Part shown: piece by piece, positions 1 to 64,000 of the stretch | Layout of the letters: every line of letters starts with the position of its first letter | Numbering within the stretch: position 1 is the first letter of the stretch | From: Leucobacter chromiisoli | Lineage (GTDB): Bacteria; Actinomycetota; Actinomycetes; Actinomycetales; Microbacteriaceae | DNA: 64,000 nucleotides | Reading direction: 5' to 3' | Assembly (NCBI RefSeq): GCF_016522505.1 | Contig: NZ_JAEHOH010000012.1 | Coordinates: 1-64,000, forward strand | The notes under the pieces: generated by a model | Seen by the model: only the letters and a program-made list of their open reading frames with translations | Told to the model about the DNA's origin: nothing | Database searches by the model: none | Position numbers and translations under genes: made by a program

Positions 1-25
1 TCAGACGGGCGTTACGGTGGGACAT
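1..25 (-). mobile_element. 5' end of an IS481-type transposase gene, cut by the window edge
   Basis: Reading leftwards from 25, the minus strand gives an ATG followed by codons for MSHRNARL. This is the stereotyped N-terminus I know from actinobacterial IS481-family (DDE, rve-type) transposases. A strong Shine-Dalgarno GGAGG sits about six bases upstream, so the start looks genuine. Only eight codons lie in the window, so the catalytic domain cannot be seen. The upstream DNA carries an inverted repeat (separate entry) and a TGTGAAAAGGG motif near 81-91 that could be the element's outer end, as IS481 members often begin with TGT. The family call rests on a short peptide and is moderately sure. 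Confidence 0.55.
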
Positions 26-81
26 GAGAACCTCCGAGTTCGTGAAGACGTCAGATATCTCCACTAAGCCCGGAGGTTCTC
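26..81 (-). repeat. Inverted repeat that can sequester the transposase ribosome-binding site
   Basis: An exact 11-base inverted repeat (gagaacctccg at 26-36, cggaggttctc at 71-81) has a 34-base spacer. On the minus strand the proximal arm contains the GGAGG Shine-Dalgarno of the transposase start at 25. The distal arm can pair with it in any transcript that enters from outside. Several insertion sequences are known to block translation from read-through transcripts in this way; that this one does so is inference. Confidence 0.5.
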
Positions 82-135
82 CCTTTTCACAAGGCCCGCA
101 CCACCACCAACCTCATGGCCGGGTACAGCTAGACG

Positions 136-175
136 CGCTCGGGCCCGGGGCACCCTCGCACCCCGGGCCCGAGCG
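136..175 (-). terminator. Strong GC hairpin downstream of the UPF0182 gene
   Basis: A perfect 15-base-pair stem (136-150 with 161-175) encloses a 10-base loop and begins 20 bases beyond the stop codon of the UPF0182 gene. There is no long U-tract on either side, which is usual for terminators of very GC-rich actinobacteria. The hairpin also separates the gene from the insertion-sequence end. Confidence 0.75.
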
Positions 176-195
176 ATCGCTGCGGCGAGCCCGGA

Positions 196-3186
196 TCATC
201 CGGCCTCGAGGGCCTCCTCGATCGCCCGCTTGAGGCGCTCGTCCGCCTCGCCGTAGGCGGTCCAGTCGCCGCTCTTCATCGCCTCGTCGCGGTCGGCGAG
301 AGCGCTCTGCATCTCTCGGAGCGCGGCCTCGAGCGAGCCGCCGCCCGACGAGCCGCCGGATCCGCCCTCCGCATCGGAGCCGGAGCCCTCCGATCCGTCG
401 GAGCCCTCGCTCGGGGTCTCCGTCTCCGAGACGTCGCCGTCTCCGGCGCTGGCCCCGGAGTTGCCGCCGAAGAGCTCGTCGAGGGCCTGATCCAGCGTGT
501 CCTCGAAGGCGATGTCGTCGCCGAAGGAGACGAGCACCTTCTGCAGCAGCGGGAAGCTCGTGCCCGAGGAGGCCTCGATGTACACGGGCTGCACGTAGAG
601 CAGACCGCCGCCCACGGGGAGCGTCAGCAGGTTGCCGCTGATCACGTTCGTCTCGCCCTGGCGCAGGATGTTCAGCTCTGTGGAGACGGCGGGGTCGGTG
701 TTGTAGGCGTTCTGCACCTGACCGGGGCCCGGCACCGTGTCGCCCTTGGGCAGCGTGAGGAGCTTCAACTTGCCGTAGTCCTCGGATATCTCGCCGTCCT
801 CGGATCCTGCGTTCGCGTTCGCCGCCAGATACCCGGTGAGGATGTCGCGCGCGCCCTCCCCCGTCGCGTCGGGGATGTACGTCGAGTAGATCGAGTAGTT
901 GGGTTCGGCGCCCGCCCCAGCCGAGAGCGTCAGGTAGTACGGGGGCTGCGGCAGGTTCTGGTTCGCCGACACGGGGTCGTTCGGCGTGCGCCAGGCGTCC
1001 TCGGCAGAGTAGAAGGCGCCCGCATTGGTGACGTGGTACTTGCTCAGCACCTCGCGCTGCACCTTGAACAGGTCGGTCGGGTAGCGCACGTGGCTCAGGA
1101 GGTCTCCGCTCATCTCGGAGACGCTCTGCAGCGTGCCCGGGAACACCTTGCTCCAGGCCTTGAGGATCGGATCCTCGGTATCCCAGGCGTAGAGCGTCAC
1201 GGTGCCGTCGTACGCGTCCACGGTCGCCTTCACCGAGTTGCGGATGTAGTTGACCGGGTTGCTGGGCGAGCCCGCCGGGTTGTCGGCGTCCACCGTCAGC
1301 GCGTTCATGTCGGTGACGTCGGAGTAGGGGTAGCTGGCGGAGGTCGTGTAGCCGTCGATGATCCACTTCACGCGGCCGTCCACGACGGAGGCGTAGGGCG
1401 CCGCGTCGATCGTGAGGTACGGCGCGACCTTCTGCACGCGGTCGATCGGGTTGCGATCGTAGAGGATCTGGGAGCCGTCGACGACGGCGCCCGAGAGGAG
1501 CACCTCCATGTCCTGGAACTTCAGCGCGTAGATGAGCTTCGTGAAGATGTTGTTCAGCACCGGGCCGCCCTCGCCCGAGAAGGTGGTGAGGTTCTGACGC
1601 TCGCCGTCCACCTCCTCCGTGGCCTCGACCGAGTCGTCCTCGGGCGCCTCCTCGGCGGCCTCGGCCCCCTCCGCGGTGTCGGCGCTCGCCTCGGCCCCGC
1701 TCTCGGCGTCGGCCGGGTAGTCGACCTCGATCGGGCGATCGCGCTCCCCGCCCACGATGGAGTACTCGGGGGAGTTCATGCCGAAGTACACCCGCGGCTC
1801 GAACTCGCCGAGCTTGCCGCTCGTCGGGATGCCGTTCTCGAGGAACACGGGCTCGCCGCCGGGCGAGCGCTGGTTGCCGAATGCGGCCACGAGGCCGTAG
1901 CCGTGCGTGTAGACCAGCGTGCGGTTGTACCAGCTGTTCTGGTTCTCGACGTCGATGTCCCGGATCGCCGAGACCGTGTCCTCCACCTGGCCGTCGATCT
2001 CGTAGCGGTCGACGTTCAGGGAGTTCGGGAACGTGTAGTACTGCTTGCTCTGCTCGAGCTGCGCGAACGTCCGGGAGATGACCTCGGGATCCATGATCCG
2101 GATGTTCGCCGTCGCGACCGCGTCGTTGCGCAGCGCGCCCGGCTCGGCGTCGGTCACCGCGTCGTAGCGCTCGATCTCGACGTCGTCGATGCCGTAGGCG
2201 GTGCGGGTCGCCTCGATGTTCCGCGTGATGTACTCGTCTTCCAGGCTCTTCTCGTCGGGCTGCACCTGGAACTGCTGGATCGCCCACGGGTAGCCGACGC
2301 CGAGCACGAGGCTGGAGGCCAGGAACAGCGCCGTGCCGATGACGGGGAGCCGCCACTTGCCGGTGAACGCCGTGATGAGGAACAGGATGGCGATGAGCAC
2401 CGCGATGCCCGCGAGGATCTGCTTGCCCGGGATGACGGCGCGCACGTCGGCGAACGTGGCGCCCGTGAGCAGGCCCTGCGGGTCGTTCAGCGTGCGGTAC
2501 TGGTCCAGCCAGAGGCTCACGGCCTGCAGCAGGAGGTAGAGCACCGCCAGCACGGCCGCCTGGATCCGGGTCGCCTTGGAGATCCGCACGTCGCGGCCGG
2601 AGAAGGAGATGCCGCCGTAGAGGTAGCTCGTCGCGACGCCGAGGATGAGCGAGATCAGCGTGACCGCCGAGGCGAAGCCGACGATGCCCTGCAGCAGTGG
2701 GAGGTCGAACAGGTAGAAGGAGACGTCGAGCCCGAACTGCGCGTCGGTCGCGCCGGTGCCCTCGCGGTTCATCCACAGCAGCACCCGCTGCCACTGCGCG
2801 GCCGAGCTGAAGCCGGCGAAGAGGCCCAGCACCGCGGGGAGCCCCCACTTGACGAGGCGGCGCAGCGGCTCGATGAGCTCCTGGTAGCGGTCGAGCTGCG
2901 CCGTGAGACGCGCGTACACCGGGCGCTTGCGGTAGGCGATGTCGATCGCGAAGAAGACCGGGATCGCCATGGCCAGGAAACCGATGAGGAACATCGCTCC
3001 CGCCGCGATCCACTGGGTCGTCAGCACCGGGAGGAACCCGAGCTGGTCGTACCACAGCACCTCGGTGATCACCGCGGACGCCGCGAGGAACGCCAGCACG
3101 AGGACCACCACCAGCACGATGGTGATGGTGAGGGGCGAGATTCTACGGGAACGGGCGGCCGGAGCGGAGACGTTCTGGTCGGTCAC
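196..3186 (-). CDS. UPF0182 family large membrane protein
   Basis: A 996-residue protein of the UPF0182 family, widespread in actinobacteria and functionally unassigned. The N-terminal third holds about seven hydrophobic segments, the first immediately after a basic start region. The remainder is a large polar, probably extracytoplasmic part, ending in an acidic Ser/Gly/Glu-rich linker and a short charged helix. I chose the GTG at 3186 because a GGACAGGAAAC-like ribosome site lies just upstream and the family normally begins a few residues before the first membrane helix; the reading frame stays open to 3348. It is followed by a strong hairpin. In my memory of M. tuberculosis the equivalent is Rv3193c, next to the same PDZ/Lon protease as here. 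Confidence 0.9.
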   Translation of the reverse strand: MTDQNVSAPAARSRRISPLTITIVLVVVLVLAFLAASAVITEVLWYDQLGFLPVLTTQWIAAGAMFLIGFLAMAIPVFFAIDIAYRKRPVYARLTAQLDRYQELIEPLRRLVKWGLPAVLGLFAGFSSAAQWQRVLLWMNREGTGATDAQFGLDVSFYLFDLPLLQGIVGFASAVTLISLILGVATSYLYGGISFSGRDVRISKATRIQAAVLAVLYLLLQAVSLWLDQYRTLNDPQGLLTGATFADVRAVIPGKQILAGIAVLIAILFLITAFTGKWRLPVIGTALFLASSLVLGVGYPWAIQQFQVQPDEKSLEDEYITRNIEATRTAYGIDDVEIERYDAVTDAEPGALRNDAVATANIRIMDPEVISRTFAQLEQSKQYYTFPNSLNVDRYEIDGQVEDTVSAIRDIDVENQNSWYNRTLVYTHGYGLVAAFGNQRSPGGEPVFLENGIPTSGKLGEFEPRVYFGMNSPEYSIVGGERDRPIEVDYPADAESGAEASADTAEGAEAAEEAPEDDSVEATEEVDGERQNLTTFSGEGGPVLNNIFTKLIYALKFQDMEVLLSGAVVDGSQILYDRNPIDRVQKVAPYLTIDAAPYASVVDGRVKWIIDGYTTSASYPYSDVTDMNALTVDADNPAGSPSNPVNYIRNSVKATVDAYDGTVTLYAWDTEDPILKAWSKVFPGTLQSVSEMSGDLLSHVRYPTDLFKVQREVLSKYHVTNAGAFYSAEDAWRTPNDPVSANQNLPQPPYYLTLSAGAGAEPNYSIYSTYIPDATGEGARDILTGYLAANANAGSEDGEISEDYGKLKLLTLPKGDTVPGPGQVQNAYNTDPAVSTELNILRQGETNVISGNLLTLPVGGGLLYVQPVYIEASSGTSFPLLQKVLVSFGDDIAFEDTLDQALDELFGGNSGASAGDGDVSETETPSEGSDGSEGSGSDAEGGSGGSSGGGSLEAALREMQSALADRDEAMKSGDWTAYGEADERLKRAIEEALEAG

Positions 3187-3307
3187 GTTGTTGTTTCCTG
3201 TCCTGTATCTGGGCTTGCCCAACACCCTATCGGCACCCGCTGACAGGAGGCTGCCGATCGATCGCCGACGGCGCCTCCCGGTCGCGACGGCGCGAACCGG
3301 GCACGGG

Positions 3308-4390
3308 CTACTCCGCGGGGCACCGCTCGAGGCCGGGCGGGGTGCCACCGTCCGCGGCGGTCTCCACCGCCGCGATGGCCTCGGAGAGGGTCGCCACGGG
3401 CGCGAGCCGCAGCCCCTCGGGGAGCCGGTCGGGCACGTCCCCGCAGTTGCCGACCGGGATCAGCATCAGATCCGACCCGGCCCGCGCGGCGCCCCACATC
3501 TTCTGGGACAGCCCGCCGATCGGGCCGACCTCGCCCGATTCGCCGATCGTCCCGGTGCCGCTCACATCGATGCCGTCGGTCAGCGATCCGGGGGTGAGCT
3601 CGTCGTAGATGGCGAGCGCGAAGATCATCCCCGCGCTGGGACCGCCGATCTCGTCGAGGCTGATGGTCACCTCGAAGGGCAGATCGTACTCCGACACCAC
3701 GGTGATCCCGAGCAGGGGATCCTCGCCGCCCTCGGGGATCTCGGGCGTCACGGTCTCGGTGCGGCGCTCCCCCGAGCGCTCGATCAGCAGCTCGACCTCG
3801 CTGCCGGCTCCCGACGACGCGACGGCCGCGCGCAGCGACTCGAAGTCCTCGACGGGGTCCGCCCCGACGGCGACGAGCAGGTCCCCCTGCTCCAGGATCC
3901 CCTCGGCGGGACCGTCCTCGGCGACGGATCCCACCCGCAGCATCACCGGCACCGGCTCACCGAGCTCGTCGAGGGCCGCAGCGACGGAGCGCGTCTGCGA
4001 GGAGCCCATGAGGGCGGTGTTGACGGCATCGCGGTCGTCCTCGGTGGTGCCCTCGGGGAAGAGCGACGACATGGGGGTGATCTGCTGCGTGCGATCGAGG
4101 AGAGCGGGCACGAGCGACAGCCAGTCGACGGGCTGCTGCGGGCTGCCGACCGTCGTCACCGTCAGCAGGTTGAGGCGTCCAGTCGTCGGGTACGTGTCGA
4201 CTCCCTCGAGCCGGATCACGTCCTCCGTCTCGCCCTCGATCGTGATCTTCCCGAGGGTGTCCACCACGGGCCCGGGACGCTCGATCACGTAGGGCGACGG
4301 GATCGTCGCGGCGAGCAGGACGACGAAGGCCAGGATCGCGCCGCCGAGCATGAACCGCATCCTCCGATGCTCGCGCTCGTAATCGATCAA
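3308..4390 (-). CDS. Membrane-anchored PDZ / Lon-like (S16) serine protease
   Basis: A 360-residue protein with a short basic N-terminus, one membrane helix (about 13-30), a PDZ domain (about 150-215) and a C-terminal Lon-type S16 domain. The catalytic Ser is in GGPSAG (Ser252) and the partner Lys in LSQK (Lys297), so the Ser-Lys dyad is intact. Members such as M. tuberculosis Rv3194c and Bacillus YlbL are processing or quality-control proteases facing outwards. The start is uncertain. The TTG at 4390 has an ideal GAGGAGG five bases upstream; a GTG at 4405 is possible but would put that site inside the gene. It is transcribed toward the UPF0182 gene and divergent from the metalloprotease gene at 4560. 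Confidence 0.88.
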   Translation of the reverse strand: MIDYEREHRRMRFMLGGAILAFVVLLAATIPSPYVIERPGPVVDTLGKITIEGETEDVIRLEGVDTYPTTGRLNLLTVTTVGSPQQPVDWLSLVPALLDRTQQITPMSSLFPEGTTEDDRDAVNTALMGSSQTRSVAAALDELGEPVPVMLRVGSVAEDGPAEGILEQGDLLVAVGADPVEDFESLRAAVASSGAGSEVELLIERSGERRTETVTPEIPEGGEDPLLGITVVSEYDLPFEVTISLDEIGGPSAGMIFALAIYDELTPGSLTDGIDVSGTGTIGESGEVGPIGGLSQKMWGAARAGSDLMLIPVGNCGDVPDRLPEGLRLAPVATLSEAIAAVETAADGGTPPGLERCPAE

Positions 4391-4559
4391 CTCTTCCTCC
4401 TCCACGGGTCCGCCCGTCTCGGGCGTTCCCCCGGTGCGGGCGGCCCGGCCCCGTGTTCGCAGTGGGCGCAACCGGATGCCGCGGCGATGGGCAAATCTAG
4501 CAGCACAATCTGAGGCCCGTGCCGTAGCGTGGAACGCAATCGACCGAGGAGAGCTGCTG

Positions 4560-6017
4560 ATGAGCGCGGACGAACACGACGACGCCGGAACCCCCGAGGA
4601 CGGGGGGCGCAGGCCCGACGACGACATGGAGGAGCTCCAGCGGATCCTGCGCGAGATGCTGGCGGGCGGGAGCGCGGCCGAGGAGGCCGGATTCGACCCG
4701 TCGCAGTTCGCGGCGGCGGCGGGGCTGCCCGTCGATCCGGCTGCCCTCCAGGGGCTCTTCAGCACGCTGCGCGGAGCGATGCAGCAGCCCGGCCGGGGCA
4801 TCGACTGGAGCGCGACCCGGCGCACCGCGATCGAGGTCGCGGGCGACGGCGGCGGCGCGGGGGATCCGGCCCCGGCGATGCGCGCATTCCCCGTCGCCGC
4901 GCTGTGGCTGGACGAGGTCACCGACATCGGGGCGTCCGCCGACGCCCCCCGCACGCTCTCCCGCATCGAGTGGGTGCAGCAGAGCGTCGACACGTGGATC
5001 GGCTTCGCCGAGCCCGTCGCCGAATCGATCACCGACGCTCTCATGGAGGCGCTGACGCATCAGATGCCCGAGGAGCTGAGCGGGGCGCTGCAGGGCGCGG
5101 GGCCGATGCTCCGCAGCGTCGGAGGCGCTCTCTTCGCCGTGCAGCTCGGCTCGATCATCGGCAAGCTCTCGGGCGAGGTCGTCTCGGCGGGGGACATCGG
5201 GGTGCCCCTGATGACCGGGCCGGGGCGCGAGGGCGGCGCGCTGCTCCCGACCGGAGTCGCGGCGTTCGCCGAGGGGCTGGATCAGGACGCGGAGGCGGTG
5301 ACGCTGTATCTCGCGGTGCGGGAGCTGGCGCACGCGCGGCTCTTCCGGCACACGAAGTGGCTGCGGCTGCATCTCGTCACCGCGATCACCGACTACGCCC
5401 GCGGCATCAGGATCGACACCGACCGCATCGAGGAGATGGCTCGGGAGATCGATCCGCAGAACCCCGAGCAGATCCAGGAGCTCCTCGCCGGCGGCGCGCT
5501 GATCCCCCCGAAGACGCCCGAGCAGGAGGCCGCCCACGCGCGCCTCGAGACGATGCTCGCGCTCATCGAGGGGTGGGTCGACGTCGTCACCGCCGACGCG
5601 GTGACCCGGCTGCCCGGCGGTGAGGCCATCGCGGAGATGGTGCGGAGACGGCGCGCGACCGGCGGGCCCGCCGAGCGCGCCTTCTCGACCCTCGTGGGAC
5701 TGGAGCTGCGCCCGCGCAGACTCCGGGAGGCCGCGGCGCTGTGGCGCCTCGTCGCCGAGCGGGGGGATCGCGGCGTGCGCGACGGTCTCTGGGCCCACCC
5801 GGATCTGCTGCCCACGACCGAGGAGCTGGATCATCCGGCGCGGCTGCTCGAGCGTCTCGGACTGGCGGGCGGCACCCCCGAGCCCGAGGAGGAGGTCGAC
5901 GACTTCGACCGCGAGCTGAGCCGACTGCTCGACGGCGAGCTCCCGCCGCACGAGGCCTCGGAGGACGGGAGCGGCGAGGGCGGGGAGCCCCGGGATCCCG
6001 AGGGGCCCCGCTCGTAG
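4560..6017 (+). CDS. DUF2342 zinc-dependent metalloprotease-like protein
   Basis: A 485-residue protein of the DUF2342 family (also listed as 'coenzyme F420 biosynthesis associated' or zincin-like), homologous as I recall to Rv3195. The hallmark is the REAAH-type zincin helix, here RELAH near residues 251-255, followed by the conserved WLR and YARGI stretch. A later EGWVDVV probably carries the third metal ligand. The N- and C-termini are acidic and low in complexity. The ATG at 4560 is preceded by a GAGGAG site. It is divergent from the PDZ/Lon protease gene, a pairing conserved in actinobacteria. The proteolytic function is inferred from the fold; I know of no demonstrated substrate. Confidence 0.85.
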   Translation: MSADEHDDAGTPEDGGRRPDDDMEELQRILREMLAGGSAAEEAGFDPSQFAAAAGLPVDPAALQGLFSTLRGAMQQPGRGIDWSATRRTAIEVAGDGGGAGDPAPAMRAFPVAALWLDEVTDIGASADAPRTLSRIEWVQQSVDTWIGFAEPVAESITDALMEALTHQMPEELSGALQGAGPMLRSVGGALFAVQLGSIIGKLSGEVVSAGDIGVPLMTGPGREGGALLPTGVAAFAEGLDQDAEAVTLYLAVRELAHARLFRHTKWLRLHLVTAITDYARGIRIDTDRIEEMAREIDPQNPEQIQELLAGGALIPPKTPEQEAAHARLETMLALIEGWVDVVTADAVTRLPGGEAIAEMVRRRRATGGPAERAFSTLVGLELRPRRLREAAALWRLVAERGDRGVRDGLWAHPDLLPTTEELDHPARLLERLGLAGGTPEPEEEVDDFDRELSRLLDGELPPHEASEDGSGEGGEPRDPEGPRS

Positions 6018-6097
6018 GGCGTCGTTCACAGGCGGCGTTCGCACCCCTTTCGAAGCCTCCCCCTGTGGAGAACGGTGCGCTCGCCGGCGCCGTGCCC

Positions 6098-6103
6098 CAG
6101 ACT
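6098..6103 (+). promoter_or_regulatory. Candidate -10 box for a leaderless transcript
   Basis: CAGACT lies exactly six bases before the ATG at 6110, which has no Shine-Dalgarno. This is the same geometry as at many other starts in this window, so transcription probably begins at the start codon itself. Confidence 0.4.
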
Positions 6104-6109
6104 GCGGCT

Positions 6110-7093
6110 ATGACCCCGAGACTCACGCGCATCGACCCGGACCTCCCGCTGTGCTGGGAGGATCCCCGCACGCTGCGCATCGGCTTCGACCGCGCCTGCG
6201 CGCGGGTGCGGAACCCCTCGGCCGGCGAGCAGCGGCTCATCGGAGCCTTCATCGGGGGCGTGGACATCGCCCGACTCCCCCGCATCGCCCGGAGGCTCGG
6301 CTCCGCTCCCGACGAGACGCGACGGCTGCTCGCGACGCTGCAGCCGGTGCTGATCGACTCGGGCGAGCAGGGGCGCGACGCTCCGGCCGATCCCCCGCTC
6401 CTGAGGCTGCATCTCTGCGACGACGCGCGGCCCAACCGCACGATTCGGGCCGCTCTGCTCAGCACCGGGCTCTTCGCGACCGATGCCCCGCCGGCGTACG
6501 CCGAGCCGCCCGACCTCGTCGTGCGCATCGAGCGGTTCCTCGAGCCCCTCGAGCGCTCGCTGCGCTGGCTCGCGGCGGGCGTCCCGCATCTGCTGATCCG
6601 GTTCACGGACCGGAGCATCCGGATCGGTCCCCTCGTCGGCCCCGCCGGATCGCCGTGCCTGGCCTGCGTCTCCCTGCGGCTCGTGGACGCCGACCCCGCG
6701 CTGCCGACGCTCGCCGCGCAGCTCGTCGGGCGCGAGCCGCGCAGCGAGACGCCGGCCGGCGCCGAGGCCGCGGCGAGCTGCGCGGCCGGCTTCGTCAGGC
6801 ACTGGCTCGCTGGAGCCGCGCGGGTGCACACGACGCAGGTCTCGCTTCCGGTCTCGCGCGGGCTCGTAGCGGGCCTGCCCACGCTCGAGGCGCTCGCCCC
6901 GCACCCCTCCTGCGCGTGCGGGGACGCGGGAACGGTACCCGATGCCGAGGCGGGAGCGGTGCCCGAGCCCTATTCCCCGGCGAAGGCGAGGCCGGCCTCG
7001 GCGATGAACCTCGAGGGCGCCCTCGCGCTCCGCCCGCCCGAGGCCGCGCCCGAGAGGCGCAGGGCGTCGCGGGCGCGGGTGAAGGCGACGTAG
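6110..7093 (+). CDS. ThiF/cyclodehydratase-like protein of unknown function
   Basis: A 327-residue protein resembling the 'bacteriocin biosynthesis cyclodehydratase' or TOMM leader-binding type related to ThiF. Visible are CLAC (Cys183, Cys186) and CAC (Cys268, Cys270), which together could bind zinc as in E1-like proteins. Also present are LRLVDADPALPTLAAQL and a T-T-Q-V-S-L-P-V stretch typical of the group. No intact ATP-binding GxGxxG is obvious, so I expect a scaffold or leader-recognition role rather than adenylation. It stands where M. tuberculosis has Rv3196, between the metalloprotease and uvrD2. Its last roughly 41 codons overlap the 3' end of uvrD2 on the opposite strand. No precursor peptide is evident nearby. 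Confidence 0.65.
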   Translation: MTPRLTRIDPDLPLCWEDPRTLRIGFDRACARVRNPSAGEQRLIGAFIGGVDIARLPRIARRLGSAPDETRRLLATLQPVLIDSGEQGRDAPADPPLLRLHLCDDARPNRTIRAALLSTGLFATDAPPAYAEPPDLVVRIERFLEPLERSLRWLAAGVPHLLIRFTDRSIRIGPLVGPAGSPCLACVSLRLVDADPALPTLAAQLVGREPRSETPAGAEAAASCAAGFVRHWLAGAARVHTTQVSLPVSRGLVAGLPTLEALAPHPSCACGDAGTVPDAEAGAVPEPYSPAKARPASAMNLEGALALRPPEAAPERRRASRARVKAT

Positions 7094-8658
7094 CAGAGGC
7101 GGCGCTCCTCCTCGATGGCCTCGTCGTCGACGGCGTGGCCGATGGGCAGGAGCCCCTCGCTCAGCCCGACGACGTGCACGAGCGACCACTCGAGGCCCTT
7201 CGCCGCGTGGATCGCGCTCAGCGTCACCGACTCGAGCGTGGGCTCGTGGTGCGCGCGCTGGCGGGCCAGCAGCTCCTCGCTGAACTCCCGGATCCCCGTG
7301 CCCGGCGGCGCCTCGTCGACGAGGGAGAGCAGCGCGTTCAACGCCTCCCAGCGATCCCGCTCCGCCGGCCCCTCGGGAGGTCTCGAGGTCCACCCGATCG
7401 AGCGCAGGACATCGCTCACGATCTGGAACAGCGGCCGGTCGTCGGCGACCTTCGCCTCTCCCCGGATCAGCATGACGGCCTGGCGCACGTCGGCGCGGTC
7501 GAAGAACCGCTGCGCGCCGTGGACGCGGGTGCCGAGCCCCGAGCGCCCGAGCGCCTCCTCCAGGCGCGCGGACTGCCCGTTCGTGCGGTACAGCACCGCG
7601 ATCTCCGAGGGCGGGGTGCCGGAGGCGACGCTCGCCCGGATCGACGAGGCGACGGCCTCGGCCTCCTCCTGCTCGCTCGCGAACCACTCGACCGCGGGAG
7701 GCCCGACGGCCTCCTGCCGGATCGCTTCGAGGGTGAGGGCGCCCGGGCGATCCCGCATCAGCCGGTTCGAGGCGCGCACGATCGGCTCCACCGAGCGGTA
7801 GTTCCGCTCGAGCCGGAACTGGCGCGCGTGCGGGAACTCGCTGCCGAAGCGCAGGAGGAACGAGCTCGACGCCCCCGCGAAGGAGTAGATGGTCTGACTC
7901 GCGTCGCCGACCACGCAGACGTCGTCGCGGTCTCCGAGCCACACGCGCAGCAGCGCGTGCTGCAGAGGCGAGACGTCCTGATACTCGTCCACCGTGAAGA
8001 AGCGATACCGCTCGCGCACCTGGAGCGCGGCTCTCGGCTCGGTCTCGAGCATGCCGGTGAGCAGCACGAGCACGTCCTCGAAGTCGATCTGCCGCCGTTC
8101 GTCGGTGATCCGGCTGTAGGCTTGATGCACGTCCACGAGCTGCTCGGGGGTCAGCCCCCCGGGCACCGGCCGCTCGTGCACCCGCTCCGCGTACCCGTCG
8201 ATGCTCAGCATCGACACCTTGCGCCACTCGATCTCGGAGGCAGCGTCGCGGAGCCCCTCGGCGCCGAGTCGGAGGCCCAGCGACTCGACCGCCTGCGACA
8301 CGACGGACACCTTGCCCGGAAGCACCTGCGGCGCGGATCCGCCGACGAACTGCGGCCAGAAGAAGCCGAGCTGCGCCAGGGCGGCGCCGTGGAAGGTCTG
8401 CGCGCGCACCCCCTCCGCGCCGAGCCCGCGCAGCCGCGCCTGCAGCTCCCCCGCGGCCTTCCGGGTGAACGTCACGGCGAGCACGCGGTCGGGCGCGTAG
8501 GCGCCCGTGCGGACGCCGTGCGCGATCCGGTGCGTGATCGTGCGCGTCTTCCCCGTACCGGCGCCGGCGAGCACCGACACGGGGCCTCGGAGGCATTCGG
8601 CGATCTCGCGCTGCTCGGGATCGAGGTCCCCGAGCAGGTCGTCAGCGGACGGCTGCAC
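6970..8658 (-). CDS. uvrD2: UvrD2-like superfamily 1A DNA helicase, short form
   Basis: A 562-residue 3'-5' SF1A helicase. Motif I is GAGTGKT (Lys37); motif II is VDEYQD; motif III covers GDASQTIYSF; NYRS, AIHAAKGLEW and YVAFTRARD represent motifs IV to VI. The mycobacterial UvrD2 I know is about 700 residues, with an HRDC domain and a C-terminal cysteine-rich helicase extension. Here the chain ends soon after motif VI, so those parts are absent. The GTG start at 8658 lies 17 bases inside the 3' end of nudC, suggesting translational coupling in a nudC-uvrD2 operon. The 3' end overlaps the convergent gene at 6110-7093 by 124 bases. Confidence 0.85.
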   Translation of the reverse strand: MQPSADDLLGDLDPEQREIAECLRGPVSVLAGAGTGKTRTITHRIAHGVRTGAYAPDRVLAVTFTRKAAGELQARLRGLGAEGVRAQTFHGAALAQLGFFWPQFVGGSAPQVLPGKVSVVSQAVESLGLRLGAEGLRDAASEIEWRKVSMLSIDGYAERVHERPVPGGLTPEQLVDVHQAYSRITDERRQIDFEDVLVLLTGMLETEPRAALQVRERYRFFTVDEYQDVSPLQHALLRVWLGDRDDVCVVGDASQTIYSFAGASSSFLLRFGSEFPHARQFRLERNYRSVEPIVRASNRLMRDRPGALTLEAIRQEAVGPPAVEWFASEQEEAEAVASSIRASVASGTPPSEIAVLYRTNGQSARLEEALGRSGLGTRVHGAQRFFDRADVRQAVMLIRGEAKVADDRPLFQIVSDVLRSIGWTSRPPEGPAERDRWEALNALLSLVDEAPPGTGIREFSEELLARQRAHHEPTLESVTLSAIHAAKGLEWSLVHVVGLSEGLLPIGHAVDDEAIEEERRLCYVAFTRARDALRLSGAASGGRSARAPSRFIAEAGLAFAGE

Positions 8659-9640
8659 CGGATTCGCCCTCGTCGACCCACCGGTCGATCATCCAGCGCG
8701 CGATGGACACCGGCATCGGCAGCGTGATGCCGGGGGCCGGGTCGCGCAGCTCCTCCCGGCTGAACCAGCGCAGCTCGGAGATCTCCTCAGGATCGGGGCT
8801 CAGGTCGTCCGGGTCCGCGCCCTCGGCGAGCCTGGCGCGGAAGCCGAGCATGAGCGAGCGCGGGAACGGCCACGGCTGGCTCGTCACGTACTCGACGGCC
8901 TCGAGCGGCACACCCGCCTCCTCGTAGACCTCGCGCAGCACCGTCTGCTCGGCCGACTCGCCGGCCTCGACGAACCCGGCGAGCAGTGAGAACCGCCCCG
9001 TCTCCCAGAGCACGTTCGAGCCGAGCAGCACGCGCCCGTCGTGCTCGACGAGCACGATGACCGCGGGATCCGTGCGCGGGAAGTGCTCTCCGCCGTGCTC
9101 GTCTCGGCGCCCCCAGCCGCCGAGCATGGGCGTGGTCGGCCGGCCGTCCCGCGGCGAGAAGCCCGCGGCCTCGTGCCAGCGCAGCAGGCCGGACGCGACC
9201 GTGAGGATCTCCCGCTCGGTGTCGTCCAGGCGCATGCCGACCGCGAAGGGGTGCCGCCAGACGGCTCCCGGGATCCCCGCGACCTCCTCGCCGTCGCCCG
9301 CGGCGGATGGAGACCCCGACCCGTTCGCGCCCGGGTCGCCCGCCGCCAGCGCCCCGTGCCGATCCTCCGCGACCGCGAACACCGGCGCGCCGCTCATGCG
9401 GCCGAGGTAGCAGTGCCCGGCGCCGTTCCCCTCGATCACGGGGGTGTAGCGCCCCTCGACGGGCGCCAGCGCCAGCGCCGCGCCGTCTTCGCGCTCCCGG
9501 ACGGGGACGAGGACGCCGTTCACCCGGAGTACGCGCGCTCCCGCCTCGTCCCAGGCCGCGGCGAGGGCCTCGGCGCTCGCCCGAGCGGCCGCGTCCCGGT
9601 CGAGCTGCCCGCTCGCCAGCGGGGGCATGGGAGTTCCCAT
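8642..9640 (-). CDS. nudC: NudC-like NAD+ diphosphatase (Nudix) with a degenerate zinc ribbon
   Basis: A 332-residue Nudix hydrolase expected to cleave NAD(H) to NMN(H) and AMP, or remove NAD caps from RNA. The Nudix box is complete (about 222-244, with GFVEAGE, REVYEEAGV), and the NudC-specific SQPWPFPRSLM follows it. The zinc ribbon that normally precedes the catalytic domain is recognisable by its flanks (LLRWHE and HFPRTDPAVI). However, the four expected cysteines are Ser162, Asp165, Asp180 and Gly183, so it should not bind zinc. I chose the ATG at 9640 because AGAGGA lies seven bases before it; upstream ATG and GTG codons at 9646 and 9655 are in frame. It is the first gene of the nudC-uvrD2 operon. 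Confidence 0.8.
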   Translation of the reverse strand: MGTPMPPLASGQLDRDAAARASAEALAAAWDEAGARVLRVNGVLVPVREREDGAALALAPVEGRYTPVIEGNGAGHCYLGRMSGAPVFAVAEDRHGALAAGDPGANGSGSPSAAGDGEEVAGIPGAVWRHPFAVGMRLDDTEREILTVASGLLRWHEAAGFSPRDGRPTTPMLGGWGRRDEHGGEHFPRTDPAVIVLVEHDGRVLLGSNVLWETGRFSLLAGFVEAGESAEQTVLREVYEEAGVPLEAVEYVTSQPWPFPRSLMLGFRARLAEGADPDDLSPDPEEISELRWFSREELRDPAPGITLPMPVSIARWMIDRWVDEGESGAAVR

Positions 9641-9767
9641 CGGCATTCCTCTCACTCGTGGATCTCGGTGCGCGGCCGGCCTCCCCGGGGCCCGCCATGC
9701 GGCTCCGGCCGCCCCGGCGTGTGGCGCGCGATGCGCGTGGCGTCCGTCACGATCGCGTAACGCTGCC

Positions 9768-9773
9768 TACGCT
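9768..9773 (+). promoter_or_regulatory. Candidate -10 box for a leaderless transcript
   Basis: TACGCT ends exactly six bases before the ATG at 9780. No Shine-Dalgarno is present between them, so a leaderless mRNA is the simplest reading. Confidence 0.5.
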
Positions 9774-9779
9774 GAGTGC

Positions 9780-11114
9780 ATGGCCAGCATTCCTCTCACT
9801 CTAGCCGCGCTCGCGACCTCGGCCGTCCCCGGGCTGGCCGTCCACGGGGCGCGCGAGCACGCCGGCGACGGCGACGGGGCCTTCACCTCCGCCGTGCTGG
9901 TCGCCGAGGAGGGGGAGCTCATCGTCAGGGTCCCCCGCACGCAGGCCGCCGAGGTGCAGCAGTCGGCCGAGCTGCTCGGGCTCGCGGCGCTCACGGAGGG
10001 CGCCCGCGCCCGGTTGCCCTTCGCCGTCCCCGAGACGCTCGGGGTCACCCGGGCCGGCGACACCCGGGCCACGGTGACGACGTTCCTCGCCGGCGGGCGC
10101 GTCGACGCCTCCGACATCGAGTCCGAGGCGCTCCTGCTGCAGCCGATCGCGGAGGCGGTGGCCGCGATCCACGAACTGCCCCACAGTCTCGTGCAGCAGG
10201 GCGGCCTCGGCGCCCTCACCGCCGAGGAGGTCAGGCTCCAGGCCGCGCGGCTCGTGGAGCGGGCGGAATCCACGAGGCTGCTGCCGGAGATCGTGCACGA
10301 GCGCTGGACGCAGGCCCTCGACGCGACGGAGATGTGGGACTTCGCCCCGACGGTCGTCCACGGGTCCCTCGACGCCGACCGGCTGCTCGTCGCCGACGAC
10401 GGGATCGCAGGCGTGCTGGGCTGGGGCGAACTGTCCGTGGGCGACCCGGCGGGCGACCTGGCGTGGCTGATCTCCTCGGGCGAGGAGGTCTTCGACGCCG
10501 TGCTCGCGCGCTACTCGCTGCTGCGCGATGCCGGACACCTCGGCCGGCTGCGCGCGCGGGCCCTGTTCACCCACCAGCTCGGCGTCGCCCGCTGGCTGCT
10601 GCACGGCGTCGAGAGCCGGGACTCCGAGATCGTCGACGACGCCGTGGCGATGCTCGACCGTCTCATGGACCGGCTGACGTCGATGGGCGAACCGCTGCCG
10701 ACCCGCAGGCCGCTCTCCGACGACCAGGTGTCCCAGCTGCTCGACGAGGTCCCGCAGGTGAACGACCTCCTCTCGGACACCGCCGCCTACGAGGCGCTCG
10801 ATGAGGATCGCATGTTCCACGCCGACACCGACTTCGTGGAGGTGCTGCGCGGGGAGCCCGCCGACGAGGACGGGGACGACCGGGAGGATGGGGACGACCG
10901 GGAGGACGGGGACGACCGGAACGGGGACCGGGCGGACCGGAGCGGCGACGAGCGCCGCGAGGCGCCGGACGGAGCGGGATCCGATATCCAGCTCACCGAG
11001 CCCGTGGAGCAGCTCACCGAGCCGATCGACCCCGTGGGCCCCGGCGCCGCGGACGACGACGGATCCGATGCGCCGCGGGCGGAGGGACGCCCCGGGCGTC
11101 CGGGTCGTTCCTGA
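9780..11114 (+). CDS. Aminoglycoside-phosphotransferase-fold protein lacking catalytic residues
   Basis: A 444-residue protein whose first 340 residues have the APH/choline-kinase fold: a beta-rich N-lobe, then TVVHGSLDADRLLV (about 191-204) and GVLGWGELSVGDPAGDLAWL (about 211-230), which align with the Brenner and DFG-type motifs. In active enzymes these read HGDLxxxN and IDWxD. Here the catalytic Asp is Ser196, the Asn is Arg201 and the metal-binding Asp is Gly214. It therefore looks like a pseudokinase. The C-terminal 100 residues are acidic and disordered, with a GDDRED repeat. It is divergent from nudC and convergent with adnB. The genuine partner or ligand cannot be inferred. Confidence 0.7.
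   Translation: MASIPLTLAALATSAVPGLAVHGAREHAGDGDGAFTSAVLVAEEGELIVRVPRTQAAEVQQSAELLGLAALTEGARARLPFAVPETLGVTRAGDTRATVTTFLAGGRVDASDIESEALLLQPIAEAVAAIHELPHSLVQQGGLGALTAEEVRLQAARLVERAESTRLLPEIVHERWTQALDATEMWDFAPTVVHGSLDADRLLVADDGIAGVLGWGELSVGDPAGDLAWLISSGEEVFDAVLARYSLLRDAGHLGRLRARALFTHQLGVARWLLHGVESRDSEIVDDAVAMLDRLMDRLTSMGEPLPTRRPLSDDQVSQLLDEVPQVNDLLSDTAAYEALDEDRMFHADTDFVEVLRGEPADEDGDDREDGDDREDGDDRNGDRADRSGDERREAPDGAGSDIQLTEPVEQLTEPIDPVGPGAADDDGSDAPRAEGRPGRPGRS
10872..10921 (+). repeat. 18-base in-frame tandem repeat in the pseudokinase tail
   Basis: Two 18-base units (10872-10889, 10890-10907, differing at the last base) and a partial third encode GDDRED repeats in the acidic C-terminal tail. The in-frame unit length suggests slippage-driven growth of a disordered segment. 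Confidence 0.8.
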
Positions 11115-11123
11115 CGGCGGAGC

Positions 11124-14100
11124 TCACCGGGCCGGCGCGAGACGCGCCGCCGCCTCGTACCAGATGCGCTCGAGCTCCTCGAGGCTGCGCGGCTGCTCCC
11201 CGCGCAGCTCGACGCCCTCGGCGACGTAGAACAGCGAGACGTCGATGCGCTCGGGCGGCACTCCCGCCCACTGCGCGTAGGCGTGGCGGTAGAGATCGAG
11301 CTGGAAGAACCGGGACCGCCGCTCGACGTCATCGCGGGGCGCCCGGCCGGCCTTCCAGTCGACGATCTCGTAGCGATCCTCCCCGTCGGACTCCTCCCGG
11401 TAGACGGCGTCGAGCTTGCAGACCAGGCTGCGCCCGGCGAAGGGCAGCGTCACCTCCTGCTCGACCGCGATCGGCTGCAGGGCGGCCCAGCGCGAACGCT
11501 CGAAGCTCTCGATGAGCGGTGCGAGCTCCGCCTCGGTCTCGAACTCCGCGAGCTCCGGATCGGCGACCCCCGGTTCGAGACCGGCGAGCGGCAGCGCGGT
11601 GCCCCTCGCCGTCGTCGCCCGGCGCTCCACCCACTCGTGGAAGCGGTTGCCGATGCGGGTGCGCCGGTAGGGCCGCTGCGGGAGCGGGCGCAGCCTGCGC
11701 CGCTCCGCGGTCTCGGGATCCTCCACGAACTCGTGGAAGGTCGACGCGGTGATGCGCTCGGGAAGCCCGTCGCCGGCCGCGGAGCCGCTCGACGAGGTCG
11801 GTTCCGGCACCGAGGCCGCGGCAGGCCTCGCGGCCGCGGCCGGACCCGCACCTGCTCCGGCGGCGAGACGTCGCGCCTCCGCCGCCTCGCGCTCGGCGAG
11901 CAGCAGTTCCACGGTCGGGTCGATCCGCGGTTCCGAACCGGTCTCGGCCCTCCGGGCCGGGGCCTCGAGCGCGCGCCGGAGCGCATCGGCGGCCCGCAGC
12001 ACGCCCTCCCGGCGGGAGCCCAGCGGGTCGAGCGGCCACACGACCGTGCGGTCGGGGCGGTCCCGCGGATCCTGCTCGTGCGCGCTCTCCTCCGGAAGCC
12101 CGTCGATGATGCCGCACTCGTCGAGGTCGCGCAGGAAGACGGAGGGCGAGCGCGGCCGGCTGCCGCCGCCCCAGAACGAACCGGTGAGCAGCAGGCGCGA
12201 GGCCGCCCGGGTGACGGCGACGTAGGCGAGGCGGCGCTCCTCGGCCCGGTGCCGCTCGGCGAGCAGATCCTTGTAGCCCGGCACGCGCTCGACGCCTCCC
12301 TCGGTCTTCTCGGTGAAGCCGTTGACGGCGCGGTGCAGGTCCTCCTGCGTGGTCGCGGTGCGCCAGTCGAGCGCGGGCCTGGCCGCCGCGTCTCCGAGCA
12401 GCTCGTCGGGGATGCGGCCCGGCCGCAGCCAGCCCAGCCCCTCCGAGGAGGGCAGCGGGAATTCGTTCTCGGTGAGGCGCGGGATCGCGACGAGATCCCA
12501 CTCGAGCCCCTTGGAACCGTGCCCCGTGATGAGCTGGACGGTGCCGGGCTCGGGCTCGGGCACGTGCTCGGCGGCCTGGTCGAGCTCGTTCACCCGCTCG
12601 AGCCAGGCCAGCACGGAGGCGAGGGTGCCGTGCTCGTCGGTCGCGAGGAAGCCCTCGACGAGGTCGACGAAGGCGTCGAGGTTGGCGCGCGCGACGGCGC
12701 CGCCCTCGTACCCGCTGCGCTCGTTCGCCTCGAGCTCGATGTCGAGTCGCAGGCCGTGCTCGATCGCCCGCAGCAGCTCCGGGATCCCCGCTCCCGCGGC
12801 CTGCCTCAGCTGGCGCAGCAGCTGCCCGGCCTCCCGCAGTCGCTCACGGCCGGGCGCGCTGATGCCCCGCAGCGCGGCGTGGTCGAGCCCGCGCATGCCC
12901 GCGATCTCGTCGAGCGCGTCGAGCAGCGTGAACTGCATGTCGGGATCGGGGAGGGCGCGATCCTCCGACCGATCCTCCGCGTCGAGCGGCTGCTGCGCCG
13001 TGTCGCGTCCGGCGAACCAGCGCGCCGCCTCCCCGAGGCCCGCGAGGTCGGAGACGCCGATCGCGAACCTCGGCCCGCTGAGGATCCTGATGAGCTCGCT
13101 GCCCGCGTCCGCGTACCAGAGGCAGCGCAGGGTGCTCACGACGTCGGTGATCTCGGGTGTGGTGAGGAGCCCGCCGACGCCGACGATGCGGTTCGGCACG
13201 CCCGCCTCCGTGAGGGCGGCCGAGACGGCGGGCATCGCCGACCTCGTCCGGAACACGACCGCGGCGGTCGGCAGCTCGCCGGTCCGTGCGGCGTGCTCCT
13301 CCCGCGCATCCCGCAGCCAGGAGGCGAGCTGCGCGTACTCCTCGTCGACGGTCTCGGGATAGCGCCACTCGACCTGCGCGGGATCCGTCCCGGCGGCGCC
13401 CGCCGCTCCGAAGTGCTCCTCCTTCGACCGAAGCCGCGGCACCTCGACGGGCGACTCGGCGTTGAGCGGGGCGACGATCGCGCCCGCGGCCTCGAGCACG
13501 CGGGCCGGGTTGCGCCAGCTCACCGAGAGGCTGAGCGTGGCGGGCTCCTCCGGCGCCCCAGCGCCTCGGAAGTCGCGGTGGAAGGAGCGCAGGTTGTCGG
13601 CGGACGCCCCCCGCCAGCCGTAGATCGACTGGTGCGGGTCGCCGACCGCCATCACCGAGCATCCTGCGAACAGCCGCGAGAGCAGCCTCGTCTGCCCGAC
13701 CGAGGTGTCCTGCACCTCGTCGAGCAGCACCACGGGCGTGCGCTGCCGCACCACGGCGCCGGCGCGCGGGAACCGCTCGAGGGTCTCCACGGCGAGCGCG
13801 AGCTGATCCGAGAACTCGATGAGCCCGAGCCGGCGTTTGCGCTCGGCGAACTCGCGGGCGAGCCGGGTGGTGAGCAGCGTCGTGTCGAGGTTCGTGAGGG
13901 CGTCCCGCACCACGGCGTAGAGGCGCCCCTCCTGCCCCTCGGCGCGCGCCTTCGCGTTGTAGGGCAGGCTGCGGACCCGGCCGAACTCGGCGATGACCTG
14001 GTCGACCCTGTCGAAGGAGGTGAGGTTGTCGGAGACGGCGTGGTCGATCTCGAGCACGCGCCGCACGAGGGTCGGGATCGACTCCCCGCTCCGCACGAGC

Positions 14101-14648
14101 TCGGGGTCGTCGCTCGTGCACACGACGTCCCGGGCGAGGCGCCAGGCCGTCGCCTCGTCGATCACCGCCGCGGCGGCGGCGACTCCGGCGAGCGCGCCGA
14201 ACTCCTGGACGATCGCCGAGGCGAACGAGTTGTAGGTGCTGACGTCGGGCAGCTCGAGTCCCGCGGCGCGCCCCTCCAGGATCTCGGCCGCGCGGAGCGC
14301 CTCCTCGCCGCTCAGCGCGCCGCGCTCGTCGGCCTCGGCCAGGCGCTCCGCGAACGCGTTCAGCCGGCCGGCGACGCGCTCGTTCAGCTCCCCCGCCGCC
14401 TTCCGGGTGAAGGTGAGGCCGAGCACCTGCGCCGGCTGCGCGAGCCCGTTCGCCACCAGCCAGACCACGCGGCCCGCCATCGTTTCGGTCTTGCCGCTTC
14501 CGGCGCCCGCGACGACGAGCGCGCTGCCGCCGAGGGGGTGCTCGATCACCCGGCGCTGCTCCTCCGTGGGGAGCAGCGCCCGGTTCGGAGGGACGGCGAG
14601 CAGCTCGGCGATGCGCGCAGCCGAGAACACCGGGGCCCGGTCGCTCAT
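11124..14648 (-). CDS. adnB: AdnB-type helicase-nuclease subunit
   Basis: A 1174-residue UvrD-like protein, the second subunit of the AdnAB dimer that resects double-strand breaks in actinobacteria. The N-terminal motor has GAGSGKT (Lys53), VVLLDEVQDTS, GDPHQSIYGW, TGHGSKGLEWDLV and YVAVTRA. The C-terminal RecB-family nuclease shows LVCKLDAVY followed by EIVDWKAG and a QLDLYRHAYA helix, the D...D-x-K metal site. The Ala/Pro-rich linker between them, around 920-960, is low in complexity. The start ATG overlaps the stop of adnA as ATGA, so the subunits are translationally coupled. Length fits the family (about 1100). The gene runs convergently toward the pseudokinase gene with only nine bases between stops. 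Confidence 0.9.
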   Translation of the reverse strand: MSDRAPVFSAARIAELLAVPPNRALLPTEEQRRVIEHPLGGSALVVAGAGSGKTETMAGRVVWLVANGLAQPAQVLGLTFTRKAAGELNERVAGRLNAFAERLAEADERGALSGEEALRAAEILEGRAAGLELPDVSTYNSFASAIVQEFGALAGVAAAAAVIDEATAWRLARDVVCTSDDPELVRSGESIPTLVRRVLEIDHAVSDNLTSFDRVDQVIAEFGRVRSLPYNAKARAEGQEGRLYAVVRDALTNLDTTLLTTRLAREFAERKRRLGLIEFSDQLALAVETLERFPRAGAVVRQRTPVVLLDEVQDTSVGQTRLLSRLFAGCSVMAVGDPHQSIYGWRGASADNLRSFHRDFRGAGAPEEPATLSLSVSWRNPARVLEAAGAIVAPLNAESPVEVPRLRSKEEHFGAAGAAGTDPAQVEWRYPETVDEEYAQLASWLRDAREEHAARTGELPTAAVVFRTRSAMPAVSAALTEAGVPNRIVGVGGLLTTPEITDVVSTLRCLWYADAGSELIRILSGPRFAIGVSDLAGLGEAARWFAGRDTAQQPLDAEDRSEDRALPDPDMQFTLLDALDEIAGMRGLDHAALRGISAPGRERLREAGQLLRQLRQAAGAGIPELLRAIEHGLRLDIELEANERSGYEGGAVARANLDAFVDLVEGFLATDEHGTLASVLAWLERVNELDQAAEHVPEPEPGTVQLITGHGSKGLEWDLVAIPRLTENEFPLPSSEGLGWLRPGRIPDELLGDAAARPALDWRTATTQEDLHRAVNGFTEKTEGGVERVPGYKDLLAERHRAEERRLAYVAVTRAASRLLLTGSFWGGGSRPRSPSVFLRDLDECGIIDGLPEESAHEQDPRDRPDRTVVWPLDPLGSRREGVLRAADALRRALEAPARRAETGSEPRIDPTVELLLAEREAAEARRLAAGAGAGPAAAARPAAASVPEPTSSSGSAAGDGLPERITASTFHEFVEDPETAERRRLRPLPQRPYRRTRIGNRFHEWVERRATTARGTALPLAGLEPGVADPELAEFETEAELAPLIESFERSRWAALQPIAVEQEVTLPFAGRSLVCKLDAVYREESDGEDRYEIVDWKAGRAPRDDVERRSRFFQLDLYRHAYAQWAGVPPERIDVSLFYVAEGVELRGEQPRSLEELERIWYEAAARLAPAR

Positions 14649-17600
14649 GCGCGGCTCACCGCCGGGATGACGTGCAGGCGGCAGGATCCGCCCCGGCTGT
14701 ACGCGTTCGAGCAGTGGTGCTCGATCCTCGCGGTGAACCGGCTCCCCGCCATGACCCGCGCGATGTCGGCCACCCGGTTCGCGAAGGCCTCCTGCGCCTC
14801 GGGGTCGAGCAGGGCCTGCCCCGCCTCCGTGTAGGTCAGCCCGCTCCGCGCCCGCTCCCGCTTCGGCACCGCGTCGGGGTGCACGTAGAGCAGTCTCGCG
14901 CCTCCGTTCACGGTCTCGCCGATATCCGCGCCGTCGGTCGGGTCGAAGGCCCCGTGGATCACGCCGAGCTGATAGGCCCGCAGCTGGGCGTGCTGCTCCA
15001 GCTCTCCCGCGGTCGGCCGGTGCTTGCCCGTCTTGAGGTCGACGACCGATATCTCCGAGCGTCCGTCGGGCAGGGCGCGGGCCTCCAGACGGTCCGCGAT
15101 GCCGGCGAGTCGGGCGCGGCCGATCTCGATCGAGAATCCGGCCTCCGTGCCGACGAGCTCGCGGCCGGACGCCTCGAACTCGCGCAGGTAGTCGGAGAGC
15201 CCGCGCACCATCTCCTCGGCGAGGCGCAGCGTCCGCTCCGCCTCCCACTCCGCGTCGAAGGGCAGACGGCTCCACTCGGAGGCGACGGTCGCGAGCAGCG
15301 CCTCCGGGTCGGACCCCTCCGCTTCCTCGAGGGCGCGGTGCAGCAGCGTCCCGAGAGCGGAGCTCACCCCTCCCGTGCCGCCGCCGAGCCGTGAGATCGC
15401 CCAGTCGAGCGGGCATCGCTCGGCCGTCTCGAGCTGAGAGGGGCTCACCTTCACGCGCGCCTCCGGGTCGCCGTCGAGATCGACGAGGGGCGCCTCGGTG
15501 CTGGTGGGCTGCACACCGTACCACTCGTCGGGGCGGGCGCCCGGCACCTCCGCGCGGGCGAGCGCGGCGAGCGAGTCCCTCGCGACCCTGTCGTCGGGAT
15601 CCCGGGTGAGCCTGCGCCGCATCTCGGCCACCGCCCCGCGCAGGGTGAGCCGGGAGCTCGGCAGCCGGTCCGGGGGCTCGTGGCGCCGGCCGATGCCGAA
15701 GAACGAGCTCGGGTGGTGGTCCTCGTCCGCGACCGCGACGGCGAGCAGCTCTCCCCGGGCCCGCGCGCAACTGTGGGCGAAGAGGCGCAGCTCGTCGTGG
15801 AGCGTGTCGCGGCGCGAGGGCGCCGCCGCCTCTCCGCCGCGAAGCCACCGTTCGAGCGCCGTGACGCCGAGCAGCGATCCCCGTGCGCGGAGGTTGGGCC
15901 AGACCCCGTCCTGCGGGCCGAGCAGGCACACGACGTCGTACTCCCTGCCGATCGCGCCCTGCGGGGTCGTCACCGTGACGGCCCCGCGCTCGCTGCGGGC
16001 CGCGAGCGTGTCCTCGGGCACCGTGCTCGCGAGCAGCTCGTCGAGCACCTCGGACACGGGCAGCTCGCTGTCCTGCTCCTCGTGCCGCTGCAGGGCGAAG
16101 AAGAGGCCGAGCACCGCGTCGAGGGCCCGGTGCGCGTCGTCGGAGCGGGATCCCCTGCCGTCGAGGGCCTCCTCCTGCCAGCGCCCGGCGAGGCCGGTGC
16201 CGTTCCAGATCTCCCAGAGCGTCTCGCGCGCCGTTCCGCCGTTCTCGCGGACGCGGACTCCGGCCGCCGCGAGCCGGCCGAGCCGCCTGAGCGCGCGGCC
16301 GCCGGCGCTGTCGACGACGGGCTGCGCGCCGGGGAGCCCGAATGCCTCGGCGACGATGCCGTCGATGCCGCCGGGCTCGCGCCCCGCGGCCCTGGCCTCG
16401 CGGTTCTCCTGCAGACGCAGCGCCCCGCGGAGGCGGCGCAGCGCGATCGGGTCGAGTCCGCCGACGACGCCCCCGGCGAGCTCGAGCACCTCCGCCGGCT
16501 CGAGGGGGGCGAGACCGAGCGCGTGCTGCAGCAGGCGGATCAGCTCGCGGACCACCTGGTGCTCGCGCAGCACGAGGCCGCCGGCGGCCACGCCCGTGGG
16601 CACCTGATGCCCCGCGAGGACGCGAGCGGCGCGAGCGGCCTCCCGGCGGCTGCGGCAGATCACCGCCATCCGCTCCCACGCCAGCGGTCGGCTCGTGTCG
16701 AGCCCGAGCCGCCGCCGCCGCAGCCGATGCGCGATGACGCCCAGCTGCTCGGCGAGCGTCGGCACGGTCGCGAACTGCACCGCCTCCGCGCCCGAGGCCG
16801 CTCCGGATGCCTCGCCTGGGGCGCCGGCGCCCGTGCCTTCGCCGCCGGCCTCTCCACCGGCCTCGGCCTCGGCCGCCCGTTGCGCGCCCGCTCCGGCCGC
16901 GCCGATGCGCTCGGTGATCTCGCGCACGAAGGCCCGGATCCCCTCGCCGTGCCGGTGCACCGTGCCGAGCACGACCTCCTGCTCCCGCTCGCCCGGGAGG
17001 CGCGGGGCACCGCGCCGCTCGAGTTCGGAGGCGAGCCGCGCGAGCACATCGGTCCGCTCGCCGTGGAAGGCGCCCGTCGCGATGTCGGGGTCGCCGAAGA
17101 CCCACACCCGCGACCCCCGGGAGGCGCAGGCGGCGAGCAGTGCGAGCTCGCCCTCTCCGAGCTCCTGCGCATCGTCCACGAGGACGAGCCGGGGCACGGG
17201 GATCCCGTCATTCCCTCCGTCGTCGCGGCCGATCGTCTCGGCGGCCGCCCGCAGCATGCCGCTCGTGGTGAGCTCCCCCGGGCGCTCGTCGCGCATCCGC
17301 GCCGCCGTCGCGCGGATGAGGCCCAGCGCGGCGACCCACTGCTCGACGAGCTCCGCCTGCGGAGCTCGCGTGCGGGCGCTCGCCGCGGCCTCGCCCGCCG
17401 CGCGCACGAGCTCGGCGCTCAGCCCCTCGGGCGCCAGCGCGAAGTCGTCGAGCACGCGCCACAGCTCGCGGAGCTCGGCGCGGAAGGCGGCGCTCTGGAG
17501 CACCTCGGGCGCGAACGCCGCGCCGAGACGGCCCGTCTCCCCGGACTCGCCGCCTCGCTCGATCTGCTCGGCGAGCGCCTCGTCGTGCACCGTGCCCGTG

Positions 17601-17923
17601 AGCAGCCGAGGGGCCGGCTCGCCCCGCAGCGCCGATGCGCGCGCGAGCACCGAGAAGGCGAACGAGGCGGCGGTGCGCACCGGCGTGCCGCCGAGGGCCC
17701 GGCCGAGCCTGCGTTCGAGCTGCGCCCGGAGCTGCGAGGCCACCAGGCGGTTCGGCGCCAGCACCAGCAGTTCCCCGTCGGACCAGCCGGGCAGCGCCGA
17801 GACCCGCGCGAACGACTCCACGAGCGTCAGGGTCTTGCCGCTGCCCGGGGCCCCCACCACGCGGGCGTGATCGGTCGGATCGAGGGCGAGGACGCGCTGC
17901 TGAGAGGTGTCGAACCGGGGCAT
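14645..17923 (-). CDS. adnA: AdnA-type helicase-nuclease subunit
   Basis: A 1092-residue partner of AdnB. It has a Walker A motif GAPGSGKT (Lys30), LVLVDDAQELG as motif II, VTTPQGAIGREYDVV in the motor core, and a C-terminal nuclease with IADRLEAR and VVDLKTGKH. Cysteines in ERCPLDWAI before the nuclease core and in HHCSN and GGSCRLH at the C-terminus are placed like the iron-sulfur staple of AddB/AdnA nucleases, although I see three rather than the usual four. The ATG at 17923 lacks a ribosome site; instead TAGGCT lies six bases before it, suggesting a leaderless transcript. It is first in the adnAB operon with a four-base overlap to adnB. Confidence 0.9.
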   Translation of the reverse strand: MPRFDTSQQRVLALDPTDHARVVGAPGSGKTLTLVESFARVSALPGWSDGELLVLAPNRLVASQLRAQLERRLGRALGGTPVRTAASFAFSVLARASALRGEPAPRLLTGTVHDEALAEQIERGGESGETGRLGAAFAPEVLQSAAFRAELRELWRVLDDFALAPEGLSAELVRAAGEAAASARTRAPQAELVEQWVAALGLIRATAARMRDERPGELTTSGMLRAAAETIGRDDGGNDGIPVPRLVLVDDAQELGEGELALLAACASRGSRVWVFGDPDIATGAFHGERTDVLARLASELERRGAPRLPGEREQEVVLGTVHRHGEGIRAFVREITERIGAAGAGAQRAAEAEAGGEAGGEGTGAGAPGEASGAASGAEAVQFATVPTLAEQLGVIAHRLRRRRLGLDTSRPLAWERMAVICRSRREAARAARVLAGHQVPTGVAAGGLVLREHQVVRELIRLLQHALGLAPLEPAEVLELAGGVVGGLDPIALRRLRGALRLQENREARAAGREPGGIDGIVAEAFGLPGAQPVVDSAGGRALRRLGRLAAAGVRVRENGGTARETLWEIWNGTGLAGRWQEEALDGRGSRSDDAHRALDAVLGLFFALQRHEEQDSELPVSEVLDELLASTVPEDTLAARSERGAVTVTTPQGAIGREYDVVCLLGPQDGVWPNLRARGSLLGVTALERWLRGGEAAAPSRRDTLHDELRLFAHSCARARGELLAVAVADEDHHPSSFFGIGRRHEPPDRLPSSRLTLRGAVAEMRRRLTRDPDDRVARDSLAALARAEVPGARPDEWYGVQPTSTEAPLVDLDGDPEARVKVSPSQLETAERCPLDWAISRLGGGTGGVSSALGTLLHRALEEAEGSDPEALLATVASEWSRLPFDAEWEAERTLRLAEEMVRGLSDYLREFEASGRELVGTEAGFSIEIGRARLAGIADRLEARALPDGRSEISVVDLKTGKHRPTAGELEQHAQLRAYQLGVIHGAFDPTDGADIGETVNGGARLLYVHPDAVPKRERARSGLTYTEAGQALLDPEAQEAFANRVADIARVMAGSRFTARIEHHCSNAYSRGGSCRLHVIPAVSRA

Positions 17924-17929
17924 GCCGCC

Positions 17930-17935
17930 AGCCTA
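17930..17935 (-). promoter_or_regulatory. Candidate -10 box of the adnAB operon (leaderless)
   Basis: On the minus strand TAGGCT is followed by six bases and then the adnA ATG. The same TANNNT-N6-start layout precedes dapE, the PHP gene and others here. Confidence 0.5.
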
Positions 17936-18019
17936 GTGAGCACCTGCGACATCCGCGCCGCGTCGTGCGCTGCCAGCGAACGAGCGGGGATCGACGCCTC
18001 CGCCGCGCCGTCCGCGCCG

Positions 18020-18025
18020 TAGACT
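18020..18025 (+). promoter_or_regulatory. Candidate -10 box of the DUF3107 gene
   Basis: TAGACT is followed by a roughly 30-base leader and an AGGAGG ribosome site (18051-18056) before the GTG at 18062. This is a conventional leadered promoter, in contrast to the leaderless starts nearby. Confidence 0.4.
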
Positions 18026-18061
18026 CGAGAGCATCACCGACATCCCGACCAGGAGGCACCC

Positions 18062-18286
18062 GTGGAAGTTCGTATCGGCATCACCCAGTCCCCGCGTGAG
18101 CTCAGCTTCGAGACCGATTCGAGCGCCGACGAGGTGCGCAGCGCCGTCGAGGGGGCGCTCACGGGCGGGCAGGCGCTCGTGGCCCTGAGCGACAACCGGG
18201 GCAAGCAGTACCTCGTGCCCACGGCGACCATCGCCTACGTCGAGGTCGGCGGCGACGGCGGCCGCAGGGTCGGGTTCGTCAGCTAG
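18062..18286 (+). CDS. DUF3107 family small protein
   Basis: A 74-residue protein that I recognise as DUF3107, the family of mycobacterial TB9.4 (Rv3208A). It has the typical opening EVRIGI, a central ALVALSDNRGKQYLVP and a C-terminal IAYVEVG followed by a short VGFVS tail. The function is unknown; the protein is small, soluble and conserved across actinobacteria. The GTG start has AGGAGG five bases upstream. Its TAG stop shares the palindrome CTAG with the stop of the convergent methyltransferase gene. Confidence 0.9.
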   Translation: MEVRIGITQSPRELSFETDSSADEVRSAVEGALTGGQALVALSDNRGKQYLVPTATIAYVEVGGDGGRRVGFVS

Positions 18287-19506
18287 CCCCCGGGGCGCGT
18301 CGAGGCTCCGCTCGGGTCGCGCTCGAGCAGCACCGCGACCTCGAGATGCCCCGTGTGCGGGAACATGTCGAACACGCGCGCCTGCCGGAGGCGCAGCGAC
18401 GGCATCGCCTCGAGGTCGCGCGCCAGGCTCTCGGGGTTGCAGCTCGAGTAGATCACGTGCCGCACGCCGCCGGCCTCCTCCAGCCAGCCGGCGAGCTCGG
18501 GGCCGATCCCCCGGCGGGGCGGGTTCACGACGACGAGCTCGGGCAGGTCCTCGGGCGCCGCGTCGAGCGCGAAGGCTGTGGCGTCGCCGGCCTCGAACGT
18601 CGCCGCGATCCCGGCCTCCTCGGCGCTGCGCCTCGCCGACCGCACCGCCGCCGCGCTCAGCTCCACTCCGAGCACCTCGACGGGCCCCGCGCCGCTCCCC
18701 TGCAGCGCACCCGCCAATCGCAGCGCGAAGCCGCCGACGCCGCAGTAGAGATCCCACAGCGAGGCGGGACGGCACTCCGCGGCCCAGGCCGCCGCCTGGG
18801 CGTACAGCTCCCGCGCGACCGCGGTGTTCGTCTGGAAGAAGCTCTGCGGCCGCAGATGCAGCGAGACGTCGCCCATCCCCATCGTCAGCGACGATCCGAG
18901 CAGCATCTCCTCGCGCTCCCCCTCGAGCACCGCCTTGTGCTCCGGCAGCAGGTTCACCGAGATCACGGCCGCCCGGGGCACCAGCTCGCGGAGCCTCGCC
19001 ACGCGCGCCCGGATCCGGCCGAGCCCCTCCTCCGTGCGCACCACGAAGCGCAGCATCAGCGCGCCGCCCGGCGCCGCCGTGACGTGCACGAACTTCAGCT
19101 CTCCGCGGCGGGCGGGCACGTCGTAGGGCGGGAGGCCCGTCGCGTTCAGGAACGTCGCGAGGTCGGGGATCGCGGCCCGGATCGCCGGCTCCTGGATCGC
19201 GCAGCGGCGCAGGTCGACGCCCCGCCCGTCGGGGCCGAGGATGCCGAGCGCGACGTCGCCGGCCCGGCCGCCGACCACGAGCTTCGCCTTGTTGCGGAAG
19301 TCGCGGTCGCCGCCGCTGAACGCCGGCAGCCAGCCCGCATCGGGGACCGCGGCGAGGAGCTCGCGGCACCGGCGCTCCTTGGCCCTCAGCTGCTCCGCGT
19401 AGGGCGTCTCGATGAGGGTGCAGGATCGGCACGCGCCCGCCTCGAAGTAGCCGCAGCGGAGCGGCTTCCCCTCCGGGACGATCGGGGTGAGCGGAATGGT
19501 CGGCAC
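18283..19506 (-). CDS. rlmC: RlmC-like 23S rRNA (uracil-5-)-methyltransferase
   Basis: A 407-residue SAM-dependent RNA m5U methyltransferase of the TrmA/RlmC/RlmD family. An N-terminal iron-sulfur site is suggested by Cys18, Cys26 and Cys29, plus the Cys in VDLRRCAIQEP. The SAM-binding loop is LWDLYCGVGGFALRLAG; NPPRRGIGPEL follows. The catalytic Cys with general base lies in VIYSSCNPESLARDL. The absence of a TRAM domain and the short length favour RlmC (U747) over RlmD, but the target base is not proven by sequence. The GTG start is seven bases after the ferritin-fold gene, so the two probably form an operon. Confidence 0.82.
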   Translation of the reverse strand: MPTIPLTPIVPEGKPLRCGYFEAGACRSCTLIETPYAEQLRAKERRCRELLAAVPDAGWLPAFSGGDRDFRNKAKLVVGGRAGDVALGILGPDGRGVDLRRCAIQEPAIRAAIPDLATFLNATGLPPYDVPARRGELKFVHVTAAPGGALMLRFVVRTEEGLGRIRARVARLRELVPRAAVISVNLLPEHKAVLEGEREEMLLGSSLTMGMGDVSLHLRPQSFFQTNTAVARELYAQAAAWAAECRPASLWDLYCGVGGFALRLAGALQGSGAGPVEVLGVELSAAAVRSARRSAEEAGIAATFEAGDATAFALDAAPEDLPELVVVNPPRRGIGPELAGWLEEAGGVRHVIYSSCNPESLARDLEAMPSLRLRQARVFDMFPHTGHLEVAVLLERDPSGASTRPGG

Positions 19507-19513
19507 GGTGCTC

Positions 19514-20236
19514 TCAGGCGGTCAGGCCGAGGCCGTCCATCCGCCGGATGTGGTCGGCGATGAGCTCGGTGAAGACGGGCTCGACCTCGCTCGCGACGAA
19601 CGGGCGGCTCTCGCTGAGCGAGAGCACCGCGCGGGAGACGAGCAGGGTGTCGCCGACGAGGCGCCTCCCCCAGAGTGCGAGCCAGCTCGAGAGCCCCGCC
19701 TCGGCCGCGATCTCCGCCTCGAGCAGCGCCTGGAGCTCCGCGTGGCCGCCCCGGTCGCGCAGCAGCTCGATGGCCTCGCCGCGGTAGCCGTCCTTCAGGC
19801 CGCCCGCGAGACTCGCGAAGAAGTCGTCGAAGAGCCCGCCGACGAGGTAGAGCGAGAGCACGTGCTGGTGCCAGTCGAGGGCCTCGATGCGCGAGATGTA
19901 CCGATCGATGACCTCGCTGAACGGCGCCATCACGACGTGCGGCTCGTGCCCGCGGCGACGGATCTCGGCCGTCAGCCGCTGGTGCTTCGACAGCGTCTGC
20001 CCGGCGATGCGCGCCAGCACGTCCTTCGCCTGGAGCGTCGGGGCGCCCGACACCGCGCGCGTGGCGGCCTCGTAGAGCTCCAGCTGCAGATAGGCGGTGA
20101 GCCCGAGGAAGGGGAGGATGCCGGGGGCGAACTCGGCGATCTCGACGCGCTCGGCGTCGCTCGCCTCACCCCTGGCGCGCAGCTTGCGCGCGGGCGCCTT
20201 CGACTTGCGCAGGCCACGGATCCACTCGAACACCAC
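19514..20236 (-). CDS. Ferritin-like-fold protein (Rv3210c type)
   Basis: A 240-residue, largely alpha-helical protein of the ferritin-like/DUF3066-type group found upstream of RhlE helicases in actinobacteria, as I recall for Rv3210c. Four helices carry Glu and His residues that could bind a di-iron site, for example LSKHQRLTAEI and HQHVLSLYLVGGLFDDFF. A tRNA-hydroxylase-like or metal-storage role is possible but not shown. It starts with GTG and lies back-to-back with the rhlE-like helicase, with about 200 bases between. Downstream is the rlmC-like gene on the same strand. Confidence 0.6.
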   Translation of the reverse strand: MVFEWIRGLRKSKAPARKLRARGEASDAERVEIAEFAPGILPFLGLTAYLQLELYEAATRAVSGAPTLQAKDVLARIAGQTLSKHQRLTAEIRRRGHEPHVVMAPFSEVIDRYISRIEALDWHQHVLSLYLVGGLFDDFFASLAGGLKDGYRGEAIELLRDRGGHAELQALLEAEIAAEAGLSSWLALWGRRLVGDTLLVSRAVLSLSESRPFVASEVEPVFTELIADHIRRMDGLGLTA

Positions 20237-20271
20237 GCCAGTTTAGCGGCGCGCGGGGCCGGGAGCGGGCA

Positions 20272-20277
20272 TAGACT
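20272..20277 (+). promoter_or_regulatory. Candidate -10 box upstream of the DEAD-box helicase
   Basis: TAGACT would give a transcript with a leader of about 160 bases before the helicase start. Long leaders are common for DEAD-box helicase genes, which often regulate themselves at the RNA level; that part is inference. Confidence 0.3.
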
Positions 20278-20443
20278 GGACGGGCAGACAGGCGCTGCGG
20301 ACGCGGAACGCGCGATGCGGGCCCCGGCCCCGCGGTTCGGCGACCTGGGCGGGCCCCGGATCCGGGGCACCGGCCGCGAACACGACAGGCCGCGCACGTA
20401 GAGACCATGAGCGTGGCACCATCAGAACGAATTGGAACTCCAC

Positions 20444-22006
20444 GTGACCACTTTCCACGAACTCGGCGTCGATCCCGACCTCGTCGACGCGCTCGCCTCG
20501 GAGGGCATCGTCGATGCGTTCCCGATCCAGGAGCAGACGATCCCCCTCGCCATCTCGGGCCAGGACATCATCGGCCAGGCGAAGACCGGCACCGGCAAGA
20601 CCTTCGGATTCGGCCTGCCCCTGCTGCAGCGGGTGGGCGCCGATCCCGCGGAGGGCGTGCAGGCGCTCATCGTCGTGCCGACCCGCGAGCTCTGCGTGCA
20701 GGTCTACGAGGATCTCGAGCTCGCGGCGAAGAACCGCAGGGCGACCGTCGTGCCGATCTACGGCGGCAAGGCCTACGAGGGTCAGATCGAGCAGCTCAAG
20801 GCCGGCGCGCAGGTCGTCGTCGGCACCCCGGGCCGCCTGCTCGACCTCGCGAACCAGCGCGTGCTGAACCTCAAGAACGTGCGCGAGATGGTGCTCGACG
20901 AGGCCGACAAGATGCTCGACCTCGGCTTCCTCGCCGATATCGAGAAGCTGTTCTCGCTCACCCCGGCGACCCGTCACACCATGCTGTTCTCGGCCACCAT
21001 GCCGGGCACGATCGTCACGCTCGCGCGCCGCTTCATGTCGAAGCCGATCCACATCCGTGCGACCGACCCCGACGAGGGTGCGATGCAGGCCAACATCGAG
21101 CACATCATCTACCGGGCGCACTCCCTCGACAAGGACGAGGTGATCGGCCGGATCCTGCAGGCCGAGGGCCGCGGCAAGACGGTGGTCTTCATGCGGACGA
21201 AGCGCGCCGCCGCGAAGCTGCAGGAGGAGCTCGTGGACCGCGGCTTCAACGCCGTCTCGGTGCACGGGGATCTGAACCAGGATCAACGCGAGCGCGCCAT
21301 GGCCTCGTTCAAGGCCGGCAAGAAGGACATCCTCATCGCCACCGACGTCGCGGCCCGCGGCATCGACGTCGACGACGTCACCCACGTCATCAACCACACC
21401 GTCCCCGACGATGAGAAGACGTACCTGCACCGCGTCGGTCGCACCGGGCGGGCCGGGCGCACGGGCATCGCCGTCACGTTCGTCGACTGGGACGACATGC
21501 ACAAGTGGGCGCTCATCAACAAGGCGCTCGATTTCGGCATCCCCGAACCGCAGGAGACCTACTCCTCGTCGCCGCACCTCTACACCGACCTGAACATCCC
21601 GGAGGGCTCGAAGGGCCGGCTCAAGGCGACGCCCGTGAAGGAGCGCTCGGGCTCGGGCCGCGGCGCAGGCCGGGACGGCGCTCGCCGCTCGGGCTCGGGC
21701 GCGGGGTCCGAGAGCGCCGGGGAGGGCCGCACGCGCCGCCGCACCCGCGACGGCAACCCGGGCGGCCGGGGCCGGCACGAGACGCACGGCCACGAGGCCC
21801 ACGGCCACGACGCCGAGGGCGGCGGCGAGCCCGGTGCACCGCTGGAGCGGGCCTCGGCCGGCGAGCGCGCCGAGGAGGCGGGTTCGCCGCGTCGTCGCCG
21901 TCGCCGTCGCCGCGGCGGCTCGGGGCGCTCGAGCGGCGAGGCCGCGGGTGCGGCCGCCGAGGGCGGGGCGGCCGAAGCGGGCGCTCAGAGCGCGGTCGCC
22001 GAGTAG
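20444..22006 (+). CDS. rhlE: DEAD-box ATP-dependent RNA helicase (RhlE-like)
   Basis: A 520-residue DEAD-box RNA helicase. The Q motif is FPIQEQTIPLAI, Walker A is AKTGTGKT (46-53), then PTRELC, TPGRLLDL, DEAD (in VLDEADKMLDLG), SATMPG, and HRVGRTGRAGRTG in the second RecA domain. After about residue 390 comes a long Arg/Gly/Glu-rich low-complexity tail suited to RNA binding or phase separation. It probably remodels RNA during ribosome assembly or decay. The GTG at 20444 (VTTFHELG) matches the usual family start; a TTG at 20432 is also in frame. A conserved neighbour of the ferritin-fold gene. Confidence 0.9.
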   Translation: MTTFHELGVDPDLVDALASEGIVDAFPIQEQTIPLAISGQDIIGQAKTGTGKTFGFGLPLLQRVGADPAEGVQALIVVPTRELCVQVYEDLELAAKNRRATVVPIYGGKAYEGQIEQLKAGAQVVVGTPGRLLDLANQRVLNLKNVREMVLDEADKMLDLGFLADIEKLFSLTPATRHTMLFSATMPGTIVTLARRFMSKPIHIRATDPDEGAMQANIEHIIYRAHSLDKDEVIGRILQAEGRGKTVVFMRTKRAAAKLQEELVDRGFNAVSVHGDLNQDQRERAMASFKAGKKDILIATDVAARGIDVDDVTHVINHTVPDDEKTYLHRVGRTGRAGRTGIAVTFVDWDDMHKWALINKALDFGIPEPQETYSSSPHLYTDLNIPEGSKGRLKATPVKERSGSGRGAGRDGARRSGSGAGSESAGEGRTRRRTRDGNPGGRGRHETHGHEAHGHDAEGGGEPGAPLERASAGERAEEAGSPRRRRRRRRGGSGRSSGEAAGAAAEGGAAEAGAQSAVAE

Positions 22007-22016
22007 GGCGCTCCCG

Positions 22017-22883
22017 TCAGCGCGGCACCGCCGCGAGGGCGCGGACGGCCTCGACGACCTCCGCGCCCGAGGTGCACTCGCCGAGGCGGTTGGCCTTGCC
22101 CGCACCGTGATAGTCGCTCGCGCCCGTGGCGACGAGGCCGAGTTCCCCCGCCTGCTCCCGAAGACCGGGGATCCACTCGGCGCGATTCTCGGGATGGGAC
22201 AGCTCGATCCCCCACAGGCCGGCCTCCGCGAAGCTCCTGAGCGCCGCCGGATCCACCGGACGGCTGCTCCGACCCGCGGCGGGGTGCGCGAGCACGGGCA
22301 CCCCGCCGGCCTCCCGCACCATGCGGATGGTGTCGAGCGTCTCGAGCGCGTAGGTGTCGATGTAGTAGGGGGATCCCGGCCGGAGCAGATCCGAGAAGAC
22401 GGCGCTGCGGTGTGGGAAGTACCCGGCCACCACGAGGGCGTCCGCGATGTGGGGTCTGCCCACGGTGCTCGCGTCGCCGTCGCCGATCACCGACTCCCAG
22501 CTGATGCGGTAGTCGGCCGAGATCAGCCGCACCATCTCGCGGGCGCGCTCGACGCGCGAGCGGCGCACCTCCGCGATCTCCTCGCTCAGGCGCCCGCGGC
22601 CGAGATCCGGGCCGTAGGCCAGCAGGTGCGTGGAGCGCCAGCGATGCCGGGTGGTGATCTCCATGCCGGGCAGGAAGTCGACGCCGTGCTCCTCCGACGC
22701 GGCTCGGGCGGCGTCCCAGCCGTCGACCGTGTCGTGGTCGGTCAGCGCGAACCCCGCGAGCCCGAGCCCGGCGGCCTCCTCGGCGATCGCACCGGGCGAG
22801 GTGGTGCCGTCGGAGTACACGGAGTGGGTGTGCAGGTCGTAGCGGCGATCCCGTGACGTCGCGGGCGTTCCAGTGCGGAGCAT
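22017..22883 (-). CDS. PHP-domain metal-dependent phosphoesterase
   Basis: A 288-residue PHP phosphoesterase. All signature metal motifs are present: DLHTHSVYSDG, ALTDHDTVDG, PGMEIT with a later HLLAYG, VLAHPA, ELSHPEN and TGASDYHG. The family includes YciV/RNase AM (3',5'-nucleoside bisphosphatase and 5'-3' exoribonuclease), so hydrolysis of nucleotide or short RNA substrates is the best guess. The ATG at 22883 follows TACCAT by six bases on the minus strand, with no ribosome site beyond the purines between them. It is convergent with rhlE and divergent from the aminopeptidase gene. Confidence 0.85.
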   Translation of the reverse strand: MLRTGTPATSRDRRYDLHTHSVYSDGTTSPGAIAEEAAGLGLAGFALTDHDTVDGWDAARAASEEHGVDFLPGMEITTRHRWRSTHLLAYGPDLGRGRLSEEIAEVRRSRVERAREMVRLISADYRISWESVIGDGDASTVGRPHIADALVVAGYFPHRSAVFSDLLRPGSPYYIDTYALETLDTIRMVREAGGVPVLAHPAAGRSSRPVDPAALRSFAEAGLWGIELSHPENRAEWIPGLREQAGELGLVATGASDYHGAGKANRLGECTSGAEVVEAVRALAAVPR

Positions 22884-22889
22884 TCCCCC

Positions 22890-22895
22890 ATGGTA
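22890..22895 (-). promoter_or_regulatory. Candidate -10 box of the PHP gene (leaderless)
   Basis: TACCAT on the minus strand matches TANNAT fully and stands exactly six bases before the ATG. It is the clearest of the leaderless-type starts in the window. Confidence 0.5.
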
Positions 22896-22939
22896 TTCGC
22901 TGAGGGCCGTCCTCGGCCTGCGGTGAGAGAATGGCGGGC

Positions 22940-24343
22940 ATGACTGAGCACCAGACGGGTACGCACGAGGCGGAGATCGACAACAGCAACCGCAGCACGA
23001 CCCCCCGGACCGACGAGTTCCTCGGCTACATCATGTCGGGCTGGGCCGAGCGCGAGGAGCCGGTCCCGGATCCGTCGCCGGTGGCCCCGTTCGCGGCCGC
23101 GCGGCGGGAGTCCCTCGGCTCCCGCTTCCCCGGGGATCGCCTGGTCATCGCCGCCGGGGCGATGAAGCAGCGCTCGAACGACACGTTCTACCAGTTCCGG
23201 GCGCACAGCGCGTTCTCCCATCTCACGGGCTGGGGCTCCGAGGCGGAGCCCGGCTCGATCCTCGTGCTGGATCCCGTGGCCGACGGCCACGAGGCCACCC
23301 TGTACTTCCGCGAGCGCGCCGGCCGCGACAGTGAGGAGTTCTTCGCCAACCCCGAGATCGGCGAGTTCTGGATCGGCGCGCGCCCCTCGCTGAGGCAGGT
23401 CGCGGCCGCGCTCGACCTGCGGACGGCGGATCTCGGCGCGTTCGAGGCGACGAGCGACGATCGGACGCTCGACGACGCGGAGGTGGCCCGGGCGGCCTCC
23501 GAGCTGCGGCTCGTGAAGGACGAGTTCGAGCTCCGGGAGATGCAGCTCGCGGTGGACGCCACGGCACGGGGGTTCGACGAGGTGCTCGAGGCGCTGCCCC
23601 GCGCGAGCGCCGCCGCCCGCGGCGAGCGCGTGGTCGAGGGCGTCTTCAACCAGCGGGCGAGGCTCGACGGCAACACCGTCGGATACGAGACGATCGCCGC
23701 GTCGGGGGCGCACGCCTGCACGCTGCACTGGATCCGGAACGACGGCGACGTGCGGGAGGGCGACCTGCTGCTCCTCGACGCCGGCGTCGAGCTCGACAGC
23801 CTCTACACCGCGGACATCACCCGTACCGTCCCGGTCTCCGGCTCCTTCTCCCCCGTGCAGCGCAGGGTCTACGAGGCCGTGCTGGAGGCGGCGGACGCCG
23901 CACGCGCGATCGTGCGACCCGGCATCCGCTTCGGCGACGTGCACGACGCCGCGATGGCGGTGATCGAGCGCCGCACGCGCGAGTGGGGGCTCGCGCCGAC
24001 GGGCGACGGCGGCGAGGGCTTCGCCTTCTACCGCCGCTACATGGTGCACGGCACCAGCCACCATCTCGGGCTCGATGTCCACGACTGCGCGCAGGCCCGC
24101 CGCGACATGTACATGGATGGGATCCTCGAACCCGGAATGGTGTTCACGATCGAGCCCGGGCTCTACTTCCAGCCCGACGATCTGACCGTGCCCGAGGAGT
24201 TCCGCGGCATCGGGATCCGGATCGAGGACGACATCGTGGTGACCGAGGACGGGTGCATCAACCTCTCGTCCGACATCCCCCGCACCCCCGACGACGTCGA
24301 GGAGTGGGTGCGGGCGTCACGACGGCGCGGAGCGTCGGCGTAG
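22940..24343 (+). CDS. pepP: Xaa-Pro aminopeptidase (aminopeptidase P, M24B)
   Basis: A 467-residue M24B metallopeptidase that removes the N-terminal residue preceding proline. The N-terminal AMP_N domain includes the SHLTGW stretch. The C-terminal pita-bread domain has the dimetal ligands in LLDAGVELDS and YTADITRT, HGTSHHLGLDVHD, TIEPGLYFQPD and GIRIEDDIVVTEDG. The start is either the ATG at 22931 or that at 22940; I chose 22940 for its MT start and because of a -10-like GAGAAT seven bases ahead. The last ten codons fall in a 61-base direct repeat, copied again just downstream. Confidence 0.9.
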   Translation: MTEHQTGTHEAEIDNSNRSTTPRTDEFLGYIMSGWAEREEPVPDPSPVAPFAAARRESLGSRFPGDRLVIAAGAMKQRSNDTFYQFRAHSAFSHLTGWGSEAEPGSILVLDPVADGHEATLYFRERAGRDSEEFFANPEIGEFWIGARPSLRQVAAALDLRTADLGAFEATSDDRTLDDAEVARAASELRLVKDEFELREMQLAVDATARGFDEVLEALPRASAAARGERVVEGVFNQRARLDGNTVGYETIAASGAHACTLHWIRNDGDVREGDLLLLDAGVELDSLYTADITRTVPVSGSFSPVQRRVYEAVLEAADAARAIVRPGIRFGDVHDAAMAVIERRTREWGLAPTGDGGEGFAFYRRYMVHGTSHHLGLDVHDCAQARRDMYMDGILEPGMVFTIEPGLYFQPDDLTVPEEFRGIGIRIEDDIVVTEDGCINLSSDIPRTPDDVEEWVRASRRRGASA

Positions 24344-24452
24344 CCCGCAGTGCCGCACACGGCGGCAGCCCACGGAGCGAAGCGAGGGGCAGCGGGCGTC
24401 ACGACGGCGCGGAGCGTCGGCGTAGCCCGCAGTGCCGCACACGGCGGCAGCC
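24310..24452 (+). repeat. 61-base direct repeat covering the pepP 3' end
   Basis: Positions 24310-24370 and 24392-24452 are identical, an 82-base period. The first copy holds the last codons and stop of pepP; the second is a non-coding copy. The pattern looks like a tandem duplication of the gene's end. Confidence 0.9.
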
Positions 24453-24757
24453 ACGGCGCCCGTTCGCCGAACCGTGCTGGCGGCGATGCCGATCCGCTCC
24501 GTATCCGCGGTCTATTCGCGGTCTATTCGCTCATCGCCCGATATCGGATAGCTCCGAGAATCTCCACCCCGGTCGGGGAATTCCCATTCAGCATTTCCCT
24601 TCCTCGCGGAATTCGACGGAGATACTCGAGATTCAGCAATTCGAATTCTCTATCGCCCTATACTGCCAATGACATCGTTTTCCACGGCGCTCGAATCGCT
24701 ATTCGACATTCGTCACCGTGTTCACCGCGAATTCATCCATCGGCAGAAAGGCGAGTA
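24344..24757. other. 414-base intergenic region between pepP and lsr2, AT-rich in its second half
   Basis: The first 110 bases contain the second copy of the pepP 3'-end repeat. From about 24490 the base composition falls well below that of the surrounding genes, with many AATTC, TATTCG and CTCGAAT words. There is a short direct repeat gcggtctattc near 24508-24530. No convincing ORF is present on either strand. As Lsr2 proteins bind AT-rich DNA, this is the likely control region of lsr2, possibly for autoregulation; an AT-rich remnant of foreign DNA is the alternative. Confidence 0.6.
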
Positions 24758-25105
24758 ATGGCCAAGAAGATCACCGAGATCCTCATCGACGACCTCGACG
24801 GCACGGAGATCGGCCCCGACGAGGGCGAGACCGTACGATTCGCGCTGGACGGCGTGCGCTACGAGATCGACCTCACGAACGAGCACGCGGCGGAGCTCCG
24901 CGACGCGCTGCGCGCATACGTGCAGAAGGGCCGCAGGTCGACGGGCGGAGGCAGGGGCGCTCGGGCGTCGAAGCCGAACGCCTCGCGATCCGGGAGCGAT
25001 CTCTCGGCTATTCGCGAGTGGCTCCGCGCGCAGGGGCACGAGGTCTCCGACCGCGGGCGCATCCCCGCGAGGCTCGTCGCCGAATACGAGGCCGCGAACG
25101 GCTAG
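24758..25105 (+). CDS. lsr2: Lsr2 nucleoid-associated protein
   Basis: A 115-residue Lsr2, the actinobacterial functional counterpart of H-NS that binds and silences AT-rich DNA. The N-terminal dimerisation half (MAKKITEILIDDLDGTE through LRDALRAYV) is standard. A basic Gly/Arg/Ser linker follows. The C-terminal DNA-binding domain shows IREWLRAQGHEVSDRGRIPARLVAEY with the AT-hook-like RGR. AAAGGCGAG serves as ribosome site. The upstream region is unusually AT-rich, which fits autoregulation. A clear hairpin terminator follows 22 bases after the stop. Confidence 0.95.
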   Translation: MAKKITEILIDDLDGTEIGPDEGETVRFALDGVRYEIDLTNEHAAELRDALRAYVQKGRRSTGGGRGARASKPNASRSGSDLSAIREWLRAQGHEVSDRGRIPARLVAEYEAANG

Positions 25106-25126
25106 TCCGGCACCGAGAGCACGGAG

Positions 25127-25160
25127 GCGGGCGGCGATCCGAGAGGATCCCGCCCGCTTT
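25127..25160 (+). terminator. Hairpin terminator after lsr2
   Basis: GCGGGCGG (25127-25134) pairs with CCGCCCGC (25150-25157). GATCC/GGATC extends the stem past a one-base bulge around a GAGA tetraloop. A TTT with a pyrimidine run follows. This is a good rho-independent type signal for lsr2. Confidence 0.75.
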
Positions 25161-25181
25161 CCCGTTCCGACCGTCGGCTGT

Positions 25182-25291
25182 CTATTCCGGATGCCCGGAG
25201 AGCCTCATTCCGCCGGCCCGCAGAACATCATTCCGATTGTCGCCGATTGTCGCCGATTGTCGGGAGGGCGTCATTCCGGCTGTCCGGAGAG
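25182..25291. repeat. Imperfect duplication at the 3' end of the small membrane protein gene, with a 10-base triplet repeat
   Basis: The segment attccgg-tg-ccggagag at the gene's 3' end (from 25273) recurs imperfectly near 25184, about 89 bases on. Each copy would encode an LSGxPE tail before a stop, in different frames. Between them ccgattgtcg is repeated three times in tandem (25233-25262). This looks like local duplication of the gene end. Confidence 0.65.
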
Positions 25292-25765
25292 AATTCTGCG
25301 CGCCCGCATCACGAGCTCGGCGTCCGTGACGAGGTCGTAGCGGGTGGCGACCATCTGCATGACCGATGAGAAGTCGCGCCGGTTGCGGTTCATCGCGTAC
25401 GAGAGCACGCCGAAGAGCATGCCGAAGCCCGCGCCGATGGCGATCGCGGCGGCGAACACCCCTCCGATCGCGGCGTTGTCGGGTTGGAAGATGAAGAGCA
25501 GGAGCCCGAGGAAGAGCCCGAGGTAGGCTCCCGAGAGCGCCCCCATGAGGGCCACGCGCCCGTAGCTGAGTCGGCCGGTGACCCGCTCGACGCTGCGCAT
25601 GTCGTTGCCCACGATCGAGACCTCGCGCACGGGGAAGTTCGCCCGCACCAGCACGTCGACCGCGTTCTTCGCGTCCTGGTAGCGGTCGTACGTCGAGATG
25701 ATGTCGCCGCTCGGCAGCTCGGGCACGAGGGGGAGGCGGCGGGACGAGGGGCCGAAGGAGCTCAT
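25271..25765 (-). CDS. General-stress-17M-like small membrane protein
   Basis: A 164-residue protein with a soluble N-terminal region (YDRYQDAKNAVDVLVRANFPVREVSIVGNDM) typical of the 'general stress protein 17M-like' or Rv1234-type family. Two hydrophobic Gly/Ala-rich segments follow (about 75-95 and 100-125), forming a membrane hairpin, then a basic cytoplasmic tail. The function is unknown; the family is often found beside magnesium-transporter-like genes, as here. The ATG at 25765 has GACAAT six bases upstream and no Shine-Dalgarno; the frame is open further upstream but the family begins near this Met. The 3' end shows local duplication. Confidence 0.75.
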   Translation of the reverse strand: MSSFGPSSRRLPLVPELPSGDIISTYDRYQDAKNAVDVLVRANFPVREVSIVGNDMRSVERVTGRLSYGRVALMGALSGAYLGLFLGLLLFIFQPDNAAIGGVFAAAIAIGAGFGMLFGVLSYAMNRNRRDFSSVMQMVATRYDLVTDAELVMRARRILSGQPE

Positions 25766-25827
25766 AGCCCCATTGTCCCACGTCCGGGGCCGCGGTGCGC
25801 GGTGCTGCGACGAACAGCTCGGAGGAC

Positions 25828-25833
25828 TACCGT
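25828..25833 (+). promoter_or_regulatory. Candidate -10 box of the MgtE-N/DUF1003/mrp operon (leaderless)
   Basis: TACCGT is followed by exactly six bases and then the GTG at 25840. A GGAGG at 25821-25825 is too far away to serve that start well. Confidence 0.45.
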
Positions 25834-25839
25834 AGGTGT

Positions 25840-27102
25840 GTGAGCAGTTCAAGGATCTTCGTGGGGCGTCTCGCCGGCCGCGGCGTGTTCGATCCCGTGG
25901 GCGACCGGATCGGCAAGGTCCGCGACGTCCTCGTCGTCTATCGCGCCGCGAGCGCCCCCCGGGTGGTCGGCCTCATCGTCGAGATCCCGGGCAAGCGCCG
26001 GGTGTTCGTCTCGATCGGGAGGATCACGTCGATCGGCGCCGGCCAGGTCATCATCACCGGCCTCATCAACGTGCGCCGATTCGAGCAGCGCGGCGGGGAG
26101 ACCCGCATGATCGCCGAGATGATCGGCCGCGAGGTCACGCTCACCGAGGGCGGCACGGCGACGATCGAGGACGCTGCGATCGACCGGACGCGTTCCGGGG
26201 AGTGGATCGTCTCGGAGCTGTTCGTCCGGCTGCCGAAGCCCGCGGGGCGCCTCACCCGCGGGGAGTCGCGCATCGTGCGCTGGAACGAGGTGCAGATGCG
26301 GAGCGACCGGGTCGGGGCGCACTCCGCGGAGCTCCTGATCCAGACCCTCGTGGACCGCAAGCCCGCCGACCTCGCGGAGGCGCTGCTCGAGCTGCCGCAG
26401 CCCCGCATGCTCGAGGTGATCGGCGAGCTGCCCGACGATCGCGTGGCCGACGCCCTCGAGGAGATGAGCGAGCAGGATCAGCTCGCCCTGCTCGCGCTGA
26501 TCCCCTCCGACCGCACGGCCGACGTGCTCGACCGGATGGAGCCGGACGACGCCGCCGATCTCATCGCCGCCCTTCCCGAGGCGCGGGGCGAGGAGCTGCT
26601 CGACCTCATGGAGCCCGAGGAGGCCGAGGACGTGCGACGCCTGCTCGAGTACGACGCGGACACCGCGGGCGGGCTGATGAGCCCGGCCGCCATCGTGCTG
26701 TCGGCGGAGTCGAGCGTGGCCGAGGGGCTCGCGATGATCCGGCGCGCCGAGATCCCGCCCGCCATGGCCTCCGCCGTGTACGTGACCCATCCGCCGTACG
26801 AGACCCCGACCGGCGAGTACCTCGGCCTCGTGCACTTCCAGCGGATGCTGCGGTTCCCCCCGCACGAGCGTCTCAGCGCCCTCATCGACACCGAGATCGA
26901 GGCCGTGCCCGTGCACGCGAGCGCCGCCGAGGTGTCGCGCCGCCTCGCGAGCTACGACCTGGTCGCCTTCCCCGTGGTGGACGACCAGAAGCGCCTGGTC
27001 GGGGTGGTCACGGTCGACGACGTGCTCGACCACCTGCTGCCCGACGACTGGCGTCATGCCGAGGACGAACCCGCGGCACCGATTCGCAGGGGGCGCGCAT
27101 GA
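25840..27102 (+). CDS. MgtE N-terminal / CBS domain protein without a channel
   Basis: A 420-residue protein built from a PRC-barrel-like N-terminal domain (about 1-125), an MgtE intracellular N domain of short helical repeats (RVADALEEM, RTADVLDRM, AADLIAALP, about 160-275), and a CBS pair (about 280-405, ending in FPVVDDQKRLVGVVTVDDVLDHLLP). In true MgtE these domains sense cytosolic Mg2+ and gate a membrane channel, but here no membrane helices follow. It is thus a free-standing sensor or regulator, like Rv1232c. The GTG start is leaderless in type. The stop overlaps the DUF1003 start as ATGA. Confidence 0.85.
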   Translation: MSSSRIFVGRLAGRGVFDPVGDRIGKVRDVLVVYRAASAPRVVGLIVEIPGKRRVFVSIGRITSIGAGQVIITGLINVRRFEQRGGETRMIAEMIGREVTLTEGGTATIEDAAIDRTRSGEWIVSELFVRLPKPAGRLTRGESRIVRWNEVQMRSDRVGAHSAELLIQTLVDRKPADLAEALLELPQPRMLEVIGELPDDRVADALEEMSEQDQLALLALIPSDRTADVLDRMEPDDAADLIAALPEARGEELLDLMEPEEAEDVRRLLEYDADTAGGLMSPAAIVLSAESSVAEGLAMIRRAEIPPAMASAVYVTHPPYETPTGEYLGLVHFQRMLRFPPHERLSALIDTEIEAVPVHASAAEVSRRLASYDLVAFPVVDDQKRLVGVVTVDDVLDHLLPDDWRHAEDEPAAPIRRGRA

Positions 27103-27653
27103 ACCTCTTCAGGCGCGACACCGGCCTCGACGCGCCCCGCATGAGCGGCGGCCGCGGGCAGGGACGGCGACGGGGCGGCAACGAGCGCTTCGGCCGCTGG
27201 ACCGAGAGCATCGCCCGCGGAATGGGCACTCCGTGGTTCCTCCTGATCCTGAGCCTCGTCTGCGTGGCGTGGCTGGTCTGGAACACGGTCGCGCCGGATC
27301 ATCTGCGGTTCGACTCGGCGGCCCTCGGCTTCACGGCGCTCACCCTGATCCTCTCGCTGCAGGCCTCCTACGCGGCCCCCATGATCCTCCTCGCCCAGAA
27401 CCGCCAGGACGATCGCGACCGGGTGCAGATGGAGCAGGACCGGCAGCGCGCCGAACGCAACCTGGCGGACACGGAGTTCCTCGCCCGCGAGGTCGTCGCG
27501 CTGCGTCTCGCGCTCAAGGAGCTGCCGGATCGGGAGTTCGTCCGCGCCGAGCTGCGCGCCCTCATCGCCGACCTCTCCGAGGAGCCGGAGCCGGAGCGGC
27601 GGGAGGCCGGGCGGTCGACGGACGCCGATGCCGACGGCCGGGATCCGCGGTGA
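27099..27653 (+). CDS. DUF1003 membrane protein
   Basis: A 184-residue DUF1003 protein. A basic N-terminus is followed by two membrane helices (about 45-65 and 72-95) with the family words TPWFLLILS, FDSAALGFTALTLILSLQASYAAPMILLAQNR split around a short loop, then the typical polar helix NRQDDRDRVQMEQDRQ and a charged C-terminus. The family's function is unsettled; it is a regular companion of the MgtE-N protein in actinobacteria. The ATG overlaps the upstream stop (ATGA) and the stop overlaps the GTG of mrp (GTGA), indicating a tightly coupled three-gene operon. Confidence 0.85.
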   Translation: MNLFRRDTGLDAPRMSGGRGQGRRRGGNERFGRWTESIARGMGTPWFLLILSLVCVAWLVWNTVAPDHLRFDSAALGFTALTLILSLQASYAAPMILLAQNRQDDRDRVQMEQDRQRAERNLADTEFLAREVVALRLALKELPDREFVRAELRALIADLSEEPEPERREAGRSTDADADGRDPR

Positions 27654-28819
27654 GGGCCCGGGAGTCGGCCTCGGCCGAGGAGCTGGCGGTCTGGCGCGCC
27701 CTCGACCGGGTGCAGGATCCCGAGATCCTGCGACCGATCACGGAGCTCGGCATGGTGACGGGGGTCGACGTGACGTCCTCGGGCGAGGCGTCGGTGTCGA
27801 TCCTGCTCACCATCGCCGGGTGCCCCGCGGCGCGGCGCATCGAGGCCGACACCCTGGCGGCCGCCGAGAGCGCCCCCGGGATCGCGGCCGCGCGGGTCGA
27901 CGTCGGCGTGATGACCCCCGAGCAGCGGCGGGCGTTCACGGAGCGGGTGCGCGGCGGAGCGGAGGCGCGACCCCGGCAGTTCGGGCCCGACTCGCTGACG
28001 CGGGTCATCGCCGTCACGAGCGGGAAGGGCGGCGTCGGCAAGTCGTCGCTGACGGCGGGGCTCGCGGTGGCGCTCGCCGCGCAGGGCCTCTCCGTCGGCC
28101 TCGTCGACGCCGACGTGTTCGGATTCTCGATCCCCGGCATCCTCGGGCTCAGCCGCGACGGCCGCACGGAGCAGCCGACCCGCGTCGACGACATGATTCT
28201 TCCCCCGGTCGCCTTCGGGGTGAAGGTCGTCTCCATCGGCATGTTCCTGGGCGAGGCCGATCCGCGCAGCACCGCCGTCTCGTGGCGCGGGCCCATGCTG
28301 CACCGCACCATCGAGCAGTTCCTCCGGGACGTCTGGTTCGGCGATCTCGACGTCCTGCTGCTCGACCTGCCCCCCGGGACGGGCGACGTCGCGATCAGCG
28401 TCGGCCAGCTGCTCCCCCAGGCCGAGGTCCTCGTCGTCACGACGCCCCAGGAGGCGGCCGCCGACGTCGCGGTGCGCAGCGCCCTCGTCGCCCGGCAGAC
28501 CGGGCAGCGCGTCACGGGTGTGATCGAGAATATGTCGGGTCTGCGGCAGCCGGACGGCTCGGTGCTCGAACTGTTCGGCTCCGGCGGCGGCGCCCTCGTC
28601 GCCTCGCGCCTGAGCGACGAGGAGCACGGCGACGTGCCCCTGCTCGGGAGCGTCCCCCTAAGCCCCGGCTTCCGGGAGGGCGGCGACGCGGGCGTGCCCG
28701 CGGTGCTCGACCGCCCGCAGGATCCCGCCGCCGCGGAGGTGCTGCGCATCGCGGCCGGGATCGCGGGTCGCGGCCGGGGCCTCGCGGGCCGGCGCCTGGG
28801 GGTCAGTCCGCGCGGCTGA
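27650..28819 (+). CDS. mrp: Mrp/ApbC-type P-loop ATPase, iron-sulfur carrier
   Basis: A 389-residue Mrp/NBP35-family protein. Residues 10-95 form the DUF59/MIP18 domain (DPEILRPITELGMV, TIAGCPAA). The ATPase domain starts at SGKGGVGKSS (Lys131), with DADVFGFSIPG, PPGTGDV and TTPQEAA. It most likely carries and transfers iron-sulfur clusters. The usual C-terminal CxxC of ApbC is missing, as in other actinobacterial members I know. The GTG at 27650 overlaps the DUF1003 stop. It is third in the operon and convergent with the GGDEF-EAL gene, leaving nine bases between. Confidence 0.88.
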   Translation: MRARESASAEELAVWRALDRVQDPEILRPITELGMVTGVDVTSSGEASVSILLTIAGCPAARRIEADTLAAAESAPGIAAARVDVGVMTPEQRRAFTERVRGGAEARPRQFGPDSLTRVIAVTSGKGGVGKSSLTAGLAVALAAQGLSVGLVDADVFGFSIPGILGLSRDGRTEQPTRVDDMILPPVAFGVKVVSIGMFLGEADPRSTAVSWRGPMLHRTIEQFLRDVWFGDLDVLLLDLPPGTGDVAISVGQLLPQAEVLVVTTPQEAAADVAVRSALVARQTGQRVTGVIENMSGLRQPDGSVLELFGSGGGALVASRLSDEEHGDVPLLGSVPLSPGFREGGDAGVPAVLDRPQDPAAAEVLRIAAGIAGRGRGLAGRRLGVSPRG

Positions 28820-28828
28820 ACCGACCGA

Positions 28829-30583
28829 TCAGCCGCCGGCCGCGAGCGGATCGATCTCGGAGACGGGGGCGGGCCGCCCGAAGAGATACCCCTGGAACGC
28901 GTCGATGCCCAGCTCACGCAGCACCGCGAACTGCTCCTCCGTCTCGACCCCCTCCACCACGACTTGCAGCCGCAGGATGTCCGCGAGGTCGACGATCGTC
29001 TTCACGATCGCCACCTCGTCCGGATCCTCGACGACGCGGGTCACGAACGAGCGGTCGATCTTCACCTGCTGCACCGGGAGCTGCCTGAGATAGCTCAGCG
29101 ACGAGTAGCCGGTGCCGAAGTCGTCGAGCGAGACCCTGACGTGCTCGGCGAGCAGCGCTCGGAGCACGCGCACGGTGCGGTCGATGTCGGTGTGGAACAT
29201 GCTCTCGGTCATCTCGAGCTTGAGCCGCTCGGCCGGAGCGCCGTGGGTTTCGAGGGCGTGGCACACCGTCTGGACGAAGTCGCTCGCGCGCAGCTGCCGC
29301 TCGCTGAGGTTCACCGAGAAGGCGAGGTGAGCGGTCTCGGGGCGCTCCGCCCAGCCCGCAAGCACGCGGCAGGCCTCCTCGAGCACCCAGGCGCCCATCT
29401 CGACGATCATGCCGGTCTGCTCGGCGATGGGGATGAAATCCGCCGGGGCGACGAGCCCCCGGGCGGGGCTCTCCCAGCGCAGCAGGCCCTCGTGCGCGAT
29501 CACCCGACGGTCGCGGTCGACGATCGGCTGGGCGTAGAGCCGCAGCTGGCCGGCGGATATCCCCCGCCGCAGATCCGAGGCCAGCGTCACCCGGCTCTGC
29601 GCCTCGTCGAGCATCCGGGGCTCGAAGCGGCACAGCCGCGTCCGACCGCCGGAGAGCGCGGCGCGCTTCCGCGCGATCTCGGCCGCCTTCAGGACCTCGT
29701 CGGCGGCCGTCACGGGCGGCTGCGTCGCGGGGCAGGCGTCGGCGTGGAAGGTCGCGTAGCCGATCGTCGCGGAGATCTCGACCGACACCCCGTCGCCCAG
29801 GTCGGCGGTGCCGCCGAGCGCCTCCGCCACCCTCCGGCCCGTCTCCTCGGCCGCCTCGTTCGCGCGGTGCGGATCGTCTCCGAGGCGCGGCAGCAGGAGG
29901 CCGAAGGTGCCGGGGCCGACGCGCCCGACCGTCTCCACCGGGGATCCGAGGCCGCTCAGACGCGACCCGGCGCGCCTGAGCAGACGGTCCCCGGTCGAGA
30001 AGCCGAAGCCGTCGTTCACCCAGGAGTACTCGTCGATGCCGACCGCGAGCACCGCCGAGATGCCGGAGCGATCGCCGCCGAGCAGCTCGTCCACCCGCTG
30101 CAGCAGCGACGCCTGGTTCGGCAGGCCCGTCGTCTGATCCGTGTAGGCGAGCTCGCGGGCCCGCTCCTCGGCGAGGTGGCGCTGGGTCTCCTCGGTGCAG
30201 ATCGCCACGTAGCGGCGCGGCTCGCCGTGCTCGTCGAGAAGCGGGATCACGGTCGTGTCTCCCCAGTACTCGCTCCCGTCCTTCGCCCGATAGCAGATCT
30301 CGCCCTTCCAGATCTCGCCGCGCGCGATGACTCGCCGCATTCGCGCGAAGAACTCCGAGGGGTGGCGCCCCGAGCTCACGACGCGGTGGGTCCTGCCGAT
30401 GAGCTCCTCCCGACGGTACTGCGAGATCTCGCAGAACTGCTCGTTGACCTCGACGATGACCCCTCGCGGATCGGTCACGGCGACGATCGAGTGCACGTTG
30501 AGGGCGAACGTGAGCTCGTCGAGAAGACGCTGCAGCGACGCGTTCTCCTCTCGCAGACGCGCGAGCTCCGCGGCGTCGTTCAT
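28829..30583 (-). CDS. PAS-GGDEF-EAL protein, probable c-di-GMP phosphodiesterase
   Basis: A 584-residue signalling protein with a short coiled coil (1-25), a PAS/PAC domain (about 26-140), a GGDEF domain (about 155-300) and an EAL domain (about 330-575). The GGDEF motif is replaced by GPGTF, so cyclase activity should be lost. The EAL domain retains its metal and catalytic residues: EGLLRW, SVNLSERQL, LEMTES, DDFGTGYSSL, VKIDRSFV, VVEGVET and FQGYLFGRP. Hydrolysis of c-di-GMP under control of the PAS signal is the likely role. No transmembrane segment is seen. It lies 34 bases downstream of tatB on the same strand and may be co-transcribed. Confidence 0.88.
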   Translation of the reverse strand: MNDAAELARLREENASLQRLLDELTFALNVHSIVAVTDPRGVIVEVNEQFCEISQYRREELIGRTHRVVSSGRHPSEFFARMRRVIARGEIWKGEICYRAKDGSEYWGDTTVIPLLDEHGEPRRYVAICTEETQRHLAEERARELAYTDQTTGLPNQASLLQRVDELLGGDRSGISAVLAVGIDEYSWVNDGFGFSTGDRLLRRAGSRLSGLGSPVETVGRVGPGTFGLLLPRLGDDPHRANEAAEETGRRVAEALGGTADLGDGVSVEISATIGYATFHADACPATQPPVTAADEVLKAAEIARKRAALSGGRTRLCRFEPRMLDEAQSRVTLASDLRRGISAGQLRLYAQPIVDRDRRVIAHEGLLRWESPARGLVAPADFIPIAEQTGMIVEMGAWVLEEACRVLAGWAERPETAHLAFSVNLSERQLRASDFVQTVCHALETHGAPAERLKLEMTESMFHTDIDRTVRVLRALLAEHVRVSLDDFGTGYSSLSYLRQLPVQQVKIDRSFVTRVVEDPDEVAIVKTIVDLADILRLQVVVEGVETEEQFAVLRELGIDAFQGYLFGRPAPVSEIDPLAAGG

Positions 30584-30617
30584 GACGGGCGGCGGCTCCG
30601 GTCTCGCCGCTCGCGCC

Positions 30618-30983
30618 TCATGTGGCCTCCTCGTCGAAGTTCAGGCGGCCGCCGGCCGCCTCGGTGCGGGCGCGCCGCTGCGCCGCCGCCTGCTCGGCCC
30701 GCGCGCGCCGTGCGGCCGCGCGCGTCTCGCGCTCGTCTTCGAGCAGGGCGTCTCGGATGATGCGCCGGGGGTCGTACTGCCGAGGGTCGAGCTGACGCCA
30801 GTCGACATCGTCGTACTCCGGCCCCATCTCCTCGCGCATGCGATCCTTCGCGCCGTCGGCCATGCGCTTCACACCCCGGACCAGCTCGCCGAGCTTCTTG
30901 GCGTAGATCGGCAGGCGTTCCGGACCGAGCAAGAACATGGCGATGACCAGGATCACCATGATCTTCTCAATCGTTAGCCCCAT
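30618..30983 (-). CDS. tatB: TatB-like Sec-independent translocase subunit
   Basis: A 121-residue TatA/B-type protein. It has one N-terminal membrane helix (IEKIMVILVIAMFLLGPERLP) with the typical hinge and GPERLP, an amphipathic helix, and a long charged C-terminal tail rich in Arg, Ala and Glu. Length and the G-x-E-R-L-P motif favour TatB over TatA. It would act with TatC, encoded elsewhere, in exporting folded proteins such as the Tat-signal DyP peroxidase at 57544. In mycobacteria tatB lies near mrp and the same O-methyltransferase, as here. It is divergent from the O-methyltransferase gene. The ribosome site is weak. Confidence 0.87.
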   Translation of the reverse strand: MGLTIEKIMVILVIAMFLLGPERLPIYAKKLGELVRGVKRMADGAKDRMREEMGPEYDDVDWRQLDPRQYDPRRIIRDALLEDERETRAAARRARAEQAAAQRRARTEAAGGRLNFDEEAT

Positions 30984-31105
30984 GAGTCACTATCGTAGTG
31001 GTCGCGGAGACGCCCGGCCGACGAATCGGTCGGCGAAGCCCGGCGTGTTCCGCTCGCCCTCGCGCCGCGGCGGCGTGGGAGTCCCGGCATCGGGGCCCCA
31101 GCATC

Positions 31106-31111
31106 TACGCT
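31106..31111 (+). promoter_or_regulatory. Candidate -10 box of the O-methyltransferase gene
   Basis: TACGCT precedes a leader of about 40 bases that ends with a GGAGG site before the GTG at 31159. Confidence 0.35.
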
Positions 31112-31158
31112 ATGAACGGCGGCACCCGCCGCCCGCTGGCACGCGTGGAGGACAGACA

Positions 31159-31791
31159 GTGAGCAGGCTCGAACGCAATTGGCAGTACGCCGAGCAGTAT
31201 CCGAGCGAGACCGAGGCGCAGACGAGAGCGCGACGCCTCTCCCTCGAGCTCGGCGTCGAACCGGTCAGCCGCGCGGTCGCCGCGCAGCTCTCGGGCCTCG
31301 CCGTCGTCGGGCGCGCACGCGCGATCTGCGAGGTCGGCACGGGCGTGGGCGTGAGCGGTCTCGCGCTGCTGCGCTACGTGCGGGAGGCGACCCTCACCTC
31401 GATCGAGGTGGAGCCCGAGCACCTGCGGGAGGCCCGGAGCGTCTTCGCGGGCGCGGGGATCCCCGCGTCGCAGCTCCGGCTCATCGAGGGCAACGCCCAG
31501 CACGTCCTGCCCCGCCTGAACCTCGGAGCATACGATCTGGTGCTGCTCGACGCCGAGCCCGAGCACCTGCTGGAGTACGTCGAGTACGCGCTCACCATCG
31601 TCCGCCCCGGAGGGAGCATCGTGGTGCCGAACGCGTTCGCCCGCGGCCGGGTGTCGGATCCGGCCGCTCGCGATGCAGCGACCCAGAGTCTCCGGGACCT
31701 CCTCGCGACGGTCTCCGACTCCCCCGCGATCGCGCCGGTGCTCTCCCCGGCGGGCGACGGCCTGCTGACCCTGACCCGCCTCGACGCGTAG
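31159..31791 (+). CDS. SAM-dependent O-methyltransferase (Rv1220c type)
   Basis: A 210-residue class I methyltransferase of the catechol-O-methyltransferase-like family 3. Motif I is ICEVGTGVGVSGLALL, the acidic Ser/Glu strand is LTSIEVEPEHLREA, and YDLVLLDAEPEHLLEYVEYAL carries the metal-site Asp region. The C-terminal half continues with the usual LTIVRPGGSIVVPNAF. The natural substrate is unknown; mycobacterial homologues sit by sigE and tatB. A GGAGG site lies about ten bases before the GTG. A strong two-way hairpin follows the gene. The sigE, rseA and htrA genes found next to it in mycobacteria are not in this window. Confidence 0.82.
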   Translation: MSRLERNWQYAEQYPSETEAQTRARRLSLELGVEPVSRAVAAQLSGLAVVGRARAICEVGTGVGVSGLALLRYVREATLTSIEVEPEHLREARSVFAGAGIPASQLRLIEGNAQHVLPRLNLGAYDLVLLDAEPEHLLEYVEYALTIVRPGGSIVVPNAFARGRVSDPAARDAATQSLRDLLATVSDSPAIAPVLSPAGDGLLTLTRLDA

Positions 31792-31825
31792 CCGCGGAGC
31801 CGCCTCGGGGCTGAGGAGCGCGAAT

Positions 31826-31868
31826 GCGAAGAGGCCCGACCCGGATCCTCCGGGGCGGGCCTCTTCGC
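31826..31868. terminator. Bidirectional hairpin between the O-methyltransferase and DUF3117 genes
   Basis: A perfect 13-base-pair stem (31826-31838 with 31856-31868) is extended inwards by CCCGG/CCGGG around a short loop. It lies between two convergent genes and can end transcription from both sides. Confidence 0.8.
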
Positions 31869-31884
31869 GTGCTGATGCCGGCGC

Positions 31885-32055
31885 TCAGTCGCCGAGCACT
31901 CCGTTCAGCACGTTGCGCAGCTCTGCGGCTTCCTCGTCGTTGACCGAAACGACAAGACGGCCCCCGCCCTCGAGCGGAACCCGGAGCACGATGACGCGGC
32001 TCTCCCGCACCGCTTCCATCGGCCCGTCTCCGGTCCTCGGTTTCATTGCCGCCAT
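31885..32055 (-). CDS. DUF3117 family small protein
   Basis: A 56-residue protein read directly from the sequence: it starts MAAMKPRTGDGPMEAVRE and ends NVLNGVLGD. This is the highly conserved actinobacterial DUF3117 family (Rv1211-like), of unknown function; its compact beta-rich middle (VIVLRVPLEGGGRLVVSV) and acidic helix are typical. A GAGGAGG site lies five bases before the ATG. It is transcribed toward the bidirectional terminator, upstream of which is dapE on the same strand at some distance. Confidence 0.93.
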   Translation of the reverse strand: MAAMKPRTGDGPMEAVRESRVIVLRVPLEGGGRLVVSVNDEEAAELRNVLNGVLGD

Positions 32056-32128
32056 GACGCCTCCTCGCTAGTGGTGGTGGTTCGCTCTCTATTATCCGCT
32101 AGTGCACGGCCCCGCGGAAATCCTCGTG

Positions 32129-33247
32129 TCACAGATCGCCGCTCAACCACGCCCGCAGCGCCGCGTACGAGCTCTCGATCTGGGCGACCGGCACGCGCTC
32201 GTCGTCCGCGTGCGCGAGCTGTGGATCACCCGGGCCGAAGTTCACCGCGGGCACCCCGAGCGCTGAGAACCGGGAGACGTCCGTCCAGCCGAACTTGGCC
32301 ACGGGGGTCTGCCCGACGGCCCGCACGAAGCGCTGGGCGAGCGGCGCGTCGAGGCCGGGCCGCGCGCCGGGGGCGAGGTCGACGATCTCGACCTCGTCGG
32401 CGTCGGAGAAGAACTCGCGCACGAAGGCGACGGCCTCCTCGGCGCTCTTGCTGGGCGCGAAGCGGTAGTTCACCTCGACGTCGCAGCGGTCGGGGATCAC
32501 ATTGCCCGCGATGCCGCCGCCCACGCGCACCGCGTTCAGCCCCTCCCGGTACGCGAGGCCGTCGACCTCCACCGTCTCGGCCTCGTAGGCGGCGAGACGC
32601 TGCAGCAGCGCGCCCGCGCGGTGGATCGCGTTCACGCCCTTCCAGGAGCGGGCGGAGTGCGCCCGCTTCCCGTGGACGCCGACCCGAGCGCGCAGGGTGC
32701 CGTTGCAGCCGCCCTCGATGGTGCCGTTCGAGGGCTCGCCGAGGATGGCGAAGTCCGCGGCGAACAGCTCGGGGCGGTTGCGCTGCGCCCGGCCGAGACC
32801 GTTGAGGTCGGAGGAGACCTCCTCGTGGTCGTACCAGATCCAGGTGAGGTCGACGGCCGGCTCGACCAGCTCGATCGCGAGGGCGAGCTGCACCGCGACC
32901 CCGGCCTTCATGTCGACCGTGCCCCGCCCGCGGATCACCGCTTCGCCGGTCTCGGCGTCGAGCTCGTCGCGCACCGGCAGGTTGGCGTTGATCGGCACCG
33001 TGTCGAGGTGGCCGGCGATCGCGACGCGGCGCTCGCGACCGAGCTCGGTGCGCGCGATGAGCGTGTCGCCGTCGCGCACGACGCTCAGGTGCGGAGCCCG
33101 CTCCAGCAGGACCGCCTCGACCGCATCCGCGATCGCCCGCTCGTCGCCGGAGACCGACGCGATGTCGCACAGTTGCCTCGTCAGGGAGACAGGGCCGAGT
33201 GCGGGATCGAGGGCGGGGGGTTCCTGGCTGATTGCGCTGCTGCTCAC
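32129..33247 (-). CDS. dapE: Succinyl-diaminopimelate desuccinylase
   Basis: A 372-residue M20 metallohydrolase that removes succinate from N-succinyl-LL-diaminopimelate in lysine and cell-wall synthesis. Dizinc ligands and catalytic residues are visible in GHLDTVP, GRGTVDMKAG, YDHEEVSSDLNG, LGEPSNG, and the C-terminal NFGPGDPQLAHADDERV. Length fits actinobacterial DapE. The start is GTG with TAGGCT exactly six bases before it, a leaderless-type arrangement. It is divergent from dapD, so the two genes of the succinylase branch share a 65-base control region. Confidence 0.93.
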   Translation of the reverse strand: MSSSAISQEPPALDPALGPVSLTRQLCDIASVSGDERAIADAVEAVLLERAPHLSVVRDGDTLIARTELGRERRVAIAGHLDTVPINANLPVRDELDAETGEAVIRGRGTVDMKAGVAVQLALAIELVEPAVDLTWIWYDHEEVSSDLNGLGRAQRNRPELFAADFAILGEPSNGTIEGGCNGTLRARVGVHGKRAHSARSWKGVNAIHRAGALLQRLAAYEAETVEVDGLAYREGLNAVRVGGGIAGNVIPDRCDVEVNYRFAPSKSAEEAVAFVREFFSDADEVEIVDLAPGARPGLDAPLAQRFVRAVGQTPVAKFGWTDVSRFSALGVPAVNFGPGDPQLAHADDERVPVAQIESSYAALRAWLSGDL

Positions 33248-33248
33248 C

Positions 33249-33306
33249 CGCCCAGCCTACGCGCCTCCGCCGCCCGGACCACGGAGGCGTGCGGCGAAGG
33301 TAATCT
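33249..33306. promoter_or_regulatory. Divergent leaderless promoters of dapE and dapD
   Basis: On the minus strand TAGGCT (33254-33259) lies six bases before the dapE GTG. On the plus strand TAATCT (33301-33306) lies six bases before the dapD ATG. The dapD site also has GGAGG in the six-base gap, but too close to the ATG to act as a normal ribosome site. Confidence 0.5.
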
Positions 33307-33312
33307 GGAGGC

Positions 33313-34269
33313 ATGACTGAAACTCGACACGCCTGGGCCTCCGGCCTCGCCACCGTCGCCTCCGACGGCTCCGTACTCGACGCCTGGTTCCCCGCGCCCG
33401 CGCTCGGCCGGCGCCCCGAGAGCCGCGATCCCTGGATCGCACCGGCGGAGCTCGCGGAGCTCGCCGGCAGGGACGAGCGCCGCCGCGTCGAGCTCCGGAT
33501 CGTGAACCTCGAGATCGACCTCGACGCCGCCCCCGAGAGCACCGAGGACGCCTACCTGCGCCTCCACCTGCTCTCGCACTGCCTCGCGCTGCCGAACTCC
33601 CTGAACCTCGACGGGATCTTCGGCAAGCTGCCGAACATCGCGTGGACGACGGCCGGCCCGATGCTGCCCGCGGACTACGCGGCGCGGCTGCCCGAGCTCA
33701 AGAGCGCGGGCATCACCGCCGTCGGCCTCGACAAGTTCCCCCGGCTCACCGACTACGTCGTTCCCCAGGGAGTCCGCATCGCGGACACGTCGCGCGTGCG
33801 CCTCGGGGCGCACCTCGCGCCCGGCACGACCGTGATGCACGAGGGCTTCGTCAACTTCAACGCCGGCACCCTCGGCGCCTCGATGGTCGAGGGCCGCATC
33901 TCGCAGGGCGTCGTGGTGGGCGACGGCGCCGACATCGGCGGCGGCGCCTCGAGCATGGGCACGCTCTCGGGCGGCGGCACCGAGCGGGTCTCGATCGGCG
34001 AGCGGGCGCTGCTGGGCGCCAACTCCGGCATCGGCATCTCCATCGGCGACGACAGCGTCGTCGAGGCCGGACTGTACGTGACCGCCGGCACGAAGGTGGT
34101 GCTGCCGAAGGGCACCTCCGAGTCGAACGGCGAGCCGGTCGAGGTGAAGGCGCGCGAGCTCTCGGGACTGCCGAAGCTGCTGTTCCGCCGCAACTCCCGC
34201 ACCGGCGCCGTCGAGGCGCTGCCCCGCGAGGGGACCGGCATCGTGCTCAACGCGGCGCTGCACGCGTAG
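33313..34269 (+). CDS. dapD: Tetrahydrodipicolinate N-succinyltransferase
   Basis: A 318-residue actinobacterial-type DapD that transfers succinate from succinyl-CoA to tetrahydrodipicolinate. The N-terminal domain is followed by a left-handed beta-helix of hexapeptide repeats (about 170-260: [40 protein letters not shown] in sequence). The conserved MVEGRIS and [11 protein letters not shown] segments are present. The C-terminus carries [17 protein letters not shown]. The family works as a trimer and the length matches. It is divergent from dapE; dapC is 3 kb further on. Together these indicate the succinylase route rather than the dehydrogenase shortcut. Confidence 0.93.
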
Positions 34270-34345
34270 CGCCGACGCCTCCTCCTCCACCTCCCCCTCC
34301 CCTCCACCCGGCGCATCCAGCCCATATGCGCCTCCTATCCACTTC

Positions 34346-34399
34346 CGCTCGTCAGTAGATGCCCGATCTCATGCGCGAATGAGCATCTACTGACGAGCG
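34346..34399. repeat. Perfect 17-bp palindromic hairpin left of the DUF559 gene
   Basis: cgctcgtcagtagatgc (34346-34362) is exactly complementary to 34383-34399 around a 20-base loop. There is no T-run. A related imperfect hairpin sharing gtcagtaga and ctgacgagcgc lies on the other side of the DUF559 gene at 35568-35624. A terminator for dapD is one explanation; a repeat family linked to the gene between them is another. Confidence 0.75.
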
Positions 34400-34438
34400 C
34401 GTGAGGGGCGGTTCGGGGCGCGGGCGGTTCGGGGCCGT

Positions 34439-35443
34439 TCAGGCGAATCCGCGCTCGCACAGCGCGGCCCGGATCCGGGCGATCACCCTGGTCCGGTCGC
34501 TCATGAGCGCCTTCGTGACCTCGATCACGATCCATCCCTCGGCCCGCAGCCTCGCGATCCGCTCCACATCCTGCGCATACCGGTCGGCGTGGCCCACCCC
34601 CTGATACTCGATGGCGATGCGGTACCGACGATAGACGAGGTCGAAGCATCCGAGGAAGACGCCGCGGTCGTCGAACAGATCGACATTCAGCTCGGGTTCG
34701 GGGAGACCCGCCAACACGATGCTGACCCTCAGGACCGACTCCATCGGCGACCACGCGTCCCGACGGACGAGGGTGAGGGCGCGACGCAACCGCCCCATGC
34801 CGCGCCACCGTCCCAGTCCGACCGCGCGGGAGAGCTCCTCGAGCGTCGTCAGGGGCGGCTTCCCGGCATTCGGCCTGCCGTAGCCGGGCCGATGCACGCG
34901 GATCAGGGAGTCCCCTGCGGCGACGAGTTCGTGCACGGTGAGATCGCCGAGCATGACCCAGGTCGAAGCGGCAGAGGTCAACGGGATCCCTTCGAGGGTC
35001 TCGACGCTGCACCGGTGGCTCGAGAGCGCGTGTCCGACCACCCCGGCGACCCTCGGGGCGCGCGCCGGGAGGAGCACCCCCAGGTGCAGCTCGGGTTCGT
35101 CGAGGTGCGGCATCGGCATCCCGTGGAGGAGCGCCGCGCTGCGTCGCACGAAGAACTGACCCGGGATCGCGCGTTCCGCGAGCGCGCGGATGAGCTCGAG
35201 CTCCCGATCCAACGCCGCGTCGAAGCGGCCCCTCGCCGGCACGGCTCGGACGCCCTCGTTCTCGGGCGCGTTCTCGGGTGCACTCTCGACCTCGTTCTCG
35301 GGTTCGGCAACCCGCATGCGCACTCCTCGGTACGGGCGCTCGAGGTCCGCCGCCCGCAGGCGGCCAGGGCCCACGCCGAGCCTTCTGGCCTCGGCGACGG
35401 AGAAGGCGGAGTTCAGGGATGACGGAAGCGGTGTATGACTCAT
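34439..35443 (-). CDS. DUF559 (Vsr-like endonuclease fold) protein with an AbiEi-like N-terminal region
   Basis: A 334-residue protein. The C-terminal domain is DUF559, an endonuclease-like fold related to very short patch repair nucleases: VDLFDDRGVFLGCFDLVYRRYRIAIEYQG, then a His, the helix with DVERIARLRAEGW and VIEVTKALM. The metal-binding Asp/Glu/Gln pattern (FD, IEYQG) is intact. The N-terminal half (FSVAEARRLGVGPGRLRAADLERPYRGVRM, QFFVRRSAALLHGMP) resembles AbiEi-type antitoxin or transcription-regulator proteins. Such proteins are abundant in Microbacteriaceae and unassigned. The ATG at 35443 follows CATGAT by six bases. Both flanks carry related hairpins, so the gene may belong to a small mobile or repeat-linked unit. 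Confidence 0.7.
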   Translation of the reverse strand: MSHTPLPSSLNSAFSVAEARRLGVGPGRLRAADLERPYRGVRMRVAEPENEVESAPENAPENEGVRAVPARGRFDAALDRELELIRALAERAIPGQFFVRRSAALLHGMPMPHLDEPELHLGVLLPARAPRVAGVVGHALSSHRCSVETLEGIPLTSAASTWVMLGDLTVHELVAAGDSLIRVHRPGYGRPNAGKPPLTTLEELSRAVGLGRWRGMGRLRRALTLVRRDAWSPMESVLRVSIVLAGLPEPELNVDLFDDRGVFLGCFDLVYRRYRIAIEYQGVGHADRYAQDVERIARLRAEGWIVIEVTKALMSDRTRVIARIRAALCERGFA

Positions 35444-35567
35444 CCACTCATCATGGAGAGGATCGCGCGTCGACCGGGGCCGCCATCCACAGGCCGAAGG
35501 GTGCCCCGGCTGCGAAACCCGGGTTATCCACAGGACGCCGGCGCGCACGATCGGGTCGCGCAGCTCA

Positions 35568-35624
35568 GCTGGTCAGTAGAGGTCCGGAAAGTCGTCTTCT
35601 CCGACACTTTCTGACGAGCGCAGC
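35568..35624. repeat. Imperfect hairpin right of the DUF559 gene, related to the left one
   Basis: gctggtcag (35568-35576) pairs with ctgacgagc with one mismatch, and an inner stem aaagtcg/cgacacttt closes on a TCTTCT loop. The words gtcagtaga and ctgacgagcgc are shared with the perfect hairpin at 34346-34399. It lies just beyond the gltA stop and could also help to end gltA transcription. Confidence 0.6.
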
Positions 35625-35638
35625 ATGGGTCGCCGTGT

Positions 35639-36937
<1,299 letters not shown>

Positions 36938-37061
36938 ATCGTCTCCTCGTGAGGTCTGAGGCGGTCGGGAGCGCCTGATGCGGCGCACACCCGCTTCCCA
37001 CCCTATCCGGTTCGGAGCGCTCGGACGCATCGGCCTGCGCGGTCCGCCTCACAAGATTATC

Positions 37062-37083
37062 TCGACATCAAACAAAATGTCGA
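37062..37083. promoter_or_regulatory. Inverted repeat TCGACAT-N8-ATGTCGA upstream of gltA
   Basis: A perfect 7-base dyad with an 8-base A-rich spacer lies 125 bases before the gltA start and 30 bases from the dapC stop, within an AT-richer patch. Its size and symmetry suit a dimeric repressor. It may alternatively act as a weak hairpin for dapC. I cannot name the regulator. Confidence 0.4.
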
Positions 37084-37112
37084 TTCGCGGGGAGCTCGGC
37101 CTCCCCCGCGGA

Positions 37113-38219
37113 TCAGGCGCTCTCGCCCGAGATCCTACGCGCGGCGGCCGCGATGTCGTCATCGCTCGCGGTGAGCGCGAGGCGCACGTGCCGAGGCGAA
37201 TGCTCCCCGTAGAAGTGCCCCGGCCCCACCACGATGCCGAGGCGAGCCAGATCCGCGACGCTCTCCCACGCGTCGACGTCGCGCGTCGCCCAGAGGTAGA
37301 GTCCGGCCTCGCTGCCCTCGATGCGGTAGCCCGCCGCCTCGAGAGCCGGGCGCAGCACCTCCCGCCTCGCCCGGTAGCGATCCCGCTGCTGCTCCACGTG
37401 CGACTCGTCCCCGAGCGCCGCGATCATCGCGTGCTGCACGGGAGCCGGCAGCATCAGCCCCGCGTGCTTGCGCACGGTCAGCAGCCGCTCGACGAGGTCC
37501 GGATCGCCCGCGAGGAACGCCGCGCGATAGCCCGCGAGGTTGGACTGCTTGCTCAGCGAGTAGACGCTCAGCACGCCCGAGTGGTCGTCGCCCACGACGC
37601 GGGGATCGAGGATGGAGGGGATGGGGTCGCGGTCCCAGGGCGCGTCCCATCCGAACTCGGCGTAGCACTCGTCGCCCGCGATCACCGCGTCCAGCTCGCG
37701 CGCCCGAGCCACCGCCGCGCGCAGCGCCTCGACGTCGGCGACCCGCCCGTCCGGGTTGCCCGGCGAGTTCACCCACACGAGCGCGGTGTGCTCGGGCCAC
37801 TCCGAGGGGTCGTCGGAGGCGACGGCGTCCGCTCCCACGAGCGCCGCCCCCATCGCGTAGCTCGGGTAGGAGATGCGCGGGAACACCACGGCCTCCCCCG
37901 ACCCGAGGCCGAGCAGGAACGGGAGCAGCGCGACGAGCTCCTTGGAGCCGACCGTGGGCAGCACGGCCCCCGGCTCGACGGACACGCCGCGGCGGCGCGC
38001 GAACCACTCGGCGATCGCCTCGCGCAGCCGCGGCGTCCCCGCCGTCGCGGGATAGGCGTGAGCGTCCGTCGCGGCCGCCAGGGCCTCGCGCACCGAGTCC
38101 GGCGTCGGGTCGACGGGGGACCCCACCGAGAGGTTCAGCGCTCCGCCCGGGTGCGCCGCCGCCTGCTCGGCGTACGGCGCCATCGCGTCCCAGGGGTACT
38201 CGGGCAGCGGGCCGCGCAC
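37113..38219 (-). CDS. dapC: Succinyldiaminopimelate transaminase
   Basis: A 368-residue fold-type I aminotransferase of the DapC group, converting N-succinyl-2-amino-6-oxopimelate to N-succinyl-LL-diaminopimelate. Visible are the GTPRLREAIAEWF segment, VNSPGNPDG (149-157), GDECYAEF and the PLP lysine in SLSKQSNLAGYR (Lys224). The GTG start lies three bases after the ferredoxin stop, so fdxA and dapC are co-transcribed, an order I also recall in mycobacteria (Rv1177, Rv1178). With dapD and dapE nearby the lysine-branch assignment is firm. Confidence 0.9.
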   Translation of the reverse strand: MRGPLPEYPWDAMAPYAEQAAAHPGGALNLSVGSPVDPTPDSVREALAAATDAHAYPATAGTPRLREAIAEWFARRRGVSVEPGAVLPTVGSKELVALLPFLLGLGSGEAVVFPRISYPSYAMGAALVGADAVASDDPSEWPEHTALVWVNSPGNPDGRVADVEALRAAVARARELDAVIAGDECYAEFGWDAPWDRDPIPSILDPRVVGDDHSGVLSVYSLSKQSNLAGYRAAFLAGDPDLVERLLTVRKHAGLMLPAPVQHAMIAALGDESHVEQQRDRYRARREVLRPALEAAGYRIEGSEAGLYLWATRDVDAWESVADLARLGIVVGPGHFYGEHSPRHVRLALTASDDDIAAAARRISGESA

Positions 38220-38222
38220 GCG

Positions 38223-38543
38223 CTACTCGCCCTGCGGCGGGAGCGCCGCGATGATCGGATGGTCGAAATCGTACGCCCCGACCTTCGCGGCGCCGCCCGG
38301 GGAGCCGATCTCGTCGAAGAACTCGACGTTGGCCTTGTAGTAGTCGGACCACTCGCTCGGCAGATCGTCCTCGTAGTAGATCGCCTCGACGGGGCACACG
38401 GGTTCGCACGCGCCGCAGTCGACGCACTCGTCGGGGTGGATGTACAGCGAGCGTTCGCCCTCGTAGATGCAGTCGACCGGGCACTCGTCGACGCACGCTC
38501 GATCCTTCACATCGACGCACGGAAGAGCGATCACATAGGTCAC
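38223..38543 (-). CDS. fdxA: Seven-iron ferredoxin
   Basis: A 106-residue FdxA/FdxC-type ferredoxin with one 3Fe-4S and one 4Fe-4S cluster. Cysteines lie at 9, 17, 21, 25, 40, 43, 46 and 50, including the [14 protein letters not shown] motif. The C-terminal tail ([17 protein letters not shown]) is typical of actinobacterial members. It carries electrons at low potential. The ribosome site AAAGGCGGA precedes the ATG. It is the first gene of the fdxA-dapC operon; no redox role in lysine synthesis is implied by the linkage. Confidence 0.93.
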
Positions 38544-38700
38544 GACACTCCGCCTTTCGTTTCACTCCAGTGGCGGCCGCTGCCGACGCGCCGGCCGGGC
38601 AGCCGGACGCCGCGCACCGGGATCGGCTCGCCTGTCAATCGGGATGGCTCCATCCTATCGCCGCGAGATCAGAGGGTGCCGCGAGGCCGGAGGGCGGCGC

Positions 38701-38754
38701 GCGGTCAAGGGGCGCCCCGCGGTCAGGGGGCGCCGCGCGGTCAGGGGGCGCCGC
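38701..38754. repeat. Three 18-base tandem repeats carrying successive in-frame stop codons of the GH65 gene
   Basis: gcggtcagggggcgccgc occurs exactly at 38719-38736 and 38737-38754, with a diverged copy at 38701-38718. Each unit holds a TCA that is a TGA stop in the GH65 reading frame. The real stop (38741-38743) is followed by reserve stops at 38723 and 38705. Confidence 0.85.
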
Positions 38755-41371
38755 GCGTCGGGATCGACGACGTCACGACCGGGATCGAGGTCGTGACCAC
38801 CGGGATCTCCGCCGTGAACTGGGGCATGGCCCCCGTCTCGCCCTCCCGCGGCAGGATCCCCGCCGAGAGGCCGCGGAACTGCCCGAGGTCGGGGCCCTGG
38901 CCGTCGAGCACGACCTCGACCGGCTCGCCCGGCCGGATCTCGTACTCCTCGCCGCGGACCGTCACGGTCACCGGGTGGTACCCCTCCACCATCTCGAATC
39001 GCATCGTCTGCTGCGAGAGGTCGATCGCGAGCCGGCTGCCCCGCCACTCCAGCTTGAAGCGCAGCGCGTTCCAGTGGGCGGGGAGCCTCGGGTCGAACGT
39101 CAGCCTCCTCCCCGCGTCGCGCATCCCGGCGAAGCCCTGCACGAGCATCATCCACACGCCGCCGGCCGAGGCGATGTGCACGCCGTCGGCGGAGTTGAAG
39201 TGCAGGTTGTCGAGGTCGACGCGCAGCGCGTGGTCGAAGTAGCGGTAGGCGAGATCCCGGTATCCCACCTCGGCCGCGATGATCGACTGCACGACGGCGG
39301 AGAGCGTCGAGTCGCCCGTCGTCAGCGCGTCGTAGTACTCGAAGTCCCGCTGCTTCTCCTCGCGGCTGAACTCGTCGCTCGCGAGCAGCAGGGCCAGCAC
39401 GACGTCGGCCTGCTTCAGCACCTGGAAGCGGTAGATGACGAGCGGGTGGAAGTGCAGCAGCAGGGGCTTCTGCTCGGGCGGGGTGGCCGCCAGGTCCCAG
39501 ACCTCCCGCTCGAGGAAGTGGGCGTCCTGCGGGTGGATTCCCCGCTCCTGCGAGTAGGGCACGCTCATGCCGTCGGCGGCGCGCTCCCACGCGTCCACCT
39601 CGGCGGGATCGAGGGAGAGCCGCTCGACGAGCTCCGCGTAGGCCTGCGGAGCCTCCGAGCGGAGCCTTCGCACGACCTCCGCCGCGAAGCGGAGGTTGAA
39701 CCTGGCCATGACGTTGGTGAACAGGTTGTCGTTCACGACGGTCGTGTACTCGTCGGGGCCGGTCACCCCGTGGATGTGGAAGCTCCGGCTGCCGTCGCTC
39801 TCGGCCCGCCAGAACCCGAGGCTGCACCACAGCCGCGCCGTCTCGACGGGGATGTCGCTCGCCCCCGTCAGCATGTACTCGAGGTCGCCGGTCGCCGAGA
39901 CGTAGCGCGCGAGCGCGTAGGTGATGTCGGCGTTGATGTGGTACGCCGCGGTCCCGGCGGCGTAGTAGGCGCTCGCCTCCTCGCCGTTGATCGTGCGCCA
40001 GGGGAAGAGCGCGCCCTCCTCGTTCAGCATCATGGCGCGCAGTCTCGCCTGCGACAGCATGTGCTCGCGCGAGCGCAGCGCGTTCCTCGCCCAGAGCGGG
40101 GTGGTGTAGGTGAGGAAGGGCAGTGTGTAGATCTCCGAGTCCCAGAAGTAGTGCCCGTTGTACCCCGAGCCCGTCAAACCCTTCGCGGGCACTCCGCGCC
40201 CGTCGGCGCGCGCCGCGGCCTGCGCGAGCTGGAAGAGGTTCCAGCGGATCGCCTGCTGCACGCCCGGCTCGGCGTCGACCCGGACGTCGCTGCGGTCCCA
40301 GAACGCGTCGAGGAACGCGCGCTGCCGCTCCCAGCGCTCCTCGCCGGGCTCGGAGGCGGCCTTCTCCAGCGTGTGCACGCAGCGGTCGATGAGCTCGGGC
40401 AGATCCGCCGTCGCCGACGAGTGGTAGGACACGGTCTTCACGAGGCGCACGGTGCGCCCCTGCTTCGCGGTGCCCTGGAAGACGTGCCGCACCCGGTCGG
40501 GCGCGGACTCGACGCGGGTGCGCCAGGCCCCCGGCGTCATCGCCGCGCGGGAGACGCCTTCCGCCCTCCCGCTGTCCTCGAAGAGCACCGTCGTCTCCTC
40601 CTCGCCGGAGTGGAACTCGTGGTCGACGCCCACGCCGAGCGTCATCCCCGAGGCGTGCACGCGATAGCTGAGCACGCTCCGGCCGTGATCGTGCAGCACC
40701 GGCCCCGGCTCCAGCACGCGCTCCGCCAGCTGCTCCGTCTTGCGCGGATCGGCGATGCCCACCGAGTCGACCACCTTGCGCTTCGGGTGCTCGGCGTTCA
40801 CACGGCCGAGATCCTGCCGGTTGATGAGCAGGCTGCTGAACGTGAGGTCGGCGTCGGCGTCGAGCACGGTCACCCGCATCTCGAGCGTCGCGAGGTGCCG
40901 TGAGGAGAACGACACCATTCGACGGGTCTCGACCCGCACCCGCTTGCCCGTCGGCGTGAGCCAGAGCAGCGACCGCGTGAGCGTGCCCGAGCGCATGTCG
41001 AGGGTGCGCTGCACGTCGATGATGTCCGAGGACTCCAGATTGAGGCGCTCGTCGTCGACGTAGATGCGGATGGTCTTCGCGTCGGGAGCGTTGACGATGG
41101 TCTGCCCGTGCTCGGCGAACCCGTAGGCGTTCTCGGCGTGCTGGATCTGCCAGGTCTCGTGCAGCCCGTTCACGAACGTGCCGTGGCTGCCGAGCGGCAG
41201 GCCCTCCTCGTGGTTGCCGCGCAGCCCGAGATACCCGTTGCCGAGCGAGAACAGGGTCTCGTCCTGCCCCGCCTGCTCGGGATCGATGCCGTGCACGACG
41301 AGCCGCCACGGGTCGTCTCCGAAGTCGCGACGCAGCTCCTCCACCTCGGAATCGAAGGGGTTCACCCTCAT
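38741..41371 (-). CDS. Glycoside hydrolase family 65 disaccharide phosphorylase
   Basis: An 876-residue GH65 enzyme, an inverting phosphorylase of maltose, trehalose, kojibiose or nigerose giving beta-glucose 1-phosphate. The N-terminal beta-sandwich (FSLGNGYLGLRGN) is followed by the (alpha/alpha)6 barrel with NGHYFWDSEIYTLPFL and the general acid Glu541 in HGVTGPDEYT. HPLVIYRFQVLKQADVV and SADGVHIASAGGVW follow. A repetitive Ile-Pro-Val-Val-Thr tail extends beyond the family's usual end. The ATG at 41371 shares one base with the beta-PGM stop (TGATG) and has AGGAGCT upstream. The substrate specificity cannot be read from sequence by eye. Confidence 0.9.
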   Translation of the reverse strand: MRVNPFDSEVEELRRDFGDDPWRLVVHGIDPEQAGQDETLFSLGNGYLGLRGNHEEGLPLGSHGTFVNGLHETWQIQHAENAYGFAEHGQTIVNAPDAKTIRIYVDDERLNLESSDIIDVQRTLDMRSGTLTRSLLWLTPTGKRVRVETRRMVSFSSRHLATLEMRVTVLDADADLTFSSLLINRQDLGRVNAEHPKRKVVDSVGIADPRKTEQLAERVLEPGPVLHDHGRSVLSYRVHASGMTLGVGVDHEFHSGEEETTVLFEDSGRAEGVSRAAMTPGAWRTRVESAPDRVRHVFQGTAKQGRTVRLVKTVSYHSSATADLPELIDRCVHTLEKAASEPGEERWERQRAFLDAFWDRSDVRVDAEPGVQQAIRWNLFQLAQAAARADGRGVPAKGLTGSGYNGHYFWDSEIYTLPFLTYTTPLWARNALRSREHMLSQARLRAMMLNEEGALFPWRTINGEEASAYYAAGTAAYHINADITYALARYVSATGDLEYMLTGASDIPVETARLWCSLGFWRAESDGSRSFHIHGVTGPDEYTTVVNDNLFTNVMARFNLRFAAEVVRRLRSEAPQAYAELVERLSLDPAEVDAWERAADGMSVPYSQERGIHPQDAHFLEREVWDLAATPPEQKPLLLHFHPLVIYRFQVLKQADVVLALLLASDEFSREEKQRDFEYYDALTTGDSTLSAVVQSIIAAEVGYRDLAYRYFDHALRVDLDNLHFNSADGVHIASAGGVWMMLVQGFAGMRDAGRRLTFDPRLPAHWNALRFKLEWRGSRLAIDLSQQTMRFEMVEGYHPVTVTVRGEEYEIRPGEPVEVVLDGQGPDLGQFRGLSAGILPREGETGAMPQFTAEIPVVTTSIPVVTSSIPTRGAP

Positions 41372-42114
41372 CACATCAGCTCCTCAAGGTCTCGTACCAC
41401 CGTGTGCGCCCCGGCCTCCGCGAGCGCCTCCGCCCCGGCTCCGCGATCGACCCCGATCACCCATCCGAATCCCCCGGCCCGCGCCGCGGCGACACCCGAG
41501 GCCGCGTCCTCGAACACCACGGCCCGCGCCGGCGCGACGCCGAGCAGCTGGGCCGCGCGCACGAACGTGTCGGGCGCCGGCTTCCCCGGCAGGCCCTCCC
41601 GGGCCGCCACGACGCCGTCGACGACCGCGGCGAAGCGATCCCGCAGCCCGGCGGCGGCCAGCACCGCCTCCGCGTTGCGGGAGCTCGAGACCACCGCGAG
41701 CGCCGCGCCGCGCCGCGCGAGCTCGTCGAGCAGCGCGAGCGTCCCCGGGTACGGCGCGATGCCGTCCCGCTCGAGGAGCTCGGTGAACATGAGGTTCTTG
41801 CGGTTGCCGATGCCCGCCACGCTCTCGAAGCCCACGTCGCCCGGCGCTCCGGGCGGGAGCACGATCCCCCGGGCGGCGAGCAGCGTCGCGACGCCCTCGA
41901 AGCGGGGGCGCCCGTCGAGCGAGGCGTAGTACTCCGACTCTCGGTACGGCTGCAGGCGCCGCTCGGCGAAGAGGAGGTCGAACGTCTCCGCCCAGGCGCG
42001 CATGTGCAGGTCGACCGTCGGGGTGATCACCCCGTCGAGGTCGAAGAGGAAGGCCTCGTAGGCGTCCGGATCCCAGCTGGGAAGGGTGTTGATCGCGTGA
42101 TGCTCTGCTGACAC
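41371..42114 (-). CDS. pgmB: Beta-phosphoglucomutase (HAD family)
   Basis: A 247-residue HAD-superfamily phosphatase/mutase. The nucleophile motif is FLFDLDGVITPT; the cap has ESEYYASLDGRPRFEGV typical of beta-phosphoglucomutase. VVSSSRNAEAVL is motif II, GKPAPDTFV has the motif III Lys, and VVFEDAASGVAAARAGGF is motif IV. It converts beta-glucose 1-phosphate from the adjacent GH65 phosphorylase into glucose 6-phosphate, so the two genes form a disaccharide phosphorolysis operon. The GTG start follows TACGCT by six bases, again a leaderless pattern. Confidence 0.9.
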   Translation of the reverse strand: MSAEHHAINTLPSWDPDAYEAFLFDLDGVITPTVDLHMRAWAETFDLLFAERRLQPYRESEYYASLDGRPRFEGVATLLAARGIVLPPGAPGDVGFESVAGIGNRKNLMFTELLERDGIAPYPGTLALLDELARRGAALAVVSSSRNAEAVLAAAGLRDRFAAVVDGVVAAREGLPGKPAPDTFVRAAQLLGVAPARAVVFEDAASGVAAARAGGFGWVIGVDRGAGAEALAEAGAHTVVRDLEELM

Positions 42115-42120
42115 CGTTCC

Positions 42121-42126
42121 AGCGTA
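42121..42126 (-). promoter_or_regulatory. Candidate -10 box of the pgmB-GH65 operon (leaderless)
   Basis: TACGCT on the minus strand is exactly six bases before the GTG at 42114, with no usable Shine-Dalgarno. Confidence 0.45.
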
Positions 42127-42199
42127 ATGGCCTCGGCCCGGCCTTGTCAGCCGGCAACACGCCCGTGACGCGCGGGGAACGCCGCCGCGGGCCTCGCGC

Positions 42200-42739
42200 C
42201 TAACCGAGCATCGGCAGGGCGAACGGGAGCGCGAGGATCGCGACCCAGCACCCGGCGAACAGGCACGGCGCGAACGGGACGCCGCGCGAGGCGCCCGTGC
42301 CGCGCACCCGGCTCGCCGCTCCCCAGATCGCCGCGATCACGCACGCGACGGCCGCGCCCAGCACGACCGCCCAGGCGCCGCCGAAGAACCCCAGCACGCC
42401 GCCGACGAGCGGTGCGACCTTCACGTCGCCGCCCCCGATGCCCGCCGGGGCCGTGCGCCACAGCAGGTACAGCAGCCCGAACAGCGCCGCGGCGCCACCG
42501 GCCAGCAGCCCCAGATCCCGAAGCGCGGGATCCCGGACCCCTGCGGCCAGTTGGACGAGACCGGAGGCCGCCAGCAGACCGAGCGTGGATCCGGTGCCCC
42601 AGGCGACGAGCCGGTTCGGCAGGCGCCGCGTCACGAGATCCACGACGCTCAACCACACCGAGAACACGACGAAGCACACCGCGCCCGAGCCCCAGAGCAG
42701 CGTGGAGAGCCGGATCAGCAGGATCGGGCCGTCGCTCAC
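42200..42739 (-). CDS. Prepilin peptidase, A24 family (catalytic half only)
   Basis: A 179-residue membrane protein with about six hydrophobic segments. The two catalytic aspartates of type IV prepilin peptidases are present: Asp34 in SVVDLVTRRLPN and Asp105 in GIGGGDVKVAP. The N-terminal cytoplasmic methylase domain of full-length PilD is absent, as is common in actinobacterial Tad-pilus peptidases. GGAGG is nine bases before the GTG. No pilin or Tad genes are near, so its substrate is elsewhere. It follows argB on the same strand after 78 bases. Confidence 0.87.
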   Translation of the reverse strand: MSDGPILLIRLSTLLWGSGAVCFVVFSVWLSVVDLVTRRLPNRLVAWGTGSTLGLLAASGLVQLAAGVRDPALRDLGLLAGGAAALFGLLYLLWRTAPAGIGGGDVKVAPLVGGVLGFFGGAWAVVLGAAVACVIAAIWGAASRVRGTGASRGVPFAPCLFAGCWVAILALPFALPMLG

Positions 42740-42817
42740 CGGGCGCCTCCGGTCACGCCGCGCCGCCTCCTCACGGGGCGGCTTCGTTCACGGCACTGCC
42801 CGGCACGGGACCTGCGC

Positions 42818-43720
42818 TCACGGCGTGACCTCGGTGCCGATCCCGCGCTCGGTGAAGATCTCGAGCAGCATCGAGTGCGGCTCGCGGCCGTCGATGATCG
42901 CCGCCTTCCCGACACCGCCGCGCACCGCCTCGAGGCAGGCCCGCATCTTCGGGATCATGCCCGATTCCAGGCTCGGCAGCATCTCCTCGAGCTCCGCGGC
43001 GGCGATGCTCGACACGAGCGAGTCCCGGTCGGGCCAGTTCGCGTAGAGGCCGGCGACGTCCGTGAGGATCACGAGCTTCTCCGCGCCCAGCGCCGCGGCG
43101 AGCGCGCCGGCGGCGGCGTCGGCGTTGATGTTGAGCGAGTCGCCCGGGCGATCGGCGTCGGGCGCGATGGACGATACGACCGGGATGAGGCCGGCGTCGA
43201 GCAGCGCCAGCACCGGCTCGGCGCGCACGCCGACGACGTCGCCGACGAGCCCGAGGTCGACCGTCTCGCCGTCGACCTCGATCGGCGGGCGGCGGCGGCC
43301 GACGAACAGCCCGGCGTCCTCGCCCGTCGTGCCGGCCGCGAGGGGGCCGTGCGCGTTGATCGCGTCGACCAGCTCGGGGTTCACCTTGCCGGTGAGCACC
43401 ATGCGCACGACGTCCATCGTCTCCGGGGTGGTCACCCGGTAGCCGCCCTTGAACTCGCTCTCGATGCCGAGGCGCTCGAGCATGGCGGTGATCTGCGGGC
43501 CCCCTCCGTGCACGATGACCGGGCGGATGCCGGTGTGGCGCAGGTACACCACGTCCTCGGCGAACGCGTCGAGCAGGGCGTCGTCGACCATCGCGTTGCC
43601 GCCGAACTTGATGACCATCACGCGATCCCGGAACTTCTTCAGCCAGGGCAGCGACTCGATGAGCACCTCGGCCTTCACCGCGGCCTGCTCGTGGTCCAGG
43701 GTCTTCGTCGTCGTCCTCAT
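42818..43720 (-). CDS. argB: Acetylglutamate kinase
   Basis: A 300-residue amino-acid kinase that phosphorylates N-acetylglutamate in arginine synthesis. [10 protein letters not shown] is the nucleotide-site Lys loop, [10 protein letters not shown] the substrate loop, [17 protein letters not shown] the conserved Asn/Asp helix, and [14 protein letters not shown] the C-terminal Lys. The N-terminal extension is of the arginine-inhibited hexameric type. A GGAGCGG ribosome site precedes the ATG. It is last of the argC-argJ-argB series; argD and argF, which usually follow, are not here. Confidence 0.94.
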
Positions 43721-43741
43721 GGGTGTGCTCCGCTCCCCGTC

Positions 43742-44911
43742 CTAGCTCGAATACGCGCTGTTCTCGTGCACGTAGTCGTGCGTGAGGTCGTTGGTGCGGA
43801 TCGTCGCCGAGCAGTCTCCCGCGAACAGCTCGATCTCGACGTGCGTCCGCCGCGGGGTGAGGTCGCACTCCTCGACCGGGCGGTCGGGGGCCCCCGCGTG
43901 GCACAGGCGAACGCCGTTGAACGAGACGTCGACGCGGTAGGGGTCGAATGCGGCCTCCGTCGTGCCGATCGCGGCCAGCACCCGACCCCAGTTGGGGTCG
44001 TTGCCGAAGATGGCGGCCTTGAAGAGGTTGTTGCGGGCCACGGAGCGTCCGACCTCGGCGGCGTCCTCCTCCGTCGCGGCGCCCCGCACCTCGATGTCGA
44101 TGTCGTGGCTCGCGCCCTCGGCGTCGGCCTGAAGCTGGGACGCCAGGTCGTCGCAGAGGGCGGCGAGCGCAGCGGCGAACTCCTCCTCGTCGGGGGCGAC
44201 GCCCGACGCGCCGCTGGCGAGGAGGGACACCTGGTCGTTGGTCGACATGCAGCCGTCCGAGTCGAGCCGGTCGAAGCTGACGCGGGTGGCGCGGCGCAGC
44301 GCGCGGTCGAGCGCCCCGTCGTCGAGCAGGGCGTCGGTGGTGATGACGACGAGCATCGTGGCGAGTCCCGGCGCCAGCATGCCGGCCCCCTTCGCCATGC
44401 CCCCGATCGTCCACCGCGCGCCCTCGTCTCCGCCCTCGCGCACCGCGGTCTTCTCGACCGAGTCCGTGGTCAGGATCGCGGCCGGAGCGGTCGCGTCGTC
44501 CTCGGCGAGCACGGCCGCGAGGGTCGGCACGCCGCCGACGATCCGGTCGCGGAACGCCTGGTCGCCCGTGCCGATGAGGCCCGTCGAGCAGACGAGGATC
44601 TCCTCGGCGCGCGCGTCGCCGAGGGCCGCTGCCACCGCCTCGGCGGTGAGCCGGGTCGTCTCGTAGCCGAAGTCGCCCGTGAAGCAGTTGGCGCCTCCCG
44701 AGTTCAGCACCACCGCTCGTGCCGTGCCGCCGGCGATGACCTTCCGGCTCCACAGGATCGGGTTCGCCTGGGCGCGATTGCCGGTGAACACGGCGGCGCT
44801 CGCGCGGGCCGGCCCGTCGTTGACGACGAGGGCGAGATCGGGCTTGCCGGTGCTCTTGAGGCCGACCGCGATGCCGGCCGAACGGAACCCGCGGGGGGTG
44901 GTGACGCTCAC
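43742..44911 (-). CDS. argJ: Bifunctional ornithine acetyltransferase / N-acetylglutamate synthase
   Basis: A 389-residue ArgJ, which recycles the acetyl group from N-acetylornithine to glutamate. The autoproteolysis site is in GMLAPGLATMLVV, with the Ala-Thr bond giving the N-terminal nucleophile Thr. Other landmarks are NSGGANCFTG, STGLIGT, SDGCMSTNDQVSLLASG and the C-terminal RTNDLTHDYVHENSAYSS. The GTG has AAGGAG upstream. It lies between argC (70 bases away) and argB (21 bases), so the three form an operon in the order C-J-B. Confidence 0.94.
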   Translation of the reverse strand: MSVTTPRGFRSAGIAVGLKSTGKPDLALVVNDGPARASAAVFTGNRAQANPILWSRKVIAGGTARAVVLNSGGANCFTGDFGYETTRLTAEAVAAALGDARAEEILVCSTGLIGTGDQAFRDRIVGGVPTLAAVLAEDDATAPAAILTTDSVEKTAVREGGDEGARWTIGGMAKGAGMLAPGLATMLVVITTDALLDDGALDRALRRATRVSFDRLDSDGCMSTNDQVSLLASGASGVAPDEEEFAAALAALCDDLASQLQADAEGASHDIDIEVRGAATEEDAAEVGRSVARNNLFKAAIFGNDPNWGRVLAAIGTTEAAFDPYRVDVSFNGVRLCHAGAPDRPVEECDLTPRRTHVEIELFAGDCSATIRTNDLTHDYVHENSAYSS

Positions 44912-44981
44912 TGCTGCTCCTTGCTGCTGAACGGGGGTGCCGCGGCGGTATGGCCGCCGGGGCCCATCTGGTCGGCGGGGC

Positions 44982-46091
44982 TCACGGGGCGACGCCGTCG
45001 ACGGGCAGACCGGTGGCCTCGGGCAGGCCGAGGGCGATGTTGGCCGACTGGATCGCCGCCCCGGCGGTGCCCTTCGCCAGGTTGTCGAGCGCCGCGACCA
45101 CGACGACGCGGCCGGCGGCCTCGTCGACGGCGAGGCCCATGAGGCAGGTGTTCGCGCCGAGCGCGTCGGCCGTGCGCGGGAAGACCCCCTCGGGCAGCAG
45201 GTGCACGAACGGCTCGTCGGCGTAGGCGCGCTCCCAGGCCTCGCGCACCCGGGCCGGGTCGATGCCCGCGGCGATCCTGGCCGTCGAGGTCGCGAGGATG
45301 CCGCGGCTCATCGGGACGAGCACCGGGGTGAAGCTGATCGTGGGCTCGCCGCGCGCGCCGGCTCCCCGCAGCGCCTGGCGGATCTCGGGGATGTGGCGGT
45401 GGCCGCCGCCGACGGCGTAGGGGTTCGCGGTTCCCATGAGCTCGGCGCCGAGCAGGTGGGTCTTCGCGGCCCTGCCGGCGCCCGAGGGCCCCACGGCCAG
45501 CACGCTCACGAGGTCGCCCGCCTCGATCACGCCCGCGGCGATGCCCGGGGCCAGCGACAGCGCGACGGTCGAGGCGTTGCACCCGGGAGCGGCGATCCGC
45601 GACGCCCCCACGAGGGCCTCCCGCTGCTTGCCGGGCAGGTCGCCGGCGCCGACGCCCTCGGCAGGGCGCGGATCGGCGCCGCCCGGATCGGCGCCGCGCG
45701 CGACGAGCAGCTCCGGCACCCCGTAGGTCCACGCCTCGTGGTGCTCGCCGCCGTAGAACGCCGCCCAGTCGGAGGGGTCGGCGAGCCTGTGGTCGGCTCC
45801 GCAGTCGACGGCGAGGCGGACGTTCCGCAGCTCGTCGGTGAGCGCCCCGGAGGCGCCGTGCGGCAGCGCGAAGAACACGACGTCGTGGCCGTCGAGCACG
45901 TCGGGCACGGTCTCCTGCAGGGTCAGGCCCGCGAGCGACCGCAGGTGCGGCTGCGACTCGATGAGCGGACGGCCGGCGCTCGAGTGCCCGGTGACGGTGC
46001 GGATGTCGAACTCGGGGTGGCCGGCGAGCAGGCGCAGCAGCTCGCCTCCCGCGTATCCCGAAGCACCGGCGACGGCGACGCTGTATCCCAT
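44982..46091 (-). CDS. argC: N-acetyl-gamma-glutamyl-phosphate reductase
   Basis: A 369-residue ArgC, reducing N-acetylglutamyl phosphate to the semialdehyde with NADPH. The Rossmann motif is [18 protein letters not shown]; the catalytic Cys is in [42 protein letters not shown] is the conserved substrate region. About 25 extra residues ([16 protein letters not shown] and flanks) are inserted after YGVPELL, where most homologues pass directly to the PGKQREAL segment; the inserted DNA contains a duplicated ggatcggcgccgc. The ATG at 46091 has AGGAG seven bases upstream. First gene of argCJB. Confidence 0.93.
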
Positions 46092-46248
46092 CTGCGCTCC
46101 TCGCACGTGTAGATCTGGGTTCCGTGACGGCCGGGGCGGGCCGCCACGGAGGCGAACAGCTACCATTCTGGCACTACCCGGCCCGCGCAGCACGGCGCCC
46201 CCGTCGCGCCCTCCGCCGGCCCGGATCCCGAGACGACGCGGCCGGCCG

Positions 46249-47187
46249 TCAGAAATCGGCGATGACCAGCTTCTTCATCTCCATCATGGCGTACGCGTTC
46301 GGCCGCCGCATGAGCTCGGCCATGTTCGCCGGCACGATCTGCCAGCTCACACCGGCGGGGTCGGCCAGCCAGCCGCACTGCTCGGCCTCGGGGACCGCCG
46401 ACAGCGCCGACCACAGCCGGTCGATCTCCTCCTGGTCCTCGCACAGCACCTCGAGCGACATGCCGCAGGTGAAGGAGAACGCCTGCTCCACACCCGAATC
46501 CATCGCGGTGAACCACTGGTCCCCGATCCTGAAATCGCTGAACATCACGTCACCGGGGCGGGCCGGGCCCGTCTGCTCGGGGTAGGGCACGCGGATCCCG
46601 AGCTGGGCGTCCTCGAACACCGACAGGTAGCGGTCGACCGTCTCTGCCGCCCGGTTCTGGGCCGAGCCGCCGAAGAGCAGCGAGGGCATGAGGAACGGTC
46701 GGGGGTCGCCCTCGGGATCGGTGAGCGTCAGCTGCCAGCTCACTCCGAAGCGATCCTGCACCCAGCCGTAGCGCTTGCTGAAGGGGTACTCCTGGAGCGG
46801 CATCAGCACGCCGCCGCCCTCCGAGAGCACGTCCCAGAGCGCGTCGAGCCGCTCCCGCGCCTCCTGCTCGTCGTCGCCGAAGAACAGCGGGTCGAAGTTC
46901 AGCATGAAGGAGATGGACGGATTCGGGGCGAACTCGTCACCCGCGTTGATGAGCACGAGCCGGGTGTCGGCGATCGTCACCGCGACCGTCAGGGGCTCGC
47001 CCGCGAAGTCGAGCTGGAAGTCGGCGAGGCCCTCCCCTGCGCCCGGGTACCGCGACTCCGTCTCGGAGCTCGCCCCTCCGGGAGCGGCGGCGTCGAACGC
47101 TGAGGCGTAGAACCGCCCGGCCTCCTCCGCGTTCCGGTTGCACCAGATGTTGGGCACGATCCTCTGCCCTGCGGTCGATACGTTCAT
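46249..47187 (-). CDS. Two-domain VOC/PhnB-like protein
   Basis: A 312-residue protein made of two PhnB-like (3-demethylubiquinone-methyltransferase-type) glyoxalase-fold modules. Each opens with a W-C-N or Y-L-S-V-F type strand and ends with [14 protein letters not shown]-like or [16 protein letters not shown] words. The usual glyoxalase metal ligands are not obvious, so catalysis is doubtful; the family includes stress-induced and antibiotic-binding proteins of unknown chemistry. The ATG at 47187 has GAGGAGAGG upstream. It is a single-gene unit between argC and pheT. Confidence 0.78.
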
Positions 47188-47310
47188 GGCGGCCTCTCCT
47201 CGTCGTCGGGCGCCGCACGGGCCCGGCGGGCCCGCGCGACCACGCCCTCAGTCAGTATCCGCCTCGCCGGCCCCCGTCACAAGAGGCCCTCGTCGCGGAG
47301 GGCCGAGGCG

Positions 47311-47377
47311 GAAGCCCGGGCTCAGAGCGGGGCCGCAAGCCCGGGCGAGGCGGGAAGCGGGGCCGGAAGCCCGGGCC
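47311..47377. repeat. Direct repeats just downstream of pheT
   Basis: Three copies of a gaagcccgggc-like element lie at about 47311, 47336 and 47366, the last two embedded in a longer shared agcggggccg-aagcccgggc. They immediately follow the pheT stop. Each can form a small GC hairpin; a role as terminator is possible. Confidence 0.6.
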
Positions 47378-47382
47378 GGCTC

Positions 47383-49956
47383 CTACTCGCGGATCGTCGC
47401 CCCGAACGCCGCCTCGGCCGCGGCGACCCCCGCGAGCTTCGCCGCACTCGCCTCCTCGGCCTTCAGCGTGCGGTCGTCGGCGCGGAAGCGGAGCGCGAAG
47501 GTCAGCGCCTTCCGCCCCTCCTCGACGCCGGCGCCGCGGTAGTCGTCGACGACGCGGGCATCCTCCAGCAGCGCCCCGGCGCCCGAGACGACGGCGGCCA
47601 GCAGTTCGCCCGCGGGCACCTCGACCCTCACGACGAGCGTGAGGTCCTGGGTCGCCGCCGGGTACGCCGAGAGCGGACGGGTGTCGGGTTCGCGCGGCGC
47701 CAGCTCCATGAGGAGGCCGAGGTCGAGCTCGAACGCGGAGACCCTGCCGGGGAGGTGGTGGGCGGCGACGGTCTCGGGCAGCAGCTCCCCGGCCACGCCG
47801 ACGACCCGCAGCCCCTCCTCCGAGCGCACGCTCAGCTCGGCGGTGCGGCCGGGGTGGAACGCGCGGTGACTCCCCCGGCCCACGACGAGCTCGGCCGAGA
47901 CGGCTCCCGCGACGATCCGGGCCGCGTCGAGCGCGTCGGCCCAATCGGAGGCGCGGGCGGCCTCCCCGGGCTGCTTCAGCACGGCGTCGCCGAGCAGCAG
48001 CCCCGCGACGCGCAGCGGCTGAGTCGGGATCGAGGCGTTCACCTCCGCGAGCACGGCGTCGGCGGGCCGCGCCCCGAGCGGCGGCACCTCGTCGGTGCCG
48101 ATCCGCCCCGCCGGCTCGCCCGGCTCGAACACCGCACCGAACTCGACGAGCGCGAGATCGGTCATGCCGCGCGAGACGTTGCGCTGCGCCGCGGTGACGA
48201 GCCCCGGCAGCAGCGAGCGGCGCAGGAAGGGCGCCCCGCCGTCGAGGGGGTTGGCGAGCCGCACGGCCGCCACGCTCCCCTCGGCGTCGCCGCTCCCGGC
48301 TCCGAACGCGTCGAGCTGCTCGCGTGCCACGAAGGGGTAGCTCTGCACCTCGTCGAACCCGGCGGCCGTCACGACGTTCGCGGCGCGGCGGCGCAGCCGC
48401 TGCTCGCGGCTGAGCCCGCGCCCCGCGGGCGCGACGGGCAGCACCGAGGGGATGCGGTCGTAGCCCACGATGCGCGCGACCTCCTCGACGAGGTCGGCGG
48501 GTCGGGTCAGGTCGCTGCGCCAGCTCGGCGGGGTGACGAAGAGCAGGTCGGGGTCGCCGGCCGCGCCGAGGGAGACGGAGCAGCCGATGGTCTCGAGCGC
48601 ACCGTGGATCTCGTCGGCCGTGTAGTCGGTGCCGAGCAGGCCGTTGACGCTCGCGAGCGACAGGCGCACCACCGCGGGCTCCCAGGGAGTCGCGATCTCG
48701 GTGCCGAGCTCGTCGGCCGCGCCTCCGCCCAGCTCGACCAGCAGGTCGACCATGCGCTGCGCGGCCGCGCGGGCGACGAGGGGGTCGACCCCGCGCTCGA
48801 ACCGCTTCGACGCCTCGCTCGGCAGCTTGTGACGGCGGACGGATCGGGCGATCGAGACCGGGTCGAAGCTCGCCGCCTCGACGAGCACGTCGACCGTGCC
48901 GTCGTCCGTCTTCGTCGACTGGCCGCCCATGACGCCGGCGAGGCCGATGGCCCCGGACTCGTCGGCGATGACCAGGTCCTCCGGGTGCAGCTCGCGCTCC
49001 TGCTCGTCGAGCGTGACGAGCGTCTCGCCCGCAGCGGCACGGCGCACCGTGATGCCCCCGTCCAGCTTCGCGAGGTCGTAGGCGTGCAGCGGCTGACCCA
49101 GCTCGAGCATCACGTAGTTCGAGATGTCGACGGGCAGCGAGAGCGCACGGATTCCCGCGAGCTGCAGGCGCGCGACCATCCACGGCGGCGTGGGGCGGGC
49201 GGCGTCGATCCCGCGCACGATGCGCGCGATGAAGCCGGCGGCCCCCTCGCGACCCCGGATCGGCGCCTCGTCGGCGAGCACCACGGGGAAGCCGGCGGCG
49301 GGCGCGACGGTCACGGCGAGCGCGGGGTCGCGGAACTCGGCGCCGGTGGAGTGCGCGTACTCGCGCGCGACGCCGCGGATGGAGAAGGCGTAGCCGCGAT
49401 CCGGGGTCACGTTGATCTCGACGGCGCTCTGGTCGAGCCCGAGCAGCGCGAGCGCGTCGGCGCCGGGCTCGGGATCGTTCCCGTTCTCGGCGGAGAAGCC
49501 GAGTCGGGAGAGCACGATGATGCCGTCGTGGTCCTCGCCGAGCGAGAGCTCCCGCGCCGACGCGATCATGCCGTCCGAGACGTGGCCGTACGTCTGGCGG
49601 GCCGCGATCCTGAAGTCGCCCGGCAGCACGGCGCCGGGCAGGGTCACGACGACCTTGTCGCCGGGGCCGAAGTTGTGGGCGCCGCACACGATGCCGCGCA
49701 CGTCCTCGCCGCCGTCGGCGGCGCGCTCACCGGGAGCGGCCACGCGCACCTGGCACCAGTTGATCGTCTTGCCGTTCGACTGCGGCTCGGGCTCCTGGGC
49801 GAGCACCTCGCCCACGACCACGGGGCCCGTCACGTCGAACCGGCGGATCGACTCCTCCTCGAAGCCCACGCGCACCAGGTCGGCGTGCACCTGCTCGGGG
49901 GTGGCGCCGGCGGGCAGCGAGACGAACTCGCCGAGCCAGCTCAGTGGGATACGCAT
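47383..49956 (-). CDS. pheT: Phenylalanyl-tRNA synthetase beta subunit
   Basis: An 857-residue bacterial PheT. It has the N-terminal tRNA-binding (EMAP/OB) domain (about 40-155, including SDGMIASARELSLG), the B3/B4 editing region, B5 DNA-binding-fold modules (RSDLTRPADLVEEVARIVGYDRIP), the pseudo-catalytic core (FLRRSLLPGLVTAAQRNVSRG) and the C-terminal FDX-ACB domain. The ATG at 49956 is preceded by CGGAGGCCTGGTCTG. That string duplicates the last codons of pheS, so the ribosome site of pheT appears to derive from a copy of the pheS end. Confidence 0.96.
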   Translation of the reverse strand: MRIPLSWLGEFVSLPAGATPEQVHADLVRVGFEEESIRRFDVTGPVVVGEVLAQEPEPQSNGKTINWCQVRVAAPGERAADGGEDVRGIVCGAHNFGPGDKVVVTLPGAVLPGDFRIAARQTYGHVSDGMIASARELSLGEDHDGIIVLSRLGFSAENGNDPEPGADALALLGLDQSAVEINVTPDRGYAFSIRGVAREYAHSTGAEFRDPALAVTVAPAAGFPVVLADEAPIRGREGAAGFIARIVRGIDAARPTPPWMVARLQLAGIRALSLPVDISNYVMLELGQPLHAYDLAKLDGGITVRRAAAGETLVTLDEQERELHPEDLVIADESGAIGLAGVMGGQSTKTDDGTVDVLVEAASFDPVSIARSVRRHKLPSEASKRFERGVDPLVARAAAQRMVDLLVELGGGAADELGTEIATPWEPAVVRLSLASVNGLLGTDYTADEIHGALETIGCSVSLGAAGDPDLLFVTPPSWRSDLTRPADLVEEVARIVGYDRIPSVLPVAPAGRGLSREQRLRRRAANVVTAAGFDEVQSYPFVAREQLDAFGAGSGDAEGSVAAVRLANPLDGGAPFLRRSLLPGLVTAAQRNVSRGMTDLALVEFGAVFEPGEPAGRIGTDEVPPLGARPADAVLAEVNASIPTQPLRVAGLLLGDAVLKQPGEAARASDWADALDAARIVAGAVSAELVVGRGSHRAFHPGRTAELSVRSEEGLRVVGVAGELLPETVAAHHLPGRVSAFELDLGLLMELAPREPDTRPLSAYPAATQDLTLVVRVEVPAGELLAAVVSGAGALLEDARVVDDYRGAGVEEGRKALTFALRFRADDRTLKAEEASAAKLAGVAAAEAAFGATIRE

Positions 49957-49957
49957 C

Positions 49958-50040
49958 AGACCAGGCCTCCGGTGTTGAACTCGCGTGCCGCGCGCACGCC
50001 TGTGACGTTGTGGATCCGGTTCACCTAGACCAGGCCTCCG
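49958..50040. repeat. 69-base tandem duplication spanning the pheS-pheT junction
   Basis: agaccaggcctccg is found at 50027-50040 (pheS 3' end, overlapping its stop codon) and at 49958-49971 (just before the pheT ATG), exactly 69 bases apart, a multiple of three. The neighbouring ttcaac is also shared. The intergenic region thus looks like a decayed duplicate of the last 23 codons of pheS. Confidence 0.75.
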
Positions 50041-51065
50041 AACTGGGCGTTGAAGCGGATGTCGCCCTCGACCATGTCGCGCATGTCGTTGAGGTCGTGG
50101 CGGAACTGCAGGGTGCGCTCGATGCCCATGCCGAAGGCGAAGCCCTGGTACTCGTCGGGGTCGATGCCCGCAGCGGCGAGCACGTTCGGGTCGACCATGC
50201 CGCAGCCGCCCCACTCGACCCACCGGGCGCCGCCCTTGGCGTGCGGCTGCCACACGTCCATCTCGGCCGAGGGCTCGGTGAACGGGAAGAAGTTCGGACG
50301 CAGGCGGATCTCCGCCTCCTCGCCGAACATCTGGCGGGCGAAGTGCTCGAGTGTGCCCCGCAGGTGGGCCATCGTGAGGCCGCGGTCGATCGCGAGCCCC
50401 TCAATCTGCTGGAAGACCGGGGTGTGCGTCGCATCGAGCTCGTCGGTGCGGTAGACGCGACCGGGCGCGACGACGTAGACGGGCAGCTCGCGCTCGAGCA
50501 GCGCCCGGATCTGCACCGGCGAGGTGTGCGTGCGCAGCAGCAGGTGGCGGTCGGCCGGCTCGACGAAGAACGTGTCCTGCATCGCTCGCGCCGGGTGGTC
50601 GGGGTCGAAGCCGAGGGCGTCGAAGTTGAACCACTCGTGCTCGATCTCGGGGCCCTCGGCGACCTCCCAGCCCATGCCGATGAAGATGTCGGCCGCCTCG
50701 TCCTGCAGCTGGGCGAGGGGGTGGCGGGTCCCGGCGCGCCTGCGGACGGGGGCGGCCGTCACGTCGACCGTCTCGGCGACCAGGCGTTCGGCGGCCTCCT
50801 TCTCGGCGAGCTCGGCCTCGCGGCTCCGGTACGCGCCCTCGATGCGACCGCGGGCCTGGCCCATGAGCTTGCCGGTGGCGGCCTTCTCGTCCTTGGGCAC
50901 CTCGCGCATCCTGCGGTTCAGACCGGCGATGGCGGAGGCCTCCCCGGCGTGCTCGGTGCGGGCGGCTTTCAGCTCGGCGACGGTGCTAGCCGCGGCGAAG
51001 GCGGCGAGCGCCGCATCGACTGCGGCGTCGACCGCGTCCTGGGAGATCGGAGAAGTGTCTGACAC
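50025..51065 (-). CDS. pheS: Phenylalanyl-tRNA synthetase alpha subunit
   Basis: A 346-residue PheS catalytic subunit. An N-terminal coiled coil (about 10-85) binds tRNA; class II motifs follow: motif 1 (GWEVAEGPEIEHEWFNFDAL), motif 2 (VVAPGRVYRTDELDATHTPVFQQIEGL), and motif 3 (GFAFGMGIERTLQFRHDL). The chain ends GGLV. The GTG at 51065 (VSDTSPISQ) fits homologues; a TTG at 51074 is the in-frame alternative. A TAAGCT lies eight bases before the GTG, so this start may also be near-leaderless. It is followed by pheT after 68 bases. Confidence 0.95.
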   Translation of the reverse strand: MSDTSPISQDAVDAAVDAALAAFAAASTVAELKAARTEHAGEASAIAGLNRRMREVPKDEKAATGKLMGQARGRIEGAYRSREAELAEKEAAERLVAETVDVTAAPVRRRAGTRHPLAQLQDEAADIFIGMGWEVAEGPEIEHEWFNFDALGFDPDHPARAMQDTFFVEPADRHLLLRTHTSPVQIRALLERELPVYVVAPGRVYRTDELDATHTPVFQQIEGLAIDRGLTMAHLRGTLEHFARQMFGEEAEIRLRPNFFPFTEPSAEMDVWQPHAKGGARWVEWGGCGMVDPNVLAAAGIDPDEYQGFAFGMGIERTLQFRHDLNDMRDMVEGDIRFNAQFGGLV

Positions 51066-51137
51066 AGGGATCAAGCTTACCGTGCCCGGGCGCCGGGCCG
51101 GGGCGAAGCGTCCCCGACCCGGCCCCGGGTCGGCCGT

Positions 51138-53558
51138 CTACGCCCCGGCCTGCACGCGGTTGAGGAATCTCCTCGTGCGCTCCTCTCGAGGGCGGTCGAA
51201 GACCTCCTCGGCGGGCCCCTCCTCGACGATGACGCCCTGGTCCATGAACACCACCCAGTCGGCGACCTCGCGGGCGAAGCGCATCTCGTGGGTGACCACG
51301 ACCATCGTCAGCCCCTCGGCCGCGAGCTCGGTCATGACCCGCAGCACCTCGTCGACCAGCTCGGGGTCGAGCGCGCTCGTCGGCTCGTCGAACAGCAGCA
51401 CCTCCGGCTCCATCGCGAGCGCCCGGGCGATCGCGACGCGCTGCTGCTGACCGCCGGAGAGCTGATGCGGGTACTTGTCGGCGTGCGCGTCCATGCCCAC
51501 CTTCGCCAGCAGCTCGAGCGCGAGCGCACGGGTGTCGGCGCGGCTCGCGACGCGCAGGTAGTCGGGGGCGAAGGTGACGTTCTCGAGCACCGTCTGGTGC
51601 GGGAACAGGTTGAACTGCTGGAACACCATGCCGACCCGGGCGCGGGTCCTCGCGAGCACGCGATCCGGGGCCGGCCGGGCGGAGCCGTCCGCTGCGCGGG
51701 TGTATCCGACGGGCTCGCCGCGGTAGAGGACGTCGCCGCCGTCGATCTGCTCCATCGCGTTGAGGGTGCGGATCATGGTGGTCTTGCCCGATCCCGAGGG
51801 GCCGATCACGGCTACGACCTCGCCCCGGTGCACGTCGAGGTCGATGCCCTTGAGCACTTCGACGCTGCCGTACGACTTCCGCTCGTCCCTGACGCTGATG
51901 ACGACCTCGCCCTCGTGGGGCGTGCGCTCCCGCTTCGCAGCGGGCGGGATCACGTCGATCGAGGAGGTGGCGGTGCCGAGCCTCGCCCGCTTCCCGCGCC
52001 GGTTCACGTCGAGTCTGCGCTCCAGGTACTTCAGCGCCTGGTCGAAGACGGTGACGATCATGACGTAGAACACGCCGACCACGAGCAGCGTCTCGAGCAC
52101 CTTGAAGTTCTGGGTGTAGAGCCGCTGACCGACCAGCAGGATCTCGGTGAGCGAGATGGCCGAGACGAGCGACGTCAGCTTGATGATGGTGACGAGCTCG
52201 TTGCCGAGCGCGGGGAGGGCGACCCGGAACGCCTGCGGGATCACGATGAGCCGCTGCACGCCCCGCCACGGGATGCCGAGCGCCCGGCCCGCCTCGCCCT
52301 GCCCGCCCGCGACGGAGGACAGGCCGCCGCGGTGGATCTCCGAGATGTAGGCCGTCTCCGAGAGCACGAGGGCGATGAGTCCCGCCATGAAAGGGGATCC
52401 CACGATCGTGCGCAGCTCGGGGATCACCTGGGGCGCGTTGTAGACGAAGATGAGGAGCACCAGGAGCGGCAGCGAGCGGAAGAACCAGACGTAGACGCCC
52501 AGGATCCCGCGCAGCCACGCCTGCCGCGACTGGCGGCCGAGCGCGACGAGCATGCCGAGCACCGTCGAGATGGTCCAGGCGAGCGCGGAGAGCGCGAGCA
52601 CGGTGAGCGTCGCGTTCCAGAAGTCCGCGTGCGCGAAGAGGCTGAAGAAGTAGGGCCAGTCGAAGGAGAAGCCCCCGCCCGCGCTCGCGGCGTCGGCCTG
52701 CGATCCGAGCGCCTCTTCGACCGCCTCGGGATCCGGCTCCTCGAGGTTGTACTCGGTCAGCAGCGCCTGGTAGCTGCCGTCGGCGCGCATCTCGTCGAGC
52801 CCGGCGCGCAGCTGGTCCGCGAGCTCGGCGTTGCCCTGAGCCACCGCGATGCCGACCGGCACGGGGAAGAGCAGCTCCGTGCTCGTGAGCGCCAGCGCGC
52901 CGTTCGAGGAGTCCACGGCCGTCTTCCCCACGGCGGCGTCGGTGACCTGCACGTCGACCTGCCCGGCGAGGAGCGCCTGCGTCCCCTCGGTGTCGGCGGC
53001 GAAGTCGCGCACGTCGATCGCCCGCTCGCCGGCGTCGAGGCACTCCTGGCTCGCCTCGCCGCGCAGCTGGGTGGCGACCTCGCCGCCCTTGATCACGGCG
53101 ACGCTCAGCCCGCAGAGGTCGGAGGCGTCGCGCGCGGGCTCCGCGTCGGCGGGGGTGACGATCGAGTTGCCCGTCATGAAGTACGGGATGAAGTCGACGA
53201 GACGCGCACGGTCCTCGGTGATGTAGAGCGCGGAGGCGATGACGTCGAAGTGGCCGGCCTGGAGGTTCGGGACGAGCTGCTCGAAGCGGGTGTCGACGAA
53301 CTCGGCCTCGCGGTCGAGCTCGGCCGAGAGGCCCCGCATGAAGTCGGGATCGAAGCCGGAGGGCTCGTCGCCGTCGAGGTAGGCGTACGGCGGGTAGGTG
53401 AGGTCGGAGCCGATCCTGAGCGTCTCACCGCTCGCCGAGTCGTCGGCTTCGGCGGCCTGCGCCGTCTGGAGCGGCACGAGGACCGCGAGGATCGCCATGA
53501 CCACCGCGGCGAGAGCGGCGAACGCGCCGCGGGCACCGCGGACTCTTCTCTGAATCAT
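51138..53558 (-). CDS. Polar amino-acid-type ABC transporter: binding protein, permease and ATPase fused in one chain
   Basis: An 806-residue fusion. Residues 1-36 are a signal or anchor helix ending AQAAEA. About 45-275 is a family 3 solute-binding domain ([23 protein letters not shown]). About 315-515 is a His/Gln/Arg-type permease with the EAA loop ([14 protein letters not shown]). About 552-800 is the ATPase with GPSGSGKT (586-593), a [10 protein letters not shown]-loop, [19 protein letters not shown] and the H-loop THEM. All three parts appear intact. Homologous systems usually encode them separately, or fuse only binding protein and permease. It is divergent from a GntR regulator and a DUF1989 gene, suggesting a nitrogenous or guanidino-type substrate. 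Confidence 0.9.
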
Positions 53559-53578
53559 GCAGACGACGCTACGGATAG

Positions 53579-53757
53579 TTGAACAATTTTGTCAAGGTGA
53601 AGTTATGCAACACATTGGCGGGGCAATCGATCGTTTCTGCTTCCCCTCCCGCAAATCCCCTGCTTATCAGGGCCTGGAGGGCATGCTCACACGCGGCGCG
53701 CGCGGTCCCTGAGGTGCTGCCGTCCGCCAGATCGGAGTATATTGATGAACAATTGCT
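53579..53757. promoter_or_regulatory. Shared control region of the fused ABC transporter and gntR, with repeated TGAACAATT
   Basis: This AT-rich divergent region contains TTGAACAATTTTGTCAA (53579-53595), with TTGA/TCAA ends, close to the ABC start. A second site, gatgaacaattgctc (about 53743-53757), lies just before gntR. Both share TGAACAATT. A plus-strand TATATT near 53737 could be the gntR -10 box, which would put the second site at the transcription start. Binding by the adjacent GntR protein at both sites is the natural inference. Confidence 0.5.
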
Positions 53758-53769
53758 CGAGAAGTTGCT

Positions 53770-54564
53770 ATGATCGCCCTCATGATCCAGAGTTCTGCGT
53801 TCGCGGGGCCCGCCGGCTCCGCCGCGGAGACGGTGCTGCACGCGCTGCGCCGGCGCATCATCGAGGGGGGCATCCCGCCCGGGGCGCGGCTCGTCGACGC
53901 CACCGTCGCCGAGCAGCACGGCGTCTCCCGCAATACCGCGCGCGACGCGCTCCGCCTCCTCGCCGCCGACGGACTCGCGGTCTCCGTGCGCAACGCCGGC
54001 TACTCGGTGCGCGAGCTGACGGTGGAGGACATCCGCGATCTCTACACCGCCCGCCGCATCGTCGAGGCCGGCGCCGTCCAGCAGAGCGTCTCCGCCGCCT
54101 CCGAGCTGTTCGAGCGGGTCGAGCAGGCCGTCGCGCGCACCGAGGCCAGCGTGCGCGCCGGCGACTGGTCGCAGGTCGGCACCGGCAGCCTCGACTTCCA
54201 CCGCGCCCTCGTGGGGCTCGCCATGTCGTCGAGCCTCGACCGCTTCTTCGTCGGCACCGTGGCGCAGCTCCGGCTCGCGTTCGCCGTGATCCCCGACGAG
54301 GGCGCGTTCCAGGTGCAGTGGGTGCCGCGCGACCGGGAGATCGCCGAGCTCGTGCTCTCGGGTGCGCGCGAGGAGGCGGCCGCCGCGCTCGCCTCCTACC
54401 TCGACGACTCCGAGGCCCGCGTGATCGACGCGATCCGGGCCGCCAACCGCGCGCGGCACCGCAGCGCCGCAGCGGCATCGGGCGCCGCGGGCGACGAGGA
54501 CGACGCCGACCGAGACCCCCACGACGCATCATCATCAACCGAGAGGACCGGGAGAACACCATGA
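53770..54564 (+). CDS. GntR-family (FadR/FCD) transcription regulator
   Basis: A 264-residue regulator. The winged helix-turn-helix (about 18-85) shows VLHALRRRIIEGGIPPGARL, DATVAEQHGVSRNTARDALRLLAADGLA and RNAGYSV. The FCD ligand domain (about 88-225) includes IRDLYTARRIVEAGAV and DFHRALVGLA, with several Asp/His candidates for metal binding. The tail is Ala/Asp-rich. Its stop overlaps the DUF1989 start (ATGA), so regulator and enzyme are made together. It probably senses the transported substrate or product and represses both arms. An alternative start at 53782 is in frame. Confidence 0.87.
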   Translation: MIALMIQSSAFAGPAGSAAETVLHALRRRIIEGGIPPGARLVDATVAEQHGVSRNTARDALRLLAADGLAVSVRNAGYSVRELTVEDIRDLYTARRIVEAGAVQQSVSAASELFERVEQAVARTEASVRAGDWSQVGTGSLDFHRALVGLAMSSSLDRFFVGTVAQLRLAFAVIPDEGAFQVQWVPRDREIAELVLSGAREEAAAALASYLDDSEARVIDAIRAANRARHRSAAAASGAAGDEDDADRDPHDASSSTERTGRTP

Positions 54565-55415
54565 CCGAACAGAACGGGCGGGTCGCCGCGCTCACCGAGG
54601 CCGCCTACAAGGGGCCGGCGCTCGAGGTGGACCGCGACTTCTACGGTGCGATCGCGCGCGAGTCCGGAGCCCGCACCCTCGTCGACTCGTTCGAGATCCC
54701 GATCCGATCGGGGCGGGCCTGGGAGGTGCCCGCGGGGCACGTCTGCCGGCTGCTCACCGTCGACGGCCCCCAGGTGGGCGACCTCAACGTGTGGAACCGG
54801 CACAACCCCCGCGAGCGCTTCTGGGCGGCCCGCACCCGGCAGCTGCAGGCCGCGCACGTCACCACCTTCGACCGGCTGTGGTCGAACCTGCCCTATCTGC
54901 GCCCGCTCGTCACGATCACCGCGGACACCCTCGAGGACTACGGCACCGACGCCGAGGGCGGGCGCGTGCACGACACGCTGGGCACGCGCTGCGACCCCTA
55001 CGTCAACCGCATGCTCACGGGAGAGGACTTCGACTACCACTGCCACTCGAACCTCACCCGCGCCGTGCGCCCCTTCGGCCTCACGGAGTTCGATGTGCAC
55101 GACGTGCTCAACGTCTTCCAGTGCACGGGCCTCAACGAGCAGGACCAGTACTTCATGAAGACCTGCCCGGCGCGGGTCGGCGACTACTTCGAGATGTTCG
55201 CCGAGCAGGATCTGCTCATGGCCCTCTCGACCTGCCCCGGAGGCGACCTCTCGGTGCCGATGTGGGGCGACGGCGCGCACGATCCGGTCGAGGTCTGCCG
55301 CCCGATCGGCGTCGAGGTGTACCGGATCGATGAGGAGCTGCTCGGGGGCTGGTCGCAGCCGCCCTTCCCCGAGTACGCGGGCGGGCACGCGCTCGTCGAG
55401 CGCCCCTGGGCGTAG
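54561..55415 (+). CDS. DUF1989 (urea carboxylase-associated type) enzyme
   Basis: A 284-residue DUF1989 protein. The core reads IRSGRAWEVPAGHVCRLLTVDGPQVGDL, WAARTRQLQ, LGTRCDPY, YHCHSNLTRAV, DVLNVFQCTG and DYFEMFAEQDLLMALSTCPGGD split along the chain. Candidate metal or catalytic residues are Cys144, His160, Cys161, His162, Cys188, Cys202 and Cys225. The paired DUF1989 proteins beside urea carboxylase act, as I recall, as carboxyguanidine deiminase subunits (CgdA/CgdB). This single-chain version may act on a related guanidino or ureido compound. It is coupled to gntR by a four-base overlap and faces a fused ABC importer. Confidence 0.8.
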   Translation: MTEQNGRVAALTEAAYKGPALEVDRDFYGAIARESGARTLVDSFEIPIRSGRAWEVPAGHVCRLLTVDGPQVGDLNVWNRHNPRERFWAARTRQLQAAHVTTFDRLWSNLPYLRPLVTITADTLEDYGTDAEGGRVHDTLGTRCDPYVNRMLTGEDFDYHCHSNLTRAVRPFGLTEFDVHDVLNVFQCTGLNEQDQYFMKTCPARVGDYFEMFAEQDLLMALSTCPGGDLSVPMWGDGAHDPVEVCRPIGVEVYRIDEELLGGWSQPPFPEYAGGHALVERPWA

Positions 55416-55491
55416 CACCGCTTCGACGGAGGCGCCGCGCCCGCCGGGGCGGGGCGCCGCTCGGCGCCCGACCCTCCGCTCTCGGCCCGCG

Positions 55492-55497
55492 TAGACT
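55492..55497 (+). promoter_or_regulatory. Candidate -10 box of the copper cassette (leaderless)
   Basis: TAGACT is followed by six bases (GGAGGC) and then the GTG at 55504; an ATG follows at 55507. Confidence 0.45.
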
Positions 55498-55503
55498 GGA
55501 GGC

Positions 55504-56157
55504 GTGATGACGGCCGGGTCGGGTGCGGCGGGCATGCCCCGCGCGCTTCGCGCTGCGCGCGGCACCGCCGGCGCCGCCATCGCGACGCTGTTCGCGGCGG
55601 CCTCGCACGCGCTGGTCGGCGGCCGGGTCACGGCCCTCGCCGTCGTGGCCACCGCTCTGCTCGCCCTGCCGCTCTGCGTCGCCCTCGCGGGCCGCACGGC
55701 ATCGCTGTGGCGTCTCGCCGTCGCGGTCGCCTGCAGCCAGTTCGTCTACCACTGGTCGTTCGCCGGCCTCGGCCTCTCGACTGGCGCGGACGCTTCGGCC
55801 GGCGGCCCGGGATCCGGTGCGCCGCTGCCCCTCCACGCCGAGCACCTGGCCGGCCTGGAATCGATCGCCCCTCGCCTCGCCGACGCCGCCGCGGCCGACG
55901 CGACCATGTGGGTCGCGCACGCCGTGGCGGCGATCCTGACCACCCTGCTGCTGCACCGCGGCGAGCGCGCGGCGCTGCGCCTCGTCGGGCTGATCCGCGA
56001 GGCGCTGCCGGCGGCGCTGCCCGGCGGGCTCCCGATCCCCGGCGAGCGCGCGACCCTCCGCGGCGCCCGGTTCGTCGCGGGAGCCGACCTGCGCGACCGG
56101 CTCTGCTCACCCTCGGCGATCACCCACCGCGGCCCTCCCGCCGTCCCTGTTTCCTGA
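55504..56157 (+). CDS. Membrane protein of unknown function at the head of a copper cassette
   Basis: A 217-residue integral membrane protein with about four hydrophobic segments (about 22-40, 45-62, 68-92 and 130-150) and a charged cytoplasmic C-terminus. A few His residues in or near the membrane (FVYHWSF, PLHAEHLAGL, MWVAHAVAAI) could contact metal. I have seen proteins of this shape next to CopC and PCuAC genes in actinobacteria, but cannot name a function. The start is GTG at 55504 (leaderless spacing) or the immediately following ATG at 55507. The copC gene follows after 81 bases. Confidence 0.6.
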   Translation: MMTAGSGAAGMPRALRAARGTAGAAIATLFAAASHALVGGRVTALAVVATALLALPLCVALAGRTASLWRLAVAVACSQFVYHWSFAGLGLSTGADASAGGPGSGAPLPLHAEHLAGLESIAPRLADAAAADATMWVAHAVAAILTTLLLHRGERAALRLVGLIREALPAALPGGLPIPGERATLRGARFVAGADLRDRLCSPSAITHRGPPAVPVS

Positions 56158-56238
56158 AGCTCCATCACCCTGCCGCTGCCGCCTCGGCGTGTCAGCGGCG
56201 CTTCGACCCCCCGGATCCTCCGGGAGAAACAGGCGACC

Positions 56239-56964
56239 ATGTCTTCGCACACCCATGTCCAGAACACCCCGGGCGCTCCCCTCGGCGGCCTGTCCGCCGT
56301 CGCGCCCTCGCGCCCCCGAGCGCTCGTCGTCGCGGCCACGGCCCTGACGGCCGCCGCGGCGCTCTGCCTCCCCGCCGCGCCGGCGCTCGCCCACGATGAG
56401 CTCGTCGACACCGGCTTCGTCATCGACCCGGCCGACGGCTCGCTCGAGGCCGTGCAGCTCACCTTCAACAACGAGGTGCTGACCGTCGGCACCGAGATCG
56501 TCGTGAGCGGCCCCGACGGGGCCGACGCCGCCGACGGCGACCCCGAGCACCGGGGTCGCGACGTGCTGCAGCCGCTCACCGCCGATCTCTCCGAGGGCGG
56601 CTACGACGTCGTCTGGCGCGTGGTGTCGAGCGACGGCCACCCCATCGAGGGCGCCTTCTCGTTCGAATTCGAGGAGGGGCAGACGGAGCCCCCGGCGATC
56701 CAGCCCTTCGACGAGGAGGCCTCCGCCCCCTCGGAGGAGGCGGAGGAGCCGGAATCGGAGGCGCCCGCCGAGCACGAGCACGGCGAGGGGGACGAGCACG
56801 ACGCCGATGAGGTGGCATCGCCGGGCGGCGTCTGGCCGGCCGTCCTGATCGGCGCGGGCGGACTCGCCGCCGTCCTCGCGGTCCTGGCCGTCCTCGGGCG
56901 GAGGAGGCGCCGCGCCGCGGCGCAGCCCGGCTCCGCGACGAGCGAGGAAGGCGGCGAGCGATGA
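56239..56964 (+). CDS. CopC-domain copper-binding exported protein with membrane anchor
   Basis: A 241-residue CopC/YobA-type protein. A signal sequence (about 27-51) ends ALA with His52 as the predicted first mature residue, which is the typical Cu(II) ligand. The CopC beta-sandwich runs to about 145 and includes GTEIVVSGPDG and VVSSDGHPIEG, whose Asp132 and His134 are the other ligands. An acidic His-containing linker (AEHEHGEGDEHDADE) and one C-terminal membrane helix with a basic tail follow. It probably holds extracytoplasmic copper. No CopD domain or gene follows. The stop overlaps the next start as ATGA. Confidence 0.88.
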   Translation: MSSHTHVQNTPGAPLGGLSAVAPSRPRALVVAATALTAAAALCLPAAPALAHDELVDTGFVIDPADGSLEAVQLTFNNEVLTVGTEIVVSGPDGADAADGDPEHRGRDVLQPLTADLSEGGYDVVWRVVSSDGHPIEGAFSFEFEEGQTEPPAIQPFDEEASAPSEEAEEPESEAPAEHEHGEGDEHDADEVASPGGVWPAVLIGAGGLAAVLAVLAVLGRRRRRAAAQPGSATSEEGGER

Positions 56965-57557
56965 TCCCGAACCGCACCCGGGCCGCCACCGCCGCAGCGC
57001 TGCTCGCCCTGACCGCGCCGCTGCTCGCGAGCTGCGGCGCGGCTGATGATCCCGCCCCCGCCGCGACCGAGGAGGCGGCGGCCGCGGACGCGGTGCAGCT
57101 GCACGACGGCTGGGCGAAGGCCGGCGAGGGGATGACGGGGGTGTTCGGCACGATCGAGAACACCGGCGACGCGCCCCTCGTGCTCGAGAGCGCGTCGAGC
57201 GACGCCGCGGGCGTCGTCGAACTGCACGAGACCTCGACGAGCGGCGGGAACGCCACGATGAGCGAGATCGAGGGCGGGTTCGAGATCCCCGCCGGCGGCT
57301 CCCTCGAGCTCTCGCCCGGCGGCGACCACATCATGCTCATGGAGATGCCCGAGCCTCTGCTCGCGGGCGACGAGGTGCGGCTGACCCTTCACTTCGGCGA
57401 CGGCTCCACCGCCGAGGTCGGCGTGCTGGTGAAGGACTTCGCCGGCGCACAGGAGAACTACGAGAACCTCGAGGGCGGCGACGACTCCTCGGGCGACGGG
57501 GAGCACTCCGAGCACGGCGACCACTCCGAGCACGGAGACGAGCATGCCGGGCACTAG
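56961..57557 (+). CDS. PCuAC-type periplasmic copper chaperone lipoprotein
   Basis: A 198-residue lipoprotein (lipobox LLASC, Cys25) with a PCuAC domain. The Cu(I) motif is complete: His89-x10-Met100-x22-His123-x-Met125. The C-terminus is a His/Glu/Asp-rich tail (EHSEHGDHSEHGDEHAGH) that would add copper-binding capacity. PCuAC proteins deliver copper to the CuA or CuB site of cytochrome oxidase. It overlaps copC by four bases and the DyP peroxidase gene by 14, so the three are one translational unit. Confidence 0.9.
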   Translation: MIPNRTRAATAAALLALTAPLLASCGAADDPAPAATEEAAAADAVQLHDGWAKAGEGMTGVFGTIENTGDAPLVLESASSDAAGVVELHETSTSGGNATMSEIEGGFEIPAGGSLELSPGGDHIMLMEMPEPLLAGDEVRLTLHFGDGSTAEVGVLVKDFAGAQENYENLEGGDDSSGDGEHSEHGDHSEHGDEHAGH

Positions 57558-58863
57558 CCCGGAGGCCTCCGAGAACCGTCCCGCCGTCGCCCGCCGCGCC
57601 CTCCTCACGGGAGGCGCGGCGGGCGTCGGGACGCTGCTCGGCCTGGGCGCCGGGCTCGGGATCCCGGCGCTGCGCGACCGGGGGACTCCTCAGGCCGGGC
57701 CTCCCGGCGGCGTCGACCCCTCCCCCGAGGCCGACCGCTCCTCGGGGATCGGAGGCGAGCTGCCCGGCTTCGGCGGCGAGGCCCTGCCGTGCCACGGCGC
57801 CCACCAGGCGGGCGTCACGACCACCCCGCCCGCGGCGCACGCCCGTTACGTCTCGTACCGGCTCAGGCCCGAGACGGACCGCGACGGCATCCGGCGCATG
57901 CTCCGGATCCTCACCGGCGACGTCGAGGGGCTCGCCTCAGGGACGGGGCCGCTCGCCGACCCCGAGCCGGAGCTCGCGGCGCGTCCCGCACGGCTCACCG
58001 TGACCGTCGGGGTGGGACCGGGCCTCGTGGATCGCGTGGATCCCCTGAAGCGCCCCGAGTGGCTCGCCCCGCTGCCGCCGTTCTCGCGCGACCGCCTCAG
58101 CGGGCAGCACGACGGCGGCGACCTGCTCGTGCTGCTGCAGGCCGACGATCCGCTCCCCATCGCGCACGCCGCGCGCATGCTGGCCCGCGACCTCGCGAGC
58201 TTCGCCGAGCCGCTGTGGACCCAGCAGGGCTTCCGGCAGGCTCGAGGAGCGGAGGCCGGGGGCACGACGATGCGCAACCTCATGGGGCAGGTCGACGGCA
58301 CCGTCAATCCGTCGCCCGCCGACGAGGACTTCGACGGTCTCGTGTGGATCGGCGGCGCTCCGGAGGACGCGTCCCGGGACGGCCGCGGCGGCGCGGGCGC
58401 CTGGCTCGAGGGCGGGACCGCGCTCGTGCTGCGCCGCATCCGCATGGAGCTCGACACCTGGGACCAGGTCGACCGACCGGGGCGGGAGCAGACGATCGGC
58501 CGCAGGCTCGACACGGGCGCACCCCTCACGGGCGGGGACGAGCACACGCCGGTCGACTACGAGGCCCGCAACGCGCTCGGCCTGACGGTGATCCCGAGCT
58601 TCGCGCACGTGCGCCGCGCGCACTCGGAGGATCCCGACGAGCGCATCTTCCGCCGCGCCGTCAACTACGACGACGGCGCGGAGTCGGGCCTGCTCTTCGC
58701 CTGCTACCAGCGGAACCCGCTCAGGCAGTTCGTGCCGATCCAGCGGCGGCTCGACGAGCTCGACCTGCTCAACGAGTGGGTGACCCACACCGGCTCGGCG
58801 GTGTTCGCGATCCTGCCCGGCTTCGAACCGGGCGAGACGCTCGGCGCCGCGCTGCTCGAGTGA
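57544..58863 (+). CDS. Tat-exported DyP-type heme peroxidase (EfeB-like)
   Basis: A 439-residue dye-decolorizing peroxidase. A twin-arginine signal (Arg17-Arg18 in VARRALLTGG followed by a Gly/Ala/Leu helix) targets folded, heme-loaded enzyme to the Tat pathway. The DyP signature GQVDG with the catalytic Asp is in MRNLMGQVDGTVNP, and the proximal heme His is in PSFAHVRRAH (about 354). The family oxidises varied substrates with peroxide; EfeB members deal with iron or heme. Its 14-base overlap with the copper chaperone gene suggests co-expression with copper handling. No efeU or efeO gene is present here. Confidence 0.9.
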   Translation: MPGTSPEASENRPAVARRALLTGGAAGVGTLLGLGAGLGIPALRDRGTPQAGPPGGVDPSPEADRSSGIGGELPGFGGEALPCHGAHQAGVTTTPPAAHARYVSYRLRPETDRDGIRRMLRILTGDVEGLASGTGPLADPEPELAARPARLTVTVGVGPGLVDRVDPLKRPEWLAPLPPFSRDRLSGQHDGGDLLVLLQADDPLPIAHAARMLARDLASFAEPLWTQQGFRQARGAEAGGTTMRNLMGQVDGTVNPSPADEDFDGLVWIGGAPEDASRDGRGGAGAWLEGGTALVLRRIRMELDTWDQVDRPGREQTIGRRLDTGAPLTGGDEHTPVDYEARNALGLTVIPSFAHVRRAHSEDPDERIFRRAVNYDDGAESGLLFACYQRNPLRQFVPIQRRLDELDLLNEWVTHTGSAVFAILPGFEPGETLGAALLE

Positions 58864-58988
58864 TGGGAGCACCGCGGCCGCAGTCATAACGTCACATTAC
58901 TTCACACATCACCACATGTTCTCGGTCAGGCGGTAGCTTCGGCTGGTGAGCGCGATCCTCCGCGTCCACCGCCACCGCAAGGAGCCAC
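58864..58988 (+). promoter_or_regulatory. Control region of the organosulfur cluster, with a possible leaderless upstream ORF
   Basis: The first half is AT-rich (cataacgtcacattacttca and following) and may hold an operator. TAGCTT (58934-58939) is six bases before a GTG at 58946, which opens a reading frame VSAILRVHRHRKEPH that overlaps the main ATG at 58989 in another frame. The main gene has its own AAGGAG site at 58979-58984. Translation from the first GTG would compete with the gene itself; this is suggestive only. Confidence 0.4.
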
Positions 58989-60089
58989 ATGCCCGCCCTG
59001 CCGCCCGTCTTCCCCGACCCGACCCGCAGCCAGACCTACGAGAGCGTGCTGGAGCTGATCGGCAACACCCCGCTCGTCAAGCTGAACCGGCTCACCGAGG
59101 GGCTTCCCGCGTCCGTCTACGTGAAGCTCGACGGCTTCAACCTCGGCGGGTCGTCGAAGGACCGCATCGGTCTGAACATCGTCCGCGAGGCCGTCGCGAG
59201 CGGCCGGCTCCTGCCGGGAGGCCGTATCGCGGACACCGGCGCGGGCAACACGGCCATCGGCATCGCTCTCGCGGGCAACGCGACCGGCCACCCCTCGAGC
59301 TCCGTCCCGCTGCCGACGCTCTCGCCCGAGAAGGCCAACCTCCTGGCCTTCCTCGGCGTCGAGCTGCTGCACGGCCGGCCGGACGTTCCCCGGGACGACC
59401 CCGAGCACTGGGCGAACGTCGCCCGCGCCAGGGCCGCCTCCGAGGAGCGGGGCTGGTGGTCGCACCAGGAGAGCAACCACGACAACCCCGCGGCGCACAT
59501 CGCCTCGACCGGGCCCGAGATCTGGCATCAGACCGCCGGCCGCGTCACGCACTTCCTCGCCCAGATCGCGACGGGCGGCACCGTGAGCGGCACGGGCGCG
59601 TATCTGCACCGCCGGAACCCCGAGATCGAGGTGATCGCGACCGACTACCCCGACTCGATGCACTCGCAGACGAACCTCTACCGGGTGGCCGCGCGCGAGC
59701 CCGGCTTCGAGCGGCTCGAGCACGACTGGCCCGAGAACATCGACCTCGACGTCATCGACCGGTTCGAGCGCCGCGATCGGGAAGCGGCCATCGAGCTCGG
59801 CTGGCGCGCCGCGCGCGAGGAGGGCCTGCTGATCGGCGTCTCCTCCGCGCTCTCGCTACGGGTCGCGCTCGACCTCGCAGCCGAGGCCCGCGAGGACGAC
59901 GTCTTCGTCGTCTTCTCCGCCGACAGCGCGCGCGACTACGTCTCGCGCGAGTACAACCTCGGCTGGCTCCGCGAGAACGGCTACGCGGCGCTCGCCGAAC
60001 GGATCGAACGCGGCGAGCTCTCCGCCGCGCCGCGCACCGGCGGCCGAACGCCCCGCCGGGACGGCGAACTGTCCCGATCCCTCGCCTAG
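58989..60089 (+). CDS. Cysteine-synthase-like PLP enzyme
   Basis: A 366-residue fold-type II PLP enzyme of the cysteine synthase / cystathionine beta-synthase group. It has ELIGNTPLVKLNRL, the PLP Lys57 in LGGSSKDRIG, an asparagine loop DTGAGNTAIGIAL (usually TSGNTG), and the phosphate loop ATGGTVSGTG. The substrate loop and the later SSALSLRVAL differ from standard CysK, and the region after GHPSSS lacks the usual MP-SMS. O-acetylserine sulfhydrylation is possible, but a specialised substrate is equally likely. AAGGAG precedes the ATG. It leads the cluster with the flavin monooxygenase, hydrolase and ABC importer, pointing to sulfur assimilation. Confidence 0.8.
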   Translation: MPALPPVFPDPTRSQTYESVLELIGNTPLVKLNRLTEGLPASVYVKLDGFNLGGSSKDRIGLNIVREAVASGRLLPGGRIADTGAGNTAIGIALAGNATGHPSSSVPLPTLSPEKANLLAFLGVELLHGRPDVPRDDPEHWANVARARAASEERGWWSHQESNHDNPAAHIASTGPEIWHQTAGRVTHFLAQIATGGTVSGTGAYLHRRNPEIEVIATDYPDSMHSQTNLYRVAAREPGFERLEHDWPENIDLDVIDRFERRDREAAIELGWRAAREEGLLIGVSSALSLRVALDLAAEAREDDVFVVFSADSARDYVSREYNLGWLRENGYAALAERIERGELSAAPRTGGRTPRRDGELSRSLA

Positions 60090-60126
60090 CCGCCCCGACG
60101 ATTCCGACTCCACAGGAGACAGCACC

Positions 60127-61623
60127 ATGTCACACGCACCCCGTCCCGAACGCGACCACCTGATCCTCGCCGTCAGCTACTGGCCCACCGGCGCCACCAA
60201 CAGCGGTTGGCGCTCCCGCTCCTCCTACACCGGCGGGATCTTCGATCCCGGCCTGCTCGCCGAGACCGCCCGCCTGGCCGAGCGCGGCGTCTTCGACTAC
60301 TTCTTCTGGGGCAACACCGAGGACAGCTCGAACGCGAACCCGGGCGGCGTGGTCCGCAACGCCTTCCAGCTGAACGGGTTCACGGCGGCCGCCCACCTCG
60401 CTGGCCTGACGTCCCGCATCGGCCTCGTCGCCAGCGTCAACACGACCTACAGCGACCCCTACCTCACGGCCCAGCTGGCCAGCAACGTCGACCATCTCTC
60501 GCGGGGCCGGTTCGGCGTCAACTTCGTCGCCGGCGCCCCGGGCGGAGCGGCCCACCGCAACTTCGGCCACGCGGAGCGCCCCGACCACGCCGACGCGTAC
60601 ACGCGGGCGAACGAGTACCTCGAGGTCTTCACCCGTCTGCAGGACTCCTGGTCCGACGACTGGTTCGTCGGGGACAAGGAGCGCGGCCGGCTCTTCGCCC
60701 CGGAGGCCGCGGAGCCCATCGACTTCGTCGGCGAGCACTTCCGCGTCGCCGGGCCGCTCAACGCCCCCCGCTCGCCGCAGGGGCGGGTGCCGATCCTGCA
60801 CGCCGGCACCTCCCAGGAGTCGTTCGAGCTCGGCGCCCGCTACGCCGACGTCCGCTTCAGCCCCTACGCCTCGGTCGAGTGGAACCGGCGCTACGCGCAG
60901 GATCAGCGGGAGCTCGCGGTGCGACAGGGCCGGAGCCCGGAGGACTACGCCTTCGTCGTCGGCGCGAACATCTACGTCGCCGAGACCCGCGCCCGGGCGC
61001 GCGAGCTCTTCGAGGAGGTGCAGGCGGGCCTCGTCGAGCGCTTCTCCCCCGCGCTCGTCGCCAGGCACCTGGGCATCGAGGCGGATCGCGTCCGCGCGCA
61101 GTCCCGCGTCGCCGCCGCGCTCGACATCGACGAGCTGCCGGCCGGCGGCACGGCGCGGGCCCTGCTCGACGACTTCGCGCGGATCACCGGCGACTACGAC
61201 TTCACCTTCGACGACCTCTTCCGCTTCGCGGCGAACAAGAAGAACTTCCCGGTCGTGGTGGGCGACCCCGGCGACGTGGCCGACTGGATCGAGGAGGGGT
61301 ACGTCTCCGGGGCCTTCGACGGCGTCAAGGTGTTCCCGCCGTTCATGCGCTCGGCCTTCGGCGACTTCGTGGACTTCGTGGTGCCCGAGCTGCAGCGGCG
61401 CGGGATCGCACGCAGCTCGTACACGAGCGACACGCTGCGCGGCCACCTCGGGCTCCCCCGGCCGGCGGTGCTCAGGCGCCGTGCGGAGGCGGACGGCTCG
61501 GCGAGCGGCGTCGCGGCGACCGGCGGTGCCAAGGCCGGCGCGACGACCGGCGGTTCATCCGCCGAGGCCGGGGCACCCGCGCCGCCCGCCCCCGCGCCCG
61601 AGCTGCAGGGGGTGAACGCGTGA
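60127..61623 (+). CDS. LLM-class flavin-dependent monooxygenase (NtaA/SnaA/DszA type)
   Basis: A 498-residue two-component FMN monooxygenase of the luciferase-like superfamily, NtaA/SnaA/DszA/DmoA subgroup. Evident are RGVFDYFFWGN, SRIGLVASVNTTYSDPYLTAQ, VDHLSRGRFGVNFVAG, HAERPDHADAYTRANEYLEV, LNAPRSPQGRVPILHAGTS, and ANKKNFPVVVGDPGDVADWIEEGY. These enzymes open C-S or C-N bonds (dimethyl sulfide, dibenzothiophene sulfone, S-modified cysteine and similar). A low-complexity Ala/Gly/Pro tail is added at the C-terminus. It needs a separate flavin reductase, not present in the window. The stop overlaps the hydrolase start as GTGA. Confidence 0.87.
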   Translation: MSHAPRPERDHLILAVSYWPTGATNSGWRSRSSYTGGIFDPGLLAETARLAERGVFDYFFWGNTEDSSNANPGGVVRNAFQLNGFTAAAHLAGLTSRIGLVASVNTTYSDPYLTAQLASNVDHLSRGRFGVNFVAGAPGGAAHRNFGHAERPDHADAYTRANEYLEVFTRLQDSWSDDWFVGDKERGRLFAPEAAEPIDFVGEHFRVAGPLNAPRSPQGRVPILHAGTSQESFELGARYADVRFSPYASVEWNRRYAQDQRELAVRQGRSPEDYAFVVGANIYVAETRARARELFEEVQAGLVERFSPALVARHLGIEADRVRAQSRVAAALDIDELPAGGTARALLDDFARITGDYDFTFDDLFRFAANKKNFPVVVGDPGDVADWIEEGYVSGAFDGVKVFPPFMRSAFGDFVDFVVPELQRRGIARSSYTSDTLRGHLGLPRPAVLRRRAEADGSASGVAATGGAKAGATTGGSSAEAGAPAPPAPAPELQGVNA

Positions 61624-62525
61624 CGGCCGCGTTCGAGGTGATCCGCGACGTCGAGTACCGCGCCGGCGACGAGGCGCATGCCGGGCAGCGCTTCGACCTG
61701 TTCCGGCCGACCGCGCCCCGGCTCCCGGGGGCCTTCCTCTACCTCCACGGCGGCGGCTGGCGATACGGCGACAAGTCCACGAGCGAGCGGATCCCCGCCG
61801 CGCTCGCGAGCGCCGGGATCACCACTCTGAACGCGAACTACACCCTCACGACCGAGCATCCCTACCCCCGCAACGTCGACGACGTCCTCGCGCTGATCGC
61901 GTACGTGGGGGATCGCTCCTCCGAGCTCGGCCTCGACGCCGGCTCACCGGTGCTGGGCATCGGGGGATCCTCCGCCGGCGGGCACCTCGCGTCGCTCGCC
62001 GTGACGAAGGGCCTCGCCGAGGGCCGGCTCGCCGCGCTCCCCGGCGCCGTCGTCTCCTGGTACGCACCGCTCGACCCCGCCTCGCGCTACCTGAAGCACC
62101 GCTATCCCGACGCGCCCCGGCCCGGCGGCTTCTGGGACCGGGGCGGCGCCGAGCCGCCCGAGCCGCGCGACCCGTTCGTGCCGTTCATCGGCACCGCCGA
62201 TCTCGGCTCGGTGACGCTGCGCGAGGCACTCGACGGCGACCCGCGCCTCCACCTCGCGGATCTCGCCCCCGAGCGTCTCCCGCCCTTCCTCCTCCTGGTC
62301 GGAACGGACGACTCCGAGGAGATCCGCTACTCCCAGCGCACCTGGCACGCCGCCCTCCGCTCCATCGGCGCCGACTCGACGCTGCTCGAGGTCGCCGGCG
62401 CCGATCACGCCGACCCGCTCTTCTCCTCCCCTCCGCTCATCGGCGCCGCCATCGGCCACCTCGCGGCGGCCTGCGCCGCCGCCGACGGCCGCTCCGGCGG
62501 CTCCGCCCGGCTCCAGACCATCTGA
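61620..62525 (+). CDS. Alpha/beta-hydrolase (HSL/esterase family)
   Basis: A 301-residue alpha/beta-hydrolase of the hormone-sensitive-lipase-like branch. The oxyanion motif is LHGGGW, the nucleophile Ser is in GGSSAGGHLA, an acidic residue lies in LLVGTDDSEE and the His in GADHADPLF. It probably hydrolyses an ester, thioester or amide that results from or precedes the monooxygenase step. The GTG start is coupled by a four-base overlap to the monooxygenase gene. The lipoprotein gene follows after 13 bases, so the cluster is one operon. Confidence 0.85.
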   Translation: MTAAFEVIRDVEYRAGDEAHAGQRFDLFRPTAPRLPGAFLYLHGGGWRYGDKSTSERIPAALASAGITTLNANYTLTTEHPYPRNVDDVLALIAYVGDRSSELGLDAGSPVLGIGGSSAGGHLASLAVTKGLAEGRLAALPGAVVSWYAPLDPASRYLKHRYPDAPRPGGFWDRGGAEPPEPRDPFVPFIGTADLGSVTLREALDGDPRLHLADLAPERLPPFLLLVGTDDSEEIRYSQRTWHAALRSIGADSTLLEVAGADHADPLFSSPPLIGAAIGHLAAACAAADGRSGGSARLQTI

Positions 62526-62538
62526 AAGGACCCACATC

Positions 62539-63570
62539 ATGCACCCCAGGCCGAAGACCTCCCGGCGCCTCGGCGCCATCGCACTGCTGCTCGCCGTTCC
62601 CGCGATGCTGCTCTCGGCGTGCACCTCCGGATCCGCGCTGGAACAGGGCGCGCGCGCCGACGAGGGATCGACGGGAGACGGCGCGTACACGCTGAAGGTC
62701 ACCGACCCGGTCAACAACGGCTGGCTCGCCGTCGCGAAGCGGGACGGCACGCTCGAGGACGCCCTGGAACCGCTCGGGACGACCGTCGAGTGGGTGCCCG
62801 CGAAGGGGGCCGTGTCGGCGAACCTCCCGCTCTTCAGCACCGGCGAGATCCAGGTCAGCGAGGGCGCGTTCACGCCCGTCGTAGGAGCGGCGTCCCAGGA
62901 CGCCCCGATCCGCGTCGGCGCCGTCCTCGGCACCGAGGCGGCCGGCGACGACTCCGGCATCGTCGCGACGGAGGCCAGCGGGGCGTCCGACGTCGCCGAT
63001 CTGGCGGGCAAGTCGATCGCGGTGAACCCGGCGGGCAAGGGCGAGTACATCGTGCTGCTGGCCCTCGAGCGGGCGGGCCTCGCGAAGGACGACGTCGAGC
63101 TGCAGTACCTCCAGCCCGCCGAGGCCCTGTCGGCCTTCACCTCGGGCAAGGTCGACGCCGTCGCCACCTTCGGCGACTTCTTCCGCCAGGCGCAGGAGAC
63201 GGGCACGGTCGTGGCGACCGAGCGGGACATCGACTCGCAGGATCGCGAGATCATCCTGTTCACCGCCGACCTGCTCGCGGATCGCCCGGACATCGCCCAG
63301 GCCGTCGTCGAGGCCGCCGGCCCCGTCGTCGCCGCTCGCTCAGAGCATCCCGAGGACTACGTCAACGTCTTCGACTCGAGCGGCCCGCGAGCACTGGAGG
63401 GCGACGCCCTCGACTGGCAGGTCCGGGTCAACGGGGCGAACCCCGCGACCCTGCGCGTGCCGGACGAGCAGGACCGCGAGCGGCTGCAGTCGATCATCGA
63501 CGTGTTCGCCGCGAACGGCGTGATCCCGGAGGGGGTGACCGCGGATGACCTCGTCGCAGATCTCGGTTGA
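62539..63570 (+). CDS. Lipoprotein substrate-binding protein of a SsuA/TauA-type ABC importer
   Basis: A 343-residue lipoprotein with the lipobox LLSAC (Cys28) and a NMT1/SsuA-like bilobed fold. Signs are LKVTDPVNNGWLAVAKRDGTLEDALEPLG, FSTGEIQVSEGAFTPVVGAASQDAP and the hinge stretch GKSIAVNPAGKGEYIVLLALERAGL. Such proteins bind sulfonates, taurine, or other small anionic or aromatic compounds. Together with the monooxygenase and the cysteine-synthase-like enzyme, an organosulfur ligand is likely. The 3' end overlaps the permease start by 26 bases. Confidence 0.87.
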   Translation: MHPRPKTSRRLGAIALLLAVPAMLLSACTSGSALEQGARADEGSTGDGAYTLKVTDPVNNGWLAVAKRDGTLEDALEPLGTTVEWVPAKGAVSANLPLFSTGEIQVSEGAFTPVVGAASQDAPIRVGAVLGTEAAGDDSGIVATEASGASDVADLAGKSIAVNPAGKGEYIVLLALERAGLAKDDVELQYLQPAEALSAFTSGKVDAVATFGDFFRQAQETGTVVATERDIDSQDREIILFTADLLADRPDIAQAVVEAAGPVVAARSEHPEDYVNVFDSSGPRALEGDALDWQVRVNGANPATLRVPDEQDRERLQSIIDVFAANGVIPEGVTADDLVADLG

Positions 63571-64000
63571 CGTCGAGCGGACCCCCGCGGAGACCTCCGG
63601 CGCCCGCGCGGGCGCACCGGACGACCGCCCGGCTGCGACGGACGCCCGCGCGCTCGGCGGCGACACCGCGCTGCGGGAACCCGCCTATCCGCCGAGGCGC
63701 ACGACGCGTCCCGGCGCGGTGGCGCTGCGCCGCGCCGCCATCCCGGCGGCGATCCTGCTGGCCTGGTGGGCCGTCTCGGGGCTCGGGCTCGTGCCGGTCG
63801 CCGTGCTGCCGACGATCCCCGACGTGCTCCTCGCCGGTTGGGACCTCATCGCCAGCGGTCAGCTCGCCACCTCGCTCGGCGCCTCGCTGCTGCGGGTGAT
63901 CGCCGGCGTGCTGCTCGGGGCCGGGCTCGGGCTGGCGCTCGGGCTCCTCTCGGGGCTCTCGAAGGCGGGCGAGGATCTCGTGGACGGCTCGCTCCAGATC
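63545..64000 (+). CDS. SsuC-type ABC transporter permease, cut by the window end
   Basis: The first 152 codons of a binding-protein-dependent permease of the SsuC/TauC type. A long polar N-terminus (about 60 residues, Ala/Arg/Pro-rich) precedes the first membrane helix (AAIPAAILLAWWAVSGLGLVP as overlapping segments). Then comes the family word LPTIPDVLLAGWDLIASGQL, a short soluble region with SLGASLLRVIAGVLLGAGLGLALGLL in pieces, and the window ends. The ATG at 63545 lies within the lipoprotein gene's end, in another frame, implying translational coupling. The matching ATPase is expected just beyond the window. Confidence 0.8.
   Translation, partial: MTSSQISVDVERTPAETSGARAGAPDDRPAATDARALGGDTALREPAYPPRRTTRPGAVALRRAAIPAAILLAWWAVSGLGLVPVAVLPTIPDVLLAGWDLIASGQLATSLGASLLRVIAGVLLGAGLGLALGLLSGLSKAGEDLVDGSLQI

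Follow-up and report, generated by a model that had tools for sequence, protein, structure and literature searches.

A locus at positions 51138 to 55415 of the window, the 64,000-nucleotide stretch of Leucobacter chromiisoli DNA analysed here, probably supplies transport, sensing and an accessory enzyme to a PxpR-type 5-oxoproline (pyroglutamate) regulon, in which a single-chain importer would take up 5-oxoproline or a precursor, and a DUF1989 protein would feed 5-oxoprolinase. The fusion of the importer, the synteny of the surrounding genes, the operators and the linkage to pxp genes are all evident in the sequences themselves.

The importer gene, which occupies one open frame on the reverse strand (51138..53558), encodes a chain of 806 residues containing all three importer parts (binding protein, permease and ATPase), as judged from the reading frame, from Pfam and from copies in relatives. 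The SBP_bac_3 receptor domain (residues 47-270; 52749..53420; E 6.7e-31), the BPD_transp_1 permease domain (residues 332-517; 52008..52565; E 1.2e-19) and the ABC_tran ATPase domain (residues 569-728; 51375..51854; E 2.1e-34), all on that strand, were each matched above their own curated Pfam cut-offs. The receptor domain follows a hydrophobic N-terminal stretch at residues 12-30, a putative signal peptide, and alignment places a short variable linker at about residues 285-298 (52665..52706, reverse strand), where it replaces the receptor gene end and the permease-ATPase gene start of unfused relatives. The catalytic motifs of the ATPase, which we take to be Walker A at residues 586-593, FQQ at 646, LSGGQ at 700, Walker B at 720-725 and the H-loop at 755, are all intact, and by its domains and motifs the product appears to be a type I ABC amino-acid importer. 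A preliminary description of the locus had all coordinates right, and its placement of three domains with their key motifs in one 806-residue chain is borne out by these matches. A search of the PDB with the fusion matched 277 sequences, of which the 60 listed cover the ATPase part only; an AlphaFold2 model built from nine alignment rows (mean pLDDT 51.2, pTM 0.35) was set aside.

Nine complete copies of the fusion, from different species, were found to align without interruption, the others being 70-80% identical to the window copy and varying in their linkers, and the fusion is therefore not an assembly error. The alternative that sequencing or assembly errors produced the single frame, for which no support was found, is thus refuted as far as sequence tells and retains a negligible probability; the continuity of the frame, on which the preliminary description had made its reading depend, appears genuine. 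That description had also called a full fusion unusual, and the complete receptor-permease-ATPase arrangement is indeed rare, being present in 4 of the 54 genomes of the genus, in 2 of 396 from a sample of the order and in 1 of 396 from a sample of the phylum; none of the titles and abstract openings surveyed describes such a single-chain importer. Matches to the fusion query with internal stops were left out of this count: in L012 (genome G022) a single frame of 860 residues covers receptor and permease, with the ATPase encoded apart from it, in L013 (genome G044) there are three frames, in L097 (genome G699) three separate stretches, and in L098 (genome G809) stops fall inside the match. Ten carriers were found in total, and the GntR-DUF1989 pair is divergent from the importer in every one of them, which upholds the consistent linkage that the preliminary description had likewise treated as decisive; within the genus, the same 4 of 54 genomes carry both the fusion and DUF1989. 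The origin of the importer is best explained, we propose, by the joining of two genes, one for the receptor and, downstream of it, one for a permease-ATPase.

Opposite the importer, on the forward strand, lie gntR (53770..54564) and the gene for a DUF1989 protein of 284 residues (54561..55415; Pfam PF09347, E 1e-56), which overlap, as previously noted, by a common ATGA at 54561-54564. The GntR protein combines a GntR helix-turn-helix domain with a C-terminal FCD ligand domain, as membership in a PxpR regulon would require, and its Pfam domains and the co-occurrence of operators with such regulators make it a likely PxpR-type repressor; the genome contains two GntR paralogues, 37% identical, each with an operator beside it. 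The DUF1989 protein matches the PF09347 model and has the zinc-site cysteine triad of the family: its metal-site cysteines C144, C161 and C225, together with D74, show no substitution in 58 aligned rows, and the three cysteines correspond by spacing to C263, C279 and C343 of Tdm. Its closest solved relative, PDB 3DI4 (E 1.7e-71), is an uncharacterised DUF1989 protein whose title gives no function.

The sequence TGAACAATT, already recognised as a repeat near both divergent starts, occurs exactly twice in the window (at 53580 and 53746), against 0.01 occurrences expected in shuffles. By comparison with the Corynebacterium glutamicum PxpR site, reported as agattgttcaacaatct in the available part of PMC13274462, the two repeats are halves of predicted PxpR-type operators on the reverse strand: ATTGTTCAACTAT at 53575..53587 agrees at 12 of 13 core positions and 14 of 17 bases, and ATTGTTCATCAAT at 53741..53753 agrees at 12 of 13 and 13 of 17. 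The former lies 16 bases before the start codon of the importer and the latter 16 bases before that of gntR, its first ATG being taken as the start. The same portion of that report states that the pxpT promoter is derepressed when this site is deleted or altered in C. glutamicum, and that PxpR senses 5-oxoproline, which it binds with a KD of 726 nM. Across the whole 3.35 Mb genome, only three sites with at most one mismatch to the 13-base site were found, namely both window sites and a third that precedes pxpA on a different contig (C8); sites with two mismatches occur at four further places, and the pattern read backwards has no match. Of 57 DUF1989 loci, 19 have an adjacent GntR homologue, and 18 of these carry the operator (with up to two mismatches); none of the other 38 does. 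When 14 pxpA loci were taken from the phylum sample, the operator was seen only in the two with a GntR homologue (L123, and L133 at two mismatches), which indicates that the operator follows the regulator rather than pxpA as such. Two-mismatch sites distant from DUF1989 were also observed in loci L040, L046 and L068.

No pxp gene was seen at the window locus; pxpA and pxpBC of this genome lie on contig C8, behind an operator of the same type. The proposal of a self-contained system is thus not supported, partner genes being on another contig here and beside the fusion in relatives; neither these genes nor the identity of the repeats as operator halves had featured in the preliminary description. 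In five of the ten fusion carriers, pxpA and pxpBC directly follow the fusion on the same strand, and in a sixth pxpA belongs to a neighbouring NRAMP-pxpA operon. Over all 57 DUF1989 loci, pxpA was found within the examined stretch of 16 and not found within that of the other 41. Of the 49 genomes that have this DUF1989, 46 encode PxpA, against 65 of 296 in the phylum sample; the latter set is unmatched and was searched at a stricter E-value, and the former includes several Gammaproteobacteria. On Klebsiella plasmids, genes for the receptor, permease-ATPase, GntR and DUF1989 are followed by those for GntR, NRAMP and PxpA, with an operator before both groups, and in Azospirillum the gene for a 74% identical DUF1989 protein shares one base with a pyroglutamyl-peptidase gene.

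From these arrangements we infer a mechanism in which the PxpR-type repressor would bind one operator before gntR-DUF1989 and one before the importer, and would be released by 5-oxoproline or its precursor. Two importer chains may together make up a transporter, each contributing a tethered receptor, a stoichiometry that had been suggested earlier and is plausible, and would bring in 5-oxoproline or a molecule yielding it. The DUF1989 protein would act as a metal-dependent enzyme feeding the ATP-dependent 5-oxoprolinase (PxpA and PxpBC, encoded on the other contig under the same kind of operator), which would give glutamate. According to the available part of PMC13274462, C. glutamicum grows on 5-oxoproline through pxpTABC, with no DUF1989 protein named there, so that the use of 5-oxoproline itself probably does not require DUF1989; titles and abstract openings yielded no literature link between the two. 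Several observations count against the 5-oxoproline reading: the separate location of the pxp genes here, the 41 DUF1989 loci in which pxpA was not found, the few operators at pxpA loci of the phylum sample and the two GntR paralogues with operators. Unfused relatives of the transporter, moreover, also adjoin genes for other enzymes, which in Rhizobiaceae are a diaminopropionate ammonia-lyase together with a peptidase, and in Prauserella a member of the arginase family.

Deimination is a known reaction of the DUF1989 family, and on a reading that we consider unlikely, this subfamily would deiminate the cyclic amidine 5-amino-3,4-dihydro-2H-pyrrole-2-carboxylate (ADPC, or 5-iminoproline) to 5-oxoproline and ammonia, fed by a one-chain importer of ADPC or related cyclic amidines and drained by 5-oxoprolinase, which shares gene clusters with DUF1989 and whose substrate would be the expected product. 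Ectoine synthase (EctC) can form ADPC from glutamine, but does so with very low efficiency and at an equilibrium favouring glutamine, as stated in the available part of PMC5924519. EctC was found in 41 of 50 genomes tested, a figure that stands without a background rate and comes from many halophilic hosts, and was absent from all five non-Leucobacter fusion carriers tested (L032-L036). In four loci from actinobacterial MAGs, glnA is followed downstream by ectC, and neither ectA nor ectB was matched in the stretch; the same MAGs carry DUF1989 beside pxpA, two of them with pxpBC as well. An NRAMP protein is encoded near this ABC importer in Gulosibacter and Klebsiella, and because the 5-oxoproline transporters PxpT and YcsG belong to the NRAMP family (PMC13274462, available part), the substrate of the ABC system may be a different one. 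No sign was seen of ADPC being natural; were this reading true, ADPC, described as a synthetic product of EctC, would occur naturally as a nutrient or solute, and in bacteria where ectC adjoins glnA it could be made by orphan EctC proteins.

The guanidino or ureido nutrient proposed in the preliminary description, to be imported and then deiminated by DUF1989, was set aside and is now improbable. Carboxyguanidine deiminase does belong to the DUF1989 family (as cited in PMC11271267, seen in part), the Prauserella transporter has its arginase-family neighbour, and a carboxyltransferase and biotin carboxylase set on contig C8 may resemble a split urea-carboxylase-like enzyme. However, the window protein scores 52.2 against 284.7 bits for TIGR03424 and 43.8 against 205.95 for TIGR03425, far below both UAAP1/UAAP2 cut-offs, and was the one DUF1989 match in a protein search of the genome; no Rfam family was matched at gathering scores in five sources, and therefore no known guanidine riboswitch was found there. 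The genome-wide operator sites, the co-occurrence of operator and GntR, and the pxp linkage point instead to 5-oxoproline. Improbable, too, is an importer for an unrelated amino acid or ectoine-like solute, with only the regulator in common with 5-oxoproline genes. The best NCBIfam match of the ATPase is EhuA of the EhuABCD ectoine transporter, and Ehu-type genes of Bradyrhizobium precede a distant (46% identical) DUF1989 gene, but the match, at 317.9 bits, does not reach the equivalog cut-off of 345.4, and five carriers have the fusion directly followed by pxpA and pxpBC.

In a one-polypeptide importer, the numbers of receptor, channel and motor are necessarily equal, and its purification as a single protein may be feasible, which would be convenient for studying the delivery of substrate from tethered receptors to an ABC importer. 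The assignment to a 5-oxoproline regulon likewise provides a testable substrate for a DUF1989 subfamily that extends from Actinobacteria to Klebsiella plasmids. In importers of the GlnPQ and OpuA type, receptors are tethered to the permease chain, as here, and the ATPase is a separate protein. The receptor and 'amino acid ABC transporter permease/ATP-binding protein' pairs of Klebsiella plasmids and Rhizobiaceae, 40-41% (receptor) and 53-56% (permease-ATPase) identical to the window importer, are encoded by two genes rather than one, and those of Klebsiella are likewise accompanied by GntR, DUF1989, PxpA and the operator. With the carboxyguanidine deiminase subunits CgdA and CgdB (the UAAP1 and UAAP2 models), the window protein has the DUF1989 family in common, and falls far under both models. 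Also among the closest parallels is pxpTABC/PxpR of C. glutamicum, which, in the available part of PMC13274462, similarly has a divergent GntR-type regulator, a transporter behind a palindromic operator nearly identical to those of the window (which agree with it at 14 and 13 of 17 bases), and a regulon that includes pxp genes. Should 5-oxoproline prove to be its substrate, the window importer would be a third type of 5-oxoproline transporter, beside the NRAMP-like carriers and TRAP receptors described in the same part of that report. As presented there, the C. glutamicum system has an NRAMP transporter and adjacent pxp genes, with no mention of DUF1989, whereas the window has an ABC fusion together with DUF1989, and its pxp genes are on another contig.

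The single-chain importer of Leucobacter chromiisoli is a genuine fusion, rare yet conserved and a variation on a known type of importer, and it probably belongs to a PxpR-type 5-oxoproline regulon. Its gene occupies window positions 51138-53558 on the minus strand, in a genome of 3.35 Mb and 42 contigs, as one frame of 806 residues; three Pfam domains (SBP_bac_3, BPD_transp_1 and ABC_tran, for receptor, permease and ATPase) lie within that one chain, and the key motifs of the ATPase part are intact. Divergent from it is gntR (53770..54564, plus strand), whose product carries GntR and FCD domains and which overlaps a DUF1989 gene (54561..55415, plus strand) by ATGA. The 3' end of the fusion lies 63 bases ahead of a same-strand frame that by eye resembles pheS, followed by a pheT-like frame (50025-51138), and read-through from the fusion into both is possible. 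Beyond the DUF1989 gene, at 56239-58863, are frames that we take, by eye, to resemble CopC, a PCuAC-like copper protein and a Dyp-type peroxidase.

The union of all three domains in one chain, proposed in the preliminary description, was borne out by ten carriers, the window included, of which nine are complete. The other eight complete copies are 70-80% identical to that of the window and align with it without interruption; they come from Leucobacter ruminantium (80%), L. edaphi (79%), Gulosibacter sediminis, Arthrobacter mobilis, A. terrae, Arthrobacter sp. AQ5-05, Zafaria cholistanensis and a further genome of the same order (G480). In the tenth carrier, a Leucobacter MAG, contig ends divide the fusion, leaving receptor-permease and ATPase on different contigs. 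Counting the window's own genome each time, matches above threshold were found in 6 of 54 genomes of the genus (fusions in four of those six, and the identical four carry both fusion and DUF1989), in 3 of 396 of the order sample (two fusions) and in 2 of 396 of the phylum sample (one fusion); with cut-offs this stringent (E 1e-110 to 1e-125), and no more than two candidates scored per genome in both large samples, highly divergent fusions may have escaped notice.

The nearest relatives found beyond the carrier genera are encoded by two adjacent genes, for a receptor and a permease-ATPase; in the pair from the Klebsiella plasmid, the receptor end and the permease start align at about the place where the fusions have their short, variable linker. 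An unrooted FastTree phylogeny of the permease-ATPase halves separated nine fused from four unfused sequences with support of 1.000, as would be expected for a single fusion event. Another of these unfused relatives is found in Prauserella aidingensis (L083:2806-6464), where receptor, permease-ATPase fusion and arginase-family genes are consecutive and are followed by LysR and DUF1989 genes. In Leucobacter genome G022 (L027:6394-8973, minus strand), a single frame of 860 residues encodes a distantly related receptor and permease, and the ATPase has a separate, adjoining gene; this is a receptor-permease fusion, the better known kind.

The suggested link of the transporter to GntR and DUF1989 also held, with the divergent arrangement present in all ten carriers. 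Downstream of the fusion, on the same strand, genes for PxpA and a fused PxpBC are found at five loci (L030, L031, L033, L035 and L099), and a biotin carboxylase gene additionally follows at the last three. Beyond the fusion in Gulosibacter (L032) lie a second GntR gene, an NRAMP gene, pxpA, a DUF1445 gene and, at the contig end, a piece of pxpBC. No pxpA was found beside the fusion in L034, L036 or the window, and it is present elsewhere in those genomes; in the split MAG, contig ends limit the view of this neighborhood. In the window's genome, another contig (C8; L087:5086-10355) brings together a GntR/FCD paralogue of 37% identity, pxpA, a fused pxpBC gene and a biotin carboxylase that includes a biotin domain. 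Three Klebsiella pneumoniae plasmids (L101, L104 and L110) carry receptor, permease-ATPase, GntR, DUF1989, NRAMP, PxpA and hydro-lyase genes, together with urea-amidolyase-family (PxpBC-like) and biotin carboxylase genes and the same operator.

That operator is the strongest evidence for a putative regulon common to different phyla. The repeat TGAACAATT, noticed earlier near both divergent starts, indeed occurs twice in the window, more than expected by chance. The PxpR site of Corynebacterium glutamicum is agattgttcaacaatct (PMC13274462); both window sites differ by one mismatch from an operator core that we chose as its inner 13 bases, and match the full 17 bases at 14 and 13 positions. Each of the two sites is 16 bases away from the start codon that it faces. 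With at most one mismatch, the entire genome contains only these two sites and one before pxpA on C8, while sites with two mismatches occur at four more places. Across 57 DUF1989 loci (862,514 bases), the operator was sought within a set interval, allowing up to two mismatches. It was found at 18 of the 19 loci where a GntR homologue adjoins (at 15 of them with no more than one mismatch) and at none of the 38 others; the lone exception, L065, has a GntR protein just 26% identical. At the one-mismatch limit, those bases hold a single additional site, before the second GntR and NRAMP-pxpA genes of Gulosibacter. On the Klebsiella plasmids the operator stands ahead of the receptor gene and again ahead of the NRAMP-pxpA genes. 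A control set of 14 phylum-sample pxpA loci, in which it was absent from the 12 without a GntR regulator, shows that the predicted operator accompanies that regulator.

The earlier suggestion of a route for a guanidino or ureido nutrient was not supported: by model score the DUF1989 protein is neither UAAP1 nor UAAP2, the carboxyguanidine deiminase types. Its residues C144, C161 and C225 are never substituted in 58 aligned rows, window included (a gap is possible in up to three), and share the spacing of the zinc cysteines described for TMAO demethylase (PMC12560246). The gene's neighbors point to a probable 5-oxoproline connection: pxpA lies nearby in 16 of 57 loci, several being near relatives and hence not independent; PxpA is encoded in 46 of 49 DUF1989 genomes, whereas a phylum sample, unmatched and searched at a stricter E-value, had it in 65 of 296; and in Azospirillum ramasamyi (L105:6974-8478) DUF1989 overlaps pcp, for pyroglutamyl-peptidase I. 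Against 5-oxoproline stand other neighbors at many loci (alanine dehydrogenase in Yaniella, an AMP-binding enzyme in Brevibacterium, MFS and amino acid permeases) and the arginase-family gene adjoining the unfused Prauserella transporter. One DUF1989 gene order (L043), in a record titled as a Bifidobacterium breve MAG, resembles those of small Actinobacteria MAGs (L040 and L046), and its label seems doubtful.

A further, suggestive context for DUF1989 is ectoine synthase, which can make the cyclic amidine ADPC from glutamine. Of 50 genomes searched (the window's own, with 48 or 49 traced from DUF1989 loci), 41 encode it, a raw count rather than an enrichment, and it was not found in the five non-Leucobacter fusion carriers examined. 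In four loci from small actinobacterial MAGs, ectC lies downstream of glnA, directly (L114, L116) or after a peptidase-like gene (L113, L117), with no match to ectA or ectB in that stretch; the same genomes hold DUF1989 adjoining pxpA, accompanied by pxpBC in L040 and L042, with none found in L038 and L046. In Yaniella, where a search found no PxpA, DUF1989 lies 1.0 to 1.7 kb from the ectC of an ectABC cluster. Single open frames of EctA then EctB in two genomes of that genus (L063:4620-6572 and L073:10946-12796, both minus strand) suggest an EctA-EctB fusion beside ectC, near DUF1989.

A deiminase acting on ADPC would yield 5-oxoproline. Growth of C. glutamicum on that compound is served by pxpTABC, and since the paper describing it names no DUF1989 protein (PMC13274462), DUF1989 probably contributes an extra function, which most simply would be an entry step. 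The same paper places PxpT and YcsG, both required for 5-oxoproline uptake, in the NRAMP family (PMC13274462); because an NRAMP-family protein and the ABC importer are encoded close together in Gulosibacter and on the Klebsiella plasmid, the importer may carry a precursor.
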